Below are positions 1 through 64,000 of a stretch of 64,000 nucleotides of DNA, piece after piece. Positions within the stretch are counted from its first letter, which is position 1, and each line of letters begins with the position of its first letter. Under the pieces are notes generated by a model. The model was not told the DNA's origin and did no database searches. It saw nothing but the letters and a program-made list of their open reading frames with translations. Both the position numbers and the translations under genes were made by a program. Source of the DNA: an uncultured Bacilli bacterium (GTDB lineage Bacteria > Bacillota_I > Bacilli_A > RF39 > UBA660); assembly GCA_947626275.1 (NCBI GenBank), contig CANQRL010000002.1, positions 1 to 64,000 of the forward strand, given 5' to 3'.

Positions 1-71
1 TTGGTAGTTGGTTGGTAGTTGAAAGCATTATTTTATAAAAATCAAAAATTACAAAGCCCCGTAATTTCAAG

Positions 72-172
72 CAAAAAGCAAAAATGAGCCAGCTTTCGCT
101 GACTCTTCAGGGGGTTTTGGTTGTGCGCTCTCACACTTAAACCGTAAGAGCACTGGCATGGAGTAACATGCC
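72..172 (-). ncRNA. Candidate structured small RNA or riboswitch-terminator
   Basis: About 100 nt, downstream of recG on the same strand. A consensus-like promoter lies upstream and would start transcription at about base 172. Read on the minus strand it has a 6-bp hairpin (GGCATG, loop TTACTC, CATGCC), a second imperfect hairpin (GTG-CTCT against AGAG-CG-CAC), a C-rich single-stranded linker containing ACCCCCTGA, and a terminator with an 8-bp stem capped by GAAA. GGTTT in the second loop can pair with AAACC in the linker, giving a possible H-type pseudoknot. It matches no RNA family I recognise. It could be a trans-acting sRNA with a C-rich seed, or a leader for a gene beyond the left edge. 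Confidence 0.55.
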
Positions 173-178
173 ATTATT

Positions 179-207
179 AGTATAAGGGAATTTGGGAAAT
201 AAGTCAA
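179..207 (-). promoter_or_regulatory. Sigma-A-type promoter of the candidate sRNA
   Basis: TTGACT (202-207), a 17-bp spacer and TATACT (179-184) on the minus strand. The predicted start falls at the first G of the first RNA hairpin. Confidence 0.7.
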
Positions 208-244
208 TATATTTCCCAGAGGTTTTTTTAGAAATATTTCCCAA

Positions 245-2242
245 TCAATCAAGAGACATTGATTTTTCTATTATTTTCCGAAGATAAGAATATTTCCCAT
301 TCTCATATTCTGGACTTTCTAAAATCTCCATAGAGTCTTCTTTTGCATGAAGTAAAATTGGGAAATCTCGTTTTATGTCAGCTAAATGGAAGCGCACATC
401 TCCACTTTGACGAGTTCCAAAGAGGTCTCCACTTCCCCGCAAACGAAAGTCCTCTTCACTGATTTTGAATCCGTCGGTTGTCTTCGTCATAATCTGTAAA
501 CGTTCTTCTTCTCGGTCGCTTAGAAGAAGGCAATAACTTTGAAAATCCCCTCTTCCAACTCGTCCGCGGAGCTGATGAAGCTGTGAAAGACCGAAACGAT
601 AGCTGTCAAAAATAACCATCATCGTCGCATTTGGAACATCGATTCCGACCTCAATGACCGTCGTACTGATTAGTATTTGAATCTCATTTTTTAAAAAGTC
701 TTCCATCACTTTGTCCTTTTCCTCTGGATTCATTTTTCCGTGAAGCATCCCTATCTTAGCAATCTTGCCTAACGCTCTTTCAAACTTGTCCTTTAGCTCC
801 TTAACATTCTCTAATTCGTCATCTTCTGACTCTTCTATTTGCGTAGCAATTACGTAAACTTGATGATTTTGACGAATTTCTTGATGAATTTTCGCTAAAA
901 CTGTTTTTATCTCCGTATTCGCATAAATTTCCGTAATAATTTCTCTTCTTCCCTTTGGTTTCAAGTGAATGTTAGAAACATCCATATCTCCATATAAGGT
1001 AATTGCATAAGTTCGAGGGATAGGAGTCGCACTCAAATAGAGAACATCTGTACTAATTCCTTTTTCTTTAAGCTTCGTTCTTTGATTAACACCAAATCGA
1101 TGTTGCTCATCCGTAATAACCAATCCTAAACTATCATAATAAACGTCCTCGCTGAACAAGCTATGTGTACCGATTACAATATCTATTTCTTTCGAAGCTA
1201 ACTGTTTGAGGACCTCTCCCCGTTCCTTCTTTTTCATTTTTCCGGTCAAAAGAGCGATTTTAATCGGGTAGTTAGCAAACATTTTTTGAACATTCTGATA
1301 GTGTTGCTCTGCCAAAATTTCGGTTGGGGCCATGAAAGCTCCCTGGTAACCACTCAAATAATTGATATATAGGGAAATAATGGCGACAATCGTCTTTCCA
1401 CTACCTACATCTCCCTGAATGAGGCGCTTCATAACCCGCGAACTATTCATATCTTCTAGAACCTGATTGACACATTTTAACTGATCGGCTGTTAAGGTAA
1501 ATGGTAGTTGGGAAATAAATTCGTCGACAGCCTCTTTGGTTATTTCTCGGGAAATTCCCTTCTCCCAAACACGATTTTTTTTCAACTGATTCATCTTCAA
1601 CATAAAAAGAAATAGTTCTTCATATTTTAAATAGTTAATCGCTCTTTCGAGTGATTTTTTATTTCCCGGACTGTGAATTTCCAAAATACTAGAACGCTTA
1701 TCATCTAGCTTATATTTCCCAACTAGGTATGCTGGAATAATCTCCTTCGGTTGCCAATTAGATTCCAAAGCCATCAAAATCATCTTGTGGAGTTGGGCAC
1801 TGCTAATCCCATTTGTCACATGATAAACAGGCTCTATCTTAGCTTCCTTAGGAAGCATTCCAAAGCGAATCTCTGATGCCACTACATTACCATGGCGCTT
1901 GTCATATTTTCCAATCACTGTAATTTGAGTCCCAATTTTTAGATTATTCTTTAGGAAAGCGCGATTAAAAATAGTAACGTTTAAAATCGCTTCTCCACAG
2001 TTTAGAGAAAAGGTCATTTTATTCATTTTCTTATGAAAGTAATAAATGAGGGGAACCGTTTGAACTATACCATCGAGGATAACTTTGTCCCCATCAAAAG
2101 CATCTCTTAGGTTACTTCTTTCCAATACATCAAAACGATAAGGGTAGTACTCTATTAAGTCTTCTTCCGTATGAATATTTAAACGTTCTAAAATTTGTAT
2201 GGTTTTGGGGCCTATCCCCTTTATTTTTTCTAATGTACTCAT
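245..2242 (-). CDS. recG: ATP-dependent DNA helicase RecG
   Basis: Superfamily 2 helicase that remodels stalled replication forks and branched recombination intermediates. The 665 residues match the family length. The N-terminal part is the wedge/OB region (helix-hairpin-helix-like start, then beta-rich segment). The motor has Walker A GDVGSGKT near residue 277, the DEQH box of DEQHRFG near 378, LSATPIPRT near 408, and a C-terminal helicase domain with the QLRGRVGRG arginine motif. It starts 1 bp after the stop of the upstream membrane protein gene, so the two are co-transcribed. No missing residues were noticed. Confidence 0.97.
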   Translation of the reverse strand: MSTLEKIKGIGPKTIQILERLNIHTEEDLIEYYPYRFDVLERSNLRDAFDGDKVILDGIVQTVPLIYYFHKKMNKMTFSLNCGEAILNVTIFNRAFLKNNLKIGTQITVIGKYDKRHGNVVASEIRFGMLPKEAKIEPVYHVTNGISSAQLHKMILMALESNWQPKEIIPAYLVGKYKLDDKRSSILEIHSPGNKKSLERAINYLKYEELFLFMLKMNQLKKNRVWEKGISREITKEAVDEFISQLPFTLTADQLKCVNQVLEDMNSSRVMKRLIQGDVGSGKTIVAIISLYINYLSGYQGAFMAPTEILAEQHYQNVQKMFANYPIKIALLTGKMKKKERGEVLKQLASKEIDIVIGTHSLFSEDVYYDSLGLVITDEQHRFGVNQRTKLKEKGISTDVLYLSATPIPRTYAITLYGDMDVSNIHLKPKGRREIITEIYANTEIKTVLAKIHQEIRQNHQVYVIATQIEESEDDELENVKELKDKFERALGKIAKIGMLHGKMNPEEKDKVMEDFLKNEIQILISTTVIEVGIDVPNATMMVIFDSYRFGLSQLHQLRGRVGRGDFQSYCLLLSDREEERLQIMTKTTDGFKISEEDFRLRGSGDLFGTRQSGDVRFHLADIKRDFPILLHAKEDSMEILESPEYENGKYSYLRKIIEKSMSLD

Positions 2243-2243
2243 A

Positions 2244-2759
2244 CTAACCTACTACCGTCTTCAATAATCCAAATGATAAAAGCATCATAATAACACTGGC
2301 CATTAAAACTCCTAGAAGAGTGGCCAAAAAGGCTTTCTTACGATCCATATCTAGTACCGAAGCAATAAGACAACCCGTCCATGCTCCCGTCCCAGGAAGA
2401 GGAACGCCAACAAATAAAACAAGTCCCCAAAATCCATACTTTTCAATTTGTGATTTATGTTTCTCCACTTTTTGATCTAACCAATTTGCAACTTTAAAAA
2501 AGTGTTTACTTTTTCTCATCCAAGCTAAAATAGAATTGATAAACCACAAGATAAATGGTACTGGAATGAGGTTTCCAATCATACTGATAATATAGCTTGT
2601 AACGGGATTTAAATCCAATAAAGCAGCGGCAATTAAACCTCCACGTAACTCTAAGATAGGCATCAAAGAAATACAGAATACTAAAAGTTCCTTTCCAAAA
2701 GGAATGTTTAATAGTCCACTAAATAGATTTAAAATGCTTTGTACGATACTTTCTACCAT
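2244..2759 (-). CDS. Small multi-drug export family membrane protein (COG2426 type)
   Basis: A 171-residue integral membrane protein with four or five hydrophobic segments and the family-like stretches LELRGGLIAAAL and VPLPGTGAWTG (conserved Gly and Pro in re-entrant-like positions). The family name comes from early predictions; the real substrate is not established. I chose ATG at 2759, because the in-frame GTG nine bases upstream is part of the AGGTGAT ribosome binding site. First gene of a two-gene operon with recG. Confidence 0.8.
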   Translation of the reverse strand: MVESIVQSILNLFSGLLNIPFGKELLVFCISLMPILELRGGLIAAALLDLNPVTSYIISMIGNLIPVPFILWFINSILAWMRKSKHFFKVANWLDQKVEKHKSQIEKYGFWGLVLFVGVPLPGTGAWTGCLIASVLDMDRKKAFLATLLGVLMASVIMMLLSFGLLKTVVG

Positions 2760-2794
2760 GATGATCACCTAGTATCAGTATATCATTTTTTTAA

Positions 2795-2823
2795 GAAAAA
2801 AAGAAGATTCCTAGAATCTTCTT
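2795..2823 (-). terminator. Intrinsic terminator after the HerA-type gene
   Basis: Perfect 10-bp stem (AAGAAGATTC, loop TAG, GAATCTTCTT) followed by a T run. The stem begins inside the stop codon of the upstream gene. Confidence 0.85.
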
Positions 2824-4591
2824 ATTCACGATTGATAAACCAAATACTACTAACATCACAACTACTACTAGATGGTGCGGGATTTGGCATATCTAATTGA
2901 ATCAAAGTTGGTAGCCGGAAAGCAGAACCAAAAGCCATACAATTTCCTGGTTGTAGAGCTTTCATCTTCTTGATGACTTCATCGGTAATATCAGGTACCA
3001 TATCATGGATATATTTGATATCTAATGGATGGAGCATCTTAAAGATAAAGAAGTTACTACATTGAGAAAGCGCGGTTTCTGACATTTCTGATGGTCTTTG
3101 GGTAATTAATCCCAATAAGACTCCATATTTACGACCCTCTTTGGTAATACGATCAAAGATGTTATATCCAAGTAAATCGACATCTATATCCTTTTGAACA
3201 TATCTGTGAGCCTCTTCCAAAATGATATGGAATGGTAAACTAGCTCTTTTTTGTAATCCCTTGGCATAGTCAAATAACATCTTAGAATAAATTTTGGTGA
3301 TGGTCTTGGCAAAACGGTCATCAACATAGTTGATATTGAAGTTGATAAGCTGTACCTTCTTGCCATCATCCGTCGTTATCAAAGATTTAATGTATTCATC
3401 CCTAGACATATATTCTGGGCAGTCGAAATAAACACTGTAATCTCCATCTAATAAAGAGTGAAGTCTTACCTTCAAGGCATTAGCTGTCTCATATACAGAC
3501 TCCGATTTTAAAGCCCCTTCATCAATTAGTGCGAAATCAAATGCTAGGCATAAATCTTTTAGCGTGTACTTGAAGCTTCCATCTGGTAAAGATAGCTCTA
3601 CATTATCAACTAAGAAAGACTCGATAAAAGTAGTAAGAAGCTCCATCTCGCGAATTTTACCCGTTGCATCAATCAATAAACATTGCTTCAATGGTCTCGT
3701 ATATCCAGGTTGGAAAACAGGACTTTCTAGATTCAAATCCCTTGTATTATAAGTAGATAGAATAGAGAATATCTGGTCTCTTATTTGAGAGGCAGGTCTA
3801 CCACTTAATAAAATATCTAGAAGAGCACGCGCAATGATATCGTTTTTATAACGAATAACGTCATCTTCTTCCCGACCAAAGATAGTAACAAACTTTAAAG
3901 CCTTTTCGATAATTGGAATCTGTGAGTGTTTATCTGCTCCTAAAAGGATGGCAAAATCATCGACACTGAGTAACCATAAAGGTATCTTAATCTTAGGAAT
4001 GTCATCATAAATATTCGTCGTATAAGCCTTAAAGCGAACCTCAGGAGCCTTTTCCTGAATCGTTTTAAAAGCACTATGATATTCTCCATAAGCATCGAAA
4101 ATAAAAATACTAGACCGATAAGCAACTGCCTGTTTCTTTTCAAATAAGTTTTGAATCATTCTTGAGAATCCACAAGATTTACCACTACCAGTAGATCCGA
4201 AAATGGCAAAGTGATTACTAAATAAAGCATTGACGTTAGCGCACACATCTACCCCTTCGTAGATAGGGCTTTTTCCAATATAAAGATCCTTATCGTCTTG
4301 ATAATTTTCTACACCAACAATAAAATTTATTTTATTAGGAGCGATTAATTTAACACTTGATCCAAAGGAAGGTTTTTTGGTAATACCGGATACAAACCTA
4401 CCGCCTTTTATCTCTCCTAGCATATTAATAAAAGCCGTTTCTTTATTAATATCGGTAATTTCTCCGACCGTCTTTTGCTTGCTATCTTCTAATAATACAT
4501 ATAAATTAATAAGGTTTTGAACTTCCTTAATATTGATACTTAGTTTGACACTAACAATGTTTCCATCGATAGCTACAATTTCTCCAATCAT
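2822..4591 (-). CDS. HerA-type (DUF87) ATPase / DNA translocase
   Basis: A 589-residue FtsK/HerA-superfamily ATPase. An N-terminal HAS-barrel-like beta domain (about 1-95) is followed by the P-loop domain with Walker A GSTGSGKS near residue 136 and Walker B ILEEAHR near 458, then a sensor/arginine region (LITQRPSE). HerA proteins form hexameric rings that pump DNA, usually with the nuclease NurA. No NurA homologue is adjacent here. The gene is monocistronic, with a TATAAT -10 element at 4616-4621 and a strong terminator after it. Role unknown; DNA repair or defence are both possible. Confidence 0.85.
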   Translation of the reverse strand: MIGEIVAIDGNIVSVKLSINIKEVQNLINLYVLLEDSKQKTVGEITDINKETAFINMLGEIKGGRFVSGITKKPSFGSSVKLIAPNKINFIVGVENYQDDKDLYIGKSPIYEGVDVCANVNALFSNHFAIFGSTGSGKSCGFSRMIQNLFEKKQAVAYRSSIFIFDAYGEYHSAFKTIQEKAPEVRFKAYTTNIYDDIPKIKIPLWLLSVDDFAILLGADKHSQIPIIEKALKFVTIFGREEDDVIRYKNDIIARALLDILLSGRPASQIRDQIFSILSTYNTRDLNLESPVFQPGYTRPLKQCLLIDATGKIREMELLTTFIESFLVDNVELSLPDGSFKYTLKDLCLAFDFALIDEGALKSESVYETANALKVRLHSLLDGDYSVYFDCPEYMSRDEYIKSLITTDDGKKVQLINFNINYVDDRFAKTITKIYSKMLFDYAKGLQKRASLPFHIILEEAHRYVQKDIDVDLLGYNIFDRITKEGRKYGVLLGLITQRPSEMSETALSQCSNFFIFKMLHPLDIKYIHDMVPDITDEVIKKMKALQPGNCMAFGSAFRLPTLIQLDMPNPAPSSSSCDVSSIWFINRE

Positions 4592-4634
4592 ACAACCTCT
4601 CCTATTCTATTAGTCATTATACAATATTTTTGAC

Positions 4635-4657
4635 AAAAAGAAAAGGGATTGCTCCCT
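4635..4657 (-). terminator. Intrinsic terminator after the LTA-synthase operon
   Basis: Short GC stem AGGGA-GCAA-TCCCT followed by a T-rich tract, overlapping the stop codon of the 218-aa gene. Confidence 0.7.
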
Positions 4658-5312
4658 ATTTCATTTCAATCACTTCTAGTCGATTATTCCTATGAAGAAG
4701 AGTTACGCTACACTTGCGTGGATAACCTAAATCTTTCTCATAAGAAATAAGAACCTCTACTTGATAAGCATTCTCATCAGCTATGTCTTCTTTAGAATAG
4801 CGAATCTTTTCAATCGAATCTACCGTTACCTCTTTCACTTGAGGAAGAGCTTGCGTTCTTTTCCCATAGGCATTGTTTTCTACATAATAGTAAATTCCTG
4901 TTGATTCCGTAGCAAAGTTTTTAAAGTCTTCGCGGTAATCTTCCCAGACAAACTGTACCCCACCAACATCAAATTTATCCAATTTACTATTTAAATCATA
5001 GAAATCAGCAACAAAGAGTTGCGCTACCATCTTAGCATATTCCTCTTCAAAATTTTCATCTTTTTCCTTTTGTAATAAATCATCTAACTGATAATACATT
5101 TTTTGGAAATACTCTGTATTGTTTTCTTTTAATTGATATCCATAATCCACTATCTCTGCTAGTACTTTATTTTCTTCCTTATCGGATCCTTTCAATCCTT
5201 TGATGAGGTGAATGGTCATAGTAGCAATAACAATGAGAAGAACAACAGCAATAAAAGAAAATCCTAAAATACATAAATTATCATATTTTATTTTACACTT
5301 TTTCTTTTTCAT
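4656..5312 (-). CDS. Hypothetical single-pass membrane protein
   Basis: 218 residues: a short Lys-rich cytoplasmic start, one transmembrane helix at about 11-36, then a soluble, probably extracellular domain. No family recognised. It has no lipobox and no Cys pair outside the N-terminus. Its ATG overlaps the TGA of the LTA synthase gene (ATGA), so translation is probably coupled; an accessory role at the cell surface with LtaS is an inference from position only. Confidence 0.75.
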   Translation of the reverse strand: MKKKKCKIKYDNLCILGFSFIAVVLLIVIATMTIHLIKGLKGSDKEENKVLAEIVDYGYQLKENNTEYFQKMYYQLDDLLQKEKDENFEEEYAKMVAQLFVADFYDLNSKLDKFDVGGVQFVWEDYREDFKNFATESTGIYYYVENNAYGKRTQALPQVKEVTVDSIEKIRYSKEDIADENAYQVEVLISYEKDLGYPRKCSVTLLHRNNRLEVIEMK

Positions 5313-7396
5313 GCCGAATCCCCCACGCTAGTTTCCTCTAATAGTTCATTTTCTGGATTTTCTCCTATTTTCTTAATTAAATCGTAGGTAATAATAGCAT
5401 TCGAGATACTGATAATTCGATCGGAATATGTGATGTATTTCTCAATTTCTTCCCTTGAAATCTCCGCTTCTGGATTGATTTGACGATAGTTATCCCTTGC
5501 ACTGTTGTAATAAATATTATTTGTCATCCAGTTTCCAGTTGGAAAAACAATGACGTTATTTTCAACACTGAAAATGTCATGGCCTAAAGCATATTTATTG
5601 TAAAATCCAAGCATGTTTCCAAGAGTTGGTTGCGTATCGATCATACCCATTACCGTTTTTACCTCTTGATTATACTTTGTTCCGACAATGTCTTTTGACC
5701 AAATGATAAATGGAACGCTTCGGTTAAGAGCTTCATTATACTCATCAATGACGATACATTCTTCTTTATCACAATTTTTTACTCGATCTTCTTCTGGAAT
5801 GTAGTTGTAATAACGATTATACTGTTTAGGAGCAAGCTTGCTGTCATGATCTCCATAAATCACTAAAACCGTATTATCAAGAAGTCCAGCTTCTTCCAAT
5901 TCCTCCATCAATTCGCCGATTGCTTCATCCGCATAGTGAGCTGATTTGAAATAGTTTCCAAGCTTCCATCCTTCCATATAAGGAGCAACGACTTCTTCCA
6001 TTTCTCCAGTTTCTTCATTTTTCTTTTCATACTTGTAGTTTACTTCATATACCCAGTTGTTCTCTTCTGCATAGCGGTTAATATCACTAAATGGCGTATG
6101 GTTCGTTAACATAATCATAACCCCATACCAATTTTCATGCTCACTAGCAATTCCTTTTAAAATCTCAGTGGATTGTCTGAAGAACGATTTATCTGTTAAT
6201 CCAAGATAAATGGTTTCATCAATTTCATAAGCTGATTTATAACAATAGAAATGGTCATATCCTAAAGATGGATGCATAACACGTCGATTCCATGCATCAC
6301 AACTGTTTGCATGCATACTGAAGGTATAATAACCCATCTCTTTTAAAAGTTTTGGAGTCGTGACATAATCTCTATCGAAATAGTTCATAAATACCGTTCC
6401 ACTCGTCGATGGCATAAGAGAAGTATTAAAGGTAAACTCGGTATCACTACTCGTTCCTGCACTTTCTTGTGCATAGAAGTTAGAGAAATAAATCCCCTCT
6501 TTTGCAAGACGATTTAGATTTGGCGTTACTTCTATCCCGTTGAAAGAAGCTGGCTTTCCACCTAAAAAGTCATCTGAAATTAAGAAGTTTTGAATACTCT
6601 CTGCATGAATAACGAGAACGTTCTTTCCTTTAAATAAATCGGTATACTGATTTCGTGTCGTTGGTTCTTCTGAGACATCGGCATAAAACTCCCGGAAATT
6701 TTTAGCAGCCTCGTCATATCCAAACATACTGTTCAATTTTGTTCGAACACTCGTCACCAAATCATTAAACTGATATACATAAATACCAAACTCTTGAACG
6801 ACAAATTCCCGGTTCCACTGTTTACTTAGACGACTAATATCGGTACTAGTCAACATAGAAATAAAAAGACCTAACAAAATAAGGGTAACAACAATCGTAT
6901 TTAAAAATCTTATCTTTGGAAACTCCATCTGTTCTACTTTGTCATAGTACCCTTTTTTACGAAGTTGTAAATGGATGAATACTAATCCAAAAAGTTGCCA
7001 AAGATATATAAAATCCTTAATTTCCAAAATATTTTCTACAACAGCATCCGTATATCCCCCTAATTGTGTAAGTGTTTTCAATAAGGAAATAGAGGCAAAG
7101 GATACATAGTTTTTAAAGTAGATTGCATTAATCATACAAATAGCCGTCAATAAAATCGATACCGCAAAAAAATAGCGGAAACGATGTTTTGGTTTAAAAC
7201 AATAGGCAAAAGCACCTAATACTAAAATGACAACTAAATCGGCTAACATCGGTTTCACAGCCAAAAAATTAGCAATAGTAAATTGGCGTACTAACATGGC
7301 ATTAATTAGTGAAGTAACAATAAAAGTAATAAAAAGAATGTTGGTTGCTACATACTCTTTGCCATGATGAAGCGCAGCTTTTAAAGATTGTTTCAT
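5309..7396 (-). CDS. LTA synthase family protein (membrane sulfatase-fold phosphoglycerol transferase)
   Basis: 695 residues. Five transmembrane helices in about the first 190 residues anchor an extracellular sulfatase-fold domain. Catalytic and metal-site candidates are the Glu of HAESIQN (about 267), the nucleophilic Thr of AGTSSDTEF (about 315) and the DHD of YGDHDSK (about 515). LtaS enzymes polymerise glycerol-phosphate from phosphatidylglycerol onto a glycolipid anchor to make lipoteichoic acid. It is transcribed from its own TTGAAA/TATAAT promoter and is coupled to the 218-aa membrane protein downstream. Confidence 0.93.
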   Translation of the reverse strand: MKQSLKAALHHGKEYVATNILFITFIVTSLINAMLVRQFTIANFLAVKPMLADLVVILVLGAFAYCFKPKHRFRYFFAVSILLTAICMINAIYFKNYVSFASISLLKTLTQLGGYTDAVVENILEIKDFIYLWQLFGLVFIHLQLRKKGYYDKVEQMEFPKIRFLNTIVVTLILLGLFISMLTSTDISRLSKQWNREFVVQEFGIYVYQFNDLVTSVRTKLNSMFGYDEAAKNFREFYADVSEEPTTRNQYTDLFKGKNVLVIHAESIQNFLISDDFLGGKPASFNGIEVTPNLNRLAKEGIYFSNFYAQESAGTSSDTEFTFNTSLMPSTSGTVFMNYFDRDYVTTPKLLKEMGYYTFSMHANSCDAWNRRVMHPSLGYDHFYCYKSAYEIDETIYLGLTDKSFFRQSTEILKGIASEHENWYGVMIMLTNHTPFSDINRYAEENNWVYEVNYKYEKKNEETGEMEEVVAPYMEGWKLGNYFKSAHYADEAIGELMEELEEAGLLDNTVLVIYGDHDSKLAPKQYNRYYNYIPEEDRVKNCDKEECIVIDEYNEALNRSVPFIIWSKDIVGTKYNQEVKTVMGMIDTQPTLGNMLGFYNKYALGHDIFSVENNVIVFPTGNWMTNNIYYNSARDNYRQINPEAEISREEIEKYITYSDRIISISNAIITYDLIKKIGENPENELLEETSVGDSA

Positions 7397-7419
7397 TTCT
7401 TCACTCCAATCTATTTTTC

Positions 7420-7448
7420 ATTATAGCACTAAACAATGTTTTTTTCAA
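7420..7448 (-). promoter_or_regulatory. Promoter of the LTA synthase operon
   Basis: TTGAAA (7443-7448), a 17-bp spacer and TATAAT (7420-7425) on the minus strand, 24 bp before the LTA synthase start codon. Confidence 0.75.
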
Positions 7449-7452
7449 ACAT

Positions 7453-7479
7453 AGAAAAAAGAGGGTCTCCCTCCTTTTT
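7453..7479 (-). terminator. Intrinsic terminator after the HAAS-domain gene
   Basis: AAAAAGGAGGG-AGA-CCCTC stem followed by six T, starting within the stop codon of the gene. Confidence 0.8.
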
Positions 7480-8794
7480 ATTCGAGAATTCTTGCTAAAG
7501 CCGTCTCTGTTCCGTAAACTTTTACATCAACGGTATCCAGTTTATCGTAATCGAAAATGTTGTTCTTCTTCAAGTCCTCTAAGATATTTTGGTATAAGTA
7601 TTGAACATCGTAATATTCTCGTTCATCAGCAATTGGATAAAGAATTAAATAATCTACCTCTTCTTCCTGAGAAGTTCTCAAAATAACATCGTAAAGTTCA
7701 TCATAATAAGTCATTTCTACGATTAACTCATCATCCTTTAACGAGTTATCTACAACTTTTTCTATCTTTCCTGTTAAGGACTGAATATACATGTCATTTT
7801 TTAAGGAAATGGTAGTGGATTCCGTAAATGGCTTAAATGCGCTGGATTCTAACGTTTTTGGATAATGGAAAGAAAAGATATTATCTACCAACAAGATATG
7901 TCCTACTAAAAGAGCAAGCAAAGATACAATAAGAGAAAAGCGATGACTCTTTGTTTTATGGTTTAAAGCATCCGTTAAGTAAGCAATGAGTAAAACACTT
8001 AAGAAAAAATAACCTAGAAGAACAATTGCCAAGCCAGCGATAGATACTCCCTTATAAATCAAGAAGACAGCAAAGGCAAGTAAGGCACATAGAATAAAGG
8101 CAATTAAAAGAAGAGGAATAAACGCAATGACATAGATGATAACGCGTAAAAAGAATACGAAATAATCCGTTTGTTTTTTTGCCTTTTTTCCTTTCTTGAT
8201 AGGACGATCTTCAACCTTTTCAGAGACCGTCTTGGAAGGCTTTTTGATATTTTCTTTAAATAGATAAATACCTAAAGCAACACAAATAGCAAAATAAAGA
8301 ATCGATAAGACAAATTTTAATAAAATGGTTAAAGCCGTATTGAATGGGTAGAAAAGGCCATCTAAAACAACAATTCCTGCCTCATTCAATAACCAGAAAG
8401 GAAGTTTTAAAATCATAAAAGCAAGAAGGAGAACTAAAATTTTTAAGAGAAGTTCAAAGAAAGTCTCTAAGGCATTATCCCCACTAGGACGATTGATGTA
8501 GTAAATGATATCCTCTGTAATCTCCGCTAAAGCTTTCGCCCCTGCCTCAATTCCACGATTGATAGGATTTCTGCTTTTTTCTCTTTTACTATACTCCTTA
8601 TTAATATGATAGTCCTCATAAATATCTTCCACAATCTCATCTATTGGTTTTAAGGCGGAAAGAATTTCTTTTTCTGATTTTCCATTCTCCTTTTCACCTT
8701 CTATTTGTGATTGGTATTTTTTGATTACTTTTTTCCGTTCTTGTTCATCTAACAAAGATAATCGAGATTCCAATTCTTCTAAAAAAGATTCCAT
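7478..8794 (-). CDS. HAAS-domain (DUF1700-like) polytopic membrane protein
   Basis: 438 residues. Residues 1-65 form a helical domain typical of HAAS/DUF1700 (FLEELESRLSLLDEQERKKVI, then a DEIVEDIYEDY segment). About seven hydrophobic segments follow, with a charged Lys-rich loop near residue 195, and then an extracellular C-terminal domain of about 120 residues. In other Firmicutes such proteins often pair with PadR-type regulators; none is present here. Translation starts at an ATG behind GGTGATACT. Function unknown, probably envelope-related. Confidence 0.75.
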   Translation of the reverse strand: MESFLEELESRLSLLDEQERKKVIKKYQSQIEGEKENGKSEKEILSALKPIDEIVEDIYEDYHINKEYSKREKSRNPINRGIEAGAKALAEITEDIIYYINRPSGDNALETFFELLLKILVLLLAFMILKLPFWLLNEAGIVVLDGLFYPFNTALTILLKFVLSILYFAICVALGIYLFKENIKKPSKTVSEKVEDRPIKKGKKAKKQTDYFVFFLRVIIYVIAFIPLLLIAFILCALLAFAVFLIYKGVSIAGLAIVLLGYFFLSVLLIAYLTDALNHKTKSHRFSLIVSLLALLVGHILLVDNIFSFHYPKTLESSAFKPFTESTTISLKNDMYIQSLTGKIEKVVDNSLKDDELIVEMTYYDELYDVILRTSQEEEVDYLILYPIADEREYYDVQYLYQNILEDLKKNNIFDYDKLDTVDVKVYGTETALARILE

Positions 8795-8826
8795 AGTATC
8801 ACCAGCTTCATTATACCAAACAATGG

Positions 8827-8867
8827 AAAAAAAAGGAACAATTCCCTTATGGTTGAATCGTTCCCTT
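8827..8867 (-). terminator. Intrinsic terminator of the thyX-tmk operon
   Basis: Imperfect hairpin (AAGGGAACGATTC against GAATTGTTCCTT) followed by a run of eight T, overlapping the end of tmk. Confidence 0.75.
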
Positions 8868-9527
8868 TACATACTCGGTGACTTCCGCAGAAATCTCCTC
8901 AATGGTTTTAATTTTTTTTCGAACATGACAAGAAATGGTATGAAAATGATAGAGTTCCGCAAGCTCTAAATAGGCTTGCTCCGCATGTTTTAGATGTAAA
9001 GAACTCCTCTCATTTTGATCGGGAGCCTCCCCTCTTTCTTGGCGCAACTGAATACTACATTGATATGGCATATGTAGAAAAATCTTGATTTCTGGATCAG
9101 GAAGTCCTAGTAAGTCCATCTCCAACTTTTCTAGCCATTTATACATCTCATGACGCTTCTCTTTATTTCTCTCTTTTCCTCCTTGATGAGCAAAAGTAGA
9201 ATAGAAATAACGATCTAAAATGATCCAAGTGCCTTTTTTTAGTTTTTGTTGTATATCGTTTAAATGATATAAAAAATCAGCGGCATAATATAAAGCGGAT
9301 ACTTTAGGATCTACTAAATTGGCACCTCCGGGAAACCATCCTTCACAAATATAGGATTTTCCAAGATAAGGTCCTCCTACAATTTTCCCCGTTGGCGAAT
9401 CATAGTCAGGAAAAGACATCTTTTCGACTTTTATTCCCATTTTACGAAGTTCTTCCATCAATAAATTGGCTTGCGTTTCTTTACCAGAACAGTCTGTTCC
9501 TTCAATTAGTATCAATTTACCTTTCAT
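8847..9527 (-). CDS. tmk: Thymidylate kinase (dTMP kinase)
   Basis: 226 residues from the ATG at 9527, chosen because homologues start at MKGKLILIEG; the longer frame runs further into thyX. The P-loop reads EGTDCSGKETQ, with Glu where most Tmk enzymes have Ser/Thr after the Lys. The DRYFYST segment is the DR(Y/H) nucleotide-binding motif, and a lid region lies near RQERGEAPDQNERSS. It phosphorylates dTMP to dTDP. It overlaps the end of thyX by 11 bp, so the operon couples dTMP synthesis with its next step. Confidence 0.92.
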   Translation of the reverse strand: MKGKLILIEGTDCSGKETQANLLMEELRKMGIKVEKMSFPDYDSPTGKIVGGPYLGKSYICEGWFPGGANLVDPKVSALYYAADFLYHLNDIQQKLKKGTWIILDRYFYSTFAHQGGKERNKEKRHEMYKWLEKLEMDLLGLPDPEIKIFLHMPYQCSIQLRQERGEAPDQNERSSLHLKHAEQAYLELAELYHFHTISCHVRKKIKTIEEISAEVTEYVKGTIQP

Positions 9528-10893
9528 TGACTCTACCACAACTTTCCTTTCCTTCTGGACAAGTATGGAAAACTTCACAAGTTGCTCCTAAACAAGTTCC
9601 TAATAAGGGTGCAACCTCCCTTACTTGCTTTACCATATCTCGGGCGATTGAGCGTATCTCCCAATGAGCCTTCGTACAGCAACGCATCCGGCTAATCCAC
9701 TCCAAAGCTCTTCCATTCATCGTTGTCATAACATTGACAAACTGACCACAGAGATAGAAATAAACTAAGTCTTCTTCCATGATATTTTCTTTCTTGAAAG
9801 CATCTAATATTTTCGCATTCTTTTCTTGAATTTCTTGATATTTCTTTTCAGCTACCTTTTTCACACTAGGTGGTGTCTGATAATTTCGAACATCCCAAAG
9901 AGGAACAAAATCTGGAACCAACAAAGAATGCATTCTATGTCTCGTAAAATGTTTCAAAATGATGAGAGAAATAGGAACTTCAAAGCCGAATTGAACTTGC
10001 TCAAATTCCCTTTGCTCTGAACTATTTTTCAACTTTTCAAACACCGTTTCTCGCCAATTAGGATCCTTCTTTTCTAACTCCTTTTCGATTTGGTCAATAT
10101 CTTCTTCACGGCATTGATTCCGATACTGTAACGCACTTCTTAAAATCACCTCATCCGCATCTTTGGTGTAATGAGTCATGCGCGTTTTCGAATAAGGGAC
10201 GATTTTTTTGTTGATATAATAGTCCTGAAAAACATCCTCTGAGTAATCTTTCTTAGCTTCTATTTGAGGAACTAAATAAGGGATATACTCTTTAATAATT
10301 TCTAGTAGCATTTCTCCAAATTTCTTTAACTCCTGAATACGGCTCTTCTTGCCATAGAGAAAGTCACTTACCATTTTCTCTAACTCTCTCGCATCCAATC
10401 CCATAATGATATTGGTATTAGAGGCATAGGAAAGAATGAAGCGAGCATCTTCTTCCTTTACTCCTTGCTCTAATAGTTTTCCATATTCCTCACATAAATA
10501 ATCTAAATGTTTACAATATTTCTTCTGTAATTGCTTATTATTTTTCTTTACTGTGCCATCTGGATTACGAAAGTCTGGAATATAATATCCTACATGTCCA
10601 AAATCGACTTCTCTTCCTGATTTAATGGTAAAAGAAGTGAGCCGATATCCGATAATACTTTGCTCTAGCAATAAACTGACATCACAGAGTGCGAAGACAA
10701 AATAATCATGCTCCACAATGGTTTTATGCCCCATTCCAATAATACGATTAATTAATTTTAAATTTTTTTCATAATCATTACAACTCTCTAAAACGTCAAA
10801 TACATTTCCTTTAGTACGAGATAGTTTTCCAGCAGTTGCAACGGTTTTAATACGGTTTTCAATATCCTTACCGTTTAAAAGTTCTATTCTCAT
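9517..10893 (-). CDS. thyX: Flavin-dependent thymidylate synthase ThyX, long two-domain form
   Basis: Makes dTMP from dUMP using FAD, NADPH and methylene-tetrahydrofolate. At 458 residues it is about twice the usual 220-250. The N-terminal half has a ThyX-like segment (HKTIVEHDYFVFAL, then GYRLTSFTIKSGRE near 84, in which the RHR of the signature reads GYR). The C-terminal half has RHRMHS (near 318) but not the full RHRxxSxxxxSxR pattern, then the NGRALEW...AHWEIR region. A Cys cluster (CX4C, CX5C, CX6C) ends the protein. The active site seems divided between the halves. No thyA is visible in the window. Confidence 0.9.
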   Translation of the reverse strand: MRIELLNGKDIENRIKTVATAGKLSRTKGNVFDVLESCNDYEKNLKLINRIIGMGHKTIVEHDYFVFALCDVSLLLEQSIIGYRLTSFTIKSGREVDFGHVGYYIPDFRNPDGTVKKNNKQLQKKYCKHLDYLCEEYGKLLEQGVKEEDARFILSYASNTNIIMGLDARELEKMVSDFLYGKKSRIQELKKFGEMLLEIIKEYIPYLVPQIEAKKDYSEDVFQDYYINKKIVPYSKTRMTHYTKDADEVILRSALQYRNQCREEDIDQIEKELEKKDPNWRETVFEKLKNSSEQREFEQVQFGFEVPISLIILKHFTRHRMHSLLVPDFVPLWDVRNYQTPPSVKKVAEKKYQEIQEKNAKILDAFKKENIMEEDLVYFYLCGQFVNVMTTMNGRALEWISRMRCCTKAHWEIRSIARDMVKQVREVAPLLGTCLGATCEVFHTCPEGKESCGRVNER

Positions 10894-10911
10894 ATCCTAC
10901 CTCCTAGTCTT

Positions 10912-10940
10912 ATTATAAGTGTTTAATTTACGCTTGTCAA
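10912..10940 (-). promoter_or_regulatory. Consensus promoter of thyX-tmk
   Basis: Perfect TTGACA (10935-10940), a 17-bp spacer and TATAAT (10912-10917), followed by an AGGAGG ribosome binding site. This implies strong constitutive expression. Confidence 0.9.
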
Positions 10941-10951
10941 TCTATTTCCAT

Positions 10952-10982
10952 AAAAAAAGTAGGAAAATTTTTTCTCCTACTC
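10952..10982 (-). terminator. Intrinsic terminator of the lepA-regulator-hemW operon
   Basis: Hairpin AGTAGGAGAAAA against TTTTCCTACT with a T run; it overlaps the last codons of hemW. Confidence 0.8.
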
Positions 10983-12065
10983 TTCTAAGTCTAAAAAATG
11001 AATTAAAATATCATTTGAAATATAAAGATATTGCTCTGGTATGAATAAAAAATCATCCTTCTTACCAAGTAAATTTTTTGTCAACAGCGTTTGAACAACT
11101 TTCATCTCTAAAGGATTCTGATGGTACAATTTCTGAAATTTCGAAATAGAAATGCCTTCTATCTTACGAAGTCCAAGAATAAACTCATTTTCCATCTTTT
11201 CCTTATCCGTAAGAGCTTGTTCTTCATACACCCAGTTTCCTTTGCCATACTCCGTTAAACTACGCGTATTCGTATAGCGAATATCCCCTATATATCCACT
11301 CGCTCCCAATCCAAAACCATAGTATTCTTCATTATTCCAATACGTTAAGTTATGGAAAGAAGCATATCCTTCTTTGGCAAAATTACTGATTTCATAATGA
11401 CGATAGTTTTTTAAACGTTCTTTTATTTTCTCGTACATCGCCAAATCTAGTTCCTCTGCTACCGGCTCTACTCTGTGGTTATATAGTTGTGTATGCTTTT
11501 CGATGATTAAAGAATAGGTGGAAAGATGGGGAATATCTAGTGAAAGAAAACAATCTAAATCTGCCTCTAAGTCTTCCATCGTACTCCCTGGAATGGCATA
11601 GATTAGATCAATATTCACATTAGGAATGTACTTTTTAATCATCAAAATTTTCTCGATAGCTTCCTGTTTCGTATGTTTTCGATTTAAAAACGCTAGATGC
11701 TTTTCTTGAAAAGTTTGAATACCCACGCTAACCCTATTGACTCCATAGTTCCGAAAGAGTTTTATTTTCTCCTCCGTAATATTTTCGATATTACATTCTA
11801 CGGTATATTCTACCTCTTTAGAGAGATTCAAACGAGAAAGAACGGAAAAAAGTCTATCTAATTGTTCTAACGTTAAAGCACTAGGAGTTCCGCCGCCAAT
11901 ATAGAGAGTAGCGAGTTCTTCTTCCTGATACCGTTTTTTTATTTCTTCTTCTAAGGCATTTAAATAGTCATCAGCCCACTCTTTTCGATAATAGTACTTA
12001 CAAAAATCACAGTAAGAACAGATGGTTTCACAAAAAGGAATGTGAATATAAGCGGATTTTATCAT
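10977..12065 (-). CDS. hemW: HemW-type radical SAM protein
   Basis: 362 residues. The radical SAM cluster motif is C12-x3-C16-x2-C19, followed by D20-F-C22 as in HemW/HemN relatives. The GGGTPS motif binds the SAM amino end, and the C-terminal HemN-like domain ends in a winged-helix-like segment. HemW is now regarded as a heme-trafficking chaperone rather than a coproporphyrinogen dehydrogenase. No heme biosynthesis gene is in the window. It overlaps the upstream regulator gene by 4 bp (ATGA). The lepA-hemW order is common in Firmicutes. Confidence 0.93.
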   Translation of the reverse strand: MIKSAYIHIPFCETICSYCDFCKYYYRKEWADDYLNALEEEIKKRYQEEELATLYIGGGTPSALTLEQLDRLFSVLSRLNLSKEVEYTVECNIENITEEKIKLFRNYGVNRVSVGIQTFQEKHLAFLNRKHTKQEAIEKILMIKKYIPNVNIDLIYAIPGSTMEDLEADLDCFLSLDIPHLSTYSLIIEKHTQLYNHRVEPVAEELDLAMYEKIKERLKNYRHYEISNFAKEGYASFHNLTYWNNEEYYGFGLGASGYIGDIRYTNTRSLTEYGKGNWVYEEQALTDKEKMENEFILGLRKIEGISISKFQKLYHQNPLEMKVVQTLLTKNLLGKKDDFLFIPEQYLYISNDILIHFLDLEE

Positions 12066-12829
12066 TTTTGACCGATTCCACTTTGGTAAGTCTTTAATTT
12101 TTCAATCGCATTGTTTTCGGATTTCAAAATGGCATTTCGAGAAACACCAAAATAAGCAGCTGCTGCATCTGCTGAACGAATACCTTCTGTCGAAAACCGG
12201 AAATTTAAAACTTCCTGTTCATGATCCGTTAATCCTGCCGCAGCAAAAATAGCTGGGTTCCAAAGATTACCAATTTTATTTAAAAGGCCATAGCGATTAT
12301 TATCCAATTGTTGACGAATAGCCGCTGCAATAACAGGGCCCAATAATTCTTCAATTCGCGGATCTGTCAAGCAACGATAAACATAGTCTCTTGTATATAC
12401 CGCATCAGAATCAGGTGTTCTAATTCCTTCCAAATCAGCAGCAATTTGATCTAAAGTCATATAAGGGTTCTTACTAAAATATAAAACGATGCGGAAGATA
12501 TCTTGCTGCTTAAGTCCTTCTTTATCTTTTTCTTCCTCTTCTTTAACCGTTCCAACAAATCTACCAAGTTCGTCTTTCTCCGCACGGTGTGTTTGAAAGG
12601 TTTTTCTTCCACCCTTTTGTCTTCCCTTTTGCGTATTAAGAGCAATCTGTTCCGCAATAGTGCGATTTACCTCAGGAATGGTAATGTTGCCCACACTCGG
12701 TTCTGACAAATAGCGTTGAACAGAAGACTTAGATACCCCTGTTGCCGCACTGATTTCAATATTGGTAGCCGTTGGATTTTCTAAGAAAAATTCAATGACT
12801 CTTTGTTTGGGAGAGCGTAACTCTGGCAT
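12062..12829 (-). CDS. Multi-HTH DNA-binding protein with sigma region 4-like C-terminus
   Basis: 255 residues. Three DNA-binding-like segments can be seen: an N-terminal HTH (about 8-42, with VSKSSVQRYLSEP resembling SpoIIID), a second HTH-like domain (about 105-170, ending in YVYRCLTDPRIEELLG), and a C-terminal helix pair resembling sigma-70 region 4 (about 198-250: LTDHEQEVLNFRF, then FGVSRNAILKSENNAIEKL). There is no region 2, so it is not a complete sigma factor. It is cotranscribed between lepA and hemW, near where many Firmicutes carry hrcA. Probably a regulator; target unknown. Confidence 0.75.
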   Translation of the reverse strand: MPELRSPKQRVIEFFLENPTATNIEISAATGVSKSSVQRYLSEPSVGNITIPEVNRTIAEQIALNTQKGRQKGGRKTFQTHRAEKDELGRFVGTVKEEEEKDKEGLKQQDIFRIVLYFSKNPYMTLDQIAADLEGIRTPDSDAVYTRDYVYRCLTDPRIEELLGPVIAAAIRQQLDNNRYGLLNKIGNLWNPAIFAAAGLTDHEQEVLNFRFSTEGIRSADAAAAYFGVSRNAILKSENNAIEKLKTYQSGIGQK

Positions 12830-12830
12830 A

Positions 12831-14627
12831 CTATTCCTCCTCCATACTAAGTACCGCTAGAAAGGCTTCTTGTGGTACCTCCACACTACCTACCATTTTC
12901 ATTCTCTTTTTTCCTTCTTTTTGTTTTTCTAATAGTTTTCTTTTTCGGGAAACATCCCCACCATAGCATTTCGCTAAAACGTTCTTACGAACCGCTTTAA
13001 TATCGGCTCTAGCGATAGCTTTCGTTCCAATAACCGCTTGAATAGGTACTTCAAATTGCTGTCTAGGAATGAGTTTCCGTAAACTCTCAACAATCGCTTT
13101 TCCTCGGTTATAAGCAAAATCCTTATGGACGATTAAACTTAAAGCATCGACCATTTCCCCATTTAAAAGAATGTCCATTTTTACCAAATCAGAAGCTTTA
13201 TACCCAATCATCTCATAGTCAAAAGAGGCATATCCCTTTGTATAAGACTTCAACTTATCAAAGAAGTCATAAACAATCTCGGAAAGTGGCAACTCATAAT
13301 GAATATTCACTCTTGTCGTATCTAAGTATTCCATTGAAATATAGTTTCCCCGTTTGTTTTGACAGAGTTCCATAATTGGTCCAATATATTCGCTTGGTAC
13401 AAAAATACTAGTTCGAATATACGGTTCCTTTAATGAGGCTATGCGCTGTCTTTCTGGCATTTTCGCAGGACTATCAACCATTATGATACTCTTATCCGTC
13501 AATTCTACTTCATAGACAACGGATGGTGAGGTAGCAATCAAATCGATATTGAATTCTCTTTCAATTCTCTCTTCAATAATTTCCATATGTAAAAGGCCTA
13601 AGAAACCGCATCGAAAACCAAATCCCAAAGCTTGAGAAGTCTCTGGTTCAAATTGTAGAGAAGCATCGTTTAGCTTTAATTTCTCTAAAGCCTCTCGAAG
13701 TTCTGGATATCGGCTAGATTCTACTGGATAAATCCCACAGAATACCATCGGTTTCATCGGCTTATATCCCGCTAAAGGTTGAAGAGCAGGATGACTTGCA
13801 AGGGTAATCGTATCTCCTACTTTTACATCTTCAATGCTCTTAATACTAGCGCATAAGTATCCTACTTCTCCTGTTGAAAGGCTCTCTACTTTCTCTTCGA
13901 ATGGACGATGAACTCCTAATTCCGTCACATCATAAACCGCATCGGTAGCCATCATCTTGATTTGATCCCCTACTTTGACACTACCATTGACAACTCTTAG
14001 CAACGTTACAATTCCGCGGTAAGAATCATAATAGCTATCGAAAATAAGTGCCTGTAAAGGGTCCTCTTTTTTCCCTCTAGGAGCCGGAATTCTTTCGATA
14101 ATCGCAGCCATTAATTCTTTGATACCCACACCTGTTTTCGCACTGACCAAAAGGATTTCTTCTTCCTCAAAACCAATAGTATCCATGAGTTCCCTTTTTA
14201 CTTTTTCGATATCTGCATTCGGTAGATCAATTTTATTAATAACAGGAATAATTGTTAAATTATTGTCAAGAGCTTGATAAAGATTTGCCAAGGTCTGTGC
14301 TTCAATTCCTTGGGCAGCATCTACGACTAAAAGAGCACCCTCACAAGCTGCTAAAGAACGGGACACCTCATACGTGAAATCGACATGTCCAGGCGTATCG
14401 ATTAAGTGAAGAAGATATTCTTTTCCTTGATAGGTATAAGGAAGTTGAACGGCGTTTAATTTAATCGTAATTCCTCTTTCTCTTTCGATATCCATGCTAT
14501 CTAATAATTGTTCTTGTCGTTCTCTTTCGGTTATTGCTCCCGTTTCTTCTAGGATTCGATCAGCAAGAGTACTCTTCCCATGATCGATATGAGCAATAAT
14601 CGAAAAATTTCTCATGTTCTCTTGCAC
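12831..14627 (-). CDS. lepA: Elongation factor 4 (LepA), back-translocating GTPase
   Basis: 598 residues, normal length. The G1 motif AHIDHGKST is at residues 12-20, followed by the DTPGHVDF and NKIDLP motifs, and the LepA-specific C-terminal domain has [18 protein letters not shown]. It acts on stalled ribosomes. I take a GTG start 4 bp after AGGTGGTGA; an in-frame ATG four codons later is the alternative. The promoter has an extended -10 (TGCTATAAT) just upstream. First gene of the operon with the HTH regulator and hemW. Confidence 0.97.
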
Positions 14628-14704
14628 AAAATCACCACCTAAATTATAGCATAAATCCCCAAGAATATATAGCTATTTTCCCATTTAAAGACATATATTT
14701 TATT

Positions 14705-15082
14705 ATGAAAAAAGAAGAGATACGCTTGATTAACTATCAACTATTCGGATTAGCCATTACCCTCCTCACGACTATCCTTGCTATTCTCATCACTTATAAC
14801 CAAAAATTAGGAACCCAAAAAAGGCCCAAACTTTTCACTGCGAAAGATAGTTTGGGATTAACCTATCTCAATCGAATTTTAATCCTACTAGTTGGCCTTC
14901 TATTTCTCTATATCAATTATCGTTTCTATCGCATCACAAAAGGCAAAGGAAAAGATACCAAAAGTGAAGAATTACAGATTTTTGCTTCCATTCTAGCCAT
15001 TATCTCTTCGATTATTGCCCTTTATATCGTCACCCTATCTAATACCGAAACAATTGCCGATGTAGAAAATCCAAACATATAA
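14705..15082 (+). CDS. Hypothetical three-helix membrane protein
   Basis: 125 residues with three predicted transmembrane helices (about 12-32, 54-75, 88-110) and Lys-rich loops. No family recognised. It is divergent from lepA and convergent with the next gene, sharing a bidirectional terminator. No ribosome binding site is visible before the ATG, so it may be leaderless or poorly translated. The hydrophobic pattern and the terminator directly after its stop favour a real gene. Confidence 0.6.
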   Translation: MKKEEIRLINYQLFGLAITLLTTILAILITYNQKLGTQKRPKLFTAKDSLGLTYLNRILILLVGLLFLYINYRFYRITKGKGKDTKSEELQIFASILAIISSIIALYIVTLSNTETIADVENPNI

Positions 15083-15103
15083 AAAAAGCTTCTTTCGAAG
15101 CTT
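15083..15103. terminator. Bidirectional terminator
   Basis: AAAGCTTC-TTTC-GAAGCTTT hairpin between convergent genes, with A and T tracts on the two sides. Confidence 0.75.
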
Positions 15104-15104
15104 T

Positions 15105-16139
15105 CTACATCATCATTAAGAACATAACGACCATACCTGCACAGAATCCTGCTACTAGCACTAACAAAATGCCATCGACAAATGCTGCCTGAGAACTCTT
15201 ATCATCCTGTTTCTTCAAAACATACTGTTTGGAATTGGTCATACTAGCCCGTTTCTCTCTCTTTCTTCGAAGAGCTCTCGCAATTCCCTCGTAAAGTTGC
15301 TTATCAAAATCAGATAGCTCACTACGCTCAATAATTTCCGGATACATGAAAACTTGAATAGCAAAAGCCATGTTGATACTTCTTCCACGAATAGTAGGAG
15401 CAGCATTGGTAGATTCTTCTTTTCCATGAACCTCTTCTTCTGGAATAATCGTTGGAATATCACTAGAAACATCCACATTACTAACAATAGCATCGAATTC
15501 TTCTTCTGATACATCAAAGGTATAGCTATCGCCATAGGCAGATGTTTTATTCGTTTCGTAATTTCTAATCTCTGCTGCTTTTAACTCACACTTTCCTGTT
15601 TGATAATTATATTCGGCATTAATTACTCGGTGATCCTTATCAATTCCAATCGCATTTTCAATATTGATATATTCTAGATTCAAATAATCCATATTTTCTA
15701 AAAGAACTCGAATAGACTTTTTCTTCCCCATATCTAAGCTATCCAATAGATAACGATAACTAGAACTATTGCCTTTTAAATCTCTAATAGGAATTAAATT
15801 CAATTCGATGTTTTCAAATTTTAATTGATAATCAAAAACAGCTCTAGCATTCGCTAAACTATCTGATCCTTGGGAAGCCGCTAAAGTTCTTTGAATTTCT
15901 TTAAACTGTTCACTTAGATTTTTCCCATCTCTTCGATTTTCAATCATTTTAACCGTTCTATCTTGTGGATTATAAAACTTAAAATACTCTTTTCCATCTG
16001 GAAGACGAACTTCCTCTATATCTGCCAAAGAAATTCCGTAGACTTCGGCAACCCCTTTCATCTCTTCTTCTTTGGAAGTCTCCTTTTTAGCAGGTTCCTC
16101 TTTTTTTTCTTTTCCATCAAAAATAGTAGCATCTGCCAT
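15105..16139 (-). CDS. Hypothetical tail-anchored protein
   Basis: 344 residues, very charged (Lys/Glu) at the N-terminus, with a central soluble region and one hydrophobic helix at the extreme C-terminus (about 320-343), which predicts a cytoplasmic domain anchored by its tail. No signal peptide and no recognisable catalytic motif. Start ATG lies behind AGGTGATGAT. Family not recognised. Confidence 0.7.
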   Translation of the reverse strand: MADATIFDGKEKKEEPAKKETSKEEEMKGVAEVYGISLADIEEVRLPDGKEYFKFYNPQDRTVKMIENRRDGKNLSEQFKEIQRTLAASQGSDSLANARAVFDYQLKFENIELNLIPIRDLKGNSSSYRYLLDSLDMGKKKSIRVLLENMDYLNLEYINIENAIGIDKDHRVINAEYNYQTGKCELKAAEIRNYETNKTSAYGDSYTFDVSEEEFDAIVSNVDVSSDIPTIIPEEEVHGKEESTNAAPTIRGRSINMAFAIQVFMYPEIIERSELSDFDKQLYEGIARALRRKREKRASMTNSKQYVLKKQDDKSSQAAFVDGILLVLVAGFCAGMVVMFLMMM

Positions 16140-16239
16140 ATCATCACCTACTTATCTACTTTTAGTCTACCATCTCTACTAAAAAAAAGAAATCAAAACG
16201 ACTTCTTTTTCTTTTTTTTGACAATCTATTTGACACATT

Positions 16240-17409
16240 TTAGCGGAAAAAGTTCATATAACATAAGAATCCTACTAAAATAGCGGTCATAATAAATCCA
16301 TTTACACGATCAGAGGTAGTACTTTTATATTTTACCCCGACAAGTTTCGCCATCAGATATCCTCCGAAAAGGCCTCCTAAATGAGCTGCCATATTAATTT
16401 CAGGTATCATAAGACCTATCGCTAAATTGAAAATGATCAGTGGAAGGATTTGCGATCTCATCACCGTACCAAGATAAACTCGGTAGTGATATCCAAAGTA
16501 AAGGAGTGCTCCTAATAGTCCAAAAATAGCTCCTGAAGCTCCTACACTAACTAGTCCATCTGGTTGAAAAGCCATAGAGAAAAGTCCACCAATAATCCCA
16601 CTACCTAAATAGATAAGCAAGTATTTGGCCTTTCCAAAAAAGCTTTCCAGTTGTGGTCCAATAATATATAAAGCATACATATTAAATAAAAAGTGGAAAA
16701 GCTCAGCATGAAGGAACATGCTCGTCAACAATCGGTAAAGACCAGAGTACTGGTTTCCCATTGTATGGAAGTTTACCAATCCACCAAATTGATAAAGAGT
16801 CTGAGCGTCAATCGAAAAAATATTCGCTCCCGTTAATAACATGGTTACAAATAGGACTAAACTTCCTATCATGAGACCATAAGTAACAATCGGACGTTTC
16901 TTACTGAAGACGTCTTCTGCTTTTTCTGCATCCTCTTGATTCTTTTGATTGATTTCTTCCGTTAATTTCATGAAGAGCTCTAAGCCTTTTTCGGTTACTT
17001 TATCTATTTTGGTAATCGTTGGAAAAGTCTCTGTCACAAAATCATAATTCTCGATATCTTTAATATCTTTAATTTCAATACAATCAATATTGTCTACTTC
17101 CATCTCGGATAGATGGACATTTTCCCCTAAATTAATGAAAATACTTAGGGCATTCATCTTAAAAGAAAACGTTTTTCTTTTGATTCTTTTCATAATTTGT
17201 TGTGTACGGTAAATATCAAAATCAAACTGTTCATCATTATGAATATAATTCGTAACAATACGCACAATTTGATAGTCTTGTTCTGAATTTTCAAGCCATA
17301 TCTCATCCTTTGCACCATGCAAAACAATCGGATTATAGCCTTGTTCCGTAATGAAATAATGAATCAGTTTCATAACAATTTCATCGTTTTTGTTTAATGT
17401 TATATTCAC
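16240..17409 (-). CDS. Rhomboid family intramembrane serine protease with cytoplasmic N-domain
   Basis: 389 residues. The first 170 or so form a soluble N-terminal domain; the rest is a six- or seven-helix rhomboid core with the catalytic Ser in GASGAIFG (about 291) and His in AAHLGGLFGG (about 341). Rhomboids cleave transmembrane substrates within the bilayer. I chose the GTG at 17409 because the two GTG codons upstream lie within the ribosome binding site AGGTGGTGA. The family is related to B. subtilis YqgP; the N-domain here is not obviously a TPR. Confidence 0.9.
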   Translation of the reverse strand: MNITLNKNDEIVMKLIHYFITEQGYNPIVLHGAKDEIWLENSEQDYQIVRIVTNYIHNDEQFDFDIYRTQQIMKRIKRKTFSFKMNALSIFINLGENVHLSEMEVDNIDCIEIKDIKDIENYDFVTETFPTITKIDKVTEKGLELFMKLTEEINQKNQEDAEKAEDVFSKKRPIVTYGLMIGSLVLFVTMLLTGANIFSIDAQTLYQFGGLVNFHTMGNQYSGLYRLLTSMFLHAELFHFLFNMYALYIIGPQLESFFGKAKYLLIYLGSGIIGGLFSMAFQPDGLVSVGASGAIFGLLGALLYFGYHYRVYLGTVMRSQILPLIIFNLAIGLMIPEINMAAHLGGLFGGYLMAKLVGVKYKSTTSDRVNGFIMTAILVGFLCYMNFFR

Positions 17410-17455
17410 TTTCGTCACCACCTATATTGTAATATATTTTCTATTATTAGTAAAG

Positions 17456-18355
17456 TTATTCTGTTTCAAAATACTTCTCAATATTGGTAAAACATTCGGG
17501 AAGTTCACTATCAAATTCCATGTACTTTCCCGTTCGAGGATGGACAAATCCCAATGTTTTGGCATGAAGACATTGACCACTATCATCGATTAGTTTTCTT
17601 TTTCCATAGACAGGATCATTCACAATTGGATATCCAATGTAATTCATATGAACTCTAATTTGGTGGGTTCTTCCTGTTTCTAGAACACACTCGATTAGCG
17701 TAGCACTTTTATATCGTTTTAAAACTCTAAAATGCGTAATGGCATCCTTACTATTGGTAGCAGTAACCGCCATTTTCTTTCGGTCAGTTGGATCTCTTCC
17801 AATAGGTGCATCAATCGTTCCGGTATCATGAGGGATTACTCCCCAAACGATAGCCCAATACTTTCTAGTTGTCGTTTTATTAGCGAGTTGTTCTGCTAAA
17901 GCAACGTGAGCTTCATCATTTTTGGCAATCATCAATAGTCCCGTCGTATAGGCATCAATACGGTGAACAATTCCAGGGCGGAACTCGCCATTCACAGTAC
18001 TTAATTGTTTAGAGTGATACAAAAGACCGTTGACTAACGTTCCATGATTATTTCCAACAGCTGGATGTACCACTACCCCATTTGCTTTATTGACAACCAT
18101 GACATCCTCATCTTCATAAACGATATCTAAATCCATCTTCTCTGGATCAGCACTCATCTCTTCTTCTTGGTAATCCTCTACCGTAACAACATCTCCCGCT
18201 ACTAATAAGTAACTTGGCTTTACCATTTTTTCATTGACTAGGATATTTCCTTCCTTTAACATCTTTCCTACTTTTGTCCTGCTCATGGATAATTGTTCTG
18301 AAAGATACGTATCAATCCGAAGAGAAATATCTTCTGTTATTTTGATTTCTTGCAT
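17456..18355 (-). CDS. rluD: Ribosomal large-subunit pseudouridine synthase, RluD family
   Basis: 299 residues. An N-terminal S4 RNA-binding domain (about 12-65) precedes the catalytic domain with HRIDAYTTGLL near residue 131; the Asp is the conserved catalytic residue (the family consensus is HRLDxxTSG). GRTHQIRVH follows as motif III. Members modify uridines in helix 69 of 23S rRNA. The start overlaps the end of lspA by 19 bp and has GGGAGGA upstream; lspA-rluD is the usual Firmicutes pair. Confidence 0.93.
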   Translation of the reverse strand: MQEIKITEDISLRIDTYLSEQLSMSRTKVGKMLKEGNILVNEKMVKPSYLLVAGDVVTVEDYQEEEMSADPEKMDLDIVYEDEDVMVVNKANGVVVHPAVGNNHGTLVNGLLYHSKQLSTVNGEFRPGIVHRIDAYTTGLLMIAKNDEAHVALAEQLANKTTTRKYWAIVWGVIPHDTGTIDAPIGRDPTDRKKMAVTATNSKDAITHFRVLKRYKSATLIECVLETGRTHQIRVHMNYIGYPIVNDPVYGKRKLIDDSGQCLHAKTLGFVHPRTGKYMEFDSELPECFTNIEKYFETE

Positions 18356-18804
18356 AAATATTCCTCCCTAATACTCATTCCTAGCATCGTTAAGATGGAT
18401 AAGACGATTCCCATATCCGCTAGATTAAAAACAGGAAAATAGTAACTACCGAAAATAAATCCGAGATAGTCTACGACATACCCTAAAAATATCCGATCGA
18501 TTAAATTTCCAACAATTCCACCGATTAAAAGAGGATATAGGAAACTTTCTAGTTTTGATAAATTCTTTTCTTTGATTAAAAAATAATAAACCGCAACCAA
18601 AGAAACAATACCAACAAGAATTAAAAACCACACATTTCCGTTTAAAATATTCCAAGCTCCCCCTTCGTTATGAGCATTTGTTAAATAGAAGAAATGAGGA
18701 ATAACGGTTATTTCTTGACCAAACGTCATAGAAGAAGAAACGATGGCCTTTAAAATTTGGTCTAACACGACAAAACAAGCACTCAATAAGGTTATTTTTT
18801 TCAA
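18337..18804 (-). CDS. lspA: Lipoprotein signal peptidase (signal peptidase II)
   Basis: 155 residues from a TTG start at 18804. GAGGTGA lies 8 bp upstream of the TTG, the protein then begins MKKITLLS, and the upstream ATG codons overlap a TATAAT element (18821-18826), so the longer reading is rejected. Four membrane helices. The catalytic Asp pair is in GNLIDR and FNLADMG, and the NAHNEGGAW segment matches the conserved N.N.GAAF region. It removes signal peptides from prolipoproteins such as the 146-aa lipoprotein at 51.1 kb. Confidence 0.93.
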   Translation of the reverse strand: MKKITLLSACFVVLDQILKAIVSSSMTFGQEITVIPHFFYLTNAHNEGGAWNILNGNVWFLILVGIVSLVAVYYFLIKEKNLSKLESFLYPLLIGGIVGNLIDRIFLGYVVDYLGFIFGSYYFPVFNLADMGIVLSILTMLGMSIREEYLCKKSK

Positions 18805-18830
18805 GAGTATCACCTCATTCATTATATCAT

Positions 18831-18865
18831 AAAAAGAAAGAAGAAATATCTCAATCTTCTTTCTT
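18831..18865 (-). terminator. Intrinsic terminator after the SepF-like gene
   Basis: AAGAAAGAAG stem pairing with CTTCTTTCTT, then a T run. It contains the end of the SepF-like coding sequence. Confidence 0.75.
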
Positions 18866-19630
18866 CGTTCCAATATGATAAACTTTTGGACGTTCTGGTT
18901 CTCTATGAACCATCATTCCTTCTTGACCACATATAATAACGCCTTTTCCTACCGATTCTAATAGGAATCCGTTTGCCGTTATCATTTCTTTTAAATCGGC
19001 TTCAAAGAAGTATTTATCTTCGCCTTTTAAACGTTGATAGTTTGCTAAAACAACATATCCTGCTTCTAGTAAATGTTCAATACTTTCTATATCCTCGACA
19101 CAATGAACAGAAAGACCATAAATAGCATCTTTGGTTATCGGTTCTAACCTAGGAATTTGTGGATAAGGCTCTTCTTTCATCCGACGATAATCTTCTAAAT
19201 GATAAACTTCTGCCGTCTCTTTTTGATTGCTCATTACTTCAACCGTTCCCCTAGATGCACAAACAATCCATTTATCACTCATTTTATCGTAGTGTGTTCC
19301 TTGTTCCATCAAAAGACGCGCTAATTTTTTTAGGAAAAAATCCCTATCCATGGTAGTAAGGAGTTCAACATTGGCAAATACAACGTATCCTCTCTGTACC
19401 AAATAACTAATCCAAGAAAGGTCGTCTGCTGACTTTACCACTACACGATAATAGTTTAAAGAACTCTGCTCTTCTTCTGGTTGATTAACACTTTCTTCTT
19501 TTTCAAAAGCAGTTCCACTCATATAACTATAGATTCTACCAATTATCGTTGTAATTGCCGTAGTGAAAGATCCGCTCTTTGGTATTGCTTTTGAAATATT
19601 GTCCCCTATTTGATTCTTATATATTTTCAT
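18851..19630 (-). CDS. Protein with two SepF-like domains
   Basis: 259 residues. Two related segments (about 45-125 and 175-240) each follow the SepF pattern: beta strand, helix, GYVVxAN strand, helix-rich stretch, then a hydrophobic strand ending in an xVxCxxxG turn (WIVCASRG, GVIICGQEG). SepF anchors FtsZ to the membrane, and a canonical SepF is encoded at 29.4 kb. I chose the ATG at 19630, preceded by GGGGGA; the longer frame would include the -10 element. Assignment rests on pattern similarity, not on a search. Confidence 0.55.
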   Translation of the reverse strand: MKIYKNQIGDNISKAIPKSGSFTTAITTIIGRIYSYMSGTAFEKEESVNQPEEEQSSLNYYRVVVKSADDLSWISYLVQRGYVVFANVELLTTMDRDFFLKKLARLLMEQGTHYDKMSDKWIVCASRGTVEVMSNQKETAEVYHLEDYRRMKEEPYPQIPRLEPITKDAIYGLSVHCVEDIESIEHLLEAGYVVLANYQRLKGEDKYFFEADLKEMITANGFLLESVGKGVIICGQEGMMVHREPERPKVYHIGTKKED

Positions 19631-19652
19631 ACTTTTCCCCCAACAGGAACGT

Positions 19653-19681
19653 ATTATACCATATTTTGTTAAAATTACCAA
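19653..19681 (-). promoter_or_regulatory. Promoter of the SepF-like gene
   Basis: TTGGTA (19676-19681), a 17-bp spacer and TATAAT (19653-19658). It decides the downstream start codon. Confidence 0.75.
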
Positions 19682-19724
19682 ATTACTAAAGCTATTGAAA
19701 AAAATTCATACATCATTCTCACAC

Positions 19725-19746
19725 AAAAAGCCCTCATCGGGCTTTT
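19725..19746 (-). terminator. Intrinsic terminator after the 50-aa gene
   Basis: AAAAGCCC-GATGA-GGGCTTTT hairpin followed by T, directly behind the stop codon at 19748-19750. Confidence 0.85.
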
Positions 19747-19747
19747 C

Positions 19748-19900
19748 TTACATCATCTGGTCTAGTTTTTTATCTGCCATGCGAACAGCATCGTTCATTA
19801 ACTCTTCAGCTTTTTCCATGACAGGCTTGCTATATTTTTGGTATAGACACATACCAATAGCACCTAACGCAATAAGGGCCATATCTTTCCCTATTTGCAT
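19748..19900 (-). CDS. 50-aa membrane-anchored small protein
   Basis: A complete 50-codon frame. ATG at 19898-19900 behind GAGGTGATGTT, TAA at 19748-19750, then a strong terminator. The N-terminal half (KDMALIALGAIGMCLYQKYS) is one transmembrane helix; the C-terminal half is an amphipathic, charged helix (EKAEELMNDAVRMADKKLD). The plus-strand frame over the same bases has no comparable signals and is a shadow. It is isolated between the SepF-like and recD2 genes. Function unknown. Confidence 0.75.
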   Translation of the reverse strand: MQIGKDMALIALGAIGMCLYQKYSKPVMEKAEELMNDAVRMADKKLDQMM

Positions 19901-19962
19901 AACATCACCTCACACTAGACTGTAACGACTTGTATATAATCTCTTATATACAGTTTTAATAT

Positions 19963-22188
19963 TTACACTTTTTCTTCCTTTATACTACTATCTAATAATT
20001 TTTGTAATAAATCCGTTTTGCGGACATTTTCCTGCACGTTATGAACTCCATAAGAAAAAGCTTCAGGTTCACCGATTAAAATCAATTTTTTCTTTGCTCG
20101 TGTAATTCCCGTATAGATTAATTTTCGATAGAGCATTCTTTGATAAGCTATACTAAGCGGCATGACTACCACGTCAAATTCGCTTCCTTGTGATTTATGA
20201 ATACTAATAATAAACCCATGTTTTATATTACCAAAATCTTTAGGTTGATATGTCACCAGATTGCCATCAAAATCGATCGTAATTTCATTTTTTCCACTTT
20301 TCGTAGTATTGGCTCTTCGAATGCTTTCAATGACGCCAATATCTCCATTAAAAACGTTTTCATCTGGAAGATTGACAAGCTGCAAAACTTTATCTTGTTC
20401 ACGAAAGATGACATCTCCCACCTTTAATTCGTTTTTGGTTTTACTAGGTGGATTAAAAACTTCTTGTAAAACTTTATTTAAATTATCAATCCCATTGACG
20501 CCCGCATACATAGGTGCCATAACTTGAATTCTTCTATAGTCATATCCATGCTCTAAAATCTGATTGCAAATTTTTGGTAGATTAACCGTTATCGAAGAAG
20601 ACGAACAAGTTAGAAAAAGATAGTCATCTCGTGTAGAGAGAAAGTCTCCTAGACAGTCTTCTCTAATTTCACAAGCTAACTCTGGAATATAGCTATCTTC
20701 TTTTTGACGATAGAGATAATCCAACTTGATAACATCGATTAATTCACTGTCGATGAGGTCTTTTAGTAACATTCCTGGGCCAACACTTGGAAGTTGATTG
20801 GAATCTCCCACTAAAACTACTTGAATATTATTGGTAAGTCCCCGCAATAAACTATCCATTAAAGGAATATCAATCATACTCACTTCATCGATAATAATTA
20901 GCTTGCTAAAGTCTGGATTGTATTCATTAATAGCGAAATGATTGGTCTCACGATTCCACTTTAAAAAGCGATGAATCGTACTAGCCGGGAAATTAGTTGA
21001 TTCTGCCATTCGCTTACTAGCTCTTCCTGTAGGCGCTAGTAACGCTATTTCGTTAGTCGCGTCTTTTAAAGAAATTTGATTTAACGTTGTATAAAGCTCC
21101 ACGATTGCTTTAATAATAGTTGTTTTTCCGGTACCAGGACCACCTGTAATAATGACAATATTATTCGTTAACGCTTTTTTAATGGCCTCTTTTTGTTTTT
21201 CATTATAAGAAATTTGATTATGCTTCTCTAATAGTTCTAGTTCCTCTTCAAAATTTTTATATTTCTTTTTCTTTTTTTGAAGTAAAAATCGAATCTTCTC
21301 AATAATCGTATATTCTGCCTCAAAGATTTCTTCTAAATAGTATTTTTCCCCTTCTATTTCGACTTTTCGTTCCCCACTTAACTCACACAGTAATTCTTCT
21401 ACTAACTTGCTATCGACATCATATCCTAAATAAGATGAAACAGCCTCTGTAATTTCTCCTAAATTTAAATACGTATCGCCATTTTTATAAGTCAATTCCT
21501 TCATCATGTAAAAGATACAAGCTTTAATCCGTAAATCCGAATCAATCGTTAGTTCTTTATCCCGTACAATCTTATCGACTTTTGGAAAAGAAATCTCTTC
21601 GATATCCTCTAATACTCTATAAATATTATGTTCTAAAATCATCATGGTATTCCCTTTATAAGTATTATAAATTAAAAGAGCATCTCGCATGACAAAGCCA
21701 AGTTCTGTTAAATAGACAATCATCTTGTGGCTTTCTTCATACTTAGATAAGGTATCATAAATACTATCGGCTTTCTTCATGGTCATTTTAGGCACTAATA
21801 AAAGATTGCTTTTATCCTCTAATATTCTATCGAGAGCATTTTCCCCTAATGTATTTACAATAGAAACCGCTAATTTCTCTCCTACTCCTTTAAATAAATC
21901 ACTGGCTAGAAATTCTACAATACCATCTTTATCTTCCGGTTTCACTCGTTCATAATGATCTACTTTAAATTGATGTCCATATTTTGGATGGACAACTTCT
22001 TCCCCGAAGAAATAATAATTTTCTTGTTCGTTTAATTCATGAAAATATCCTGTAAACGTAATCAATTTGTTAACATAGTCTTTCATAGATTCTATATCGG
22101 TATCTTTTACTTTAAAAAGACCTATTACATATCCTTTATCGGATTCAAATATACTCTGCTTATATGTTCCCATAATAAAGTTTTCCAT
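19963..22188 (-). CDS. recD2: RecD2-type helicase (superfamily 1B)
   Basis: 741 residues from the ATG at 22188, chosen because a GGGTGA site precedes it and the longer frame crosses a TATAAT element (22205-22210). The N-terminal region (OB plus tandem HhH-like, about 1-310) precedes Walker A GGPGTGKTT near 351, the IIDEVSM box and the C-terminal SIHKSQGSEFD motif. RecD2 is a 5'-3' DNA helicase of bacteria lacking RecBC; B. subtilis YrrC is the model. Monocistronic. Confidence 0.92.
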   Translation of the reverse strand: MENFIMGTYKQSIFESDKGYVIGLFKVKDTDIESMKDYVNKLITFTGYFHELNEQENYYFFGEEVVHPKYGHQFKVDHYERVKPEDKDGIVEFLASDLFKGVGEKLAVSIVNTLGENALDRILEDKSNLLLVPKMTMKKADSIYDTLSKYEESHKMIVYLTELGFVMRDALLIYNTYKGNTMMILEHNIYRVLEDIEEISFPKVDKIVRDKELTIDSDLRIKACIFYMMKELTYKNGDTYLNLGEITEAVSSYLGYDVDSKLVEELLCELSGERKVEIEGEKYYLEEIFEAEYTIIEKIRFLLQKKKKKYKNFEEELELLEKHNQISYNEKQKEAIKKALTNNIVIITGGPGTGKTTIIKAIVELYTTLNQISLKDATNEIALLAPTGRASKRMAESTNFPASTIHRFLKWNRETNHFAINEYNPDFSKLIIIDEVSMIDIPLMDSLLRGLTNNIQVVLVGDSNQLPSVGPGMLLKDLIDSELIDVIKLDYLYRQKEDSYIPELACEIREDCLGDFLSTRDDYLFLTCSSSSITVNLPKICNQILEHGYDYRRIQVMAPMYAGVNGIDNLNKVLQEVFNPPSKTKNELKVGDVIFREQDKVLQLVNLPDENVFNGDIGVIESIRRANTTKSGKNEITIDFDGNLVTYQPKDFGNIKHGFIISIHKSQGSEFDVVVMPLSIAYQRMLYRKLIYTGITRAKKKLILIGEPEAFSYGVHNVQENVRKTDLLQKLLDSSIKEEKV

Positions 22189-22212
22189 AGAATCACCCAT
22201 GTCCATTATAGC

Positions 22213-22243
22213 ATAAAAAAAGTATTTCCAAAGAAATACTTTT
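22213..22243 (-). terminator. Intrinsic terminator after the Cys/Asp-repeat gene
   Basis: AAAAGTATTTC-TTTG-GAAATACTTTT perfect 11-bp stem and T run, beginning at the stop codon of the upstream gene. Confidence 0.85.
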
Positions 22244-23087
22244 AAGAACATTTTACATTATCGAAGGATTTCTTTAAATCTTTTCCTTCATACCAAACAG
22301 ATACTTTTCCAGAACATGTCAATATCCAATATCCATATTCCTTTTTATCACTATATTGCCCATGGTCTGTAGCATCAAATTCACACGGTTTTTTAGCCGT
22401 ACATTCTTTTTGATAATATTTCAAAGTTTCATCTAGAAGATTTCCCATACTCTTGTCGATATTTTCCTCAATGATATATAAACGCTCATCTTCATTCAAA
22501 TCTTCTACCGGTTTTGTTCTGTTTTTCGCTGCGTCAGAGACACCATTTTTATTTGACTCTTCTGGATCAGGATACTCGTTAGAGTTAGATCCGTTACCTC
22601 CCGAAATTTTTATCTCTCCTTGGCAGTTTACATCACAGTTTCCATCGCCATCGGTATCACAGTTTACATCACAGGTTCCGTTACCATCCGTATCACAGTT
22701 TAAATTACATAATCCGTTACCATCGGTATCACAGTTTAAATCACAAACACCATCACCGTCGGTATCACAGTTTAAATCACAAGTATCATCACCGTCAGTA
22801 TCACAGTTAAGATCGCAAGTACCATCGCCATCGGTATCACAATTGAAATCGCATTTACCATCCCCATCAAAATCACAGTTTAAATCGCAAATACCATCTC
22901 CATCGGTATCACAGTTTATGGTACAGTAATTCTTATCTTTGCCTTTATCTTTTCCTTTTTCATCACTATGATCAATAATCAAATTGGTTTTAAAAATAAC
23001 GAAAAGAATTGTCAATACAATAATAATAATAGCACCTATGGTTAATATCCACTTCATGTTTAATCTTTCAAGTCTAATCTTTCTCAT
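22242..23087 (-). CDS. Membrane-anchored protein with CDTDGDGxCDxN calcium-type repeats
   Basis: 281 residues. One transmembrane helix (about 13-33), a Lys/Asp/Gly linker, eight 12-residue repeats (about 59-154) of the form C-D-T-D-G-D-G-x-C-D-x-N, a low-complexity linker, then a C-terminal domain (about 195-281) with three Cys. The DxDGDG core matches calcium-binding loops of the EF-hand, dockerin and thrombospondin type-3 kind, and the paired Cys suggest disulfides, so the repeats are probably extracellular. Ribosome binding site GGTAGGCG lies before the ATG. Function unknown. Confidence 0.8.
   Translation of the reverse strand: MRKIRLERLNMKWILTIGAIIIIVLTILFVIFKTNLIIDHSDEKGKDKGKDKNYCTINCDTDGDGICDLNCDFDGDGKCDFNCDTDGDGTCDLNCDTDGDDTCDLNCDTDGDGVCDLNCDTDGNGLCNLNCDTDGNGTCDVNCDTDGDGNCDVNCQGEIKISGGNGSNSNEYPDPEESNKNGVSDAAKNRTKPVEDLNEDERLYIIEENIDKSMGNLLDETLKYYQKECTAKKPCEFDATDHGQYSDKKEYGYWILTCSGKVSVWYEGKDLKKSFDNVKCS
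22626..22913 (-). repeat. Eight tandem 36-bp coding repeats
   Basis: Exactly 288 bp, eight in-frame 36-bp units encoding the 12-residue Cys/Asp repeat. Units vary mostly at the x positions and third codon bases, so the array has been kept by selection and is not freshly duplicated. No unique spacers lie between the units. Confidence 0.9.
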
Positions 23088-23184
23088 CGAATCGCCTACC
23101 TTACATGTATTATAGCATAAAACTTTGCAATAGAAAAGATATGTTTTTAAAAATTTATCATATATTTTAGTAGGAGTATGATAT

Positions 23185-23877
23185 ATGTTTAAATTTTTAA
23201 AATGGATATTCCAAGACTTTAATCTATTCTGTGCGGCCTATTCGAATAACGTGTTTCCTGATCCCTTAACGAAGGAGGAAGAAGAAGCCTACTTAGAAAA
23301 GGCTAGGAACGGTGATAAAGCGGCCAGAGATATCCTAATTGAACACAACCTTCGACTCGTCGCTCACCTCGTTAAAAAATACGAACATAAAAAAGATGAG
23401 GAAGATGATCTCATCAGTATTGGAACGATTGGGCTTATCAAAGGAATCGACAGTTATTCTGAACATCATAAAACAAGACTGACCACCTATATCGCCCGCT
23501 GCATTGAAAACGAAATTTTAATGTATTATCGGTCTAATAAACGCAATAGCAAAAATATTAGTATCAATGAATCGGTTGGCTTCGATAAAGAAGGAAATGA
23601 AATTACCCTATTAGATATTTTAAAGACGCCAAATCCGGATTTCGCTCTCGATATTCACACCCAAGATAATATTAAAAAGATTGACGAATACTTCGAAGTT
23701 CTTTCTCCGCGAGAAAAAGAGATTATTGAAAAGCGATATGGACTTAATAATCAAGATAAATTAACCCAAAAAGAAATTGCCAAATTCTATCATATCTCGC
23801 GAAGCTATGTTTCCCGAATCGAAAAAAGAGCGCTTACAAAAATGTTACGAGAATATATAAAAAATAAGAACAATTAA
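23185..23877 (+). CDS. sigK: Sporulation sigma factor SigK, with pro-sequence
   Basis: 230 residues. The first 20 or so are a hydrophobic/amphipathic pro-sequence (FKFLKWIFQDFNLFCAAYS) ahead of the NNVFPDPL segment that begins mature SigK-like proteins. Region 2 is clear (IEHNLRLVAHLVKKYE, DDLISIGTIGLIKGI, then TYIARCIENEILMYYRS) and region 4 has the C-terminal HTH (KEIAKFYHISRSYVSRIEK). SigK directs late mother-cell transcription; the pro-sequence implies cleavage by a SpoIVFB-type protease. The frame is continuous, with no skin-type element. A CATATATT about 20 bp upstream resembles a SigE -10. Confidence 0.9.
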   Translation: MFKFLKWIFQDFNLFCAAYSNNVFPDPLTKEEEEAYLEKARNGDKAARDILIEHNLRLVAHLVKKYEHKKDEEDDLISIGTIGLIKGIDSYSEHHKTRLTTYIARCIENEILMYYRSNKRNSKNISINESVGFDKEGNEITLLDILKTPNPDFALDIHTQDNIKKIDEYFEVLSPREKEIIEKRYGLNNQDKLTQKEIAKFYHISRSYVSRIEKRALTKMLREYIKNKNN

Positions 23878-23900
23878 AAAAAGAGCTTAGCTCTTTTTTT
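23876..23900. terminator. Bidirectional terminator
   Basis: AAAAAAGAG-CTTAG-CTCTTTTTT between convergent sigK and fic, in contact with both stop codons. Confidence 0.85.
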
Positions 23901-25044
23901 GGGCAAGTCGAATGCGTTTTACTTTCTCCGGATCTAATTCATACATAGAAGGATTGATAGAAAAGAAGCGATTCTCTTTTCTTTCTATCTTTCTACCAGG
24001 AAGAATGATTCCTTTATCGATTAGGGGATAAATCATGGTTTCAATAATCTCTTTCTTACTCTTTTTTTCATTTTGATGATTATAAAAAGCAACGAAATCA
24101 TAATAGGTCATTTGCCCATTCATCGAAAGCATATACTGCATCGTTTGATAATCTAGGGAACTAAGAGGAGATTGACAACTTTGCGAAATCATCTCCATAA
24201 TATGTTCTTTTTCTAACTCCTTTTTGACGGTAACCATCATGTAGTTAAGGAAGAACGTAACGTTTTTAAAGCGACGTACATCCCGGATAACACGATAATA
24301 TTCTTGTTTGGCTAATTGAATTCCTCGATTGAAAATAATAAATGGATAAGCTTGCTGGTTTAAAAGGTACCACATCGCCGTTGTTCTGGAAGTCCGACCA
24401 TTGATATCAAAGTAAGGATGAATATAGAGAAAGTAAAAATGCGCAATTTGGGAAACTAAATAAGTATCCGTCAAGGTTTGTTGCTTTTCTTCTTGTCTTA
24501 AATATTCGAACAATTTTCCCATCTTAAAGGCAATTTCAGATGCTGGAACGCCTTCATCGGGAAGTTTACTAGGGCAATCTGAATAATAGATATAAACAGG
24601 TGCTTGGCGGTAGTACTCCCCCATCATCGCCCTATCTTGTTCCTCTAATAATCCATCCGACAAGATACGATAGAGTTCCTTTAGATTTTCTTCCGTTAGC
24701 TCTCTTCCCTCTAATATATACCGATAACCTTTATACAAATTTAAAATTCTTTTTCGTCTTTTCTCATCACTTATCATCAACCTTTGATGAATCACGTTAT
24801 CCACTAACGATACATCATCCCGATATCCCTCGATAACGTTATTCGCTTGAATTTCGTGGGAGAATAAAACAGATTTAGAAAAGGATATACTTTTCATATA
24901 AGGCATTTCCAATAGAAATTGTTCTAATTCTTCGCGCATGGGTTTTAAATCGTTTTCAATCAAATACAAGGAAGAATGTTCTAAAGGAAGCGGTAACGAC
25001 CGATGAATTTTATACGATTCTTTCCCTTTTATTCGATAATCCAT
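23887..25044 (-). CDS. Fic family protein (putative AMP transferase)
   Basis: 385 residues. The Fic motif HPYFDINGRTSR lies near residue 213, matching HxFx(D/E)xNGRxxR with its catalytic His. An N-terminal IEG segment (NNVIEGYRDD, about 67) occupies the place of the autoinhibitory (S/T)xxxE(G/N) helix of class II Fic proteins, with Asn instead of Ser/Thr. The C-terminal part is a probable winged helix. Such proteins usually transfer AMP to a target side chain. Stand-alone gene, no antitoxin beside it. Confidence 0.9.
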   Translation of the reverse strand: MDYRIKGKESYKIHRSLPLPLEHSSLYLIENDLKPMREELEQFLLEMPYMKSISFSKSVLFSHEIQANNVIEGYRDDVSLVDNVIHQRLMISDEKRRKRILNLYKGYRYILEGRELTEENLKELYRILSDGLLEEQDRAMMGEYYRQAPVYIYYSDCPSKLPDEGVPASEIAFKMGKLFEYLRQEEKQQTLTDTYLVSQIAHFYFLYIHPYFDINGRTSRTTAMWYLLNQQAYPFIIFNRGIQLAKQEYYRVIRDVRRFKNVTFFLNYMMVTVKKELEKEHIMEMISQSCQSPLSSLDYQTMQYMLSMNGQMTYYDFVAFYNHQNEKKSKKEIIETMIYPLIDKGIILPGRKIERKENRFFSINPSMYELDPEKVKRIRLAQKKS

Positions 25045-25069
25045 TTCAATTCTCCTTTCTTTTATTCAC

Positions 25070-25096
25070 AAAAATAGGAAGATTCCTTCCTATTTT
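25070..25096 (-). terminator. Intrinsic terminator after ileS
   Basis: Perfect 11-bp stem AAAATAGGAAG-GAAT-CTTCCTATTTT, overlapping the ileS stop codon. Confidence 0.85.
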
Positions 25097-28000
25097 GCTT
25101 TTTCAACAGTAAAGAATGTCTGATGTCCATTGATGTCGATTTCTTCTTTGGCTTTCGTACTTTTCGTAATACTTAATGATAAAGTCTCACTTTGAATAAA
25201 TTCTTTGAACTTCTCAATACATTGATCAATATCACTATCTCCTTGATAGTATAAGTTGATTCTATCGGTAACATTGAAGTCGCTATTCTTACGAAGTTGT
25301 TGTACTTTAGAAACGATTTCACGAGCATTTCCTTCCATAATTAAGTCTTCTGTTAAAGTCGTGTCTATAATCATGAAGTTATTATTTTCCATTCCAACAT
25401 CAAAACCTTCTTTAGAAGAAATACGAATATCTACCATCTCAGGAGTGATTTCTTTCTTCTCTCCCCCTAATTCCATCGATATCGTTTTACCTGACTGTAA
25501 CAAGTTGATTTCTTCTGAACTTAAATTTTCTAGTTTCGTCTGGAACTCCTTCATAAGAGGACCAAGAACTTTTCCTACTTCTTTAAAATTAGGTTTTAAA
25601 GAAATGTTCATGTATTCATTTAAATCGTCTACAAATCTTACTTCTTTAATATTCAATTCTTCTGCAATAAGAGGAACTAAATCAGCGATTAAATCACGAT
25701 TTTTACCATCGATTAACGCTTCACTTAATGGTTGGCGAACTTTAATCTTTGTCTCTTCTCTGACATAACGACCAACAGAGATAAGATTACGAACTAAATC
25801 CATCCGATTCTCAACATGTTCATCGATCATTTTCTGATTGCATTTTGGATAATCTGTTAAGTGAACAGATTCTCCACCCGTTAAGTTGCGGTATAACTCT
25901 TCTGCGATAAATGGAGTAATAGGCGCAATTAACTTAGAAAGTCCTACTAATACTTCATAAGTGGTAAGGTATACACTCTTCTTAGAGGTATTGAATTCAC
26001 TACCCCAGAAACGATTTCTATTTCTTCTAATATACCAGTTGGATAAATCCTCTGATACGAAATTGGATAAATAATGCACAACTTTGTTCAAATCGTATTC
26101 ATCAAAAGAAGCTCTAACATCTTGTACTAAACGATTATATTTAGAAAGTAACCACTTATCAATCTCTTCTCTCTTTGCATAAGGAACGTTACAGTTATCA
26201 ATATCGATTTCATCAATATTAGCATACATAGCAAAGAAGCTATAAGTATTTTTAAGAGGATTGAAGAATTTAGAATATACCTCTTTTAATCCAGCAAAGT
26301 CAAACTTTAATGGAGTCCATACTGGAGATACATAGAGTAAATAGAAGCGAACGGTATCAGAACCATATTCTTTAATCGTTGTAAATGGCTCTACAATGTT
26401 ACCGCGAGATTTACTCATCTTCTTCCCTTCCGCATCTAATAGTAAGTCATTGACAAGAACGTTCTTAAATGGAGAACATCCTTTGATAAAAGTAGAGATA
26501 ACTAATAACGTATAAAACCAACCACGTGTTTGATCAATTCCCTCACAAATAAAGTCAGCTGGGAACTGAGATTCCCACAATTCTTGATTTTCAAATGGAT
26601 AATGGTATTGGGCAAAAGGCATTGATCCAGAGTCAAACCAACAGTCTAACACATCTGGAATACGTGTCATAGTCCCCCCACACTTCTCACACTTCAAATG
26701 AATGTTATCAATATATGGTTTATGAAGATCGAAATCCTTACCGATTTTTTCAATTGCCATTTCTTTTAATTCTTGAATAGAACCTACCATATGAGTATGT
26801 CCACATTCACATTTCCAATAAGGGATTGGACTTCCCCAATAACGGCTACGAGATACATTCCAATCACGAGCATTGGCAAGCCAATTCGCGAATCTCTTCT
26901 CTCCCACATAAGCAGGATACCAATTTACTTTCGCATTGGCTTTTACCAATTTATCGGTCATCGCACTTACCTTGATATAATAACTTGGCATTGAGTAATA
27001 GATAAGTGGCGTATCACATCTCCAACAATGTGGATATTCGTGATTAATCTTTTGTTTCTTGAATAACTTGCCATTTTCTCGCAAATAATCGACTACTTCT
27101 TCATTGACATCGTGAACAAATCGTCCATTCCAAAGTCCACCTACATAACATCCATCTTTACCAACTGGATTTAGGTAAGGTAAATCGTATTTTTTACCAA
27201 CATTCGCATCGTCTTCACCAAAAGCTGGAGCAATGTGGACAATTCCGGTTCCATCTTCCATCGTAACATAGGAATCACAAGTGACAAAGAAGCCTTTTTT
27301 ATCTACGTCAAAGGAAGGAATTAACTGCTCATATTCTTGGTATTCTAAATCTTTTCCTTTATACGTTTTTAAGATTTTGGCCTCTTCCCCTAATACTTTT
27401 TCGACTAGGCTTTTTCCCATGATAAACTTTGTACCTTTTGATTCTACTAAAGCATAATCTTCTTCAGGGTTTACACAAAGTCCTACATTGGCAATCAATG
27501 TCCAAGGAGTAGTTGTCCAAGCTAAGAAATAAACATCTTCATCCTTCTTCTTAAAAGGAACAATGACCGTAATTGCAGTATCTGTCTGATAGTTTTGCGC
27601 AACTTCATGGGTAGCTAAACCCGTTCCACAATGTGGACAGTATGGCACTACTCTCGTTCCTTCATAGAACATGTCCTTCTTAAACATTTCTTTTAAAATC
27701 CACCATTCAGTTTCGATATATTCATTCTTATAGGTCAAATAAGGATGTTCTACATCAAAGAATTGTCCCATTTTACGAGTTAAGTCCGTGAAGGCAGATT
27801 CATTTTCCCGAACACTTTTCCGACATTCCTCATTAAATTTATCTACGCCAAGCGTTTCAATTTCTTTCTTAGAAGAAATTCCTAATTTTTTCTCAACATG
27901 ATTTTCAATAGGAAGTCCATGGGTATCCCATCCAATTTTACGGATAACTTTCTTTCCATTCATGACATGATATTTCGTAACAGAATCTTTGAGGTTTTTA

Positions 28001-28188
28001 GAAACCATATGATGAAGTCCTGGAAATCCATTCGCAAAAGCGGGTCCATCATAGAAGACAAAGGTCTTATTGTTCTCTCTTAATTTGACTTGAGCATCAT
28101 GCATAGCATTAATACTTTTCCACGATTTAGAAATTGCTTCTTCTACCTCGCTAACTGGTCTTTTATCTAATTCTTTAAAGTTTTTCAT
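25090..28188 (-). CDS. ileS: Isoleucyl-tRNA synthetase, IleRS2 type with GLHH signature
   Basis: 1032 residues, a length typical of the eukaryote-like IleRS2 group. Class I synthetase: GPAFANGFP precedes the signature at residues 57-60, which reads G-L-H-H instead of H-x-G-H, so first and third positions are swapped. The KMSKS motif is intact near 590 (EGKKMSKSRGN). An editing (CP1) domain and anticodon-binding and C-terminal domains follow, with a CxxC pair near 499. The swapped motif is the one described for mupirocin hyper-resistant IleRS2. It is 2 bp downstream of the CYTH gene and under a T-box. Confidence 0.97.
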   Translation of the reverse strand: MKNFKELDKRPVSEVEEAISKSWKSINAMHDAQVKLRENNKTFVFYDGPAFANGFPGLHHMVSKNLKDSVTKYHVMNGKKVIRKIGWDTHGLPIENHVEKKLGISSKKEIETLGVDKFNEECRKSVRENESAFTDLTRKMGQFFDVEHPYLTYKNEYIETEWWILKEMFKKDMFYEGTRVVPYCPHCGTGLATHEVAQNYQTDTAITVIVPFKKKDEDVYFLAWTTTPWTLIANVGLCVNPEEDYALVESKGTKFIMGKSLVEKVLGEEAKILKTYKGKDLEYQEYEQLIPSFDVDKKGFFVTCDSYVTMEDGTGIVHIAPAFGEDDANVGKKYDLPYLNPVGKDGCYVGGLWNGRFVHDVNEEVVDYLRENGKLFKKQKINHEYPHCWRCDTPLIYYSMPSYYIKVSAMTDKLVKANAKVNWYPAYVGEKRFANWLANARDWNVSRSRYWGSPIPYWKCECGHTHMVGSIQELKEMAIEKIGKDFDLHKPYIDNIHLKCEKCGGTMTRIPDVLDCWFDSGSMPFAQYHYPFENQELWESQFPADFICEGIDQTRGWFYTLLVISTFIKGCSPFKNVLVNDLLLDAEGKKMSKSRGNIVEPFTTIKEYGSDTVRFYLLYVSPVWTPLKFDFAGLKEVYSKFFNPLKNTYSFFAMYANIDEIDIDNCNVPYAKREEIDKWLLSKYNRLVQDVRASFDEYDLNKVVHYLSNFVSEDLSNWYIRRNRNRFWGSEFNTSKKSVYLTTYEVLVGLSKLIAPITPFIAEELYRNLTGGESVHLTDYPKCNQKMIDEHVENRMDLVRNLISVGRYVREETKIKVRQPLSEALIDGKNRDLIADLVPLIAEELNIKEVRFVDDLNEYMNISLKPNFKEVGKVLGPLMKEFQTKLENLSSEEINLLQSGKTISMELGGEKKEITPEMVDIRISSKEGFDVGMENNNFMIIDTTLTEDLIMEGNAREIVSKVQQLRKNSDFNVTDRINLYYQGDSDIDQCIEKFKEFIQSETLSLSITKSTKAKEEIDINGHQTFFTVEKAK

Positions 28189-28190
28189 TT

Positions 28191-28733
28191 TTATTCCTCC
28201 CTCTCAAATCGTAAATCAGTAATCTCTTCTTTTGGATGACCATAGAATTCATAAATTCCTTCGACATCTAAAGTCGTTATTTCTTCCTTTGAAATTTCTA
28301 GCTTTTCCATCGCTTGATATACTTCTTTTTCATCTTTTCCTTCAATTTCCATATACGTTGGAAGCATAGGCCAGGTATCTAAATCGATTTCTACTCCATC
28401 TAAGTTATATTGAATTCGTCTATTTTCCTGAAAACCTTTTGGAGTATATCCTAGTTCCAATAGAATTTGGTTTGTCTTTTCAAAATCATCTACTACAATC
28501 TCTAACTCTTTTGTTCCATCGATTGTCTTCTTTTGAATATCCTTTATCGTTAAAGTTGTTTTTTGACCATTTGTTCGAAGACGTATCCATTTGCTATCTT
28601 GAACAGGGTGAAAATCATACACATATCTTTTCTGTAAGGTGGAAAATATGCGAGAAGCACCCAAAGATTCTAATTTCTCAATCATCTCTGTTTGATCAAT
28701 TTCTAAAACTCTTACTTCGTATTCTGTCTTCAT
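28191..28733 (-). CDS. CYTH domain protein (triphosphate tunnel family)
   Basis: 180 residues. The signature near the N-terminus is E4-Y-E6-V-R8 (family ExExK/R). RLRTNGQKTTLTIKD, ELEIVVDD and PTYMEIEG give the charged strands of the triphosphate tunnel. Members include class IV adenylate cyclases, thiamine triphosphatases and polyphosphatases; which reaction applies cannot be read from the sequence. It lies between the T-box leader and ileS, 2 bp from ileS, so its level should follow isoleucyl-tRNA charging. Confidence 0.88.
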   Translation of the reverse strand: MKTEYEVRVLEIDQTEMIEKLESLGASRIFSTLQKRYVYDFHPVQDSKWIRLRTNGQKTTLTIKDIQKKTIDGTKELEIVVDDFEKTNQILLELGYTPKGFQENRRIQYNLDGVEIDLDTWPMLPTYMEIEGKDEKEVYQAMEKLEISKEEITTLDVEGIYEFYGHPKEEITDLRFEREE

Positions 28734-28739
28734 AGTCCC

Positions 28740-28944
28740 TCCTTACAAAAAAAAGTCCATAAATCTAAGGGCGAGATGAAATCCCGTGGTACCACCTTAG
28801 TTTATGAACAATTCATACACTTTATCTCTTAACGCGAGTAACGTCTATTTTTACTATTTTCGAAATAAAACATCAAAAGTGATCCATAATAAGCTTCCTT
28901 CCTGATTTGCACCAACCATCAGTTCTCTAAAATTTCACTTATTA
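28740..28944 (-). promoter_or_regulatory. T-box riboswitch, isoleucine-type, for CYTH-ileS
   Basis: The conserved T-box sequence AAGGTGGTACCACGG (28784-28798) lies at the 5' side of a terminator (CTAAGG against CCTTAG, extended, then eight T). A stem I with the AGAGA and GGTTGGTGCAAA elements lies further upstream (28900-28940). The likely specifier triplet is ATC (28881-28883), an isoleucine codon followed by A. Uncharged tRNA-Ile should stabilise the antiterminator. A possible promoter (TTGAAA/TAATAA, 17 bp apart) lies at 28939-28967, partly inside the divIVA-like gene. Confidence 0.88.
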
Positions 28945-28950
28945 TCGTCT

Positions 28951-29316
28951 TTATCCTCTGTTTTCAACATCTAATATTTTTTCATCTAATGCCTTTTTTA
29001 ACTTCTCTTTTAAAATGTCGATATTCTTTCGTAGCAAAAAAGATTCCATTTCTACTTTTTCTGCCCGAATTAATGATTCGTTCACAATCCGATCAGCGTT
29101 TCTCTTCGCATCATCCAGAATTTTCTCACTTTCCTGTAAAGCGTTTTCCCGAATCTCTTCGACTTTTTTTAATTCTTGCTCTAAGGCCTTAATCTTAGCG
29201 TCCTGAGAAGATAACTTGACACGCATCGCTTCTTCTTCCTTTAGGGTATCCCTCAAAAGGTCTCGTAATTCCTCTTCATCCATATTTTCCAAAGTAGAAA
29301 CTACCTTTTGACTCAT
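28951..29316 (-). CDS. DivIVA-like coiled-coil protein
   Basis: 121 residues from the ATG at 29316 behind GAGGTG; the in-frame GTG just upstream is part of that site. Almost entirely coiled coil (about 10-115), with the ILDDAKRNADRIVNESLIRAEKVE pattern typical of DivIVA. The canonical N-terminal membrane-binding segment of DivIVA is missing. The position between sepF and ileS matches the sepF...divIVA-ileS order of B. subtilis, which is the main reason for the name. Confidence 0.65.
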   Translation of the reverse strand: MSQKVVSTLENMDEEELRDLLRDTLKEEEAMRVKLSSQDAKIKALEQELKKVEEIRENALQESEKILDDAKRNADRIVNESLIRAEKVEMESFLLRKNIDILKEKLKKALDEKILDVENRG

Positions 29317-29342
29317 GAGATACACCTCGCTAAGCAGAATTT

Positions 29343-29371
29343 ATTCTAACATAAGTTTTTCTTTATTTCAA
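29343..29371 (-). promoter_or_regulatory. Promoter of the divIVA-like gene
   Basis: TTGAAA (29366-29371), a 17-bp spacer and TAGAAT (29343-29348) in the gap after sepF. Confidence 0.65.
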
Positions 29372-29377
29372 GTCTTT

Positions 29378-29782
29378 TTACCACTCTATGTTAATATCAT
29401 CATTATCATGAATGTCTTTTCCGTCAGAATCATCACTAATTTTTCCTTGAACATTGATATTGTTTGGAGTACATAGGAAAATGCCTCCCCCAATCTTTTG
29501 TAAATCTCCACCGATGGCATAAATCGTACCACTCAAAAAATCGACAATTCTTTTGGCTTGGTCACTGGTTACTCTTTTTAGATTGACAACAACGGTATTT
29601 CTCTTTTTTAAATGATCGGCAATTTGTTGAGACTCAGAGAAAGCTCTTGGCTCAAGAAGAATCATTTTGGCGCCGCCTTCTTCTGCCATTTCTTCTGCAT
29701 TCTTAATCTCATAGTATTGGTTCTCATCACCACTAAAAATGTCTTCATCTTCTTTATCAAATATCTTTTTTATAAAACTCAT
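29378..29782 (-). CDS. sepF: Cell division protein SepF
   Basis: 134 residues. An N-terminal amphipathic helix (MSFIKKIFD) for membrane binding, an acidic linker, then the SepF domain (about 40-120) with [26 protein letters not shown] and [10 protein letters not shown], all family hallmarks. SepF tethers FtsZ to the membrane in the divisome. AGGAGG precedes the start. The neighbour divIVA-like gene has its own promoter. A second protein with two SepF-like domains is encoded at 18.9 kb. Confidence 0.93.
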
Positions 29783-29870
29783 ATTTATCCTCCTATCGTG
29801 GCAATCTTACTGTAATCATTTTAGCACATTTGCGTATAAAAAGAAAGAATTTTTTCCTATTTCTTGCAAC

Positions 29871-29895
29871 AAAAAAGGATAAATTTCTTATCCTT
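29871..29895 (-). terminator. Intrinsic terminator after dnaE
   Basis: AAGGATAA-GAAA-TTTATCCTT stem and T run, covering the last codons of dnaE. Confidence 0.8.
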
Positions 29896-32815
29896 CTTTC
29901 AATTTATCTAATCTTTCGACGATAAGCTGATACTTATCAAATCGCTTTTCTACTTTTCCCGTTACCAACAAGATATCTCCTTTTGCGATATCCATGTGGT
30001 TTTGGTAGATAGTTGGAAATAACGTAAAATCCATCGAAGCTACTTCATCACTACCGACCAAAAAGGCCATTTTTTCTTTTTTCTTCGTTTCAATCTCTTT
30101 TACTTTATCCACATAAATAATCGTCTCTACCATTCTATCAAAATATCTTGGTAAATCCGTAAGGGATATTGCTTTTGGATAATGACTCTTTAGTTCGGTA
30201 ATAGGGTGTTCACTCAAATAAAGACCAAATAGTTCTAATTCTCGTTCCATAATTTCTTTCGCACTATATTCTGGAAATTCGGTAATATCTGGTTTTAAGG
30301 CAAATTCCTCGGATAGGTCTTTCATGAGGTCTCCATAGTTTAAGATAGCATCCAAATTCATAGCAACGGTCTTTCGATTCCAACCCAAAGAAAGAAAGAC
30401 CCCTGCATCGTTTAAAGACTCTACTACTTTACGATTTACTCCTTTTCCATAACAACGTTTGATAAAATCATATAAGTCTTGGAAAGGAGATTTTTGCCGT
30501 TCCTCTAAGATGAGTTTGGTTGCTGTTGTTCCCACATTTTTAATATTGGAAAGTGGATAGCGAATTCCCGTTTCTTCCATCAAATACGCCTCACCACTCT
30601 TATTAATATCTGGCTTTAAAATATCGATATGATTCTTTCGACATTCATAAAAATATTTTTTAGCTTTTGAACTATCATTCATATCGATAGATAAGAGATT
30701 TGCCATAAAGATTTTAGGAAAATGCGCTTTCAAATAGGCCATTCGGCAAGAGACCATGGAATAGCCTACGGAATGGGATTTGTTAAAACCATACTCAGCA
30801 AATTTTAGCATGAGAGCATAGACCTTCTTTACCGTTTCACTAGCATATCCCTTCTTTAAAGCTCTAGCGGTAAATTTTTCTTCTTCTTTTAAGAGGAGTT
30901 CTCTTTTTTTCTTGCTCATCGCTTTTCTTAAAATATCTGCTTCTCCCAAAGAGTAATCCGCCATCGTTTGGGCGATTTGCATAATCTGTTCCTGATAAAT
31001 CATAATTCCATAAGTAGATTTCAAAATGGGTACCAAAGATTCGTCTAAGTAATCAATCTTTTCTTTTCCTTCTCTTCTTCGAATAAAAGAGGGAATATTT
31101 TGCATTGGTCCAGGTCGAAAAAGCGCAATGGCGGAACAGACGTCCTCAAAACTTTTCGCCCGTAGCTGACGCAAAAACTGTAACATGCCTTCTGACTCAA
31201 ATTGGAAAATGCCTAAAGTATTGGCTGTTTCAAACAATTTTAAGGCTTTTTCATCTTCAAAAGGAATATTATCAAAAGATAGACGTAAACCATATGTAGA
31301 GTTAATTTCTCGAATAATGTTATGAATAATGGTCAAATACTTAATAGCGAGGAAGTCCATCTTTAAAAGGCCAATCTCCTCTAAGTACTCCATATCATAA
31401 CCACTAGTATAGAAATTTTGATGGGACTTATCTAATGGGATTACAGTATCTAAATCCACCCTTGACATCACTACTCCAGCTGCATGGATACTGGTATGTC
31501 GTTTCAATCCTTCAAAAACATAGGCGATATCATACACTTCTTTTAACGTATCGTGTCGCTCTAAATACGTTTGAATCTTCGGATTCTTTCGGTTTTCCAA
31601 AAGGGTTAAACGAGAATCGATGAGTTTGCATAATCCATCAATCGTTGTAAGGTCTAAATCCATTGCTCTTCCAACATCTCTAATAGCTTGTTTAGCGCCC
31701 ATGGTTCCAAAAGAAATGATTGGCGCGACTTTCTTTTCTCCATATTTTTCTTTACAGTAGTTGATGACATCTTCTCTTCTACTATGCTCAAAATCGATAT
31801 CGATATCAGGCATACTAATTCGTTCCACGTTTAAGAATCGTTCAAAGAAAAGATCGTATTTTAAAGGGTCGATATCCGTAATTTCAAGAAGATAAGCGAC
31901 TAAAGAACCAACCGCACTACCCCTTCCAGGTCCTACAATAATATCATGTTCTTTAGCATATTTGATATAGTCATAAACGATTAAAAAGTAATCACAAAAA
32001 CCCATTTTTTGAATGACATCCAGTTCTTTTTTCAATCGTTCTTGATATCTGCTAGAAACTGATTTTCCAAAGCGCTTTTTTAATCCCTCAATACATTTTT
32101 TCTTCAAATAAGAATAGCTATCTAATCCTTCTTCATTTTGATAGATAGGCATTAGACTTTGATGCATAGGGATTTCTACATCACAGAGTTCTCTAAATTC
32201 TTCCATCCAGGGAGACTCTAGTGGAGTTAATTCCTCATCCATTTTTAAATAGTTATCCAAGCGAGTACTACTTACAAGAGAGATGGTTGTTCCCTCTTTC
32301 ATCGCATCTAAATATTTGACAAACCGGCTTTCTTCTTGGCGCAGATAAATCGTCTCATTTAGGTAAAAAGAAGGTTCTGAAATCTCTTTTTTTTCTTCGA
32401 CATTTTTATAAGTTCGAAATAGATACTGATAAATTCCTTGAATCTGTGAAAGAAGACTACTCGATTCATACGGTAATAAACAAATTAAGTCTTTCGCATA
32501 TTCTCTTAAATCTTCCAAGGTAATATTTCTTTCAGAAGTAATCGTTGTAAGCTTTAAAAGGCTTTGATAACCAGTATAGTTTTTAGCAAAAACTAAAAAT
32601 TTCTTCTCTTCTAATGTAATCTCTAATCCAATGTAAGGTTTGATTCCCTCTTTTTTACACGCTTTATAAAAGTCCATAACGCCATACATTTTAGAATCGG
32701 CAATACCAAGTTCATGAATGTCATTTTCCTTCGCATAAGCGATGAGAGATGGTATCGTAATAAGAGAATCTTGTAGGGAATTATCGGTTTTGATATAAAG
32801 TGGTATCGTACGCAT
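29888..32815 (-). CDS. dnaE: DNA polymerase III alpha subunit, DnaE type
   Basis: 975 residues, a compact DnaE. The N-terminal PHP domain (about 1-190) is followed by the polymerase palm with PDIDIDFEHSRR near residue 338 (catalytic Asp), GRGSAVGSLVAYLL, the FRPGPMQNIPSF segment, and a C-terminal OB domain (about 875-975). In Firmicutes with PolC, DnaE extends RNA primers before PolC takes over. The start follows AGGAGG. Flanked by sepF downstream and rpmB upstream (divergent). Confidence 0.95.
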   Translation of the reverse strand: MRTIPLYIKTDNSLQDSLITIPSLIAYAKENDIHELGIADSKMYGVMDFYKACKKEGIKPYIGLEITLEEKKFLVFAKNYTGYQSLLKLTTITSERNITLEDLREYAKDLICLLPYESSSLLSQIQGIYQYLFRTYKNVEEKKEISEPSFYLNETIYLRQEESRFVKYLDAMKEGTTISLVSSTRLDNYLKMDEELTPLESPWMEEFRELCDVEIPMHQSLMPIYQNEEGLDSYSYLKKKCIEGLKKRFGKSVSSRYQERLKKELDVIQKMGFCDYFLIVYDYIKYAKEHDIIVGPGRGSAVGSLVAYLLEITDIDPLKYDLFFERFLNVERISMPDIDIDFEHSRREDVINYCKEKYGEKKVAPIISFGTMGAKQAIRDVGRAMDLDLTTIDGLCKLIDSRLTLLENRKNPKIQTYLERHDTLKEVYDIAYVFEGLKRHTSIHAAGVVMSRVDLDTVIPLDKSHQNFYTSGYDMEYLEEIGLLKMDFLAIKYLTIIHNIIREINSTYGLRLSFDNIPFEDEKALKLFETANTLGIFQFESEGMLQFLRQLRAKSFEDVCSAIALFRPGPMQNIPSFIRRREGKEKIDYLDESLVPILKSTYGIMIYQEQIMQIAQTMADYSLGEADILRKAMSKKKRELLLKEEEKFTARALKKGYASETVKKVYALMLKFAEYGFNKSHSVGYSMVSCRMAYLKAHFPKIFMANLLSIDMNDSSKAKKYFYECRKNHIDILKPDINKSGEAYLMEETGIRYPLSNIKNVGTTATKLILEERQKSPFQDLYDFIKRCYGKGVNRKVVESLNDAGVFLSLGWNRKTVAMNLDAILNYGDLMKDLSEEFALKPDITEFPEYSAKEIMERELELFGLYLSEHPITELKSHYPKAISLTDLPRYFDRMVETIIYVDKVKEIETKKKEKMAFLVGSDEVASMDFTLFPTIYQNHMDIAKGDILLVTGKVEKRFDKYQLIVERLDKLKEG

Positions 32816-32948
32816 AGGGAATCCTCCTTCATCTTCATTTTACCATATTTTTGAACTATTAGATACAAATGTTTGGAACTTTCTAAAAATCCTATTTTTC
32901 AAAGTCAAAATTCCCTTTCTAGCAAATAAAAAATATCGTGGAAAACAT

Positions 32949-32977
32949 TTGACTTTCCCCGTTAAATATGATAAAAT
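32949..32977 (+). promoter_or_regulatory. Promoter of rpmB
   Basis: TTGACT (32949-32954), a 17-bp spacer and TAAAAT (32972-32977), then AGGAGG before the rpmB ATG. The 207-bp gap to dnaE otherwise holds only the divergent dnaE start region. Confidence 0.8.
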
Positions 32978-33022
32978 CGAATGGCATAGGGAAAAAATAT
33001 AAACTTTGATAGGAGGAATAAC

Positions 33023-33211
33023 ATGGCTGTAAAAGTTACTGCTAGAAAGAATCTATCTGGAAACAGAAGATCACATTCATTAAGAGCTACAAAGCATGCT
33101 CAAAAAACCAATTTACAAATAATGACTTTAGCAGATGGTACCAAAGTTCGTACTACCACTAGAGAAATGAGAACTTTAAGAAAAATAAGCAAAAAGAAAG
33201 AAGAAGCTTAA
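33023..33211 (+). CDS. rpmB: Ribosomal protein bL28
   Basis: 62 residues, the normal length, strongly basic, with the conserved TARKNLSGNRRSHS and RTTTREMRTLRK segments. Part of the 50S subunit. No Cys is present, so it is the zinc-free form. Monocistronic with its own promoter and a bidirectional terminator. Confidence 0.95.
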   Translation: MAVKVTARKNLSGNRRSHSLRATKHAQKTNLQIMTLADGTKVRTTTREMRTLRKISKKKEEA

Positions 33212-33238
33212 AAAAGTTGGAAAATTCCAACTTTTTTT
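33210..33238. terminator. Bidirectional terminator
   Basis: AAAAAAGTTGGAA pairing with TTCCAACTTTTTT, between convergent rpmB and the coiled-coil gene. Confidence 0.9.
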
Positions 33239-34622
33239 ATGCTGCCATAACTTGTCCTTGTAGGCTTCTTACTTCTTCTATGCTAATGATTTCATCAGGT
33301 CTAGCACCCACTTTTTGTCGAAGAACCTCAACATCGCTCTTACGACTTGTGAAGCGAGAAGCATCTTTTTGGATTGCTTGAAACTCCTGAACCACTTGTT
33401 CTCTAAAGGCTTTTAATTCTTCTATCTTGGCACTAGTATATCCATGAATACCTCTAACCGTTCCTAAGACAGCGGCTTTTCTAGCAATATGACCAGATTG
33501 CTTATCGAATTTAGCAACGGCTGATATTCGTTGTTGTTGCTGTAAAACGCCTCTTTTTTCTCTTAATCGTGCGAGGTTTTCTTGCATTTGTTCTTGGTAT
33601 CTCATCGAGAAGAAACGCATCAACCTACTATCATAAGCTTCATAGTTTTCTCGAGATCGTCTTAGATTTTCCAACCCTTCCTCGATTTTTTCATCGGTTT
33701 TAGAAATCTTTCGATCCCGACCTCTTTGACGTAAGGATTGCTTTTGATCATCCAAAGTATCCATATAAGCATTCAAATCTAATTTTTCCTGCTCTAATGT
33801 CTGGATAGCAATCATATCTGCTAACGTTGGTTTTTCTTTTGCAAGAAGTTCTTCTAGCTTCTTGTCAACCTGTTCTAACCGGTCCTCAATTGTTAGCTGT
33901 TGGACTTCTTCCACGATATTGCCACGTTGTTGATAGTTAACGCTAGCAATTCTTTCTGCTAACGTTACTTTTTTCTCTTCTTCCTGTTCTTCTTCTGGCT
34001 GTTCCTGAGGCGTTTCTTCTGCTTGCTCAGGTTCCTCTGTTTTTTCCTCTTGCGCCTCTTTTCTTTGTTTTGCTTCTTTTCTTTCTAAATCGGTAATCAA
34101 ATGATCCAAATTCTGCCTTAAAGGAGTATTTTCCTCTAACGATAACGCAATATCTTTGATATCTTGAATTTCCATTTTACCTGTTAAGGCATCATTTAAA
34201 ATACCAATTCCGAAACGATATTCTACATCTTTCAATGATTTTGCCAAAGCTTCATTATATTCTTTTTCTTCTCCCAAACCATACAAAACAGATTCCAAAT
34301 ATTTGTTATCCTGCCCTTTGATAAAATTTTCACAGTCTTCTTGAAGCATCGTCGCTAAAGCATACTCATTTTCAATCGAACTCATTAAGCTTTTATAGAC
34401 ATCTATAGGAAGAAAGTTTTGCAATTTTTTCATTTGCGTTCTTAGCTTATCTAAACTCTCTTTTCGTTTTTCGCTCGTCTCTTTAATTTCCAAGAGTTGA
34501 GAAGGCGTTAACGTCTCACTACTCTCCCCTTTAATCCGTTCTACAAAGTCTAAATATTCTCTTTGTCCGGTCTGAAAAGGAGCAATAGTTTTCATATAAT
34601 CAATATACTCATTCGGCTTCAT
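33237..34622 (-). CDS. Hypothetical coiled-coil protein
   Basis: 461 residues from the ATG at 34622; the in-frame GTG nine bases upstream overlaps the GAAGGTGG site. Mostly Glu/Gln/Lys-rich helix, with an acidic Glu/Gln/Pro stretch (about 195-225) and a basic region (about 300-400) rich in Arg. No membrane helix or signal. No family recognised. It overlaps the DUF1292 gene upstream, so they are co-expressed. Perhaps a structural or scaffold protein. Confidence 0.7.
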   Translation of the reverse strand: MKPNEYIDYMKTIAPFQTGQREYLDFVERIKGESSETLTPSQLLEIKETSEKRKESLDKLRTQMKKLQNFLPIDVYKSLMSSIENEYALATMLQEDCENFIKGQDNKYLESVLYGLGEEKEYNEALAKSLKDVEYRFGIGILNDALTGKMEIQDIKDIALSLEENTPLRQNLDHLITDLERKEAKQRKEAQEEKTEEPEQAEETPQEQPEEEQEEEKKVTLAERIASVNYQQRGNIVEEVQQLTIEDRLEQVDKKLEELLAKEKPTLADMIAIQTLEQEKLDLNAYMDTLDDQKQSLRQRGRDRKISKTDEKIEEGLENLRRSRENYEAYDSRLMRFFSMRYQEQMQENLARLREKRGVLQQQQRISAVAKFDKQSGHIARKAAVLGTVRGIHGYTSAKIEELKAFREQVVQEFQAIQKDASRFTSRKSDVEVLRQKVGARPDEIISIEEVRSLQGQVMAA

Positions 34623-34872
34623 TCGAACCACCTTCTACCTTAATTTGATTCTTTAGAATTTCTTCAACAATTTCCCATTCAGAATCATCCGTAATAGCCT
34701 CTAAAAAATACGTGGTATCTGCCTCTCTTAAAATAGCCGCGTAAATATCTTCTGAATCTAATAAATGGTAAAAAATATATCTCTTGCCAGTCTCATTATC
34801 GAGTACTATATCCATCACTTCGATTGTCTCATCCGCACCAGATGCATTCTTAATTGTTAACTGATTTTCCAT
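34609..34872 (-). CDS. DUF1292 family protein (YrzB-like)
   Basis: 87 residues. The pattern (ETIEVMDIVLDNETGKRYIFYHL, then EWEIVEEIL) matches the DUF1292 family, small acidic proteins common in Firmicutes, of unknown function. In B. subtilis the relative yrzB lies with yrrK/yrzL-type genes; that context is absent here. It overlaps the start of the coiled-coil gene by 14 bp and has a TATACT element and GGAGTGATT upstream. Confidence 0.8.
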   Translation of the reverse strand: MENQLTIKNASGADETIEVMDIVLDNETGKRYIFYHLLDSEDIYAAILREADTTYFLEAITDDSEWEIVEEILKNQIKVEGGSNEAE

Positions 34873-35002
34873 AGAATCACTCCTATTATTAAAGTATAAT
34901 AACTTCCCATTTTTGTCAATTTAAATTTTTTGAATTATCCCTTTTAGACAAACTATATACATTTGAAAAAGTATGTTATAATGGAAAAGAAAAGAGGTAG
35001 TT

Positions 35003-37471
35003 ATGAAAAAAGAATGGAAGATTTATGGGCTTACTACGATACTAGTATTTATTATTTTAGTTTTTTTATACACTCAATTAGATGCGTATTCCAATACGTT
35101 CTTTATCAGTGACGCTTATTCACAATATGCGGCTTTAATGACTAGATTAAGAGAAATCTTACTCGGTCACGAATCTCTTTTCTATTCTTTTGAAGGAGGG
35201 TTAGGGAGCAGTTTTTTAGGAACTTTTTTTTACTATTTATGTAGTCCCTTTAATCTCTTACTCATCTTCTTTAAAGATATAGAAAAATTCTTTTTGGTAA
35301 CTACTTTTTTAAAACTGTTGACTTGCTCTTTAACAGCCCTTTACTTCTTTCGATATCACTTTCGAGACAAGCCAAAAATATATGCGGTTGCGTTTTCTAC
35401 CTTCTATCTATTTATCGGATTTACCTCCCATTATTTTATCCACCTCATGTGGTTAGATAGTGTCTTAATTCTCCCTCTTTTATTAGTTGGGATTGATAAA
35501 TTTATCAAGGAGAAAAAGATTTTTCTCTACTTATTCGCTCTCCTTTATAGTATTATCACCAATTACTACTTTGGATTCATGAGTTGTCTTTTTTCTTTTC
35601 TCTACTTTTTCTACCAAGTCTTGATTACCTATTCTCTAAAAGAAGAGAAAAAGAAAATTTTAACGATAAGTCTTCAATATCTCCTTTTAACATTTTTAGG
35701 GGTTCTTACTACAGCCTTTGTCCTCTTAGAAGTTCTCCATGAGATTCCGGAATATGCTAGAGTGTCAACAGAAATGTTTGGTGGAGAAGCGTTCTCATTC
35801 CATGGTGGTATCATTTCTTTTTTAGAGAACTTTCTCATTTCTAATACCAACGACATTGAATTTTTAAATGCTGATGGCTTTTATCTTTATACGGGATTGT
35901 GTCCCATCCTCTTAATCGTTCTTTACTTTTTCAATTCTCACTTTTCTAAGAAGGAAAAGATTCTCACCCTGGCAATGATTGGAATTCTTTATCTATCCGT
36001 TTCCGGAAATTATTTTAACTATGCTTGGACAGCCTTTTCCAAGCCACAGTTTTTTAACGGAAGATTTACTTTTTTCTTCTCCTTCTTCTTTTTATACATC
36101 GCTTTTCAATCATTGATGAATTTATCCACATTAAAGAAAAAAGACTATCTACTTACCCTTTTATTATTTACCATTTTCTTCTTTGGATTCTACTTTAAAA
36201 CAGAAAAAACGTCTTTGATGTATATTAACTTAGCCGTTTTCCTCATCTATTGTTTCTTACTAAAAAACATCGATAGTCCCAAAATGTATATGCCTCTTGT
36301 ATTAGCTTCTTGTCTCATTCTAGAAGGTATTTCCAATACCCTTGTATCCACTTCTGATTATACCTATACCAAAAAAGAGGAATATCAAAATCAAAATTTA
36401 AAATACCAGTACATTACCAGTACGCTTTCAACCATCGATGACAGTTTTTACCGCGTCGAGACCAGTGAAACGGTTCCTTATAATGGTCCTATCTACTATG
36501 GATATAAAGGAATTGATGTATTTCTTTCTACTTTATCAAATTCCATGGCTGATTTCTTCTACGATATCGGATATGGAAGTGGTAGTACGAAAAAAAATAC
36601 GATTTCCTACTATAGTGGTAATGAAGTAATCGATTCTCTTCTAGGAATCAAATATCATGCCTTTTTAGGAGAAGAGCAAATTCCTACTTCTTATCAGTTA
36701 GTAGCATCCGCTACCATTGCGGACGAAGAAATTCAAATCTATGAAAATCCTTATGCACTTTCACTTGGATTTATGGTTTCTAATGATATTTTAGAAGTAG
36801 AAAAAGATTTAAATGCCTTGACGTACCAAAATAACATTTTTTCAGCTATGACAGGAGGAAAATATCAAATTTATGATTCTATTCCTCTCGAAAAAATAGA
36901 TCTAACTTATGAGTTTGATGATCAAAATAGAGGAAAAGTATGTTTTTATACAGCCATCAATAGTCAAAATGGGTATAGTAAATTTTCTCTTTATTTAAAT
37001 GATCTCTATTTACCAAAAAAGGAAGATTTTGAAATTGTTTGTACAGAAGAAATAGTCTCTAATCACAATCAATTACGATACGAAGATTTAAACGAATCCG
37101 AATATTTAGGAACGTTTGCTGCTCACTATTCTCACCACCAATTTGAAAAAGCCATAGAAGAATTAAAAGAACACGAATTGATGATAGAAGCTTATCGGGG
37201 GACCTATTTAAAAGGCTCTATCGAAGTGGATGATGATAAAACGCTTTTAGCAACCACGATTCCGTATGATTCTAACTGGCAGATTCTAGTAGATGGGAAA
37301 AAGAAAAAAGCTATCCCTCTTTTAGAAAATCTACTAGGTGTGAAATTGGAAAAAGGAAAACATACTATCGAGTTTCGTTACCAACCAAAGTATTTCTATC
37401 TTGGATTACTCATTAGTTTCATTTCTGCTATTATTCTTAAATTTCTCCATCAAAAAAAGGTTTTTGCTTAA
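35003..37471 (+). CDS. YfhO family polytopic membrane protein
   Basis: 822 residues. About a dozen transmembrane helices in residues 1-440, then an extracellular domain, with a last helix near the C-terminus (about 795-815). An N-terminal DAYSQY segment lies after the first helix, as in YfhO. YfhO-type proteins are GT-C-like transferases that glycosylate lipoteichoic acid or related polymers in Bacillus and Listeria relatives. Start behind GAGGTAG, extended -10 TGTTATAAT. Links functionally with the LtaS-type enzyme at 5.3 kb; that link is an inference. Confidence 0.85.
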   Translation: MKKEWKIYGLTTILVFIILVFLYTQLDAYSNTFFISDAYSQYAALMTRLREILLGHESLFYSFEGGLGSSFLGTFFYYLCSPFNLLLIFFKDIEKFFLVTTFLKLLTCSLTALYFFRYHFRDKPKIYAVAFSTFYLFIGFTSHYFIHLMWLDSVLILPLLLVGIDKFIKEKKIFLYLFALLYSIITNYYFGFMSCLFSFLYFFYQVLITYSLKEEKKKILTISLQYLLLTFLGVLTTAFVLLEVLHEIPEYARVSTEMFGGEAFSFHGGIISFLENFLISNTNDIEFLNADGFYLYTGLCPILLIVLYFFNSHFSKKEKILTLAMIGILYLSVSGNYFNYAWTAFSKPQFFNGRFTFFFSFFFLYIAFQSLMNLSTLKKKDYLLTLLLFTIFFFGFYFKTEKTSLMYINLAVFLIYCFLLKNIDSPKMYMPLVLASCLILEGISNTLVSTSDYTYTKKEEYQNQNLKYQYITSTLSTIDDSFYRVETSETVPYNGPIYYGYKGIDVFLSTLSNSMADFFYDIGYGSGSTKKNTISYYSGNEVIDSLLGIKYHAFLGEEQIPTSYQLVASATIADEEIQIYENPYALSLGFMVSNDILEVEKDLNALTYQNNIFSAMTGGKYQIYDSIPLEKIDLTYEFDDQNRGKVCFYTAINSQNGYSKFSLYLNDLYLPKKEDFEIVCTEEIVSNHNQLRYEDLNESEYLGTFAAHYSHHQFEKAIEELKEHELMIEAYRGTYLKGSIEVDDDKTLLATTIPYDSNWQILVDGKKKKAIPLLENLLGVKLEKGKHTIEFRYQPKYFYLGLLISFISAIILKFLHQKKVFA

Positions 37472-37482
37472 AACCTTTTTTT
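37453..37482. terminator. Bidirectional terminator
   Basis: AAAAAAGGTTTT-TGC-TTAAAACCTTTTTT, between the convergent YfhO and Ser/Asn-linker genes; it contains both stop codons. Confidence 0.85.
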
Positions 37483-38368
37483 ATTGTTTGCTATATTCTC
37501 CACTAGAAACAATATTGGATTCTACTGTTAATCCTTTTGTTGTTTTTGTAATCGTTGCATTTTGACCATCTCGACCTTGATAAGATAAGGTATCAGCTTG
37601 ATTAGAAACGGAAGTGACAAAAATACCATCTTTAGAACTAACAAATACAATGAAGTTATAACTATCACTCATTTCATTTAGAATAATCATATCGTCTCCC
37701 ATTTTATATACGCCATTCCAGCCATTCGTGGTAAATGGTGTTTTTGTCAATTCTAAGTTTAAATTGTGAAGTAGACTATCTTCATCATCAGAAGTAGCAA
37801 CTACCTTAATCCCGGTTGTTGTCTTCTCTATATGCAATGTTTCCTTTCTGTCAAAATCATCTTGATAGTCAATGGAATTTCCCTTTGGAAGATCTATGTC
37901 TGTACCCATATTTCTTACATATTCTCCATCGTTAACAGTAAGAGAAAAAGAAATAGAATCTAGACTACTATAGTAGAGCTCTAACGTATATCCTTGTCCA
38001 GTATATTGGCCTGCCCAGGAAAAATCTAGTTCTGTAGACTCCCCTTCATTTGTATTCGTATTACTATTCGTATTAGAATTACTGTTAGAAGATTCCTTTT
38101 CCTTGTTATCCCCTTTTAAAAATAAGAAATAACCAGCTACTAATAGAAGAACGATAACAAGAAGAACTCCTAAAATGATAGGTAATTTAGACTTTTTTTC
38201 TGGTTCTGGATTAATGAACACAGGAGGCTGTGTGTTAGTAGCGACTGGCTGTTGGGTAGGAACAGGGTTTGGATTCGCAATAGGGGTTGGTGTTACTCCC
38301 ATATTAGGAGTTGTATTGTTATTCTCAGGAGCATTAGGCATTGGATAATTTTGATTCATTTTTTTCAC
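37481..38368 (-). CDS. Membrane-anchored protein with Ser/Asn linker
   Basis: 295 residues. A Pro/Asn/Thr-rich cytoplasmic N-terminus (about 1-60), one transmembrane helix (about 62-84), a Ser/Asn/Thr linker (about 93-112) and a beta-rich extracellular domain (about 115-290) seen as two similar halves (SWAGQYTGQGYTLEL and GWNGVYKMGDDMII). No family recognised. It is 8 bp downstream of polC and may be read from the same transcript. Confidence 0.7.
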   Translation of the reverse strand: MKKMNQNYPMPNAPENNNTTPNMGVTPTPIANPNPVPTQQPVATNTQPPVFINPEPEKKSKLPIILGVLLVIVLLLVAGYFLFLKGDNKEKESSNSNSNTNSNTNTNEGESTELDFSWAGQYTGQGYTLELYYSSLDSISFSLTVNDGEYVRNMGTDIDLPKGNSIDYQDDFDRKETLHIEKTTTGIKVVATSDDEDSLLHNLNLELTKTPFTTNGWNGVYKMGDDMIILNEMSDSYNFIVFVSSKDGIFVTSVSNQADTLSYQGRDGQNATITKTTKGLTVESNIVSSGEYSKQ

Positions 38369-38376
38369 TTCTTTCT

Positions 38377-41300
38377 TTAAAATAAACTCATCTGGTTGGA
38401 TTCTTCCATACCAGCAAATATTCCTAGTGTTTTCATTTTATCAATTAATGTTCCTGAAACTTTCGCCCTTCTTTGAACATCTTCAACACTAAGGAAAGTA
38501 GATTTTTCTCTTTCCTCTACGATATTTTTAGCAACCGTATCCCCCAATCCATCAATCGCTGCAAAAGGTGGATAAATAGACTGGTCATCTCTAACTCCCC
38601 AAACTGTCGCATCACTGTGTTCCAAATCAACCGGCAAGAATTGAATTCCTCGAGCACTTGCTTCTAGACAAACCTTTAAACTTTCTAGTAACCCTAACTC
38701 TTTGTTAGTAGCTTCATACCCTTTATTTTGAATTTCCAGAATTTTACTTTTGATAGCATCATAGCCTTTTATCATCGATTCTACATCGACATCTGTTGCT
38801 TTACTCGTTAACCAAGACGCATAGAAGTAAACTGGCATATGTACTTTATACCAAGCAATTCTAAATGCACTCATAACATAGGCAGCTGCATGGGCTTTTG
38901 GGAACATGTACTTAATCTTTCCACAAGAATCGATAAACCATTTTTCAATTCCTGCCTGTTCCATTGTTTCTTTATGTCCTGCCCAGGTATCTGGTTCTTT
39001 TGAGGCTTTTCCCTTACGAACAAACTCCATAATTTTAAAAGCCTTAATTGGCGCTACTCCATGATACATTAAGTATACCATAATATCGTCACGACATCCA
39101 ATAACTTCTTTAAAAGGTACTACTTTATTTTTAATTAATTCTTGAGCGTTACCAAGCCATACATCGGTTCCATGAGAAAGACCAGATATTTTTACTAATT
39201 CAGCGAAAGTGGTAGGTTTTGTCTCCGCTACCATGGAAATGGTAAATGGCGTTCCAAACTCTGGAATTCCTAGCGTTCCTGTTTCGTTCATAATCTGTTC
39301 TGTTGTGACTCCCAATGCTTTGGTAGAGGTAAAGATACTCATCGTCTCTTTATCATCCATTGGAACCTTTAGAATATCGGTTCCGGTTAAATCTTGAATC
39401 ATACGTAATTGCGTAGGATCAGAATGCCCCAAAATATCTAGTTTTAATAAGTCTTGGTCGATGGCGTGATAATCAAAGTGGGTCGTACGCCAAGGACTCG
39501 TGACATCATCCGCTGGGAACTGGAATGGCGTAAAATCAGACACATCCATATAATCGGGAACAACAACAATTCCTCCAGGATGTTGACCCGTTGTTCTTTT
39601 AACCCCCGTACAACCAATAGCTAACCGTTCTATTTCTGCAGACCGCATTACTTTATTATGATCTTCACAGTATCCTTTAACAAATCCATAAGCCGTTTTA
39701 TCGGCAACCGTACCAATCGTTCCAGCTCGATAAACATTATCTACTCCGAATAATACTTTCGTATATTCATGAGCAGAAGCTTGGTTTAAATCAGAGAAAT
39801 TAAGGTCAATATCTGGTACTTTATCAGCGTTAAATCCAAGGAACGTCGCAAATGGCATATCTTGACCATCTTTGTACATTGGCTCCCCACAATTTGGACA
39901 TACCTTATCTGGTAAGTCAAAACCACTCGAATAATCCGCTCCTAAATCTTTTCCATTTTCATCTTGAAAAATACTCATCTTGCACTTTAGACAACGGTAG
40001 TGAGCAGGAAGTGGATTTACTTCCGTAATCCCCATCATTGTCGCAACAAAACTAGAACCGACAGAACCACGGGAACCAACTAAGTAACCATCGTCATTGG
40101 AATGCTTTACGAGACGTTGCGCAATTAAGTAGATAGGGTCAAACCCACCTCCAATAATTCCTCCTAGTTCCTTCGTCATTCGCTTATCTAATGATTGTTC
40201 ATTGCATTCTCCATCTTCTTCTTTCCAATTTTTGGTTAAATATTCACGGATTAATTTTTTGACGGCATCAAATCCCTGTAGTGTAGTCATATGAAGACGT
40301 TTGAATGCTTCAGATTCTAATTTTTCTTCTGCTAAGTCAGGATTTTCCAAGGCGACATTCTCCCGACAAATTTTATAGACGATATCTCCATAGAGTTCCT
40401 TCGCAATTCGTTCCTCAATATTATGAGGAAGAGGGTCTCCATACCACTCTGCTGCTTTGGTATAGACTAAATCAGTAACCACATGTGGACAGTCAAGATA
40501 AGAAGTTCCATCATCACTTTTTACCCTAGGAGAAAATGGAATTCCACCAGTATCAATGATAACTTCTATTTCACTTACCATATCTAAAACTTTATTGGTA
40601 TTGGTTACCACAATTTCATACGCTAAATCGTCTCCTAGAAAGCTGAAATCTTCTAGCATTTCTCGGGTAGTACGGAAATGTTGAGAGGGAATCGAAGTAA
40701 TCTCTGATTTTGCTAGTGGATGTCTTCCTCCACCAGGAACTTTTTGATTGACAATAATCTCTCGATAAATCTTGTCTCCTCTTTCAAAATGATGGACATC
40801 GCCTGTTGCGACAATGAGCTTTCCTGCTTCTTTGGTAGCGTTAACGATCTTCGTTATATGGCTTTTCAATTCCTCTTCGTTCTTAAAATCACTTGTTTGA
40901 ATCAAATGGCCATATACTTCTGGAGGTTGAACCTCTACATAATCATAGAAATTGATAATATTGGTAAGTTCTTCCCCTTCTTTACTACGCGCTTCCACAA
41001 ATACTTCTGATTCATAACAACCACTACCAATGAGTAGTCCTTCTCTTAACTCCTCTAATTTACTTCTTAGAATTCTAGGCGTTTTATATAAATAAACCGT
41101 ATTGGCAAGAGAAATGATTTTAAATAGATTTTTTAGTCCCTTTTTATCAACCGCAATCGCATTAAAATGAAAAGTACGACCAAATTTATAAATCTCATCC
41201 TTCGAAATCAACCTATCCAAATCGGTTATTTTCGTGAAATTTTGAGTCACTAATTTCTGAAGCATTTTATGAAATACTAAAGCCGTTCCTTCCGCATCGT

Positions 41301-43149
41301 AATCTGCTCTGTGGTGGGCATCTTCATCCCAAGGAACATTGTAACGTTTCACTAAGTGAGAAAGACCGTGACGAGAGTATCCTTGATCCAAAGTACGAGA
41401 TAGTTCTAACGTATCAATGACCGTATTGGTAAACTCTCCCAAACCATATTTTTTCATGGACATCTCAATAAAAGAAATATCAAATTTGGCATTGTGAGCA
41501 ACCATTGGAAGATCCCCTGTCCACGCTAAGAAACGTCTCGTAACTTCTTCCTCATTATCTTTCCCTTTTACCATTTCATCAGTAATACAGGTAAGTTCCG
41601 TAATTCTATCAGGGATATGACGACCTGGGTCAATCAATTCATCAAAACGGTCAATAATGTTTCCATCTTGAATCTTAACCGCACCGATTTCAATCATCTG
41701 ATCGCCACCAGCAGCATTAAAACCGGTCGTTTCTGTATCGAATACAACATAAGTTGTTCCCTCAATATCATAATCTCTTGGACGAACAACAATATTAACC
41801 GTATCATCAACAAGCGTTAACTCGGTTCCATACAAGCCTTTAAAGATAGGCGGATTTTTCGCTTTTTCTTTCGCTTCCTCTAATTCTTTAGCCAAATTCT
41901 CCTTTTCCGTTGAATCTTCTGTCTCCGCTAACTTCGCTTCTAATTCTTCTACATTAGCCTTTAACTTTTTACGAAGTCCTTTATTGTAGGAATTGATAAT
42001 TCCATAGACAATTGGAAAAGCTTGGCACCCATTGTGGTCCGTTACTGCTACTCCTCGATATCCCATATCCATCGTTCGACTGACAAGTTCACAAGTATGC
42101 TTTCCTAAATCCAATTTCGTAAGTCCATCCATCTGACTCATCATCGTATGGGCGTGGAGCTCTACTCTCTTAATAGGAGCATCATCAACCATCTCTTCTT
42201 TTTTATGGTCACTATAGTTAATGTCCATAATGCTGAACGTATCTTCGTTAGCAAATTTATCTTCTTTGACATTGCCTCTAAATTTATACCATTTTCCCTC
42301 TTTGAGACACTTTTTAATCCGTCCCCACTCTTCTTGTCCATTGACAAATATCTTGGCATAAATACTATCGGTATAATCGGTAATTTTCAAGGTGACAATG
42401 ATTAAATCGGTCTTGGTCTCACGAACATCGATTCCAAATAATTCAGCCTCTAAAGTAACTCCATTTGTCGGTCCTGAAATCGTATCTAACCTCGTCACAC
42501 TGGTATCAATCAATCTTCCTAGTACGACATCCGGATGATCTTCGGTTTCGATTTTCTTTGGTCGATAATTCTTTTTATAATTGTTGACAGGTTCTTGCGG
42601 AACATCTTTTTGTTCTAAGCGTGACTGCTCTACCACTACTTCTTGTTCTTCTTCTAATAGCGTTTCAGATTCTTCTTTCAAAATCGGATTAATACGACTA
42701 ATAGGATAACCAAAAGAACGAAAATCGGTAATGATTTTTTTCTCTAAACTGATTATTTTTTGTTCTTCCGCCGTATTATCTACCGGTATGATAAGCGTAT
42801 CCTCTTTCCACTCTACCGCACTATCTTGAAAAGACTCTAAGATAGGACATTTGGCACTGTAGCGATGCATTAAATAAGAAAAATACTCGGGAATACGAGA
42901 AGCATCTGGATTTTCTACCCGAAAAGCAACCCGAACACTTTCGATATCTGGAAAAGCATCTTTTAACTTATCGATAAATTCTTGAAAAATAGAAGGAGGT
43001 AAAACTTCTTTTATGCGAATAACAAAAGTATAGTGAGAGTGCGTATTATCCCCCACTATTTTTTCTATTTTGCCTTCCGTAAAATAGCTATTTTTGTCTT
43101 CTTCCCAAGAAAGTTGTTTTAATAAAGTTTGTAATTTATCTTCCAACAT
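38377..43149 (-). CDS. polC: DNA polymerase III PolC type
   Basis: 1590 residues, longer than B. subtilis PolC (1437). In order: N-terminal domain (1-200), OB fold (about 225-310), PHP domain starting RVELHAHTMMSQMDG near 333, a 40-residue Glu/Lys coiled-coil insertion (about 386-426) inside PHP, the DEDD exonuclease (VFDTETTGF near 470), the rest of PHP, a four-Cys zinc motif (CLKC...CPNC, about 1050-1085), the polymerase palm (PDIDLNFSD) and the C-terminal domain. Main replicative polymerase of low-GC Gram-positives. Start behind GAGGAGG. Confidence 0.96.
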   Translation of the reverse strand: MLEDKLQTLLKQLSWEEDKNSYFTEGKIEKIVGDNTHSHYTFVIRIKEVLPPSIFQEFIDKLKDAFPDIESVRVAFRVENPDASRIPEYFSYLMHRYSAKCPILESFQDSAVEWKEDTLIIPVDNTAEEQKIISLEKKIITDFRSFGYPISRINPILKEESETLLEEEQEVVVEQSRLEQKDVPQEPVNNYKKNYRPKKIETEDHPDVVLGRLIDTSVTRLDTISGPTNGVTLEAELFGIDVRETKTDLIIVTLKITDYTDSIYAKIFVNGQEEWGRIKKCLKEGKWYKFRGNVKEDKFANEDTFSIMDINYSDHKKEEMVDDAPIKRVELHAHTMMSQMDGLTKLDLGKHTCELVSRTMDMGYRGVAVTDHNGCQAFPIVYGIINSYNKGLRKKLKANVEELEAKLAETEDSTEKENLAKELEEAKEKAKNPPIFKGLYGTELTLVDDTVNIVVRPRDYDIEGTTYVVFDTETTGFNAAGGDQMIEIGAVKIQDGNIIDRFDELIDPGRHIPDRITELTCITDEMVKGKDNEEEVTRRFLAWTGDLPMVAHNAKFDISFIEMSMKKYGLGEFTNTVIDTLELSRTLDQGYSRHGLSHLVKRYNVPWDEDAHHRADYDAEGTALVFHKMLQKLVTQNFTKITDLDRLISKDEIYKFGRTFHFNAIAVDKKGLKNLFKIISLANTVYLYKTPRILRSKLEELREGLLIGSGCYESEVFVEARSKEGEELTNIINFYDYVEVQPPEVYGHLIQTSDFKNEEELKSHITKIVNATKEAGKLIVATGDVHHFERGDKIYREIIVNQKVPGGGRHPLAKSEITSIPSQHFRTTREMLEDFSFLGDDLAYEIVVTNTNKVLDMVSEIEVIIDTGGIPFSPRVKSDDGTSYLDCPHVVTDLVYTKAAEWYGDPLPHNIEERIAKELYGDIVYKICRENVALENPDLAEEKLESEAFKRLHMTTLQGFDAVKKLIREYLTKNWKEEDGECNEQSLDKRMTKELGGIIGGGFDPIYLIAQRLVKHSNDDGYLVGSRGSVGSSFVATMMGITEVNPLPAHYRCLKCKMSIFQDENGKDLGADYSSGFDLPDKVCPNCGEPMYKDGQDMPFATFLGFNADKVPDIDLNFSDLNQASAHEYTKVLFGVDNVYRAGTIGTVADKTAYGFVKGYCEDHNKVMRSAEIERLAIGCTGVKRTTGQHPGGIVVVPDYMDVSDFTPFQFPADDVTSPWRTTHFDYHAIDQDLLKLDILGHSDPTQLRMIQDLTGTDILKVPMDDKETMSIFTSTKALGVTTEQIMNETGTLGIPEFGTPFTISMVAETKPTTFAELVKISGLSHGTDVWLGNAQELIKNKVVPFKEVIGCRDDIMVYLMYHGVAPIKAFKIMEFVRKGKASKEPDTWAGHKETMEQAGIEKWFIDSCGKIKYMFPKAHAAAYVMSAFRIAWYKVHMPVYFYASWLTSKATDVDVESMIKGYDAIKSKILEIQNKGYEATNKELGLLESLKVCLEASARGIQFLPVDLEHSDATVWGVRDDQSIYPPFAAIDGLGDTVAKNIVEEREKSTFLSVEDVQRRAKVSGTLIDKMKTLGIFAGMEESNQMSLF

Positions 43150-43241
43150 ACGGCCTCCTCATCATCCATTTTATACGACATTCTATCCCTTTCATTATAT
43201 CATAAAAGTAGTCTCTCATTTTCAATATTTCACTCCTTTTC

Positions 43242-44474
43242 TCATATTTTTATTTCCTCCCCATCCTGAGGTAGATAGACGTTTTGAAAAAACTTGTGTG
43301 CATTTTCTTTTTTGGTGGTATGAATCGGAATGGTTATCTTCGGTTTGACAATTTCATTTAGCAGCTTCATCGTTTTTCTATCGGCATGACCAGACGTATG
43401 CAATGGAAGAACGGGAATTCCCATATTTTCGATTTCTTGTAAAAATTCTTTCATCTTCTCATCTTCTTGATAACCATCCCACATCGAATAAATCAAACAG
43501 GCATGGTGAAATTTATGCTTTTTGTGATAAAGAAATTGAATGTCTTTTAGCATGGATTGTTTTACCATCATACAAACTGGTTGATGAAAAGCCAAATTAG
43601 AACGATATTGCTCCAGAGGTTTCACATATTTTTCCTGAAAACTTTCCGGTTTACGATAGTACCTTGGGGAAATCCAAACAGATAATTGGGCATAATGTCT
43701 ATTAGGGCTAGGAATACTAGCGGGTAAATGAGAAGTAATTTGCGCTGTCCACAAATCTTCAATAAAATTCTTCTTCGTTTTTCTAGCTGCCTTATAAAAA
43801 CTAACAAGGCGATCAATATTGGTAGAAGACTGTAAAATTAAAATATCCTCGTATTGCTTAAAAATAGAAATAGCTTCTTCTTGTAAAGACTCTTCTTTTT
43901 GAGCAGAAACATCCTCTCTACTAAATGTAGTACCCTCCGTAATTAAACAATCTACCTCTCCTATTTGTTCTAGTGTTTTCCTAAAACTTTTACCAGTTCT
44001 CCCATGGCTTCGATAATCTCCCGTATGGAGAACTCTTTTACCATCACCCTCCACTAAAAACATCGTCGAATGAAAAGAGGAATGATCCACTAAATAAGGC
44101 GTAATCTTTAGATTTTGAATTGTGATAGCCTCTCCATAGGAAAAGTCAGTGACCGTTCGACGAATTCTTTCTTTTCCCATGAAATCCCCTGTTAAATGAT
44201 AAATCGTAGAAGCATATGGTTCTACATAAACAGGAATCTCTTCTTGAATGTATTCCACTAAACCAATATGATCTTCATGACTGTGCGTAATAAAAACGGC
44301 ATCATAAATAGGTTTTCCATCCGTTAATCCCTCTATCGCAATTGGTTCTTCTAAAGGGGAAGAAATACTAGATAATTCTCTTCCAAAATCGATTAAAATT
44401 CGTGCCTGATTCGTTGAAATCTCCGTCATGCAACCACCAATTTGATTCGTACCTTTTCGAATATTGACTTTCAT
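43242..44474 (-). CDS. RNase J-like metallo-beta-lactamase fold hydrolase
   Basis: 410 residues. The zinc motif HSHEDH is near residue 64. Beta-CASP and RMMBL regions follow, with LHTSGHADRKTMKLLNEIVKPKITIPIHT at about 358-388, the RNase J/CPSF-type ending. It is shorter than RNase J (about 555) and lacks the extra C-terminal domain. Likely an RNA-processing nuclease; substrate unknown. It is the last gene of a three-gene operon with the degenerate DnaB-like and KOW genes, 2 bp after the former. Confidence 0.85.
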   Translation of the reverse strand: MKVNIRKGTNQIGGCMTEISTNQARILIDFGRELSSISSPLEEPIAIEGLTDGKPIYDAVFITHSHEDHIGLVEYIQEEIPVYVEPYASTIYHLTGDFMGKERIRRTVTDFSYGEAITIQNLKITPYLVDHSSFHSTMFLVEGDGKRVLHTGDYRSHGRTGKSFRKTLEQIGEVDCLITEGTTFSREDVSAQKEESLQEEAISIFKQYEDILILQSSTNIDRLVSFYKAARKTKKNFIEDLWTAQITSHLPASIPSPNRHYAQLSVWISPRYYRKPESFQEKYVKPLEQYRSNLAFHQPVCMMVKQSMLKDIQFLYHKKHKFHHACLIYSMWDGYQEDEKMKEFLQEIENMGIPVLPLHTSGHADRKTMKLLNEIVKPKITIPIHTTKKENAHKFFQNVYLPQDGEEIKI

Positions 44475-44476
44475 AT

Positions 44477-45115
44477 CTACACTCCTATTCTCTCAAGCAA
44501 AATACATTTATCTTGTTTATTTTTTCGTTTTCCATAATAAAAGGAAATGGATGGACTTTGATACCGTTTTTGAAATTCTTGGATACGGGTTTGATCCCCT
44601 CCTAACAGAATCATTACCCGATGATTGCTAGCATATTGTTCTAACCTTTTCATAATCGTTTCTTTGTCATAATTCGATTCTAACACAAGATAATCAAAGT
44701 CATCGATGAGTAACAATTCAAAATCACTATCCTCTAATAAATAATCTACAATATCTTCTTTTAGAATTCCTTTTTGCGAAGACATTATCAAATGACTTCT
44801 TTGAATCCTCTCAATCGCCTTTATATAAGAATCTCTATCAATTTTTTCTTTTCTGTTTTTACTAATTCCTACATAAGGATAACGATAGAACTGAATCAGT
44901 TTATAATCGATACCAGATAGATATGATATTAATTTTTCACAGTAAAAATCACTTCGAATTCGAAAACTATAAAGAAAAATTTTGCGATTCTCATCAATCG
45001 CCCACTTTTGCAAAAGCGACACAATCAAAGGAATTTTAGTCTCTAACTTACATCCTATAAAGGTTAAAGGAAAAAGAATATCTAGGGAAGAACTAGGAAA
45101 CATGTTCTTCCCCAT
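44477..45115 (-). CDS. DnaB-like ATPase-fold protein with degenerate P-loop
   Basis: 212 residues. The order of elements resembles the RecA-fold of DnaB-type helicases: a P-loop-like strand and turn at the N-terminus, IFLYSFRIRS where DnaB has FSLEM, ELLLIDDFDYL as a Walker B-like strand, then VMILLGGDQTR near the sensor position. The P-loop reads GCKLETKI, without the GK(S/T), so ATP binding is doubtful. No family recognised with certainty. It overlaps the KOW gene by 23 bp and precedes the RNase J-like gene by 2 bp. Confidence 0.5.
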   Translation of the reverse strand: MGKNMFPSSSLDILFPLTFIGCKLETKIPLIVSLLQKWAIDENRKIFLYSFRIRSDFYCEKLISYLSGIDYKLIQFYRYPYVGISKNRKEKIDRDSYIKAIERIQRSHLIMSSQKGILKEDIVDYLLEDSDFELLLIDDFDYLVLESNYDKETIMKRLEQYASNHRVMILLGGDQTRIQEFQKRYQSPSISFYYGKRKNKQDKCILLERIGV

Positions 45116-45800
45116 CTCTAGGTAATATCATCAGATTATGAAAATCTTCTTCCACAATCGTTTCTTGTCCAAATAAGGAAAGAGCTATCTGAATCGTTTT
45201 TTTCTTCTTGTTTATTTTTTTGATAACCCCTACCATATTGTTGAAGCATCCACTTAAAATTCTAACCTTCCCACCTTGCTTCCACTTTCCATTCTTCTCT
45301 TGAAGGTTCTTACGGGAATAGGCTAAGAATTTCTCTTGAATTCTTAAAATAGGGAAAACTTCAATGCCTGTTAATTTATACTCCTCTCTTGGCACTTCTT
45401 CTACCGGACGATTAAAATAATACTTCTCTATTAAATATTGACAATAGGGAGAATGCGATAATTTCAAAAATTCTTCCATGTAAGACTGTACTTCTAAGTG
45501 GTTCTGATTCTCTCGCAATAAAAGGAGTTGTTCTTTCATATTCTCTTTGGAAGAAAGGAGCTGATTAACAAACTCGCTATCTCCTAAAAAATTGATCCTC
45601 TCCTCTGGTCTTGGCACTTCTTTCATCTCCAATCCATAATAATAGCGATAAATCGCATTAGAAACATAAGGGGAAGAATCTTCTAACAATATCGTGATAT
45701 ATAACTGCACTTCCATAGAGTCTTGATATTCCCGCAACAATAAGAGTTGCTCCCTCATATTATCCTTCCTAGATAGTAAATAATTGACAAAATCTAACAT
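45093..45800 (-). CDS. KOW-domain protein with duplicated helical module
   Basis: 235 residues. The N-terminal 130 hold two copies of one 65-residue helical module (FVNYLLSRKDNMREQLLLLRE and FVNQLLSSKENMKEQLLLLRE, each ending VPRPEE or VPREEY). The C-terminal part (about 165-228) matches a NusG/KOW fold: GGKVRILSGCFNNMVGVIKK then a hydrophobic FGQETIVEE strand. NusG-type KOW domains bind ribosomal protein S10, Rho or RNA polymerase. No NGN domain is recognisable. First gene of the operon, with AAAGGAGGA before the ATG. Confidence 0.65.
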   Translation of the reverse strand: MLDFVNYLLSRKDNMREQLLLLREYQDSMEVQLYITILLEDSSPYVSNAIYRYYYGLEMKEVPRPEERINFLGDSEFVNQLLSSKENMKEQLLLLRENQNHLEVQSYMEEFLKLSHSPYCQYLIEKYYFNRPVEEVPREEYKLTGIEVFPILRIQEKFLAYSRKNLQEKNGKWKQGGKVRILSGCFNNMVGVIKKINKKKKTIQIALSLFGQETIVEEDFHNLMILPRDGEEHVS

Positions 45801-45871
45801 ACTTTCCTCCTTTGTGTTACCAATATAACATATTTTAAAAGGAGTTGCTGAACACGCATTTTATAGTGGAC

Positions 45872-45901
45872 AAAAAAATAAGCCATATTTTTATGACTTA
45901 T
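45872..45901 (-). terminator. Intrinsic terminator after the winged-helix gene
   Basis: ATAAGTCAT-AAAAAT-ATGGCTTAT stem and T run, separating the two operons at 43-48 kb. Confidence 0.75.
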
Positions 45902-45912
45902 CTATATAAGCA

Positions 45913-46533
45913 CTATTTTTGATAGTTGTTTTTTACGACATACCATAGTCTTTTTTTACGGTTAAATCCGATATTATCGTAGAGGAGATTCATATCATGC
46001 ATATAGCGATAAACCCACTTTTTATTAACATGAAAACGATTTTGAATCATCTCCGTTGAAAAGAATTCTCTTTTACTTCTTATCAGGTACTTCCTAAGAT
46101 TCTGAATATGCTCCATTTTCTTTTTAGAAAACGTTATCTTTTTTGGGATTTTGCTTTTCTCATACAATTCTTCTAAAAAAGCCGTTAAATCGCGATTTCC
46201 CCCTTTAAAATATTCATTTGCCCAAACGAAAAAAGTATGGGAATAAGGAACTCTTCCAAAATCAAACTCATCGATAGAAAAGATAATGACATAGTCAAAA
46301 TGGCGCAAATGCGAACGAATATAGCGATCAATTTCATAGACATCCACTTCTTCTTGCTCAGGATAATAGCCATATAAATCATCTAGTGTCAATAAAAGAG
46401 CAAAGCCTTGTTTTCTTTGAATATCTCGGTAAGAGGAAAGCAAAACTGTTTGAAAGCTTTGCTGCTTCTTAAGTCCCATATCCTCTTCATAATAGTGACG
46501 AGAACCAATATAAGTAATATTTCGCTTTCTCAT
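45913..46533 (-). CDS. Hypothetical protein with C-terminal winged-helix-like segment
   Basis: 206 residues. The first 130 form a soluble domain of no recognised family, with hydrophobic strands (FALLLTL, FDYVIIFSIDEFDFG). The C-terminal 60 (FSTEMIQNRFHVNKKWVYRYMHDM) look like an HTH/winged helix ending in basic residues. It overlaps the nuclease-like gene upstream by 4 bp (ATGA), so the two are translated together. Confidence 0.6.
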   Translation of the reverse strand: MRKRNITYIGSRHYYEEDMGLKKQQSFQTVLLSSYRDIQRKQGFALLLTLDDLYGYYPEQEEVDVYEIDRYIRSHLRHFDYVIIFSIDEFDFGRVPYSHTFFVWANEYFKGGNRDLTAFLEELYEKSKIPKKITFSKKKMEHIQNLRKYLIRSKREFFSTEMIQNRFHVNKKWVYRYMHDMNLLYDNIGFNRKKRLWYVVKNNYQK

Positions 46534-47969
46534 TGATTCAATCCTGGATAAAGTTCTTCCGTCACATTTTGAAATTTTTTACCAATATGCTTTTTATCCC
46601 AGTTATTGCGTTCCAAAAAGAACTGAATATCACAATCTGGTTTTAGAGAGTAAACACATTGATCTTTAAAATAGTGGTCGGAATCTTGAAGAAGGTTTTC
46701 TTGAATCAACTGATTAACGCCTTCTTTCGTACGCAATTTTTCTAAATGGGATCTTACAAGCGCCCTTTCTTCTTCTATGCTTCTTTCCTGTTTCTTACAC
46801 TTTTCTTCTTCAAAACCTATAACCGTATAAAAGTGATAATGAGGTTCTGTAGTATCTAGGTGAAAATGAGAATCCCCTTTCCACATTTGAATTCTATCTT
46901 CAATCAGTTTTTTGATTTCTCCATGATGATGAGATAAATATCCTTTCATATCATCTAAGTGGGTTAAAACGCCATTTTCTCCTAGTACTACTTCATCATT
47001 TACCTTGAGTTCTACAAAATAAATATCTAATAGTTTATTTTCTTCTAGCCGATAAAAGATACAGTCGACTCTACCTGATTTATACGTTTTTTCCTTATGA
47101 GGTCTAGGGTTCTTTATTCCAAATTCTTGTTCAAAGTATTCAACCTTTCCTTTGGGGAAGATATCTAAAATAGAGGGAGCTTCTAATAGAAACTGATGTT
47201 GATACTTCTTTTCTAGCTCCTCTTTTCCTGTGTAAGAATCAATGGCTGCGCAAATGGATCCCTTTAAAATTTCTAGTTCTCTTTTTTTATGTCTATGTTT
47301 ATCGATAGATGCTTTCCGGATATTCATAGATACACCTTTGATCGTATTATCAACCTTTTCGTACTTCGTAAATAATAGATCACTTAAGAAGTATTGTTGT
47401 ACTTTTATCATATTATAGATAGTTGGTTCCTTCTTGGTTTGAAGAGAAATGGTAAGTGTTTTTGGTTTTTCTTTGGAACCAGTCTCCAACTCTTTTTGAA
47501 TATCATTTACAAGAGATTCTAGATTAAAAAGGAAGCCATGAGGGTTAATATCATCTTGAAAACGTTTTAGTCTCTTTTCTAACTCGGAAGCATCTTGACA
47601 GTCCTTTGCTAATTGGAAAGTAATTTTAGGAAGAGAAAAACGATAAAGAGGTTTCATTTTCTCGAGTGCCTTTGTCTTTTTTTGAACATAGGCAGCAATT
47701 TCTTTTTGGCTTTGACATTCTTTTAAATCGGTTACGTTGCACTGATAGGTACTTTCCGCAAAGGAAAGAGTTACATACTCTCTTTTGCGAGAATTTTGTT
47801 TTACTGTAAAAGCTAAATTTCCATTGTAGTAAGCACCTGTTTCATCGTCTTTTTTGCGAATTCTTAAAATAAACCCAGGGAATTCCTTTTCAAAATAAGC
47901 CTTTGTCCTAAAAATATCGATGGCTTTGCTATTAGAATCATTTTCCTTTAAATCTATTTTTAATTGCAT
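46530..47969 (-). CDS. PD-(D/E)xK-like putative nuclease
   Basis: 479 residues from the ATG at 47969, behind AAGGAGTGAGA; the longer frame has no such site. The central/C-terminal domain shows GRVDCIFYRL (about 300) then IYFVELKVNDE (about 317), which is the D...(E/D)xK spacing of restriction-endonuclease-like folds. A long N-terminal part of about 230 residues is of no known family. First gene of a two-gene operon with the 206-aa winged-helix-like gene. Confidence 0.6.
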   Translation of the reverse strand: MQLKIDLKENDSNSKAIDIFRTKAYFEKEFPGFILRIRKKDDETGAYYNGNLAFTVKQNSRKREYVTLSFAESTYQCNVTDLKECQSQKEIAAYVQKKTKALEKMKPLYRFSLPKITFQLAKDCQDASELEKRLKRFQDDINPHGFLFNLESLVNDIQKELETGSKEKPKTLTISLQTKKEPTIYNMIKVQQYFLSDLLFTKYEKVDNTIKGVSMNIRKASIDKHRHKKRELEILKGSICAAIDSYTGKEELEKKYQHQFLLEAPSILDIFPKGKVEYFEQEFGIKNPRPHKEKTYKSGRVDCIFYRLEENKLLDIYFVELKVNDEVVLGENGVLTHLDDMKGYLSHHHGEIKKLIEDRIQMWKGDSHFHLDTTEPHYHFYTVIGFEEEKCKKQERSIEEERALVRSHLEKLRTKEGVNQLIQENLLQDSDHYFKDQCVYSLKPDCDIQFFLERNNWDKKHIGKKFQNVTEELYPGLNQ

Positions 47970-47998
47970 GTTCTCACTCCTTTTACTTATCATATCAT

Positions 47999-48025
47999 AA
48001 AAAAGATAGTTATTTCCTATCTTTT
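47999..48025 (-). terminator. Intrinsic terminator after the DHH gene
   Basis: AAAAAGATAG-GAAATAA-CTATCTTTTT, overlapping the stop codon. Confidence 0.8.
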
Positions 48026-48975
48026 TCTTCTTCCTTATATTCTTTACAAACCGCATCTAAGGCATCAATCAGTTCATCTACTCTATCAAAATCCGGAAGT
48101 TTTACACCAGACGCGAAAGCATGTCCGCCACCTCCAAAGGAAGCGGCTGTCTCATTCACAACTGGTCCTCTTGAGCGAATCGAACCACGGATATTATTGT
48201 TACCTTTATCATGGGAGAAAAATCCCCAAGCAACCATTTCTTCAATATAATTAAAATTATTAATCATATTCCCGGCAGTTGCGGCATCCACATGATATTC
48301 TTCTAAAACATCATCATCCATCTTGACGTAGCCAAAGCCATTTTCCGTAATCGTTAAATTGCTCATCAAGTACCCCTGGAAACGAATCTCTCGTAATGGT
48401 CTAGAATAGAGCTGTGGATAAAGTTTTGTAAAATCTAGATTGGTTTTCTTAATCATCTTAGCCACTAATTCAAACGTTTTAGGAGTCGTATACGCATAGA
48501 GAAATCTCTCTGTATCCGCAACTAATCCCACAAAAAGTTTACTAGCTGCCTTCTCATTCATTTTTAATCGTGTGTGAAAAATAAGTTCCATCACGAGTTG
48601 GGAGGCAGAGGAAGCAGTATCATCAATCCATTCGATATCACAAAATGTCTCCACGTGAGGGTGATGATCAATCTTTATCTGATAAGCAAACTTCTTATCC
48701 TCTAGTCCATCTACTCTTTTTTTATCAGGAGTATCTAACACGATGAGCAACGCATCCTCGGTATTTTCTGGTAGTTTATCAACGAAACCAAGATAACGAA
48801 AACGCGCTGTTCCGGCTCCAACAGCATATACTTTTTTCTTAGGAAAAGTCGCTAAAATAGATTCCTTTAAGCCAAAAGAACTTCCTAAAGCATCAGGATC
48901 TGGTCCAACATGTCTAGCAATTACAATCGTATCATACTTTTTAATTTTCTTATATATTTGGCGATATTGAAACAC
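48010..48975 (-). CDS. DHH family phosphoesterase, NrnA-like nanoRNase
   Basis: 321 residues. Metal motifs: ARHVGPDPDALGS (about 20), VLDTPDKKR (about 82), KIDHHPH (about 98), and the DHHA1 end motif GGGGHAFASG (about 284). NrnA-type enzymes degrade short RNA oligomers and dephosphorylate 3'-phosphoadenosine phosphate. The start is GTG with GGGTGAT upstream. Monocistronic, upstream of the nuclease operon. Confidence 0.9.
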   Translation of the reverse strand: MFQYRQIYKKIKKYDTIVIARHVGPDPDALGSSFGLKESILATFPKKKVYAVGAGTARFRYLGFVDKLPENTEDALLIVLDTPDKKRVDGLEDKKFAYQIKIDHHPHVETFCDIEWIDDTASSASQLVMELIFHTRLKMNEKAASKLFVGLVADTERFLYAYTTPKTFELVAKMIKKTNLDFTKLYPQLYSRPLREIRFQGYLMSNLTITENGFGYVKMDDDVLEEYHVDAATAGNMINNFNYIEEMVAWGFFSHDKGNNNIRGSIRSRGPVVNETAASFGGGGHAFASGVKLPDFDRVDELIDALDAVCKEYKEEEKDRK

Positions 48976-49024
48976 GATATCACCCTTTCTACAACTTCAT
49001 TTTATCATAGTTTCTAGGAATAAT

Positions 49025-49801
49025 CTAGTTCGTCGAAACAATCACATAAACGGCTTTATGATCGGTTAAATATTGTAAAGATTCCATATCCATTGTACCA
49101 CACTCTAAGATGCGATAATGTTTAGGAATAAAGATATGATCAATAGCCGTTTTCTTCTTATACTTTTTCGCATTCGTCTTTTCATTTACCGGTACTTTAA
49201 CAATGTCTAATTTCTCTAATTCCTGTGTAAAAGAAACAAACATAGGATTATAGGTCTCTAAATTAAAATCCCCCATTAAGATAACTTGTCCATATTGACG
49301 ATATTTTTTTACCTGTTTTAAGATATAAGCCAACTGTTTTTGTTGCAAAGAGGGCGTATAGTAATCCAAGTGAGTATTAAAAATATAAACTCTTTCCCCG
49401 TCTATCTCAATCTCAACACGAGTGATAATTCTTCTAGCAATAGACCCTTTCTTTAATGCTCGTATAAATTCTTTTAACGAATAATGAAGCCAAGGAAGAG
49501 ATTTTGTCACCACTGTTTGGGCAGGCAATTTCGTAACGACATGGTTTCCTTGATTATAGGTTTTTACCCCTGGAAATTTGGTTCCAAATAATCCCCTTCC
49601 GTATTGATAATCTCCATAAAAATTATAATTTTTCAAATAGGCATCAACCTTCTTAGAAAATCCCATAGTCAATTCTTGCATTCCCAAAATGTCATATCTT
49701 TTCTCTAAAATATGCCACGCTAAAAGACGAGCTCGATCATTTCGGTTCGTCCTGTTCTCTTTACTATTTTGACAATTCAAGGTTCCTATCTTAATATTCA
49801 T
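49025..49801 (-). CDS. Endonuclease/exonuclease/phosphatase family protein
   Basis: 258 residues. The metal-binding and catalytic motifs of the EEP fold are visible: TLNCQN at the N-terminus, GMQELT (Glu), GDFNLETYNP (Asp, Asn), TAIDHIFI and LTDHKAVYV (Asp, His). No signal peptide, so probably cytoplasmic. The substrate cannot be decided (DNA, phospholipid or phosphoinositide relatives exist). Monocistronic, with a TATAAT near 49825. Confidence 0.85.
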   Translation of the reverse strand: MNIKIGTLNCQNSKENRTNRNDRARLLAWHILEKRYDILGMQELTMGFSKKVDAYLKNYNFYGDYQYGRGLFGTKFPGVKTYNQGNHVVTKLPAQTVVTKSLPWLHYSLKEFIRALKKGSIARRIITRVEIEIDGERVYIFNTHLDYYTPSLQQKQLAYILKQVKKYRQYGQVILMGDFNLETYNPMFVSFTQELEKLDIVKVPVNEKTNAKKYKKKTAIDHIFIPKHYRILECGTMDMESLQYLTDHKAVYVIVSTN

Positions 49802-49881
49802 ATCGATTACCTACCATCACCATTATACTATAAATTCGTTTGGAATACTATTTTTGATTTTCTCTTTTTTCATGATACTCC

Positions 49882-49908
49882 AAAAAAAATACGATAAATC
49901 GTATTTTT
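49882..49908 (-). terminator. Intrinsic terminator after ackA
   Basis: AAAAATACGAT-TT-ATCGTATTTTT, then T run, in contact with the ackA stop codon. Confidence 0.85.
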
Positions 49909-51103
49909 ATTGAGCTGCCTCGTAAGCATCTCTTGCAATCATGACTTCTTCATTTGTTGGAATAACATAAATTGGGCAGACAGAATCAGGAGCAGAAATC
50001 TTACCTTCCTGTTTTTCTTTATAACTTGCTATTTCCATATTAGCTTCTTTATCAATCTTAAGTCCAATGCAGTTTAACTTATTGATGATTTCTTCTCTAA
50101 ACTCGCGAGCATTTTCTCCTAAACCAGCCGTAAAGACGATAGCGTCTACTTTTCCTTCTAGTTTTACATAATATTCGGCAATGTATTTAACAATTCTATC
50201 AATATACATATCATTAGCCAATTTAGCTCGTTCATCTCCATCGTTCATTGCATTTTCAATATCACGATGATCCGCATACTTACCACTAACACCTAAAAGT
50301 CCACTCTTCTTATTTAAGATAGTGGTTACTTCTTCAACAGACATGCCTGATTCCTTGCAAACATATTCAATAATAGAAGGATCGATACTACCCGTACGAG
50401 TTCCCATCATAAGACCATCTAATGGAGTAAGACCCATGGTTGTATCATAAGATTTTCCATCTTTTACACAACAAATACTACTTCCACTACCAATATGACA
50501 ACTAATTAAATTGACGTCTTCTTTTCCTAACATCTTCTGTACGGCATTCGTGATATACTTATGACTCGTTCCATGGAAACCATATTTTCTTACTCCATAC
50601 TCTTCATACCACTCGTATGGTACTGGATAAATATAGTTTAAAGCTGGCATAGTTTGATGGAAAGCGGTATCGTAAACAGCAACCATTGGAACATTTGGTA
50701 AAGCCTCTCTCATGGCTTCAATTCCTGCTAAATTTCCTGGATGATGAAGAGGTCCTAACTTCGTCAAATCACGAATATTTTGAATAACTTCATCATCGAT
50801 TAAAACAGAATCAGAGTATTTTTCTCCACCATGTAAAACACGATGTCCTACTCCCTTAATCTCATCCATGCTTGAAATTGCTTTGTGCTTCAATAACTCA
50901 TCAATTAGTACTTGTACAGCTTCTGCATGGTCTTTAATAAATTTTTCTCCACGAATTTTTTGACCATTGATTTTGGTATTCCAGAAACTATCTTCTTGAC
51001 CAATCTTTTCAATGTAACCACTAATGATTACTTTTTCTTCTGGCATTTCAAATGCCGTAAATTTCAATGAGGAACTTCCTGCATTGACTGATAATATTTT
51101 CAT
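49907..51103 (-). CDS. ackA: Acetate kinase
   Basis: 398 residues, normal length. NAGSSSLKF begins at residue 6; the GHRVLHGG, DTAFHQTMP and GFHGTSHKY motifs follow, and the C-terminal FTAGLGENA motif closes the acetokinase fold. Converts acetyl phosphate and ADP to acetate and ATP, so the organism is expected to ferment to acetate. The phosphotransacetylase gene is not in the window. Last gene of a run lysS-phosphatase-lipoprotein-ackA. Confidence 0.97.
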   Translation of the reverse strand: MKILSVNAGSSSLKFTAFEMPEEKVIISGYIEKIGQEDSFWNTKINGQKIRGEKFIKDHAEAVQVLIDELLKHKAISSMDEIKGVGHRVLHGGEKYSDSVLIDDEVIQNIRDLTKLGPLHHPGNLAGIEAMREALPNVPMVAVYDTAFHQTMPALNYIYPVPYEWYEEYGVRKYGFHGTSHKYITNAVQKMLGKEDVNLISCHIGSGSSICCVKDGKSYDTTMGLTPLDGLMMGTRTGSIDPSIIEYVCKESGMSVEEVTTILNKKSGLLGVSGKYADHRDIENAMNDGDERAKLANDMYIDRIVKYIAEYYVKLEGKVDAIVFTAGLGENAREFREEIINKLNCIGLKIDKEANMEIASYKEKQEGKISAPDSVCPIYVIPTNEEVMIARDAYEAAQ

Positions 51104-51118
51104 AACATCTTCCTTTCC

Positions 51119-51559
51119 TTATTTTAACAACATATTTTTCACATTTTGAAATGTTTTATTACGAATGTTAGAACCTCCCACAGTAAAGGTCTTTCCATCA
51201 TAATAGAGCGTAATTCGTTCGTAGTATCCACCTTCTACTTCTTCCCCTATGTCTTCACTCTTTAAACTTAAAAATTTCTCTCCAAAGGCTTCCTCTAAAA
51301 TTTCATCGTATTGAGACTGTGTCAAACTAACCGTTTTAAACCCATCCTCATTAGATTTACCAATTTGAATACTTTTATCGGTCCGAAGAGTAGCTTCTTG
51401 ATAAACAGGATTTTCTACTCCTGCAGGACCTCCATGATAGGTAATTACAATTCCTTCGCTATTTCCATAAGTTTCAATTTGCTTCTTTGGTTCTTCCTTT
51501 TTTCCACAGCCAATCACACAGAGACTAATGAAAACAAGAACCACAATAAACTTTTTCAT
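51119..51559 (-). CDS. Small lipoprotein
   Basis: 146 residues. A type II signal peptide with the lipobox VIGC (Cys18) and a charged linker; then a beta-rich domain. No family recognised. It starts at the base where the upstream phosphatase gene stops (TAATG). Substrate for LspA. Function unknown. Confidence 0.8.
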   Translation of the reverse strand: MKKFIVVLVFISLCVIGCGKKEEPKKQIETYGNSEGIVITYHGGPAGVENPVYQEATLRTDKSIQIGKSNEDGFKTVSLTQSQYDEILEEAFGEKFLSLKSEDIGEEVEGGYYERITLYYDGKTFTVGGSNIRNKTFQNVKNMLLK

Positions 51560-52095
51560 TACTTTACCTCATATTCTATCACTCGTAAATTAGGAATTTC
51601 CATACGGCTTAAATTGCCATCTTCGGGTATCTTTCCTAGTAAATAGTGAATAACGCGAATCACCGCACTATGCGTTACTAAAAGAACTGTTTTATCTGCA
51701 TATTTTATTTTTATCTCTTCTAAAAATTCTGATACTCTCCCCATGAGATCTTGGACTCTTTCGACATTTTGAACATTGGTATTTAAAATAACATCCCAAC
51801 AATCCCAAGAATCTACATCACAGATAAGCATTCCTTCATTTCGTCCCCAATCTCTTTCTTGGATTCGATCATCGATATTGATAGGAAGTTTATCTCCTAT
51901 CAATATCTTAGCCGTTTCTCGTGTACGAATAAGGGGAGACGCAATCACTACATCTATATCTAGCGAAGCGATTTCTTTTTTTAATTCTTCAGTTTCCCGA
52001 ATTCCTTGCTCGCTAAGAGGAATATCGGTTATTCCTTGGACTCTTCCCTCTTCATTCCAAACGGTTTTTCCATGTCTTACCACATATAAAAGCAT
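51559..52095 (-). CDS. Histidine phosphatase family protein
   Basis: 178 residues. The RHG motif is at residues 7-9 (VVRHGKTVWNEEGRVQG) with the phosphohistidine His; the second catalytic segment is near TVLLVTHSAV (His). Members include phosphoglycerate mutases and small-molecule phosphatases. The gene is 1 bp from the end of lysS, so in the same transcript. Confidence 0.88.
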   Translation of the reverse strand: MLLYVVRHGKTVWNEEGRVQGITDIPLSEQGIRETEELKKEIASLDIDVVIASPLIRTRETAKILIGDKLPINIDDRIQERDWGRNEGMLICDVDSWDCWDVILNTNVQNVERVQDLMGRVSEFLEEIKIKYADKTVLLVTHSAVIRVIHYLLGKIPEDGNLSRMEIPNLRVIEYEVK

Positions 52096-52096
52096 A

Positions 52097-53620
<1,524 letters not shown>

Positions 53621-53632
53621 CTATCATATCAT

Positions 53633-53662
53633 AAAAAAAGGAAAATGTACTAGTCATTTTCC
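53633..53662 (-). terminator. Intrinsic terminator after the RDD gene
   Basis: GGAAAATG-ACTAGTA-CATTTTCC and T run. Confidence 0.8.
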
Positions 53663-53682
53663 ATGAATTTCCTTTTCATTCG

Positions 53683-54285
53683 CTAACTTTCCAATTTTTT
53701 CTTATCGATGATTCTTGTCAGTTCGGTATTACTAACCAGTTCATGAAGTCCTCTCTTTTCTTTTCCTATCAAAACGGACATAGCTGAAAAAATAGCTAAC
53801 ACAAATTGAAAGAGCGCGACAATCGAAATGGTAACAAAATATGTCTTCGAAGAAAGAATTAATAGTAAGATGTTATTAATGAAAACATATCCTAGACCAA
53901 AGGTAAAAGAATAGCGAACGAGTAATTGCCAAGGATGAAGAGGTCCTTGATCAAATCGTTCTACCTCTAGGTTACATAGATAACATCCTACCGTTCTTCC
54001 CTTCCAAACAAATGGAAGAACAACGAAGTAACCAAGCATAAAAAGAAGATAACAAAGATACATTGGTTCAGAATTCTTACTCGCCTCATAATAAAGTGCC
54101 CCATAATTTGTCACATATTCTTGAAACGTAATCTGATGGGATAAATAATCTTCTAAGATGGCACCTTGTTCCGTTTCTAGTGTTTTGGAATACTCCGTTT
54201 TAGGGAAGGCAAGACCGATTAGAAAAACAGCAATTAGCAAGATTAAAAAATCAAAAAGATACGCCTTTATTCTAAGAATCTTCAT
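53683..54285 (-). CDS. RDD family membrane protein
   Basis: 200 residues, four hydrophobic helices, starting with RIKAYLFDFLILLIA, the Arg/Asp pattern of the RDD family. Family proteins are thought to be transporters or membrane-associated; no function can be named. Overlaps the end of dusB by 14 bp, so co-translated. Confidence 0.8.
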   Translation of the reverse strand: MKILRIKAYLFDFLILLIAVFLIGLAFPKTEYSKTLETEQGAILEDYLSHQITFQEYVTNYGALYYEASKNSEPMYLCYLLFMLGYFVVLPFVWKGRTVGCYLCNLEVERFDQGPLHPWQLLVRYSFTFGLGYVFINNILLLILSSKTYFVTISIVALFQFVLAIFSAMSVLIGKEKRGLHELVSNTELTRIIDKKKLES

Positions 54286-55264
54286 AATTCCTCCTTATAT
54301 TTGCTTCATACTCCTCTAATAATCCTAAAAGTTCGCTTTCCTCATGCGTTTCAAAAATAGCCTTTTTCAACTCCTTACCATGAGGAAGTCCCTTTAGATA
54401 CCAAGCAGCATGACTTCGAATCTCTAACATCGCTACTTTATAAGGTTTTGTCTTTAATAAATAAGATAAGTGCTTGCGAATCATCGCTAATTTCTCTTCT
54501 ATGGAAACAGGAGCTGGTTCTTTTCCTTTTTCTAAATAGTCAACACACTCCCGAATTAACCAGGGATTTCCGAGAACCCCTCTACCAATCATAATCGCAT
54601 CACAAGAAGTTTCTTCCATCATTCTCTTGGCATCGTAGCAAGTTAGAATATCCCCATTCCCGATAACCGGAATAGAAACTGCCTTTTTGACATCCCTAAT
54701 AATGGACCAATCGGCTTTACCACTATAACCTTGACTCCGTGTCCTTGGATGAACAGTAATCGCACTAGCGCCTGCCTCTTCACATATTTTGGCAATCTCA
54801 ATGGCATTAATAGAATCCTTATCCCAACCACTCCGAATTTTTACGGTTACGGGAATCGGAACAGCTTGGACAACTGCCGATACAATTTCTCTTACCTTTT
54901 CAGGATTTTTTAAAAGAGCGCTCCCTGCTTGTGCTGAAACAGCTACTTTAGGAACTGGACACCCCATATTAATATCAATAATATCCGGATGCATATAATC
55001 ATAAACATATTTAGCGGCAATCACAAAAGATTCTTTATCGCTTCCAAAGATCTGCTGTCCCATTGGTCGCTCAAAATCAGTCATGTAAAGCATCTCTTGC
55101 GTCTTTTTATTGCCATACATGAGAGCTTTATCACTGACCATCTCTGCTACCATATACCCACAACCCATTTCTTTAATAATGGTTCGATAAGCATTATTAC
55201 AAATGCCTGCCATGGGCGCTAAAACAACTGGGTTTTCGATTTCGACATTTCCTATTTTCCACAT
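54272..55264 (-). CDS. dusB: tRNA-dihydrouridine synthase, DusB type
   Basis: 330 residues from the ATG at 55264, which is 9 bp from GGAGG; the ATG two codons earlier is only 3 bp from it. FMN-binding TIM barrel with MAGICNNAYR, the catalytic Cys in NMGCPVPK (about 100), and VTVHPRTRSQGYSGKADW. Reduces uridine to dihydrouridine in tRNA. Overlaps the RDD gene, with a pseudopilin terminator 20 bp upstream, so it has its own promoter or depends on read-through. Confidence 0.95.
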   Translation of the reverse strand: MWKIGNVEIENPVVLAPMAGICNNAYRTIIKEMGCGYMVAEMVSDKALMYGNKKTQEMLYMTDFERPMGQQIFGSDKESFVIAAKYVYDYMHPDIIDINMGCPVPKVAVSAQAGSALLKNPEKVREIVSAVVQAVPIPVTVKIRSGWDKDSINAIEIAKICEEAGASAITVHPRTRSQGYSGKADWSIIRDVKKAVSIPVIGNGDILTCYDAKRMMEETSCDAIMIGRGVLGNPWLIRECVDYLEKGKEPAPVSIEEKLAMIRKHLSYLLKTKPYKVAMLEIRSHAAWYLKGLPHGKELKKAIFETHEESELLGLLEEYEANIRRNYEDS

Positions 55265-55281
55265 CGGCATTTCCTCCAGTC

Positions 55282-55301
55282 AAAAAAAGCTCATAGAGCT
55301 T
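55282..55301 (-). terminator. Intrinsic terminator after the isolated pseudopilin gene
   Basis: AAGCTC-TAT-GAGCTT and seven T, ending just before dusB. Confidence 0.75.
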
Positions 55302-55644
55302 ATCTTAAAGTACAAGTAATTTTTCCATCTTTATTAAAAATTTCAACATTACCATCGTAACTATCTGTGGTTGGATTCTTTAAAGACTCGGTAATATATC
55401 CGCCTTTTCTTAACTCTTCTAAAGAAACCGTATAAGAGTGAACACTAAGATTACTATCTCTATGCTCTACTTGCATATACGTCTGAGCGGCTAGACAAAC
55501 CGTCTTTTCATACTCCGCCATTTCATTTTTCTGAGAATCTTTTAATGTTCTCGTGATACTAGGAACTGTTACTAGCATCATAACTGCCAAAATAACTAAA
55601 ATGGCCATCAATTCTACTAAGGTAAAACCCTTTTCCAACCTCAT
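55300..55644 (-). CDS. Type IV pilin-like protein, isolated short form
   Basis: 114 residues. The prepilin signal MRLEKGFTLVEL has the KG|F cleavage site and Glu at mature position 5, followed by the hydrophobic alpha-1 helix. The rest is short, with two Cys. Only a weak resemblance to the six clustered pilins beyond the signal. A minor pseudopilin is the likely role. No pilin-assembly ATPase or prepilin peptidase is in the window. Confidence 0.85.
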   Translation of the reverse strand: MRLEKGFTLVELMAILVILAVMMLVTVPSITRTLKDSQKNEMAEYEKTVCLAAQTYMQVEHRDSNLSVHSYTVSLEELRKGGYITESLKNPTTDSYDGNVEIFNKDGKITCTLR

Positions 55645-55686
55645 AATATTCCTACTTTCTAGAAATATTATATCGTATATCTCTTT

Positions 55687-55715
55687 TTTTTACAACCAAA
55701 GAAATTTCGTCCTAA
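55687..55715 (-). promoter_or_regulatory. Promoter of the isolated pseudopilin gene
   Basis: TTGTAA (55710-55715), a 17-bp spacer and TATAAT (55687-55692). An ATACGAT half-site, shared with the clustered pilin promoters, lies directly upstream of the -10. Confidence 0.65.
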
Positions 55716-55954
55716 AACATTTTATCGACATCGTTTGGCACCTTATCATTGATAACGGCATTAATAATCTTATTTTCTTGTTCTTTAGAAACTGGTTTTC
55801 CGGTCATTGTGCTTAACTTTTGAATAACATCCCGTAACGTATTCTCATTTTTTAAATCGTTTTCCTGTAATTGCTTAGCAAGTTCTAAAATCGTATTCTT
55901 ATCGACTTTTGTTTTCCTTTCTACCTTGTTAAAAAAGTTATCTGAAAATCCCAT
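55712..55954 (-). CDS. spoVIF: Stage VI sporulation protein F-like
   Basis: 80 residues. MGFSDNFFNKVERKTKVDKNTILELAKQL and KEQENKIINAVIN match the SpoVIF pattern in B. subtilis and its relatives (85 or so residues). SpoVIF is needed for spore coat and germination properties. Small, all-helical, no signal. AGGAGGTATCT precedes the ATG. The name is by pattern, so moderate confidence. Confidence 0.7.
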   Translation of the reverse strand: MGFSDNFFNKVERKTKVDKNTILELAKQLQENDLKNENTLRDVIQKLSTMTGKPVSKEQENKIINAVINDKVPNDVDKMF

Positions 55955-55996
55955 AGATACCTCCTAACATAGTATATGGTGAAGAAAAAAAAGCGT

Positions 55997-56024
55997 GAAA
56001 AAAAGAAGAATTTTCTTCTTCTTT
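55997..56024 (-). terminator. Intrinsic terminator after the Ser/Asn-rich gene
   Basis: GAAAGAAGAA-GAAAAT-TTCTTCTTTTTTTC hairpin, overlapping the stop codon region. Confidence 0.75.
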
Positions 56025-56026
56025 CA

Positions 56027-56593
56027 CTATTTCACAGATGTATTACTTTTTCTTTTTAAAAGCTTGTATCCCGTAGCCTCAATTTCCGCTGGCGTGACAA
56101 CTTTTGAATTTAAGGCTTCTTTAATCGTATAGTCTTTTTGATTCACAATGACGTAAACACAGCCACTCTGTAAAGAACTAAAGTAATAGATATACTCACT
56201 ATCTTGATAGTATTCATCGATGACTTGAGCAGTAACATCTCCACAGCGATTCTCTACACGAATATTTTTAGCAGCTACATTTTCCTGTGAACCAGGACTT
56301 ACTGTATTGCTATTGCTAGAAGAATTAACATTACTATTGCTAGTAGAATTAGAGTTACTATTAGAGTTACTTGGCTGCTCTACATTTGAGTTTTGATTAC
56401 TTTCCTCGTTACTAGACGAAATGGTTTCTTCATCATTACTATTCGAATTAGAAGAGACATTGGTAGAATTTGGACTAGCACTTTGATTAGCATCCGTTTT
56501 CTTGCCACCTTGCTCTACAATATAAGTTCCTAATATACAACATACAACCAATAACCCCATAAAAGCTATCGCAACATTTTTACTAATTCTCAT
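56027..56593 (-). CDS. Membrane-anchored protein with Ser/Asn linker
   Basis: 188 residues. An N-terminal transmembrane anchor (about 8-28), a long Ser/Asn/Glu linker (about 38-105), and a small C-terminal domain with two Cys. No family recognised. It shares only the linker style with the 295-aa protein at 37.5 kb. It starts on the last base of der (TAATG), so co-transcribed with it. Confidence 0.7.
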   Translation of the reverse strand: MRISKNVAIAFMGLLVVCCILGTYIVEQGGKKTDANQSASPNSTNVSSNSNSNDEETISSSNEESNQNSNVEQPSNSNSNSNSTSNSNVNSSSNSNTVSPGSQENVAAKNIRVENRCGDVTAQVIDEYYQDSEYIYYFSSLQSGCVYVIVNQKDYTIKEALNSKVVTPAEIEATGYKLLKRKSNTSVK

Positions 56594-57912
56594 TATTCTT
56601 GCTCCCCTTTATTCTTAAATTGTAACACGATTGGTGTTCCCGTAAAATCAAAAGATTCTCGGATTTTATTTTCCAAATATCGTTCATAGGAAAAATGAAT
56701 TAATCCCTTACTATTGACTTGAATATTAAACGTTGGCGGATTAACACCTACTTGCGTACTAAAATAGATTTTTAATCGTTTTCCTTTGTAAGATGGTGGT
56801 TGATTTAAAGTGTAAGCATCCATAATCACGTTATTTAATAGACTGGTCTTAATCTCTCTATGACTATTTTCATAGGCTCTTAAAACCTCAGGCATCAACG
56901 TATGAATTCGCTTTTTTGTCTTTGCTGATAGAAAAACTACTTCTGCATAAGGCATAAATTGGAAGTTCGCTTCAATATCCTTCTTCCACTTTTTCATCTC
57001 CGCATCCTTATCCTTGATAACATCCCATTTATTGACCACAATGACAAGAGCCTTTCCTGCCTCTATTGCGTAACCTGCAATATGCTTATCATGCTCCACA
57101 ATTCCTTCTTCAGCATTTAAAACAAGGCAACAAACATCAGACCGGTCAATTGCTTTCATACTTCTTAAAAGGCTATATTTTTCAACGCTTTCATATACCC
57201 TTCCTTTTTTACGCATACCAGCAGTATCAATTACCACATAGTCTTCTCCATGATACGTAAATACCGTATCAATCGCATCTCGAGTTGTTCCAGCAATATC
57301 ACTAACAATGACACGATCTTCATTTAATAGAGCATTTACTAAACTACTTTTACCAACATTTGGTCTTCCAATAATAGAAAACTTAATCAAATTTTGATAC
57401 TCTTCTTCATAAGGAGCAAAATCTTTTACAATTTCCTCCAACAATTCTATAAATCCTAAATTATGTTCTCCACTTACTTGAAAATAGTTGTCAAACCCTA
57501 ATTCATAAAACTCATATTTCGTATCTTCTATACGACTACTATCACACTTATTAATCGCAACGATGACTTTTCGATTAGACTTTAAAAGCATATCACGAAC
57601 CGCAAAATCATTCGCTGTTAATCCTTCTTTTCCATCTACGACAAAGACAATCACATCTGCCTCATCAATCGCAAGACGCGCCTGCTCCTTTATTTCATCG
57701 TTAAAATCGCTATTTTCTAAATCAATTCCCCCTGTATCTACTAGGTGAAAACTATAATTTTTATATTCTACATTTCCATAAATTCGATCACGAGTAATAC
57801 CCGGAGTATCTTCAATAATGGATACTTTTTTTCCCACTAGACGATTGAAGATGGTACTCTTTCCTACGTTTGGTCTTCCGAGTAAAGCAACAACTGGTTT
57901 TTTCACGGGCAT
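56593..57912 (-). CDS. der: Ribosome assembly GTPase Der (EngA)
   Basis: 439 residues with two GTPase domains in tandem: GRPNVGKST (residues 12-20), DTGG and NKCD in the first, and GRPNVGKSS (about 183), DTAGM and NKWD in the second, then the KH-like C-terminal domain. Essential in 50S subunit assembly. Downstream gene (188 aa) is translationally coupled. Confidence 0.97.
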   Translation of the reverse strand: MPVKKPVVALLGRPNVGKSTIFNRLVGKKVSIIEDTPGITRDRIYGNVEYKNYSFHLVDTGGIDLENSDFNDEIKEQARLAIDEADVIVFVVDGKEGLTANDFAVRDMLLKSNRKVIVAINKCDSSRIEDTKYEFYELGFDNYFQVSGEHNLGFIELLEEIVKDFAPYEEEYQNLIKFSIIGRPNVGKSSLVNALLNEDRVIVSDIAGTTRDAIDTVFTYHGEDYVVIDTAGMRKKGRVYESVEKYSLLRSMKAIDRSDVCCLVLNAEEGIVEHDKHIAGYAIEAGKALVIVVNKWDVIKDKDAEMKKWKKDIEANFQFMPYAEVVFLSAKTKKRIHTLMPEVLRAYENSHREIKTSLLNNVIMDAYTLNQPPSYKGKRLKIYFSTQVGVNPPTFNIQVNSKGLIHFSYERYLENKIRESFDFTGTPIVLQFKNKGEQE

Positions 57913-57961
57913 CCCCTCTTTCCTCCTGTATTATAACATGTTTTTCGCCTTTTTCCTAGAC

Positions 57962-57988
57962 AAAAAAAGTTCAATTTCGTTGAACTTT
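57962..57988 (-). terminator. Terminator of pilin gene 6
   Basis: AAGTTCAA-CGAAA-TTGAACTT and T run. Same GTTCAA/TTGAAC stem family as the other pilin terminators. Confidence 0.85.
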
Positions 57989-58465
57989 CTATTCTGACAT
58001 TCTAACGGCTGCTCCCTTTGTCGTAACAATGACATTTCCTTCCTGATCTTTTCCATCATTAGGATTATCATAGAAACGGAATTGAATGGTACTACCACTG
58101 ACAGAGCATCCCTCTAATTGTAAAAATCCTGTTTCATCGTCATAATTTACTACTTCACAGTGAACTTGACTACCACTATAACTAACAGGCTTTTCAATAT
58201 ATCCTGTCTGTCCTTGTAATCCTACTTTAGCAGTCTGTCCATCATCAGAAACAATAACATCTCCACCCATATAATCTGGATCTGACATAGCAGAAGAAAT
58301 GGCTTGAGCAACTCCAGCTGCATATCCCTCTATTGATCTTGCCATTGATGACTCTCTTGCATTTTGAATAATACCTAAAATAATAGGAGATGCAATTAAA
58401 GCAATGATAGCTAAAATTACGATAACAGCTAACAATTCTATTAATGTAAACCCTTTCTTATTCAT
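57989..58465 (-). CDS. Type IV pilin-like protein 6, divergent member of the array
   Basis: 158 residues. Starts MNKKGFTLIELLAVIVILAIIALIASPIILG, so it keeps the prepilin peptidase site (KG|F), Glu5 and the hydrophobic helix with the ARESSMARS segment. The C-terminal half shares the PVSYSG and two-Cys pattern and the KGAAVR end with the others but is otherwise distinct. Its promoter (TTGACC/TACGAT, 17 bp) lacks the upstream repeats seen in front of pilins 1-5. Confidence 0.92.
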   Translation of the reverse strand: MNKKGFTLIELLAVIVILAIIALIASPIILGIIQNARESSMARSIEGYAAGVAQAISSAMSDPDYMGGDVIVSDDGQTAKVGLQGQTGYIEKPVSYSGSQVHCEVVNYDDETGFLQLEGCSVSGSTIQFRFYDNPNDGKDQEGNVIVTTKGAAVRMSE

Positions 58466-58493
58466 TCACTTCACTACCCTTCTACTATTTATT

Positions 58494-58522
58494 ATCGTAT
58501 CATAAATTATAGTTTGGGTCAA
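58494..58522 (-). promoter_or_regulatory. Promoter of pilin 6
   Basis: TTGACC (58517-58522), 17 bp, TACGAT (58494-58499). The upstream 15-bp-spaced repeat of the other pilins is absent. Confidence 0.65.
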
Positions 58523-58530
58523 TTTCTTAC

Positions 58531-58565
58531 AAAAGAAAAGTTCAACTTTCAACCGTTGAACTTCT
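58531..58565 (-). terminator. Terminator of pilin 5
   Basis: AAGTTCAAC-GGTTGAAA-GTTGAACTT and T-rich tail, behind the stop codon. Confidence 0.85.
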
Positions 58566-58569
58566 TTTT

Positions 58570-59037
58570 CTATCCAGCAGCTGCTTCTCTTACAGCAGCA
58601 CCTTTTGTAGTTGTAGAACTATCTGGATTATTATCATACTTGAAGTTAATATCACTACCCTTTACATGGCATCCTGTCATAGATAGGAATCCTGTAGACT
58701 TATTATAGGTAATCGTTGTACATTGAATTTCGCTACCACTATATGATGGTTCTTTCGTTACAGCTGTACCATTGGCTCCAGCTGCAGTTGCTACCCATTT
58801 TCCATCTTGTTGTTTTACTTCTACGTCCCCACCACCGTAGTTCGTGTCATACATAACACTTGAGATAGCTGTATTAACTGCACTTGCAAAGTTCTCTACT
58901 GATCTTGCCATTGATGACTCTCTTGCATTTTGGATAATTCCTAAAATGATTGGAGATGCGATTAATGCGATGATAGCTAAAATTACGATTACGGCTAATA
59001 ACTCGATTAACGTAAATCCTTTTGTATTTGACTTCAT
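58570..59037 (-). CDS. Type IV pilin-like protein 5
   Basis: 155 residues, MKSNTKGFTLIEL signal, mature protein from F8 after the Gly. The alpha-1 helix is followed by the conserved ARESSMARSVENFAS and MYDTNYGGGD stretch, a variable block (VEVKQQDGKWVATAAG), and the PSYSGSEIQC...GCHVKGSD end with two Cys, probably a disulfide like the D-loop of type IV pilins. C-terminus AVREAAAG. Confidence 0.93.
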   Translation of the reverse strand: MKSNTKGFTLIELLAVIVILAIIALIASPIILGIIQNARESSMARSVENFASAVNTAISSVMYDTNYGGGDVEVKQQDGKWVATAAGANGTAVTKEPSYSGSEIQCTTITYNKSTGFLSMTGCHVKGSDINFKYDNNPDSSTTTKGAAVREAAAG

Positions 59038-59069
59038 TCACTCACCACCTTACCTTCTTATACAATACC

Positions 59070-59113
59070 ATCATACCACAATTTTTTTTGTTCGACAACT
59101 TTTCTTTCGACAA
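59070..59113 (-). promoter_or_regulatory. Promoter and upstream repeat of pilin 5
   Basis: TTGTCG (59093-59098), 17 bp, TATGAT (59070-59075). A TTGTCGA copy starts at 59113, exactly 15 bp upstream of the -35. The third repeat seen in the others is not recognisable. Confidence 0.7.
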
Positions 59114-59140
59114 TTTTTTATTCGAAAGATAAGTAATATC

Positions 59141-59174
59141 AAAAAAAATTCAACAAAATCGTTGAATTTTTTTC
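59141..59174 (-). terminator. Terminator of pilin 4
   Basis: AAATTCAAC-GATTTT-GTTGAATTT and T run. Confidence 0.85.
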
Positions 59175-59183
59175 CTATTAAAA

Positions 59184-59633
59184 TTAAGCAGTTTCTCTTA
59201 CAGCAGCACCTTTTGTCCCACTAGTTGGATTATTATCGTATTTAAATTTAATGTCACTACCTTTTACATGACATCCTGTCATAGATAAATATCCTGTATT
59301 CTTATCATAAGTAATCGTTGTGCATTCAATCTCACTACCACTATATGATGGTTCTTTTTCTACTGGAGTACCATTGGCACCTTCTGCTGTTGCTTTTCCT
59401 GTTGTAGTATCTACAGTTACATCTCCACCACCGTAGTTCGTGTCATACATAACACTTGTTATAGCCGTTTGTACTGAACTTGCGAAATTTTCTACTGATC
59501 TTGCCATTGATGATTCTCTTGCATTTTGGATAATTCCTAAAATGATTGGAGAGGCAATCAATGCGATAATCGCTAAAATTACGATTACAGCTAATAACTC
59601 AATTAATGTAAATCCCTTCGTATTTGTTTTCAT
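59184..59633 (-). CDS. Type IV pilin-like protein 4
   Basis: 149 residues, the shortest of the five, MKTNTKGFTLIEL signal. The variable block is VTVDTTTGKATAEGANG; then PSYSGSEIEC...GCHVKGSDIKF with the Cys pair, and the C-terminus is AVRETA. The upstream DNA is of the same type as pilin 1 (TTGCGA/TACGAT, with a palindrome over the -10). Confidence 0.93.
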   Translation of the reverse strand: MKTNTKGFTLIELLAVIVILAIIALIASPIILGIIQNARESSMARSVENFASSVQTAITSVMYDTNYGGGDVTVDTTTGKATAEGANGTPVEKEPSYSGSEIECTTITYDKNTGYLSMTGCHVKGSDIKFKYDNNPTSGTKGAAVRETA

Positions 59634-59655
59634 AACTCACCACCTTTACCTTCTT

Positions 59656-59726
59656 ATACGATATAATCGTATCATAATTTTGATAAGTTCGCAATGGTTC
59701 AATTGGCAATTTTTTCTTTTTGACGT
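59656..59726 (-). promoter_or_regulatory. Promoter, palindrome and repeats of pilin 4
   Basis: TTGCGA (59689-59694), 17 bp, TACGAT (59666-59671). TTGCCAA starts at 59709, 15 bp upstream of the -35, and a weaker copy with GTCAA starts at 59726, 17 bp further. A perfect 7-3-7 palindrome (ATACGAT-ATA-ATCGTAT, 59656-59672) overlaps the -10. Confidence 0.7.
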
Positions 59727-59730
59727 TAAC

Positions 59731-59762
59731 AAAAAAATTCAACCTTTTTGGTTGAACTTTTT
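59731..59762 (-). terminator. Terminator of pilin 3
   Basis: AAGTTCAACC-AAAAA-GGTTGAATTT, behind the stop codon. Confidence 0.85.
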
Positions 59763-59772
59763 CTTCATTAAA

Positions 59773-60240
59773 TTAAGCTGTTTCTCTTACAGCAGCACCT
59801 TTTGTAGTTGTAGGACTATCTGGGTTGTTATCATACTTGAAGTTAATATCACTACCCTTTACATGGCATCCTGTCATAGATAGGAATCCTGTACTTTTGT
59901 CATATTTAACTTCTGTACACTCAATCTCACTACCACTATATGATGGCTCTTTTGTTACAGTAGTACCTGCAGCTGCTCCCGTTGCAGTGGCAGCCCATTT
60001 TCCTGATTCATCTTTGGAAACGGTTACATCTCCACCACCATAGTTTGTATCATACATAACACTTGAAATAGCTGTATTGACTGCACTTGCAAAGTTTTCT
60101 ACTGATCTTGCCATTGATGACTCTCTTGCATTTTGGATAATTCCTAAAATAATTGGAGATGCAATCAATGCGATGATAGCTAAGATTACGATTACGGCTA
60201 ATAACTCGATTAATGTAAATCCCTTGGTATTTGCTTTCAT
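59773..60240 (-). CDS. Type IV pilin-like protein 3
   Basis: 155 residues, MKANTKGFTLIEL signal. Variable block VTVSKDESGKWAATATG. Then the PSYSGSEIEC...GCHVKGSD Cys pair and AVRETA. Conserved alpha-1 helix and ARSVENFAS segment as in pilins 1, 2, 4 and 5. Confidence 0.93.
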   Translation of the reverse strand: MKANTKGFTLIELLAVIVILAIIALIASPIILGIIQNARESSMARSVENFASAVNTAISSVMYDTNYGGGDVTVSKDESGKWAATATGAAAGTTVTKEPSYSGSEIECTEVKYDKSTGFLSMTGCHVKGSDINFKYDNNPDSPTTTKGAAVRETA

Positions 60241-60273
60241 AATTCACCACCTTACCTTCTCTTATACGATATC

Positions 60274-60334
60274 ATCATACCACAAAATTTTTTATTCGAC
60301 AACTTTTCTTTTGACAATTTTTTCTACTTGACAA
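60274..60334 (-). promoter_or_regulatory. Promoter and repeats of pilin 3
   Basis: TTGTCG (60297-60302), 17 bp, TATGAT (60274-60279). Full TTGTCAA copies start at 60317 and 60334, 15 and then 17 bp further upstream: the clearest example of the three-copy layout. Confidence 0.75.
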
Positions 60335-60368
60335 TAAAAAAGGTTCAACTTTAAATTGTTGAACTTTT
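60335..60368 (-). terminator. Terminator of pilin 2
   Basis: AAAGTTCAAC-AATTTAAA-GTTGAACCTT and T run. Confidence 0.85.
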
Positions 60369-60386
60369 CTTATTTATGCTTTGAAA

Positions 60387-60854
60387 CTAAGCATCCTCTC
60401 TTACAGCAGCACCTTTGGTTCCACCATTAGGATTATTGTCATATTTGAATTTGATATCACTACCCTTTACATGGCAACCTTTCATTTTTAGATATCCTGT
60501 ATTTTTATCATAGGTAATTCCATCTTCTCCGTCACACTCAATTTCGCTACCACTATATGATGGTTCTTTCGTTACAGCTGTACCATTGGCTCCAGCTGCA
60601 GTTGCTACCCATTTTCCTGATTCATTTTTCTTGACTTCTACATCTCCACCACCATAGTTGGTATCATACATAACACTTGAAATAGCAGTTTGAACTGCAC
60701 TTGCAAAGTTCTCTACTGATCTTGCCATTGATGACTCTCTTGCATTTTGGATAATTCCTAAAATAATTGGAGATGCAATTAATGCGATGATAGCTAAAAT
60801 TACGATTACAGCTAATAACTCAATTAATGTAAATCCTTTTGTATTTGACTTCAT
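60387..60854 (-). CDS. Type IV pilin-like protein 2
   Basis: 155 residues, MKSNTKGFTLIEL signal. Variable block VEVKKNESGKWVATAAG; the Cys region carries the insert ECDGEDG, and the C-terminal part reads LKMKGCHVKGSDIKF, AVREDA. Otherwise like pilins 1, 3, 4 and 5. Confidence 0.93.
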   Translation of the reverse strand: MKSNTKGFTLIELLAVIVILAIIALIASPIILGIIQNARESSMARSVENFASAVQTAISSVMYDTNYGGGDVEVKKNESGKWVATAAGANGTAVTKEPSYSGSEIECDGEDGITYDKNTGYLKMKGCHVKGSDIKFKYDNNPNGGTKGAAVREDA

Positions 60855-60888
60855 TCACTCACCACCTTACCTTCTCTTATACGATATC

Positions 60889-60949
60889 ATCATACCACAT
60901 TTTTTTTCGCTCATCAACTTTTCTTTTGACAATTTTTTCCGTTTGACAA
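60889..60949 (-). promoter_or_regulatory. Promoter and repeats of pilin 2
   Basis: TTGATG (60912-60917), 17 bp, TATGAT (60889-60894). TTGTCAA copies start at 60932 and 60949, 15 and 17 bp apart as in pilin 3. Confidence 0.7.
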
Positions 60950-60982
60950 AAAAAAGTTCAACTTTGACCGTTGAACTTTTTT
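60948..60982 (-). terminator. Terminator of pilin 1
   Basis: AAAGTTCAAC-GGTCAAA-GTTGAACTTT and T run. Its 3' end meets the upstream repeat of pilin 2. Confidence 0.85.
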
Positions 60983-61453
60983 CTATCCAGCAGATGTCTC
61001 TCTTACAGCAGCACCTTTTGTAGTTGTAGCACTGTCTGGGTTGTTATCATATCTGAAATTGATATCGCTTCCTTTTACATGACATCCTGTCATAGTTAAA
61101 AATCCTGTAGATTTATCATATGTAATATTTCCACATTCAATTTCACTACCACTATATGATGGTTCTTTCGTTACAGTCGTGTCTGCTGCAGCTCCTGCTG
61201 CAGTTGCTACCCACTTAGTACCGTCTTTTTTAACAGTGACATCTCCACCACCGTAGTTAGTATCATACATAACGCTTGAAATAGCTGTATTTACTGAACT
61301 AGCAAAGTTTTCTACTGATCTTGCCATTGATGACTCTCTTGCATTTTGGATAATTCCTAAAATAATTGGAGATGCGATTAATGCGATAATCGCTAAGATT
61401 ACGATTACGGCTAATAACTCGATTAATGTAAATCCTTTTGTATTTGTCTTCAT
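60983..61453 (-). CDS. Type IV pilin-like protein 1
   Basis: 156 residues, MKTNTKGFTLIEL signal. Variable block VTVKKDGTKWVATAAGAAAD; the Cys region ECGNITYDKS, then GCHVKGSDINFRY and the C-terminus AVRETSAG. First gene of the array and nearest gpr. Prepilin peptidase would cut before F8. No assembly machinery is in the window, so the apparatus must be encoded elsewhere. Confidence 0.93.
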   Translation of the reverse strand: MKTNTKGFTLIELLAVIVILAIIALIASPIILGIIQNARESSMARSVENFASSVNTAISSVMYDTNYGGGDVTVKKDGTKWVATAAGAAADTTVTKEPSYSGSEIECGNITYDKSTGFLTMTGCHVKGSDINFRYDNNPDSATTTKGAAVRETSAG

Positions 61454-61475
61454 AATTCACCACCTTTACCTTCTT

Positions 61476-61546
61476 ATACGATATAATCGTATCATAATTT
61501 TGGTAAGTTCGCAATGATTCCATCGACATTTTTTTCTACTTGACAT
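61476..61546 (-). promoter_or_regulatory. Promoter, palindrome and repeats of pilin 1
   Basis: TTGCGA (61509-61514), 17 bp, TACGAT (61486-61491). ATGTCGA starts at 61529 and ATGTCAA at 61546, giving the 15 and 17 bp spacing. A perfect 7-3-7 palindrome (ATACGAT-ATA-ATCGTAT, 61476-61492) covers the -10. Confidence 0.7.
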
Positions 61547-62556
61547 TATCGATTATGAAAAACTTTATTAAGAGAAAGAGAAAGTAGTTTACTTAATTCT
61601 TCTATTACAAAATCAATTTCTTTCGTAGTTACCATAAAGTTATATCCAATGGGACTTAATACTTCATAGATAAGTTTCTTGGTTTCTTCTTCATCTAAAG
61701 TTCCTAACAAACCTAGTAATTTTTCCTTGTCTTCTTTAGAAATTGTATTGTCTTCTTTTAAGTAATTTACATTCATCATCAATTTATATTTTGGACTATT
61801 CATATGTTTTTTCATATAGACATAATGTTTTGCAAGACAAGAAATCGTATCACTTACAATCGTAACGGCATCGACAACGGTTGGTACACCAATAGCAATC
61901 ACAGGAATTCCTAATAGTTCTTTACTGATTTCTTTTCTGCTATTTCCTACCCCACTACCTGGATGAATCCCAGTATCCGTCATTTGAATCGTCTTTTGGA
62001 GTCGATTAATAGAAGTACTTGCTAAGGAATCAATTGCTACAATCATTGTAGGTTGTAACAGTTCAATCACTTTGGAAAGTAAATCACTCGTTTCAATTCC
62101 TGTTTTTCCCATCACACTAGGAGTAAAGACAGAAACTCTTTGATAGCTAGGATCTGCCATTCCTAGTTCATATAAATGATTGGTAACAATAACCTCTTGA
62201 ACCGTTTTTGGACCTAAGGCATCGGGCGTCGAATTCTCATTACCTAGTCCAATTACTAAGATATGATCCTGTTTTGATTTAGGACGAATCATTTTCTTTA
62301 ATTCTTTTATACAAACCTGTAAAACTTTTTTACGATTTTCTTCATCTGTAATATCTTCAAATTCAATCGTAATATACTTTCCAGGCTTTTTGCCAATCGC
62401 AGAACTTCCTTTCCTTCCTACAATGACAGAAGTAACCGTAATATCTTCTATTTGTTTTTCATTGATACGAACACCCTGAATTGATGTTTTTTTAGAAACA
62501 GAATCAATCGCTAAATCGGTGCGTAAAGAATACTTACTTAAATCGACTTCATGCAT
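61546..62556 (-). CDS. gpr: Germination protease (GPR endopeptidase)
   Basis: 336 residues from the ATG at 62556, with GGTGAT before it and the expected MHEVDLSKYSLRTDLAID start, the region of the GPR zymogen propeptide. The GLGNENSTPDALGP, GIETSDLL, ATTMIVAIDSLAS-like and TDTGIHPGSGVGN segments are the family hallmarks. GPR degrades small acid-soluble spore proteins at germination. Next to rpsT, as in B. subtilis. No terminator is seen before the pilin 1 promoter. Confidence 0.95.
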   Translation of the reverse strand: MHEVDLSKYSLRTDLAIDSVSKKTSIQGVRINEKQIEDITVTSVIVGRKGSSAIGKKPGKYITIEFEDITDEENRKKVLQVCIKELKKMIRPKSKQDHILVIGLGNENSTPDALGPKTVQEVIVTNHLYELGMADPSYQRVSVFTPSVMGKTGIETSDLLSKVIELLQPTMIVAIDSLASTSINRLQKTIQMTDTGIHPGSGVGNSRKEISKELLGIPVIAIGVPTVVDAVTIVSDTISCLAKHYVYMKKHMNSPKYKLMMNVNYLKEDNTISKEDKEKLLGLLGTLDEEETKKLIYEVLSPIGYNFMVTTKEIDFVIEELSKLLSLSLNKVFHNR

Positions 62557-62599
62557 GATTATCACCACTAATATTTTTAACAAAAATATGTTATTTTAT

Positions 62600-62628
62600 T
62601 TGCTTTTTTTAGGGAAGTTTGCTAAAAT
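62600..62628 (+). promoter_or_regulatory. Promoter of rpsT
   Basis: TTGCTT (62600-62605), 17 bp, TAAAAT (62623-62628), divergent from gpr. Confidence 0.7.
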
Positions 62629-62660
62629 AGGTTTGTATGCGAACCAGGGAGGTGAATAAT

Positions 62661-62924
62661 ATGCCAAACATGAAAAATGCCGAGAAAAGAATTTTAGTAA
62701 ATGCTAAAAAAGAAGTAACAAATAATAATTATGAAGCTAGTATGAAAACTGCTATGAAGAATGTAGAAAGAGCCGTTGCTAGCAAAGATAAAGATAAAGC
62801 AAAAGAAAGTTTAAAAACAGCTGTTAAAGCGATTGATAAAGCTACCAAAAGTGGTGTTAGTAGTAAGAACAAAAGTGCTAGAAATAAATCACGCTTAACA
62901 AAAAAAGTTAACGAAATGGAGTAA
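62661..62924 (+). CDS. rpsT: Ribosomal protein bS20
   Basis: 87 residues from the ATG at 62661 after AGGGAGGTGA; the longer frame is rejected because homologues begin MPNMKNAEKR. Lys-rich all-helical 30S protein. The divergent rpsT/gpr pair is a Bacillus-like arrangement. Confidence 0.95.
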   Translation: MPNMKNAEKRILVNAKKEVTNNNYEASMKTAMKNVERAVASKDKDKAKESLKTAVKAIDKATKSGVSSKNKSARNKSRLTKKVNEME

Positions 62925-62940
62925 TAAGCTCCTTTTTTTA
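62917..62940 (+). terminator. Likely terminator of rpsT
   Basis: Short stem GGAG...CTCC spanning the stop codon, with seven T. Weak stem, good T run. Confidence 0.55.
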
Positions 62941-62973
62941 TTCTTTTTATGATACAATGAAAATGGTGAAAAT

Positions 62974-63927
62974 ATGAAACTAAAAAAATGGATTGGAACA
63001 GCCTTACTTTTATTATTATTAATACTCATTGTGATTTATCATAATGAGATTTCTCATTTTATTGTTAAAACCATCATTTATCGAAACTATTCTGTTGAAA
63101 AACTAGAGCCAAACAGTTATGCCCAGCGAAGAGATTATCAATTTGTCCAAATAACAGATGATTTTATTGCAAAAGATTATCAGCATTTACTCAATATCTT
63201 CTACACCATTCTAGATAGTGGAGAAACTTCCTTCTATTTCTTTTGTGGAGAAGAATATACCAATTGCTTAAAAGATGTTGATTCTTTGACGCCTAATGCT
63301 GAAAATAGCAGCTCCTTAGTGGATGATAGTCCTCTTGCAGATGTTAATAATTTTGTACATCCTTATAATAGCTATAGTGCCATCTCAATTACTCCTAATA
63401 ATTTTGGGAAAGTAGAAGTTTTGGTAGAAAAACAATATTCTAATGAAAAGATGGATATTATTAATCAAAAAATAGAAGAAATTAGAAAAGAAATTGAAAA
63501 AGAAAATATGTCTGATGTCGATAAAATCCGTGCTTTCCACGATTACATTATCAACTATACAAAATATGACATTGAAAGAGCGAATAACATGAATCATCCT
63601 GATTTTAAGGATAGTACAACGCATACTGCCTATGGATTAGTAGAGACGAAGATGGCATTGTGTGGCGGATATAGTGATATGCTTTCTATCTATTTACACC
63701 AACTAGGAATTCCAAATATCAAGGTATCGACTAGTAATCACGTATGGAACTTAATCTATATCGATAATAAATGGCAACACTTAGATGTCACATGGGACGA
63801 CCCTGTAACCGATACAAAGGAAGATATTTTAATTGATGACTATTTCTTAATTTCAAAGGAAAAATTAATGGAATTAGATCCTGTTGTCCATCAATTTAAT
63901 GAAACAATTTATGCGGAAGCCAAATAA
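62974..63927 (+). CDS. Transglutaminase-like domain protein, membrane-anchored
   Basis: 317 residues. An N-terminal signal anchor (about 5-30) is followed by an extracellular region. The transglutaminase-like domain (about 180-300) has the triad Cys in ALCGGYSDM, His in SNHVWN and Asp in HLDVTWDDP. Family members cut or cross-link surface proteins or act as peptidases. GGTG precedes the ATG. Function not determined. Confidence 0.85.
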   Translation: MKLKKWIGTALLLLLLILIVIYHNEISHFIVKTIIYRNYSVEKLEPNSYAQRRDYQFVQITDDFIAKDYQHLLNIFYTILDSGETSFYFFCGEEYTNCLKDVDSLTPNAENSSSLVDDSPLADVNNFVHPYNSYSAISITPNNFGKVEVLVEKQYSNEKMDIINQKIEEIRKEIEKENMSDVDKIRAFHDYIINYTKYDIERANNMNHPDFKDSTTHTAYGLVETKMALCGGYSDMLSIYLHQLGIPNIKVSTSNHVWNLIYIDNKWQHLDVTWDDPVTDTKEDILIDDYFLISKEKLMELDPVVHQFNETIYAEAK

Positions 63928-63959
63928 AAAGAAATCCTATTTTTCATGGATTTCTTTTA
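63924..63959. terminator. Bidirectional terminator
   Basis: AAAGAAATCC...GGATTTCTTT, a perfect 10-bp stem between convergent genes; the loop holds the stop codon of the minus-strand gene. Confidence 0.85.
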
Positions 63960-64000
63960 TTTTTTCTTCAATCTTTCTTCCGTATTCAATAGATTCATCA
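63937..64000 (-). CDS. C-terminal end of an unknown gene (partial)
   Basis: The last 20 codons of a frame entering from the right edge: DESIEYGRKIEEKIKEIHEK, then TAG inside the terminator loop. Charged helical end, no family can be named. Supported by the terminator that follows and by the open frame. Confidence 0.5.
   Translation of the reverse strand, partial: DESIEYGRKIEEKIKEIHEK

Follow-up and report, generated by a model that had tools for sequence, protein, structure and literature searches.

A type 2 isoleucyl-tRNA synthetase with an exchanged class I signature at the ileS locus of an uncultured Bacilli family

The window (the whole stretch of 64,000 nucleotides that was analyzed) contains an ileS gene on its minus strand (25090..28188), which encodes a type 2 isoleucyl-tRNA synthetase (IleRS2) of 1032 residues according to TIGR00392, Pfam and PDB sequence matches. 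Upstream of it on the same strand lie sepF (29378..29782; Pfam SepF, 101 bits), a DivIVA-like gene (28951..29325; Pfam DivIVA, 19.8 bits, below the cut-off), a T-box leader (RF00230, 28764..28966; 109.9 bits with cmscan) with an AUC (Ile) specifier read by eye only, and a gene for a CYTH-domain protein (28191..28733; Pfam CYTH, 42 bits). The CYTH gene presumably shares the T-box-controlled operon with ileS; it is patchy in the family and occupies the same interval in eight relatives (L009, L010, L050, L061, L072, L085, L126, and L189). Directly downstream of ileS is a Fic-domain gene (23887..25044), as is also the case in L007, L061, and L114. No mobile context was seen around the gene. The source genome (1.40 Mb, 30 contigs, 92.6% complete) contains one full ileS, and a search for a second, HIGH-type copy found none in this draft, in which, given its fragmentation and completeness, such a copy could be missed. 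The sole copy, the isoleucine-type T-box, and the SepF/DivIVA locus together support the view that this is the housekeeping ileS and not an acquired extra, as the first-pass annotation had proposed from the same gene context.

The active-site signature of the enzyme is unusual. Where class I synthetases have HxGH, residues 57–60 read GLHH (28009..28020, minus strand; codons GGA CTT CAT CAT) in the context DGPAFANGFP-GLHH-MVSK, whereas the second signature, KMSKS, is intact at residues 590–594 (26407..26421, minus strand). The motif HYPFE is found in the translation at residues 529–533 (26590..26604, minus strand). In an alignment of 23 family members, G57, H59, and H60 of the IleRS2 proteins are invariant, and an independently assembled relative with 91% identity to the window enzyme (L007) carries the same motif residues. 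The first-pass annotation was thus right about the position of GLHH, in the protein and in the DNA, and about the intact KMSKS; its identification of the exchange as the GxHH form of IleRS2 agrees with the sequence, the diagnostic residues, and the fold.

The enzyme is an IleRS2 by all of these measures and by its position in a 237-row tree, where it groups with IleRS2 and not with IleRS1. The protein scores 933 bits against NCBIfam TIGR00392 (cut-off 621), and the models of the MupA and MupB resistance enzymes also match, each below its own cut-off. Its Pfam domains are tRNA-synt_1, Anticodon_1, and DUF5915, the last of which (residues 840–1030) forms an IleRS2-type C-terminus. IleRS2 proteins are marked by Phe or Thr in place of Tyr-59 (E. 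coli numbering) and by HYPFE, which is diagnostic of the eukaryote-like IleRS2 (PMC4861432), and the window enzyme accordingly has F51, within PAFANG, where IleRS1 has Tyr. A subgroup of GxHH IleRS2 proteins (L150, L173, L079, and about 35 relatives) has Tyr at residue 51 (YANAKPGIHH) rather than Phe or Thr. The top matches in the PDB sequence search are four P. megaterium IleRS2 chains, headed by the GVHH mutant 8c8w (901 bits), which outranks the wild type 8c8u; P. megaterium IleRS1 reaches 406–414 bits (8c9e, 406 bits). The segment ANGFP-GLHH-MVSK of the window enzyme aligns with ANGLP-GVHH-ALGR of 8c8w. An AlphaFold model built with 22 relatives (mean pLDDT 78, but below 60 at both signature motifs, where it is uninformative) matches the fold of 8c8u, 8c8v, and 8c8w over the full length and has 8c8w as its nearest PDB entry (TM 0.81).

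The survey of GxHH proposed in the first-pass annotation revealed that the exchange is not peculiar to the source genome but is the usual form in most of its family. A search for ileS covered 145 genomes of the host family (f1), and the genes found were then read; 136 genomes had an IleRS, and none of these had both types. IleRS2 is present in 116 of them (110 GxHH, 2 KxHH, 1 HVGH in G032, and 3 without the N-terminus), so that GxHH accounts for 110 of the 113 readable enzymes, and IleRS1 in the other 20 (18 HxGH, one HIGT, and one without the N-terminus). Five more genomes of sampled genera have the IleRS type of their genus mates. Among 245 genomes sampled from the phylum, IleRS2 was found only in the host family and in two other genomes (G330 and G257), both with HIGH. 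Within the class, a DNA pattern for ANGxPGxHH (it captures the majority of the family's forms, though not every one) occurs in 26 of 296 genomes, all 26 from the host family. Two unverified "Bacteriophage sp." records (L121, MT835536; L122, MT835484) contain a full HIGH-type IleRS2 similar to the one in the Bacilli genome G330; these records most likely represent bacterial contigs rather than phage genes. In addition, natural IleRS1 proteins with HxGT, in which Thr replaces the fourth His, occur in three families (L102/L242 in G084, L239 in G162, L324 in G332, L338 in G230, and L339 in G237); a change at the fourth position of HIGH is mentioned only for laboratory-selected strains in PMC10485003.

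The GxHH exchange in IleRS2 and its effect on mupirocin were described by Brkic et al. 2023 (PMC10485003). A natural ALHH IleRS2 has a mupirocin Ki of 6.6 mM, and engineering of GVHH into two IleRS2 proteins gave Ki values of 35 and 460 µM, compared with 0.2 and 1.1 µM, an increase of about 200- to 430-fold at a cost of up to 10-fold in catalysis; the same study notes that IleRS2 tolerates an exchange of the first and third motif positions. Because the engineered enzymes reached just 35–460 µM and paid this catalytic cost, the exact Ki of the window enzyme is unpredictable. That it activates isoleucine is implied by its being the sole ileS in the assembly. From a sole ileS at a housekeeping locus that encodes a GxHH IleRS2, we infer that the host is naturally hyper-resistant to mupirocin, a reading that these features support well.

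Our overall explanation, which we consider very probably correct, is that the window encodes a sole housekeeping IleRS2 in which the His and Gly of HxGH are swapped and which is active yet mupirocin-resistant, the swap being inherited with its IleRS2 lineage. The His at the third position would stand in for the first His in catalysis, as in GxHH and AxHH IleRS2 proteins elsewhere, and its side chain would occupy space that mupirocin needs, so that the enzyme would remain active and bind the drug only at about millimolar levels. The T-box leader would tune ileS expression to uncharged tRNA-Ile. GLHH itself would have come with an IleRS2 lineage common to a clostridial relative, which now serves most of the family and sits at a SepF–DivIVA–T-box–ileS locus that IleRS1 holds in other members. 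In this account we infer the catalytic behavior, the behavior toward the drug, and the direction of transfer.

The 237-row tree bears on the ancestry of the motif. All family IleRS2 proteins except L220–L223 cluster together with strong local support, and the nearest outside row, sister to this main group, is the IleRS2 of Acetoanaerobium noterae (L117, NZ_CP154629), a member of the Clostridia. Like the window enzyme, to which it is 54% identical, it has GxHH (GIHH), KMSKS, and a T-box, but it lies in a different class and without SepF or DivIVA in the stretch that was read. The enzymes of the MupA/P. megaterium, Actinomycetota/Thermus, and Bacteroidota sets are placed elsewhere in the tree, whose outside rows are few (plasmid records and PDB entries). 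Two acquisitions of GxHH were inferred in PMC10485003. The divergent group L220–L223 (G032, G065, G095, and G070) has KFSKS or KFSKT as its second signature and contains HVGH, GIHH, and KIHH forms. Partial second IleRS2 genes were seen in G095 (L228) and G085 (L153), both draft genomes in which contamination is possible.

Comparison with the host phylogeny indicates that members of the family have repeatedly switched between the two IleRS types, often at the same locus. In an rpoB tree of 70 genomes, bearers of IleRS1 and IleRS2 are intermixed: the IleRS1 label changes 13 times, at least nine of these changes are forced by well-supported branches, and monophyly is rejected for each of the two types (AU p 2e-5 and 2e-10). 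The idea that the family gained IleRS2 only once is thereby rejected, with the caveat that mis-binning of draft genomes could inflate the number of type changes. Two comparisons support multiple gains free of this caveat. G044 (IleRS1) and G023 (IleRS2) are nearest neighbors in both rpoB (88%) and SepF (79%), and since these genes agree while the IleRS type differs, ileS has changed there between conserved neighbors; the SepF tree itself, from too short a sequence, has only four strong branches. Further rpoB sister pairs whose IleRS types differ are G123/G081 and G075/G002. In the second comparison, of G083 with G097, G099, G094, and G007, rpoB and ileS lie on the same contigs. About two thirds of the family IleRS1 genes with enough upstream sequence have SepF and/or DivIVA upstream, as family IleRS2 genes often do, and a T-box precedes IleRS1 genes of the family too (L089, L092, and L095).

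These results leave room for a reading in which GLHH is real and the enzyme resistant, but resistance is not the cause of the motif, which arrived together with the gene and persists through compensating residues or through simple tolerance in IleRS2, in gut bacteria that would seldom encounter mupirocin. We give this reading an even chance. Nearly all IleRS2 proteins of the family have the motif, and so does that of Acetoanaerobium, which is to say that it is inherited; most records of the relatives derive from the guts of rabbits, goats, and other animals and not from soil, the home of the mupirocin producer P. fluorescens; many family members thrive with an HxGH-type IleRS1; and the exchange is one that IleRS2 can bear (PMC10485003). 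It concerns only the cause of selection, however, and is compatible with our overall explanation, while the repeated exchange of IleRS1 and IleRS2 shows that something favors switching, one candidate being a compound in the gut that inhibits IleRS. Far less credible is that the window enzyme is an acquired, mupA-like extra copy and that the portion of the genome absent from the assembly conceals a sensitive ileS: the incompleteness of the assembly leaves space for one, and some bacteria do carry both types (PMC10485003), but the T-box and the SepF/DivIVA locus mark a housekeeping place, none of the 136 relatives combines the two types, no mobile element was recognized nearby, and identity to MupA, itself an HAGH enzyme, is 39%. 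Errors in sequencing or binning, or decay of the gene, have next to no chance of explaining GLHH even in a draft assembly, since the frame is open in full, every catalytic block is conserved, and the same residues recur in independently assembled relatives (over 100 separate assemblies in the case of the motif), which makes the motif neither an error nor a product of chance.

The housekeeping, GxHH-type IleRS2 of the window has relatives with further active-site changes, which are apparently undescribed. KMHKS replaces KMSKS in 28 of the 110 family GxHH enzymes (L066:5001-8087, L131, L207, and 25 others; residues 590–594 of the alignment) and in four genes without the N-terminus, and was found in none of the HxGH enzymes that were read. 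Its DNA pattern occurs in one of 120 class genomes, and that one belongs to the host family. The variant co-varies with Gln or His at residue 589 and Ala at residue 598. On the IleRS2 tree the KMHKS state changes nine times and a single clade is rejected (AU p 6e-58). Despite these nine changes, many independent origins are undercut by regional identities, which show that ileS genes are mosaics, with a switch of affinity near residue 540 in L152 and near residue 625 in L116, L136, and L228; the scatter of KMHKS thus stems at least partly from intragenic recombination. The first signature varies as well: Lys takes the first position (KxHH) as KLHH in G130 (L218) and as KIHH in G070 (L223/L323) and in G468 (L322), a second species of the same genus as G070. 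The word KMHKS is absent from the papers that were searched for it, and the main text of PMC10485003 mentions neither the KMHKS nor the KxHH form. We suggest that the His of KMHKS could influence how ATP is handled or how the drug is bound. A broader proposal, which we put forward tentatively and at somewhat less than even odds, is that the ileS locus of the family is a swap site, at which mupirocin-sensitive type 1 and GxHH type 2 enzymes have displaced one another over and over, and that in one group of recombining GxHH enzymes both class I signatures have been remodeled, to GxHH combined with KMHKS and, rarely, to KxHH. If so, three histidines would face the nucleotide from two sides in a class I site with GxHH and KMHKS, a second remodeling step past the described GxHH exchange.

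Among known systems, the closest in kind are the G/AxHH IleRS2 proteins of PMC10485003 (86 sequences, including S. griseus IleRS2 and the ALHH enzyme of D. radiodurans), which are likewise of type 2, with exchanged positions one and three of HxGH, KMSKS kept, and a possible housekeeping role. The window enzyme differs in lying on a separate branch, with its Bacilli family and Acetoanaerobium, and in having relatives with KMHKS or KxHH. Its full-length identity to P. megaterium IleRS2 (8c8u and 8c8w) is about 40%, with the same fold and domain order, but the natural form of that enzyme is HVGH and the GVHH of 8c8w, which is of the same kind as GLHH, was engineered. With the staphylococcal plasmid enzyme MupA it shares the IleRS2 type and, by prediction, mupirocin resistance; MupA, however, is supplied by a plasmid as an additional copy, whereas the ileS of the window serves alone in the housekeeping role.

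The window enzyme therefore belongs to the already described GxHH kind of IleRS2, and the more surprising findings are KMHKS, KxHH, and the recurrent switching between types. In 2023, no simple cause for the motif shift in IleRS2 could be found (PMC10485003). The natural series within this family, from HxGH type 1 through GxHH type 2 to KxHH and to GxHH with KMHKS, lets the tolerance of class I sites to signature changes be measured. In this uncultured family of Bacilli from animal guts, the swapped class I signature, which has been regarded as a special resistance trait of bacteria in soil, is the usual state of the housekeeping enzyme, so that mupirocin, or other inhibitors that target the HIGH site, should spare most of these bacteria.

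Follow-up and report, generated by a model that had tools for sequence, protein, structure and literature searches.

The minus strand of the 64,000-nucleotide stretch of DNA analysed here (the window), from an uncultured Bacilli bacterium with a small genome, carries six complete type IV prepilin genes, arranged head-to-tail at 57989-61453 and with class III prepilin starts. The favoured explanation is that several major pilins are handled by one machine and co-assembled into filaments with a mixed surface; we infer the co-polymerisation by analogy with known systems and consider it fairly probable. In bacteria, pili seldom contain more than one major pilin, and if this explanation is true, the number of subunits available to heteropolymeric pili would rise from two or three to a repertoire of between five and ten. 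The array would then allow testing of how an invariant assembly helix tolerates variation in the head.

Genes and expression signals of the array

All six products (p1-p6) exceed the cut-off for PF07963 (N_methyl) in a profile search, with which Pfam scans of p1 and p6 concur, and each has a short leader ending in G, followed by F-T-L-I-E and a hydrophobic helix, as in class III prepilins. The sequence-only reading had described six head-to-tail pilin-like genes, and this description holds: all are complete, on the minus strand and matched by PF07963. Every copy has a start codon and a ribosome-binding-like site, and none of the six is truncated or promoterless (Table 1). The array is bounded by gpr, which is also its boundary in relatives, and by an ORF that its sequence suggests is der. 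The spore-forming host proposed earlier agrees with the presence of gpr and spoVIF in the window. A seventh prepilin gene in the window had gone unmentioned in that reading.

Table 1 Features of the prepilin array and its surroundings, with codon adaptation index (CAI) where calculated.
Feature	Position	Strand	Description
gpr, germination protease	61546..62583	-	upstream array boundary, also in relatives; PF03418 E 2.5e-104; synteny
p1 promoter dyad, class A	61474..61496	-	pattern matched exactly
p1	60983..61453	-	complete prepilin, 156 aa; main (YDTNYGGGDV) class; CAI 0.745
Hairpin after p1, terminator-like	60947..60985	-	RNA fold z -5.7
p2 promoter dyad, class B	60877..60899	-	3 mismatches; hexamers in promoter scan
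p2	60387..60854	-	complete prepilin, 155 aa; main class; CAI 0.735
Hairpin after p2, terminator-like	60333..60374	-	RNA fold z -5.6; also in terminator scan
p3 promoter dyad, class B	60262..60284	-	3 mismatches; hexamers in promoter scan
p3	59773..60240	-	complete prepilin, 155 aa; main class; CAI 0.698
Hairpin after p3, terminator-like	59727..59767	-	RNA fold z -5.7; terminator scan puts it on + strand
p4 promoter dyad, class A	59654..59676	-	identical to p1 dyad
p4	59184..59633	-	complete prepilin, 149 aa; main class; CAI 0.734
Hairpin after p4, terminator-like	59135..59179	-	RNA fold z -4.5
p5 promoter-like site	59070..59098	-	TTGTCG-17-TATGAT (promoter scan)
p5	58570..59037	-	complete prepilin, 155 aa; main class; p2-like/p3-like mosaic; CAI 0.706
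Hairpin after p5, terminator-like	58528..58572	-	RNA fold z -3.5; also in terminator scan
p6 promoter-like site	58494..58522	-	TTGACC-17-TACGAT (promoter scan)
p6	57989..58465	-	complete prepilin, 158 aa; second (SDPxYMGGDV) class; CAI 0.673
Hairpin after p6, terminator-like, weakest	57958..57995	-	RNA fold z -2.4
der GTPase (presumed)	56593..57912	-	downstream array boundary; ORF and synteny
Seventh window prepilin	55300..55644	-	ComGC-like, below curated cut-off; outside array; CAI 0.548

The earlier claim that each copy has its own terminator is confirmed to the extent that all six genes are followed by terminator-like hairpins which fold well in RNA folding (z -2.4 to -5.7). A mechanical terminator scan returned 9 terminator-like rows versus 1.5 ± 1.3 in shuffles, just 5 of them belonging to array hairpins (those after p2, p3 and p5) and 4 lying within coding sequence. 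The parallel claim of an individual promoter stands in part: a -35/-10-like pair can be seen by eye upstream of each of the six genes, but a mechanical promoter scan gave a total of 23 versus 16.5 ± 4.2, which is not significant, and listed none at p1 or p4. Support for these promoter-like sites comes from their conservation among the copies and in relatives. The promoter spacers of both p2 and p5 contain A8 tracts, which bring phase variation to mind.

The sites fall into class A (p1 and p4) and class B (p2, p3 and p5), with p6 apart, and within the classes there are identical stretches of 46 nt (p1/p4) and 41 nt (p2/p3). Separate regulation of the two classes is conceivable, and each copy or promoter class could have its own conditions, so that pili would at any given moment be largely homopolymers. 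The provision of every gene with a promoter-like site and terminator-like hairpin of its own fits such differential regulation, as do the separate pilin cassettes of two relatives (G009 and G030) and a partial precedent in Haloferax PilA1-PilA6, of which planktonic and sessile subsets are reported (PMC4371748). We nevertheless think it unlikely: The dyad at the -10 position occurs, within 3 mismatches, at four places in the assembly, and its confinement to the array (p1-p4, four of four) suggests that p1-p4 are under common control; every copy shows high codon bias; and in a third relative (G151) three gene pairs lack a terminator in between and appear co-transcribed.

Codon bias was measured against 17 ribosomal-protein genes, which themselves score 0.69-0.81, with a median of 0.510 over 195 ORFs. 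CAI is 0.698-0.745 for p1-p5 and 0.673 for p6, and 0.65-0.79 for the head halves of p1-p6 alone. The genome's eleven other PF07963 prepilins reach 0.433-0.635, PilB, PilC and PilD 0.49-0.52, and a prepilin-like gene neighbouring PilB that lacks a Pfam match 0.413; 7 of the 25 ORFs with the highest CAI are neither ribosomal proteins nor pilins. Because their CAI is like that of ribosomal-protein genes and that of the other prepilins is lower, p1-p6 look like expressed major pilins rather than silent cassettes. This codon usage suggests that all six copies are strongly expressed; it argues for strong long-term expression, not for simultaneous expression, and the donor copies of a conversion system could inherit it. 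The earlier proposal of co-expressed major pilins thus receives indirect support from complete, codon-biased copies and an assembly machine encoded outside the window.

Constant helix, variable heads and exchange between copies

Residues 6-46 are identical across p1-p6. Within p1-p5, whose DNA identity is 81-88%, no residue differs at 4-52 or 60-72 and changes occur at 53, 55 and 59, so the approximately 65 invariant N-terminal residues reported by the sequence-only reading were nearly right. Its central variable block corresponds to residues 73-95, where variation and length changes are densest. Variation is also found at 106-122, 132-144 and 153-156, which makes the C-terminal part less constant than that reading claimed; p1-p5 do keep the two Cys and KGAAVRE that it had noted. 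An AF2 monomer model (mean pLDDT 83.9) has a helix at 10-62 and seven strands. A Foldseek search with this model gave no match at E < 0.001; in a VIA comparison the six best rows were pilins or pseudopilins at Z 5.2-3.8, with all Z below 8 and unrelated rows from 3.7. From the model and by analogy with other pilins, the variable part may form a surface loop.

Codons 1-48 of p1-p5 have dN 0.007 and dS 0.30, and the variable block dN 0.30 and dS 0.70. The dN/dS of this block, 0.43-0.47, is below 1 in an alignment that is gappy there, and positive selection was dropped as an explanation. In G151, which has ten copies (7 at the gpr-der locus and 3 elsewhere), alignment positions 11-60 are 100% identical in protein while the codons agree at 52-69%, approximately as in the head; since the codons differ, the identity of this helix reflects selection on the protein and not recent copying. 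A stretch of 33 nt in codons 36-47 is identical in p1, p2, p3, p5 and p6, a synonymous conservation that is weakly unusual after allowing for pilin codon usage (P 0.018).

The array might merely serve a small-genome cell to produce more of a single major pilin. High codon bias, copy numbers of 1 to 7 at one locus and a dN/dS without sign of diversifying selection would all agree with this, but gene dosage predicts interchangeable heads; as no two copies have the same head and lengths change as well, dosage alone is less likely, and p6 also speaks against it. p6 clusters with, and is judged orthologous to, the pilin next to der in a congener (G001), and by sequence is best regarded as an older, separate pilin class. 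We therefore rate dosage as very improbable.

Some exchange occurs between copies, as seen in mosaic tracts: p5 matches p2 exactly along 78 nt of the head region and, later in the gene, p3 along 66 nt. A run-length permutation test over all sites gave P 0.0003 for p1-p5, 0.002 for G009 and 0.006 for G151. These tracts are what would be expected of antigenic variation as in Neisseria pilE/pilS, in which a single copy is expressed and rewritten by gene conversion from a reservoir formed by the rest. At silent sites alone, however, P is only 0.07 (p1-p5) and 0.013 (G009), and dS is 0.2-0.7 between copies, and therefore exchange has not homogenised the array. Each copy also retains a start codon, ribosome-binding-like and promoter-like sites, a terminator-like hairpin and codon bias. 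Silent cassettes were rejected as the main reading because all copies are complete and codon-biased, and antigenic variation of this kind is improbable. The idea of switchable pilins likewise found no direct backing in the array, where no truncated or promoterless copy is present, nor among the flanking ORFs, where an unsystematic look recognised no recombinase.

The locus in relatives and the assembly machine

Judged by sequence, similar pilin rows are present in related genera. Between gpr and der there are 6 pilins in G000 and 5 in G009; G001 has at least 4 (a count which spans two contig ends), G008 has 1, G030 has 2 and G151 has 7. With PilB presence called at PF00437 E < 1e-100, occupancy of the locus follows PilB within the genus: All four genomes with PilB hold canonical pilins between gpr and der, and in six of the eight without PilB gpr is followed directly by der, with no pilin. 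The other two are G004, with one strongly diverged pilin copy at the locus, and G007, with a different gene after gpr, where the 1.3 kb that was read shows no pilin motif. This match covers 12 genomes of a single genus, 79-95% complete, and may stem from one or two loss events. A scan of viral contigs for relatives of the array found none, and one of genome contigs gave a single locus, apparently that of G009. One paper reportedly treats another small-genome Bacillota with pilins.

PilB, PilC and PilD, for which the sequence-only reading had suggested looking elsewhere, are encoded in a cluster on contig 1: PilB, PilC (T2SSF) and PilD (A24_N, Peptidase_A24) are accompanied by two prepilin-like genes. 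PilT, the retraction ATPase of many but not all such systems, was not found in the genome (92.6% complete), where the T2SSE genes above the cut-off are PilB and a TadA/VirB11-like gene only. T2SSE proteins of ~440-460 aa in relatives were considered as PilT by Pfam coverage and are read as Tad ATPases instead, because their neighbours in G008 look TadE-like and ParA/CpaE-like by eye.

The filament could also serve chiefly as a ComG-like DNA-uptake pilus whose heads are DNA-binding variants. ComEC-like and ComEA-like (SLBB/HHH) genes start 4 kb past the PilB-PilD-PilC cluster, PilB also matches ComGA below the cut-off, and the lack of a detected PilT points the same way. But ComEC (PF03772) is present in 10 of 10 genus members searched, including six without PilB (G002-G007), with stops in G002. 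As its presence does not track PilB in the genus, and as there is a separate gene for a shorter ComGC-like prepilin, a competence pilus was rejected and retains only a very slight chance.

Comparison with known pilin families

Streptococcus sanguinis builds its pili as heteropolymers from PilE1 and PilE2, in which the helix portion of the core is identical, the alpha-beta loop and tail differ, and the arrangement is thought stochastic (PMC10628169, PMC6497953). Its two major pilins are called unusual and the structure the sole known bacterial heteropolymeric one (PMC10628169). PilA1 and PilA3 are identical over residues 1-53, and two of three paralogs are more than 90% alike, the third being more distant (PMC10628169, PMC6497953, PMC11121087); modular minor pilins are also described (PMC8179133). 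The array resembles PilE1/PilE2 (strain 2908) and PilA1/A2/A3 (SK36, CGMH010) in its monoderm host and in having at least two complete major-pilin paralogs with near-identical alpha-1 helices, and the split between p1-p5 and p6 mirrors the two close paralogs and one distant one. S. sanguinis differs in having 2-3 genes, inside the pil locus and with PilT; the array has six (a relative, 7 and at least 3), every one provided with a separate promoter-like site and terminator-like hairpin, and lies between gpr and der, away from pilBCD.

Haloferax volcanii is archaeal, but its PilA1-PilA6 are likewise six pilins with a common N-terminal part and a different remainder. They have a nearly identical N-terminal H-domain and are not co-regulated with assembly genes; each alone gives (short) pili, and piliation is abolished only on loss of all six (PMC4371748). 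Under the explanation favoured here, PilD would process all six array prepilins, and PilB and PilC would polymerise p1-p6 via the common alpha-1 helix. Because this helix is presumably interchangeable, the subunits could mix in one filament, whose surface would be a mosaic of head variants, with p6 as a second, older subunit class. Copies would last long, heads diverge and stretches now and then be exchanged. As for the use of a mixed surface, adhesion to varied surfaces and escape from phage or antibodies are conjecture. The Haloferax pilA genes occur in pairs at several loci and are not known to form one array.

It is possible, and we propose it only tentatively, that several genera of these small-genome uncultured Bacilli make a mosaic pilus by drawing on five to ten complete major pilins, all sharing an unchanging assembly helix and expressed from cassettes unlinked to the assembly genes, with heads long kept and reshuffled by conversion, and with the diversity displayed at once in each filament. 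No account of such pilin arrays in these bacteria appears in the portions of the literature consulted, PMC12306168 and PMC3244431 among them.

The variable head and gene conversion among copies recall Neisseria pilE/pilS, where silent copies are partial (PMC3899283). All six array genes are, in contrast, complete and codon-biased, and silent, partial, promoterless donors are absent from the array. The comparison with Neisseria made earlier is a poorer fit than that with S. sanguinis PilE1/PilE2 or Haloferax PilA1-6. Neisseria pilin also has a constant N-terminus and a disulfide, and its silent copies are promoterless. Under the co-assembly favoured here, many subunits would be displayed where Neisseria switches one.

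Tandem prepilin genes and their divergence

Between gpr on one side and der on the other, six complete class III prepilin genes (p1 to p6, numbered along transcription) occupy 57989-61453 of the minus strand in a head-to-tail row, with repeat copies spaced by 566-614 bases. All six pass the PF07963 cut-off, which bears out the six head-to-tail pilin-like genes of the sequence-only reading. That reading also described nearly invariant termini for p1-p5. The N-termini are nearly as claimed: residues 4-52 and 60-72 are identical, with changes at 53, 55 and 59, and residues 6-46 are the same in all copies, p6 included. The C-termini are constant only in part: two cysteines (C107 and C124 of p1) and KGAAVRE are kept, but residues 106-122, 132-144 and 153-156 vary, more lightly than residues 73-95, where dense variation, including length differences, confirms a central block that differs in each copy.

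Features of the array, the pilus machine and related loci in the host (G000) and its congeners G001 and G009
Feature	Location	Strand	Description
p1	60983-61453	minus	prepilin gene, first in transcription direction
p6	57989-58465	minus	prepilin gene, last in transcription direction
Extra prepilin	55300-55644		short, ComGC-like
PilB-like gene	G000 contig 1		PF00437 above cut-off
TadA/VirB11-like gene	G000 contig 2		PF00437 above cut-off
PilC-like protein	L066:5865-7826		T2SSF
First contig 17 prepilin	L061:4354-5802 (G000)		482 aa, von Willebrand A-like domain
Second contig 17 prepilin	L061:6528-7940 (G000)		470 aa, von Willebrand A-like domain
Repeat protein with pilin head	L083:4174-7758 (G009 contig 2)		1194 aa
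Peptidase-like protein	L083:22-3588 (G009)		M26 (IgA1-type)
gpr-adjacent pilin	L069:694-1230 (G001)		proline-rich tail

An AlphaFold2 model from 31 family sequences (mean pLDDT 83.9) predicts a helix at 10-62 followed by strands, with strands 73-77, 80-87 and 93-96 in the variable block. Foldseek gave no significant match in the PDB. The six best rows of a second structural comparison were a Thermus pilin (Z 5.2), PAK pilin (4.5), GspH, FimU, EpsH and an Xcp pseudopilus chain (3.8), with unrelated rows from Z 3.7 down, just under them; the predicted structure points weakly toward pilins.

In a maximum-likelihood protein tree, p6 groups with the der-adjacent pilin of G001 (support 100/99), with which it has an insertion near the C-terminus in common, and p1-p5 and the five G009 copies form unresolved combs, with 8 of 14 inner branches drawn open. 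By DNA, copies are closer to those of their own genome than to those of the other: identity is 81-88% within p1-p5, 83-89% within G009 and 66-72% between the genomes, and p6 has 62-66% with p1-p5. The grouping of p6 with the G001 pilin and this own-genome resemblance together indicate two old pilin classes, a main one (p1-p5, YDTNYGGGDV) and a second (p6, SDPxYMGGDV). The host has both, G009 the p1 class only and G001, among the copies read, the p6 class only.

For p1-p5, dN and dS are 0.007 and 0.30 in codons 1-48 and 0.30 and 0.70 in the variable block, with similar values in G009. The ten copies of G151, from another genus of the family, share 100% protein identity across alignment positions 11-60, where their codons agree at 52-69%, much like the heads (41-75%). 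Since the protein is constant though the codons have diverged, the helix is kept unchanged by selection on the protein; the lower helix dS in p1-p5 may come partly from exchange or codon constraint. Sequence comparison indicates that exchange between copies does take place: p5 matches p2 exactly for 78 nt and p3 for 66 nt, and run-length permutation tests gave P values of 0.0003 (p1-p5), 0.002 (G009) and 0.006 (G151) for all sites, and 0.07 (p1-p5) and 0.013 (G009) for silent sites only. Codons 36-47 of p1, p2, p3, p5 and p6 include 33 identical nt with synonymously diverged flanks, an identity that is weak once codon bias is allowed for (P 0.018).

The window also holds an extra short prepilin (see table). 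At the same place near der, prepilin-like genes are present in G009, in its congener G008 and in G030, a member of another genus; the G151 counterpart is a 444-aa version.

Pilus machine and filament assembly

The pilB, pilC and pilD genes that were to be sought elsewhere have likely counterparts together on contig 1. A PF00437 search of the genome found two genes above the cut-off, and near the PilB-like one lie genes for a PilC-like protein, extended at its N-terminus by ~240 residues, and for a PilD-like peptidase (A24_N and Peptidase_A24), as well as two prepilin-like genes. PilT was not found in the genome (92.6% complete).

Most likely, PilD would process all six prepilins, and PilB and PilC would polymerise all six pilins. 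Because the assembly helix is common to all, subunits could mix in the filament, giving a pilus surface that would be a mosaic of heads. The model for such mixing is Streptococcus sanguinis, in which PilE1 and PilE2 were found to mix; the two are distinguished by their alpha-beta loop and C-terminal tail, and their arrangement is regarded as stochastic, according to an excerpt of the report (PMC10628169). Consequences of a mosaic surface for adhesion, phages and antibodies are conjecture. The contig 17 prepilins, whose von Willebrand A-like domain is above the Pfam cut-off in the second and below it in the first, are reminiscent of the modular minor pilins that occur in S. sanguinis (part of PMC8179133) and by this analogy may be tip adhesins.

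G009 encodes an apparently secreted protein that matches the Listeria-Bacteroides repeat eight times. Its C-terminal ~110 residues are homologous to alpha-1C and the head of the array pilins, with the hydrophobic alpha-1N absent, and by sequence it is best described as an InlB-repeat-like protein with a pilin head at its C-terminus. The peptidase-like protein is encoded upstream. Across 145 family genomes (one per genus), a search gave matches to array pilins of G000 and G151, besides five weak places in G093.

Separate cassettes and codon bias

Each copy had been credited with its own promoter and terminator. The terminators hold up: downstream of every gene is a GTTCAAC/GTTGAAC-like hairpin with a T run, and each folds more stably than almost all shuffled sequences (z from p1 to p6: -5.7, -5.6, -5.7, -4.5, -3.5 and -2.4). 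A consensus scan gave 9 terminator-like rows against 1.5 expected, five belonging to the hairpins of p2, p3 and p5 and four lying within coding sequence. The promoters stand less firmly. Each gene has a -35/-10-like pair ahead of it, together with a GGTGGTGA-like ribosome-binding stretch that takes a variant form at p6, yet the promoter scan by itself was not significant (23 against 16.5 ± 4.2) and missed the p1 and p4 sites. The promoter-like sites are instead supported by conservation between copies, with 46 nt of the promoter region common to p1 and p4 and 41 nt to p2 and p3, and in relatives (G009, G001, G008 and G030 have a comparable cassette layout).

The dyad pattern TATGATACGATNNTATCGTATAA, with up to three mismatches, occurs at four places in the 1.4 Mb assembly, all upstream of array pilins: it is exact at p1 and p4, has three mismatches at p2 and p3, and is absent at p5 and p6. 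The reversed control gave none. The main alternative to mixing is that these promoter classes are used separately, as partly reported for Haloferax PilA1-6 (in a portion of PMC4371748). We favour mixed filaments, and codon usage argues for strong long-term expression of every copy. Computed against 17 ribosomal-protein genes from contig 10, and ranked over 195 ORFs including most of these genes, CAI is 0.698-0.745 for p1-p5 (ranks 8, 10, 11, 19 and 21) and 0.673 for p6 (rank 27). It is 0.433-0.635 for eleven other PF07963 prepilins in the genome, 0.413 for the prepilin-like PilB neighbour and 0.49-0.52 for PilB, PilC and PilD. The head halves by themselves are also biased (0.65-0.79), so the bias is not due to the common helix; nor is high bias exclusive, since 7 of the top 25 ORFs code for something other than ribosomal proteins or pilins.

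The gpr-der locus in relatives

Within the host's genus, the gpr-der interval holds five pilins in G009, at least four in G001 (over two contig ends), one in G008 and one strongly diverged pilin in G004 (26% identity to p1, GYTTIEFL instead of GFTLIELL). In G002, G003, G005, G006, G010 and G011, der directly follows gpr with no pilin between; in G007 a different gene follows gpr, and the pilin motif was not found in the 1.3 kb read. Four of the 12 genus members (G000, G001, G008 and G009) have PilB (E < 1e-100) and the remaining 8 lack it. Canonical pilins at the locus thus accompany PilB (four of four genomes with it, none of eight without), a pattern qualified by shared ancestry and by genome completeness of 79-95%. 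Beyond the genus, G030 has two pilins at the locus and G151, of a third genus, seven; the G151 genome carries at least three more at other sites. Tandem rows, counted by hand where at least two matches shared a strand and started <1 kb apart, occur among the matches listed in at least 11 of 141 family genomes and at least six further genera (G012, G017, G019, G025, G037 and G039; G019 barely).

The pilin family, the pilus machine and multi-pilin filaments are already known. Different here are the number of complete copies, their separate cassettes and the gpr-der position, away from the pil cluster; the recurrence of gpr-der pilins in at least three genera also counts among what differs from known systems. 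A literature search, with most subscription journals outside its reach, found no report of such a pilin array.

The gpr genes of G007 (locus L121) and G010 (L126) are shorter, at 300 and 293 aa, perhaps a sign of decaying sporulation. In G001 the pilin next to gpr carries an additional proline-rich tail of ~25 residues. In G041 and G132, prepilin-like starts were matched within open frames of 1,135 to 2,699 aa, which are possible giant prepilins with putative start codons.
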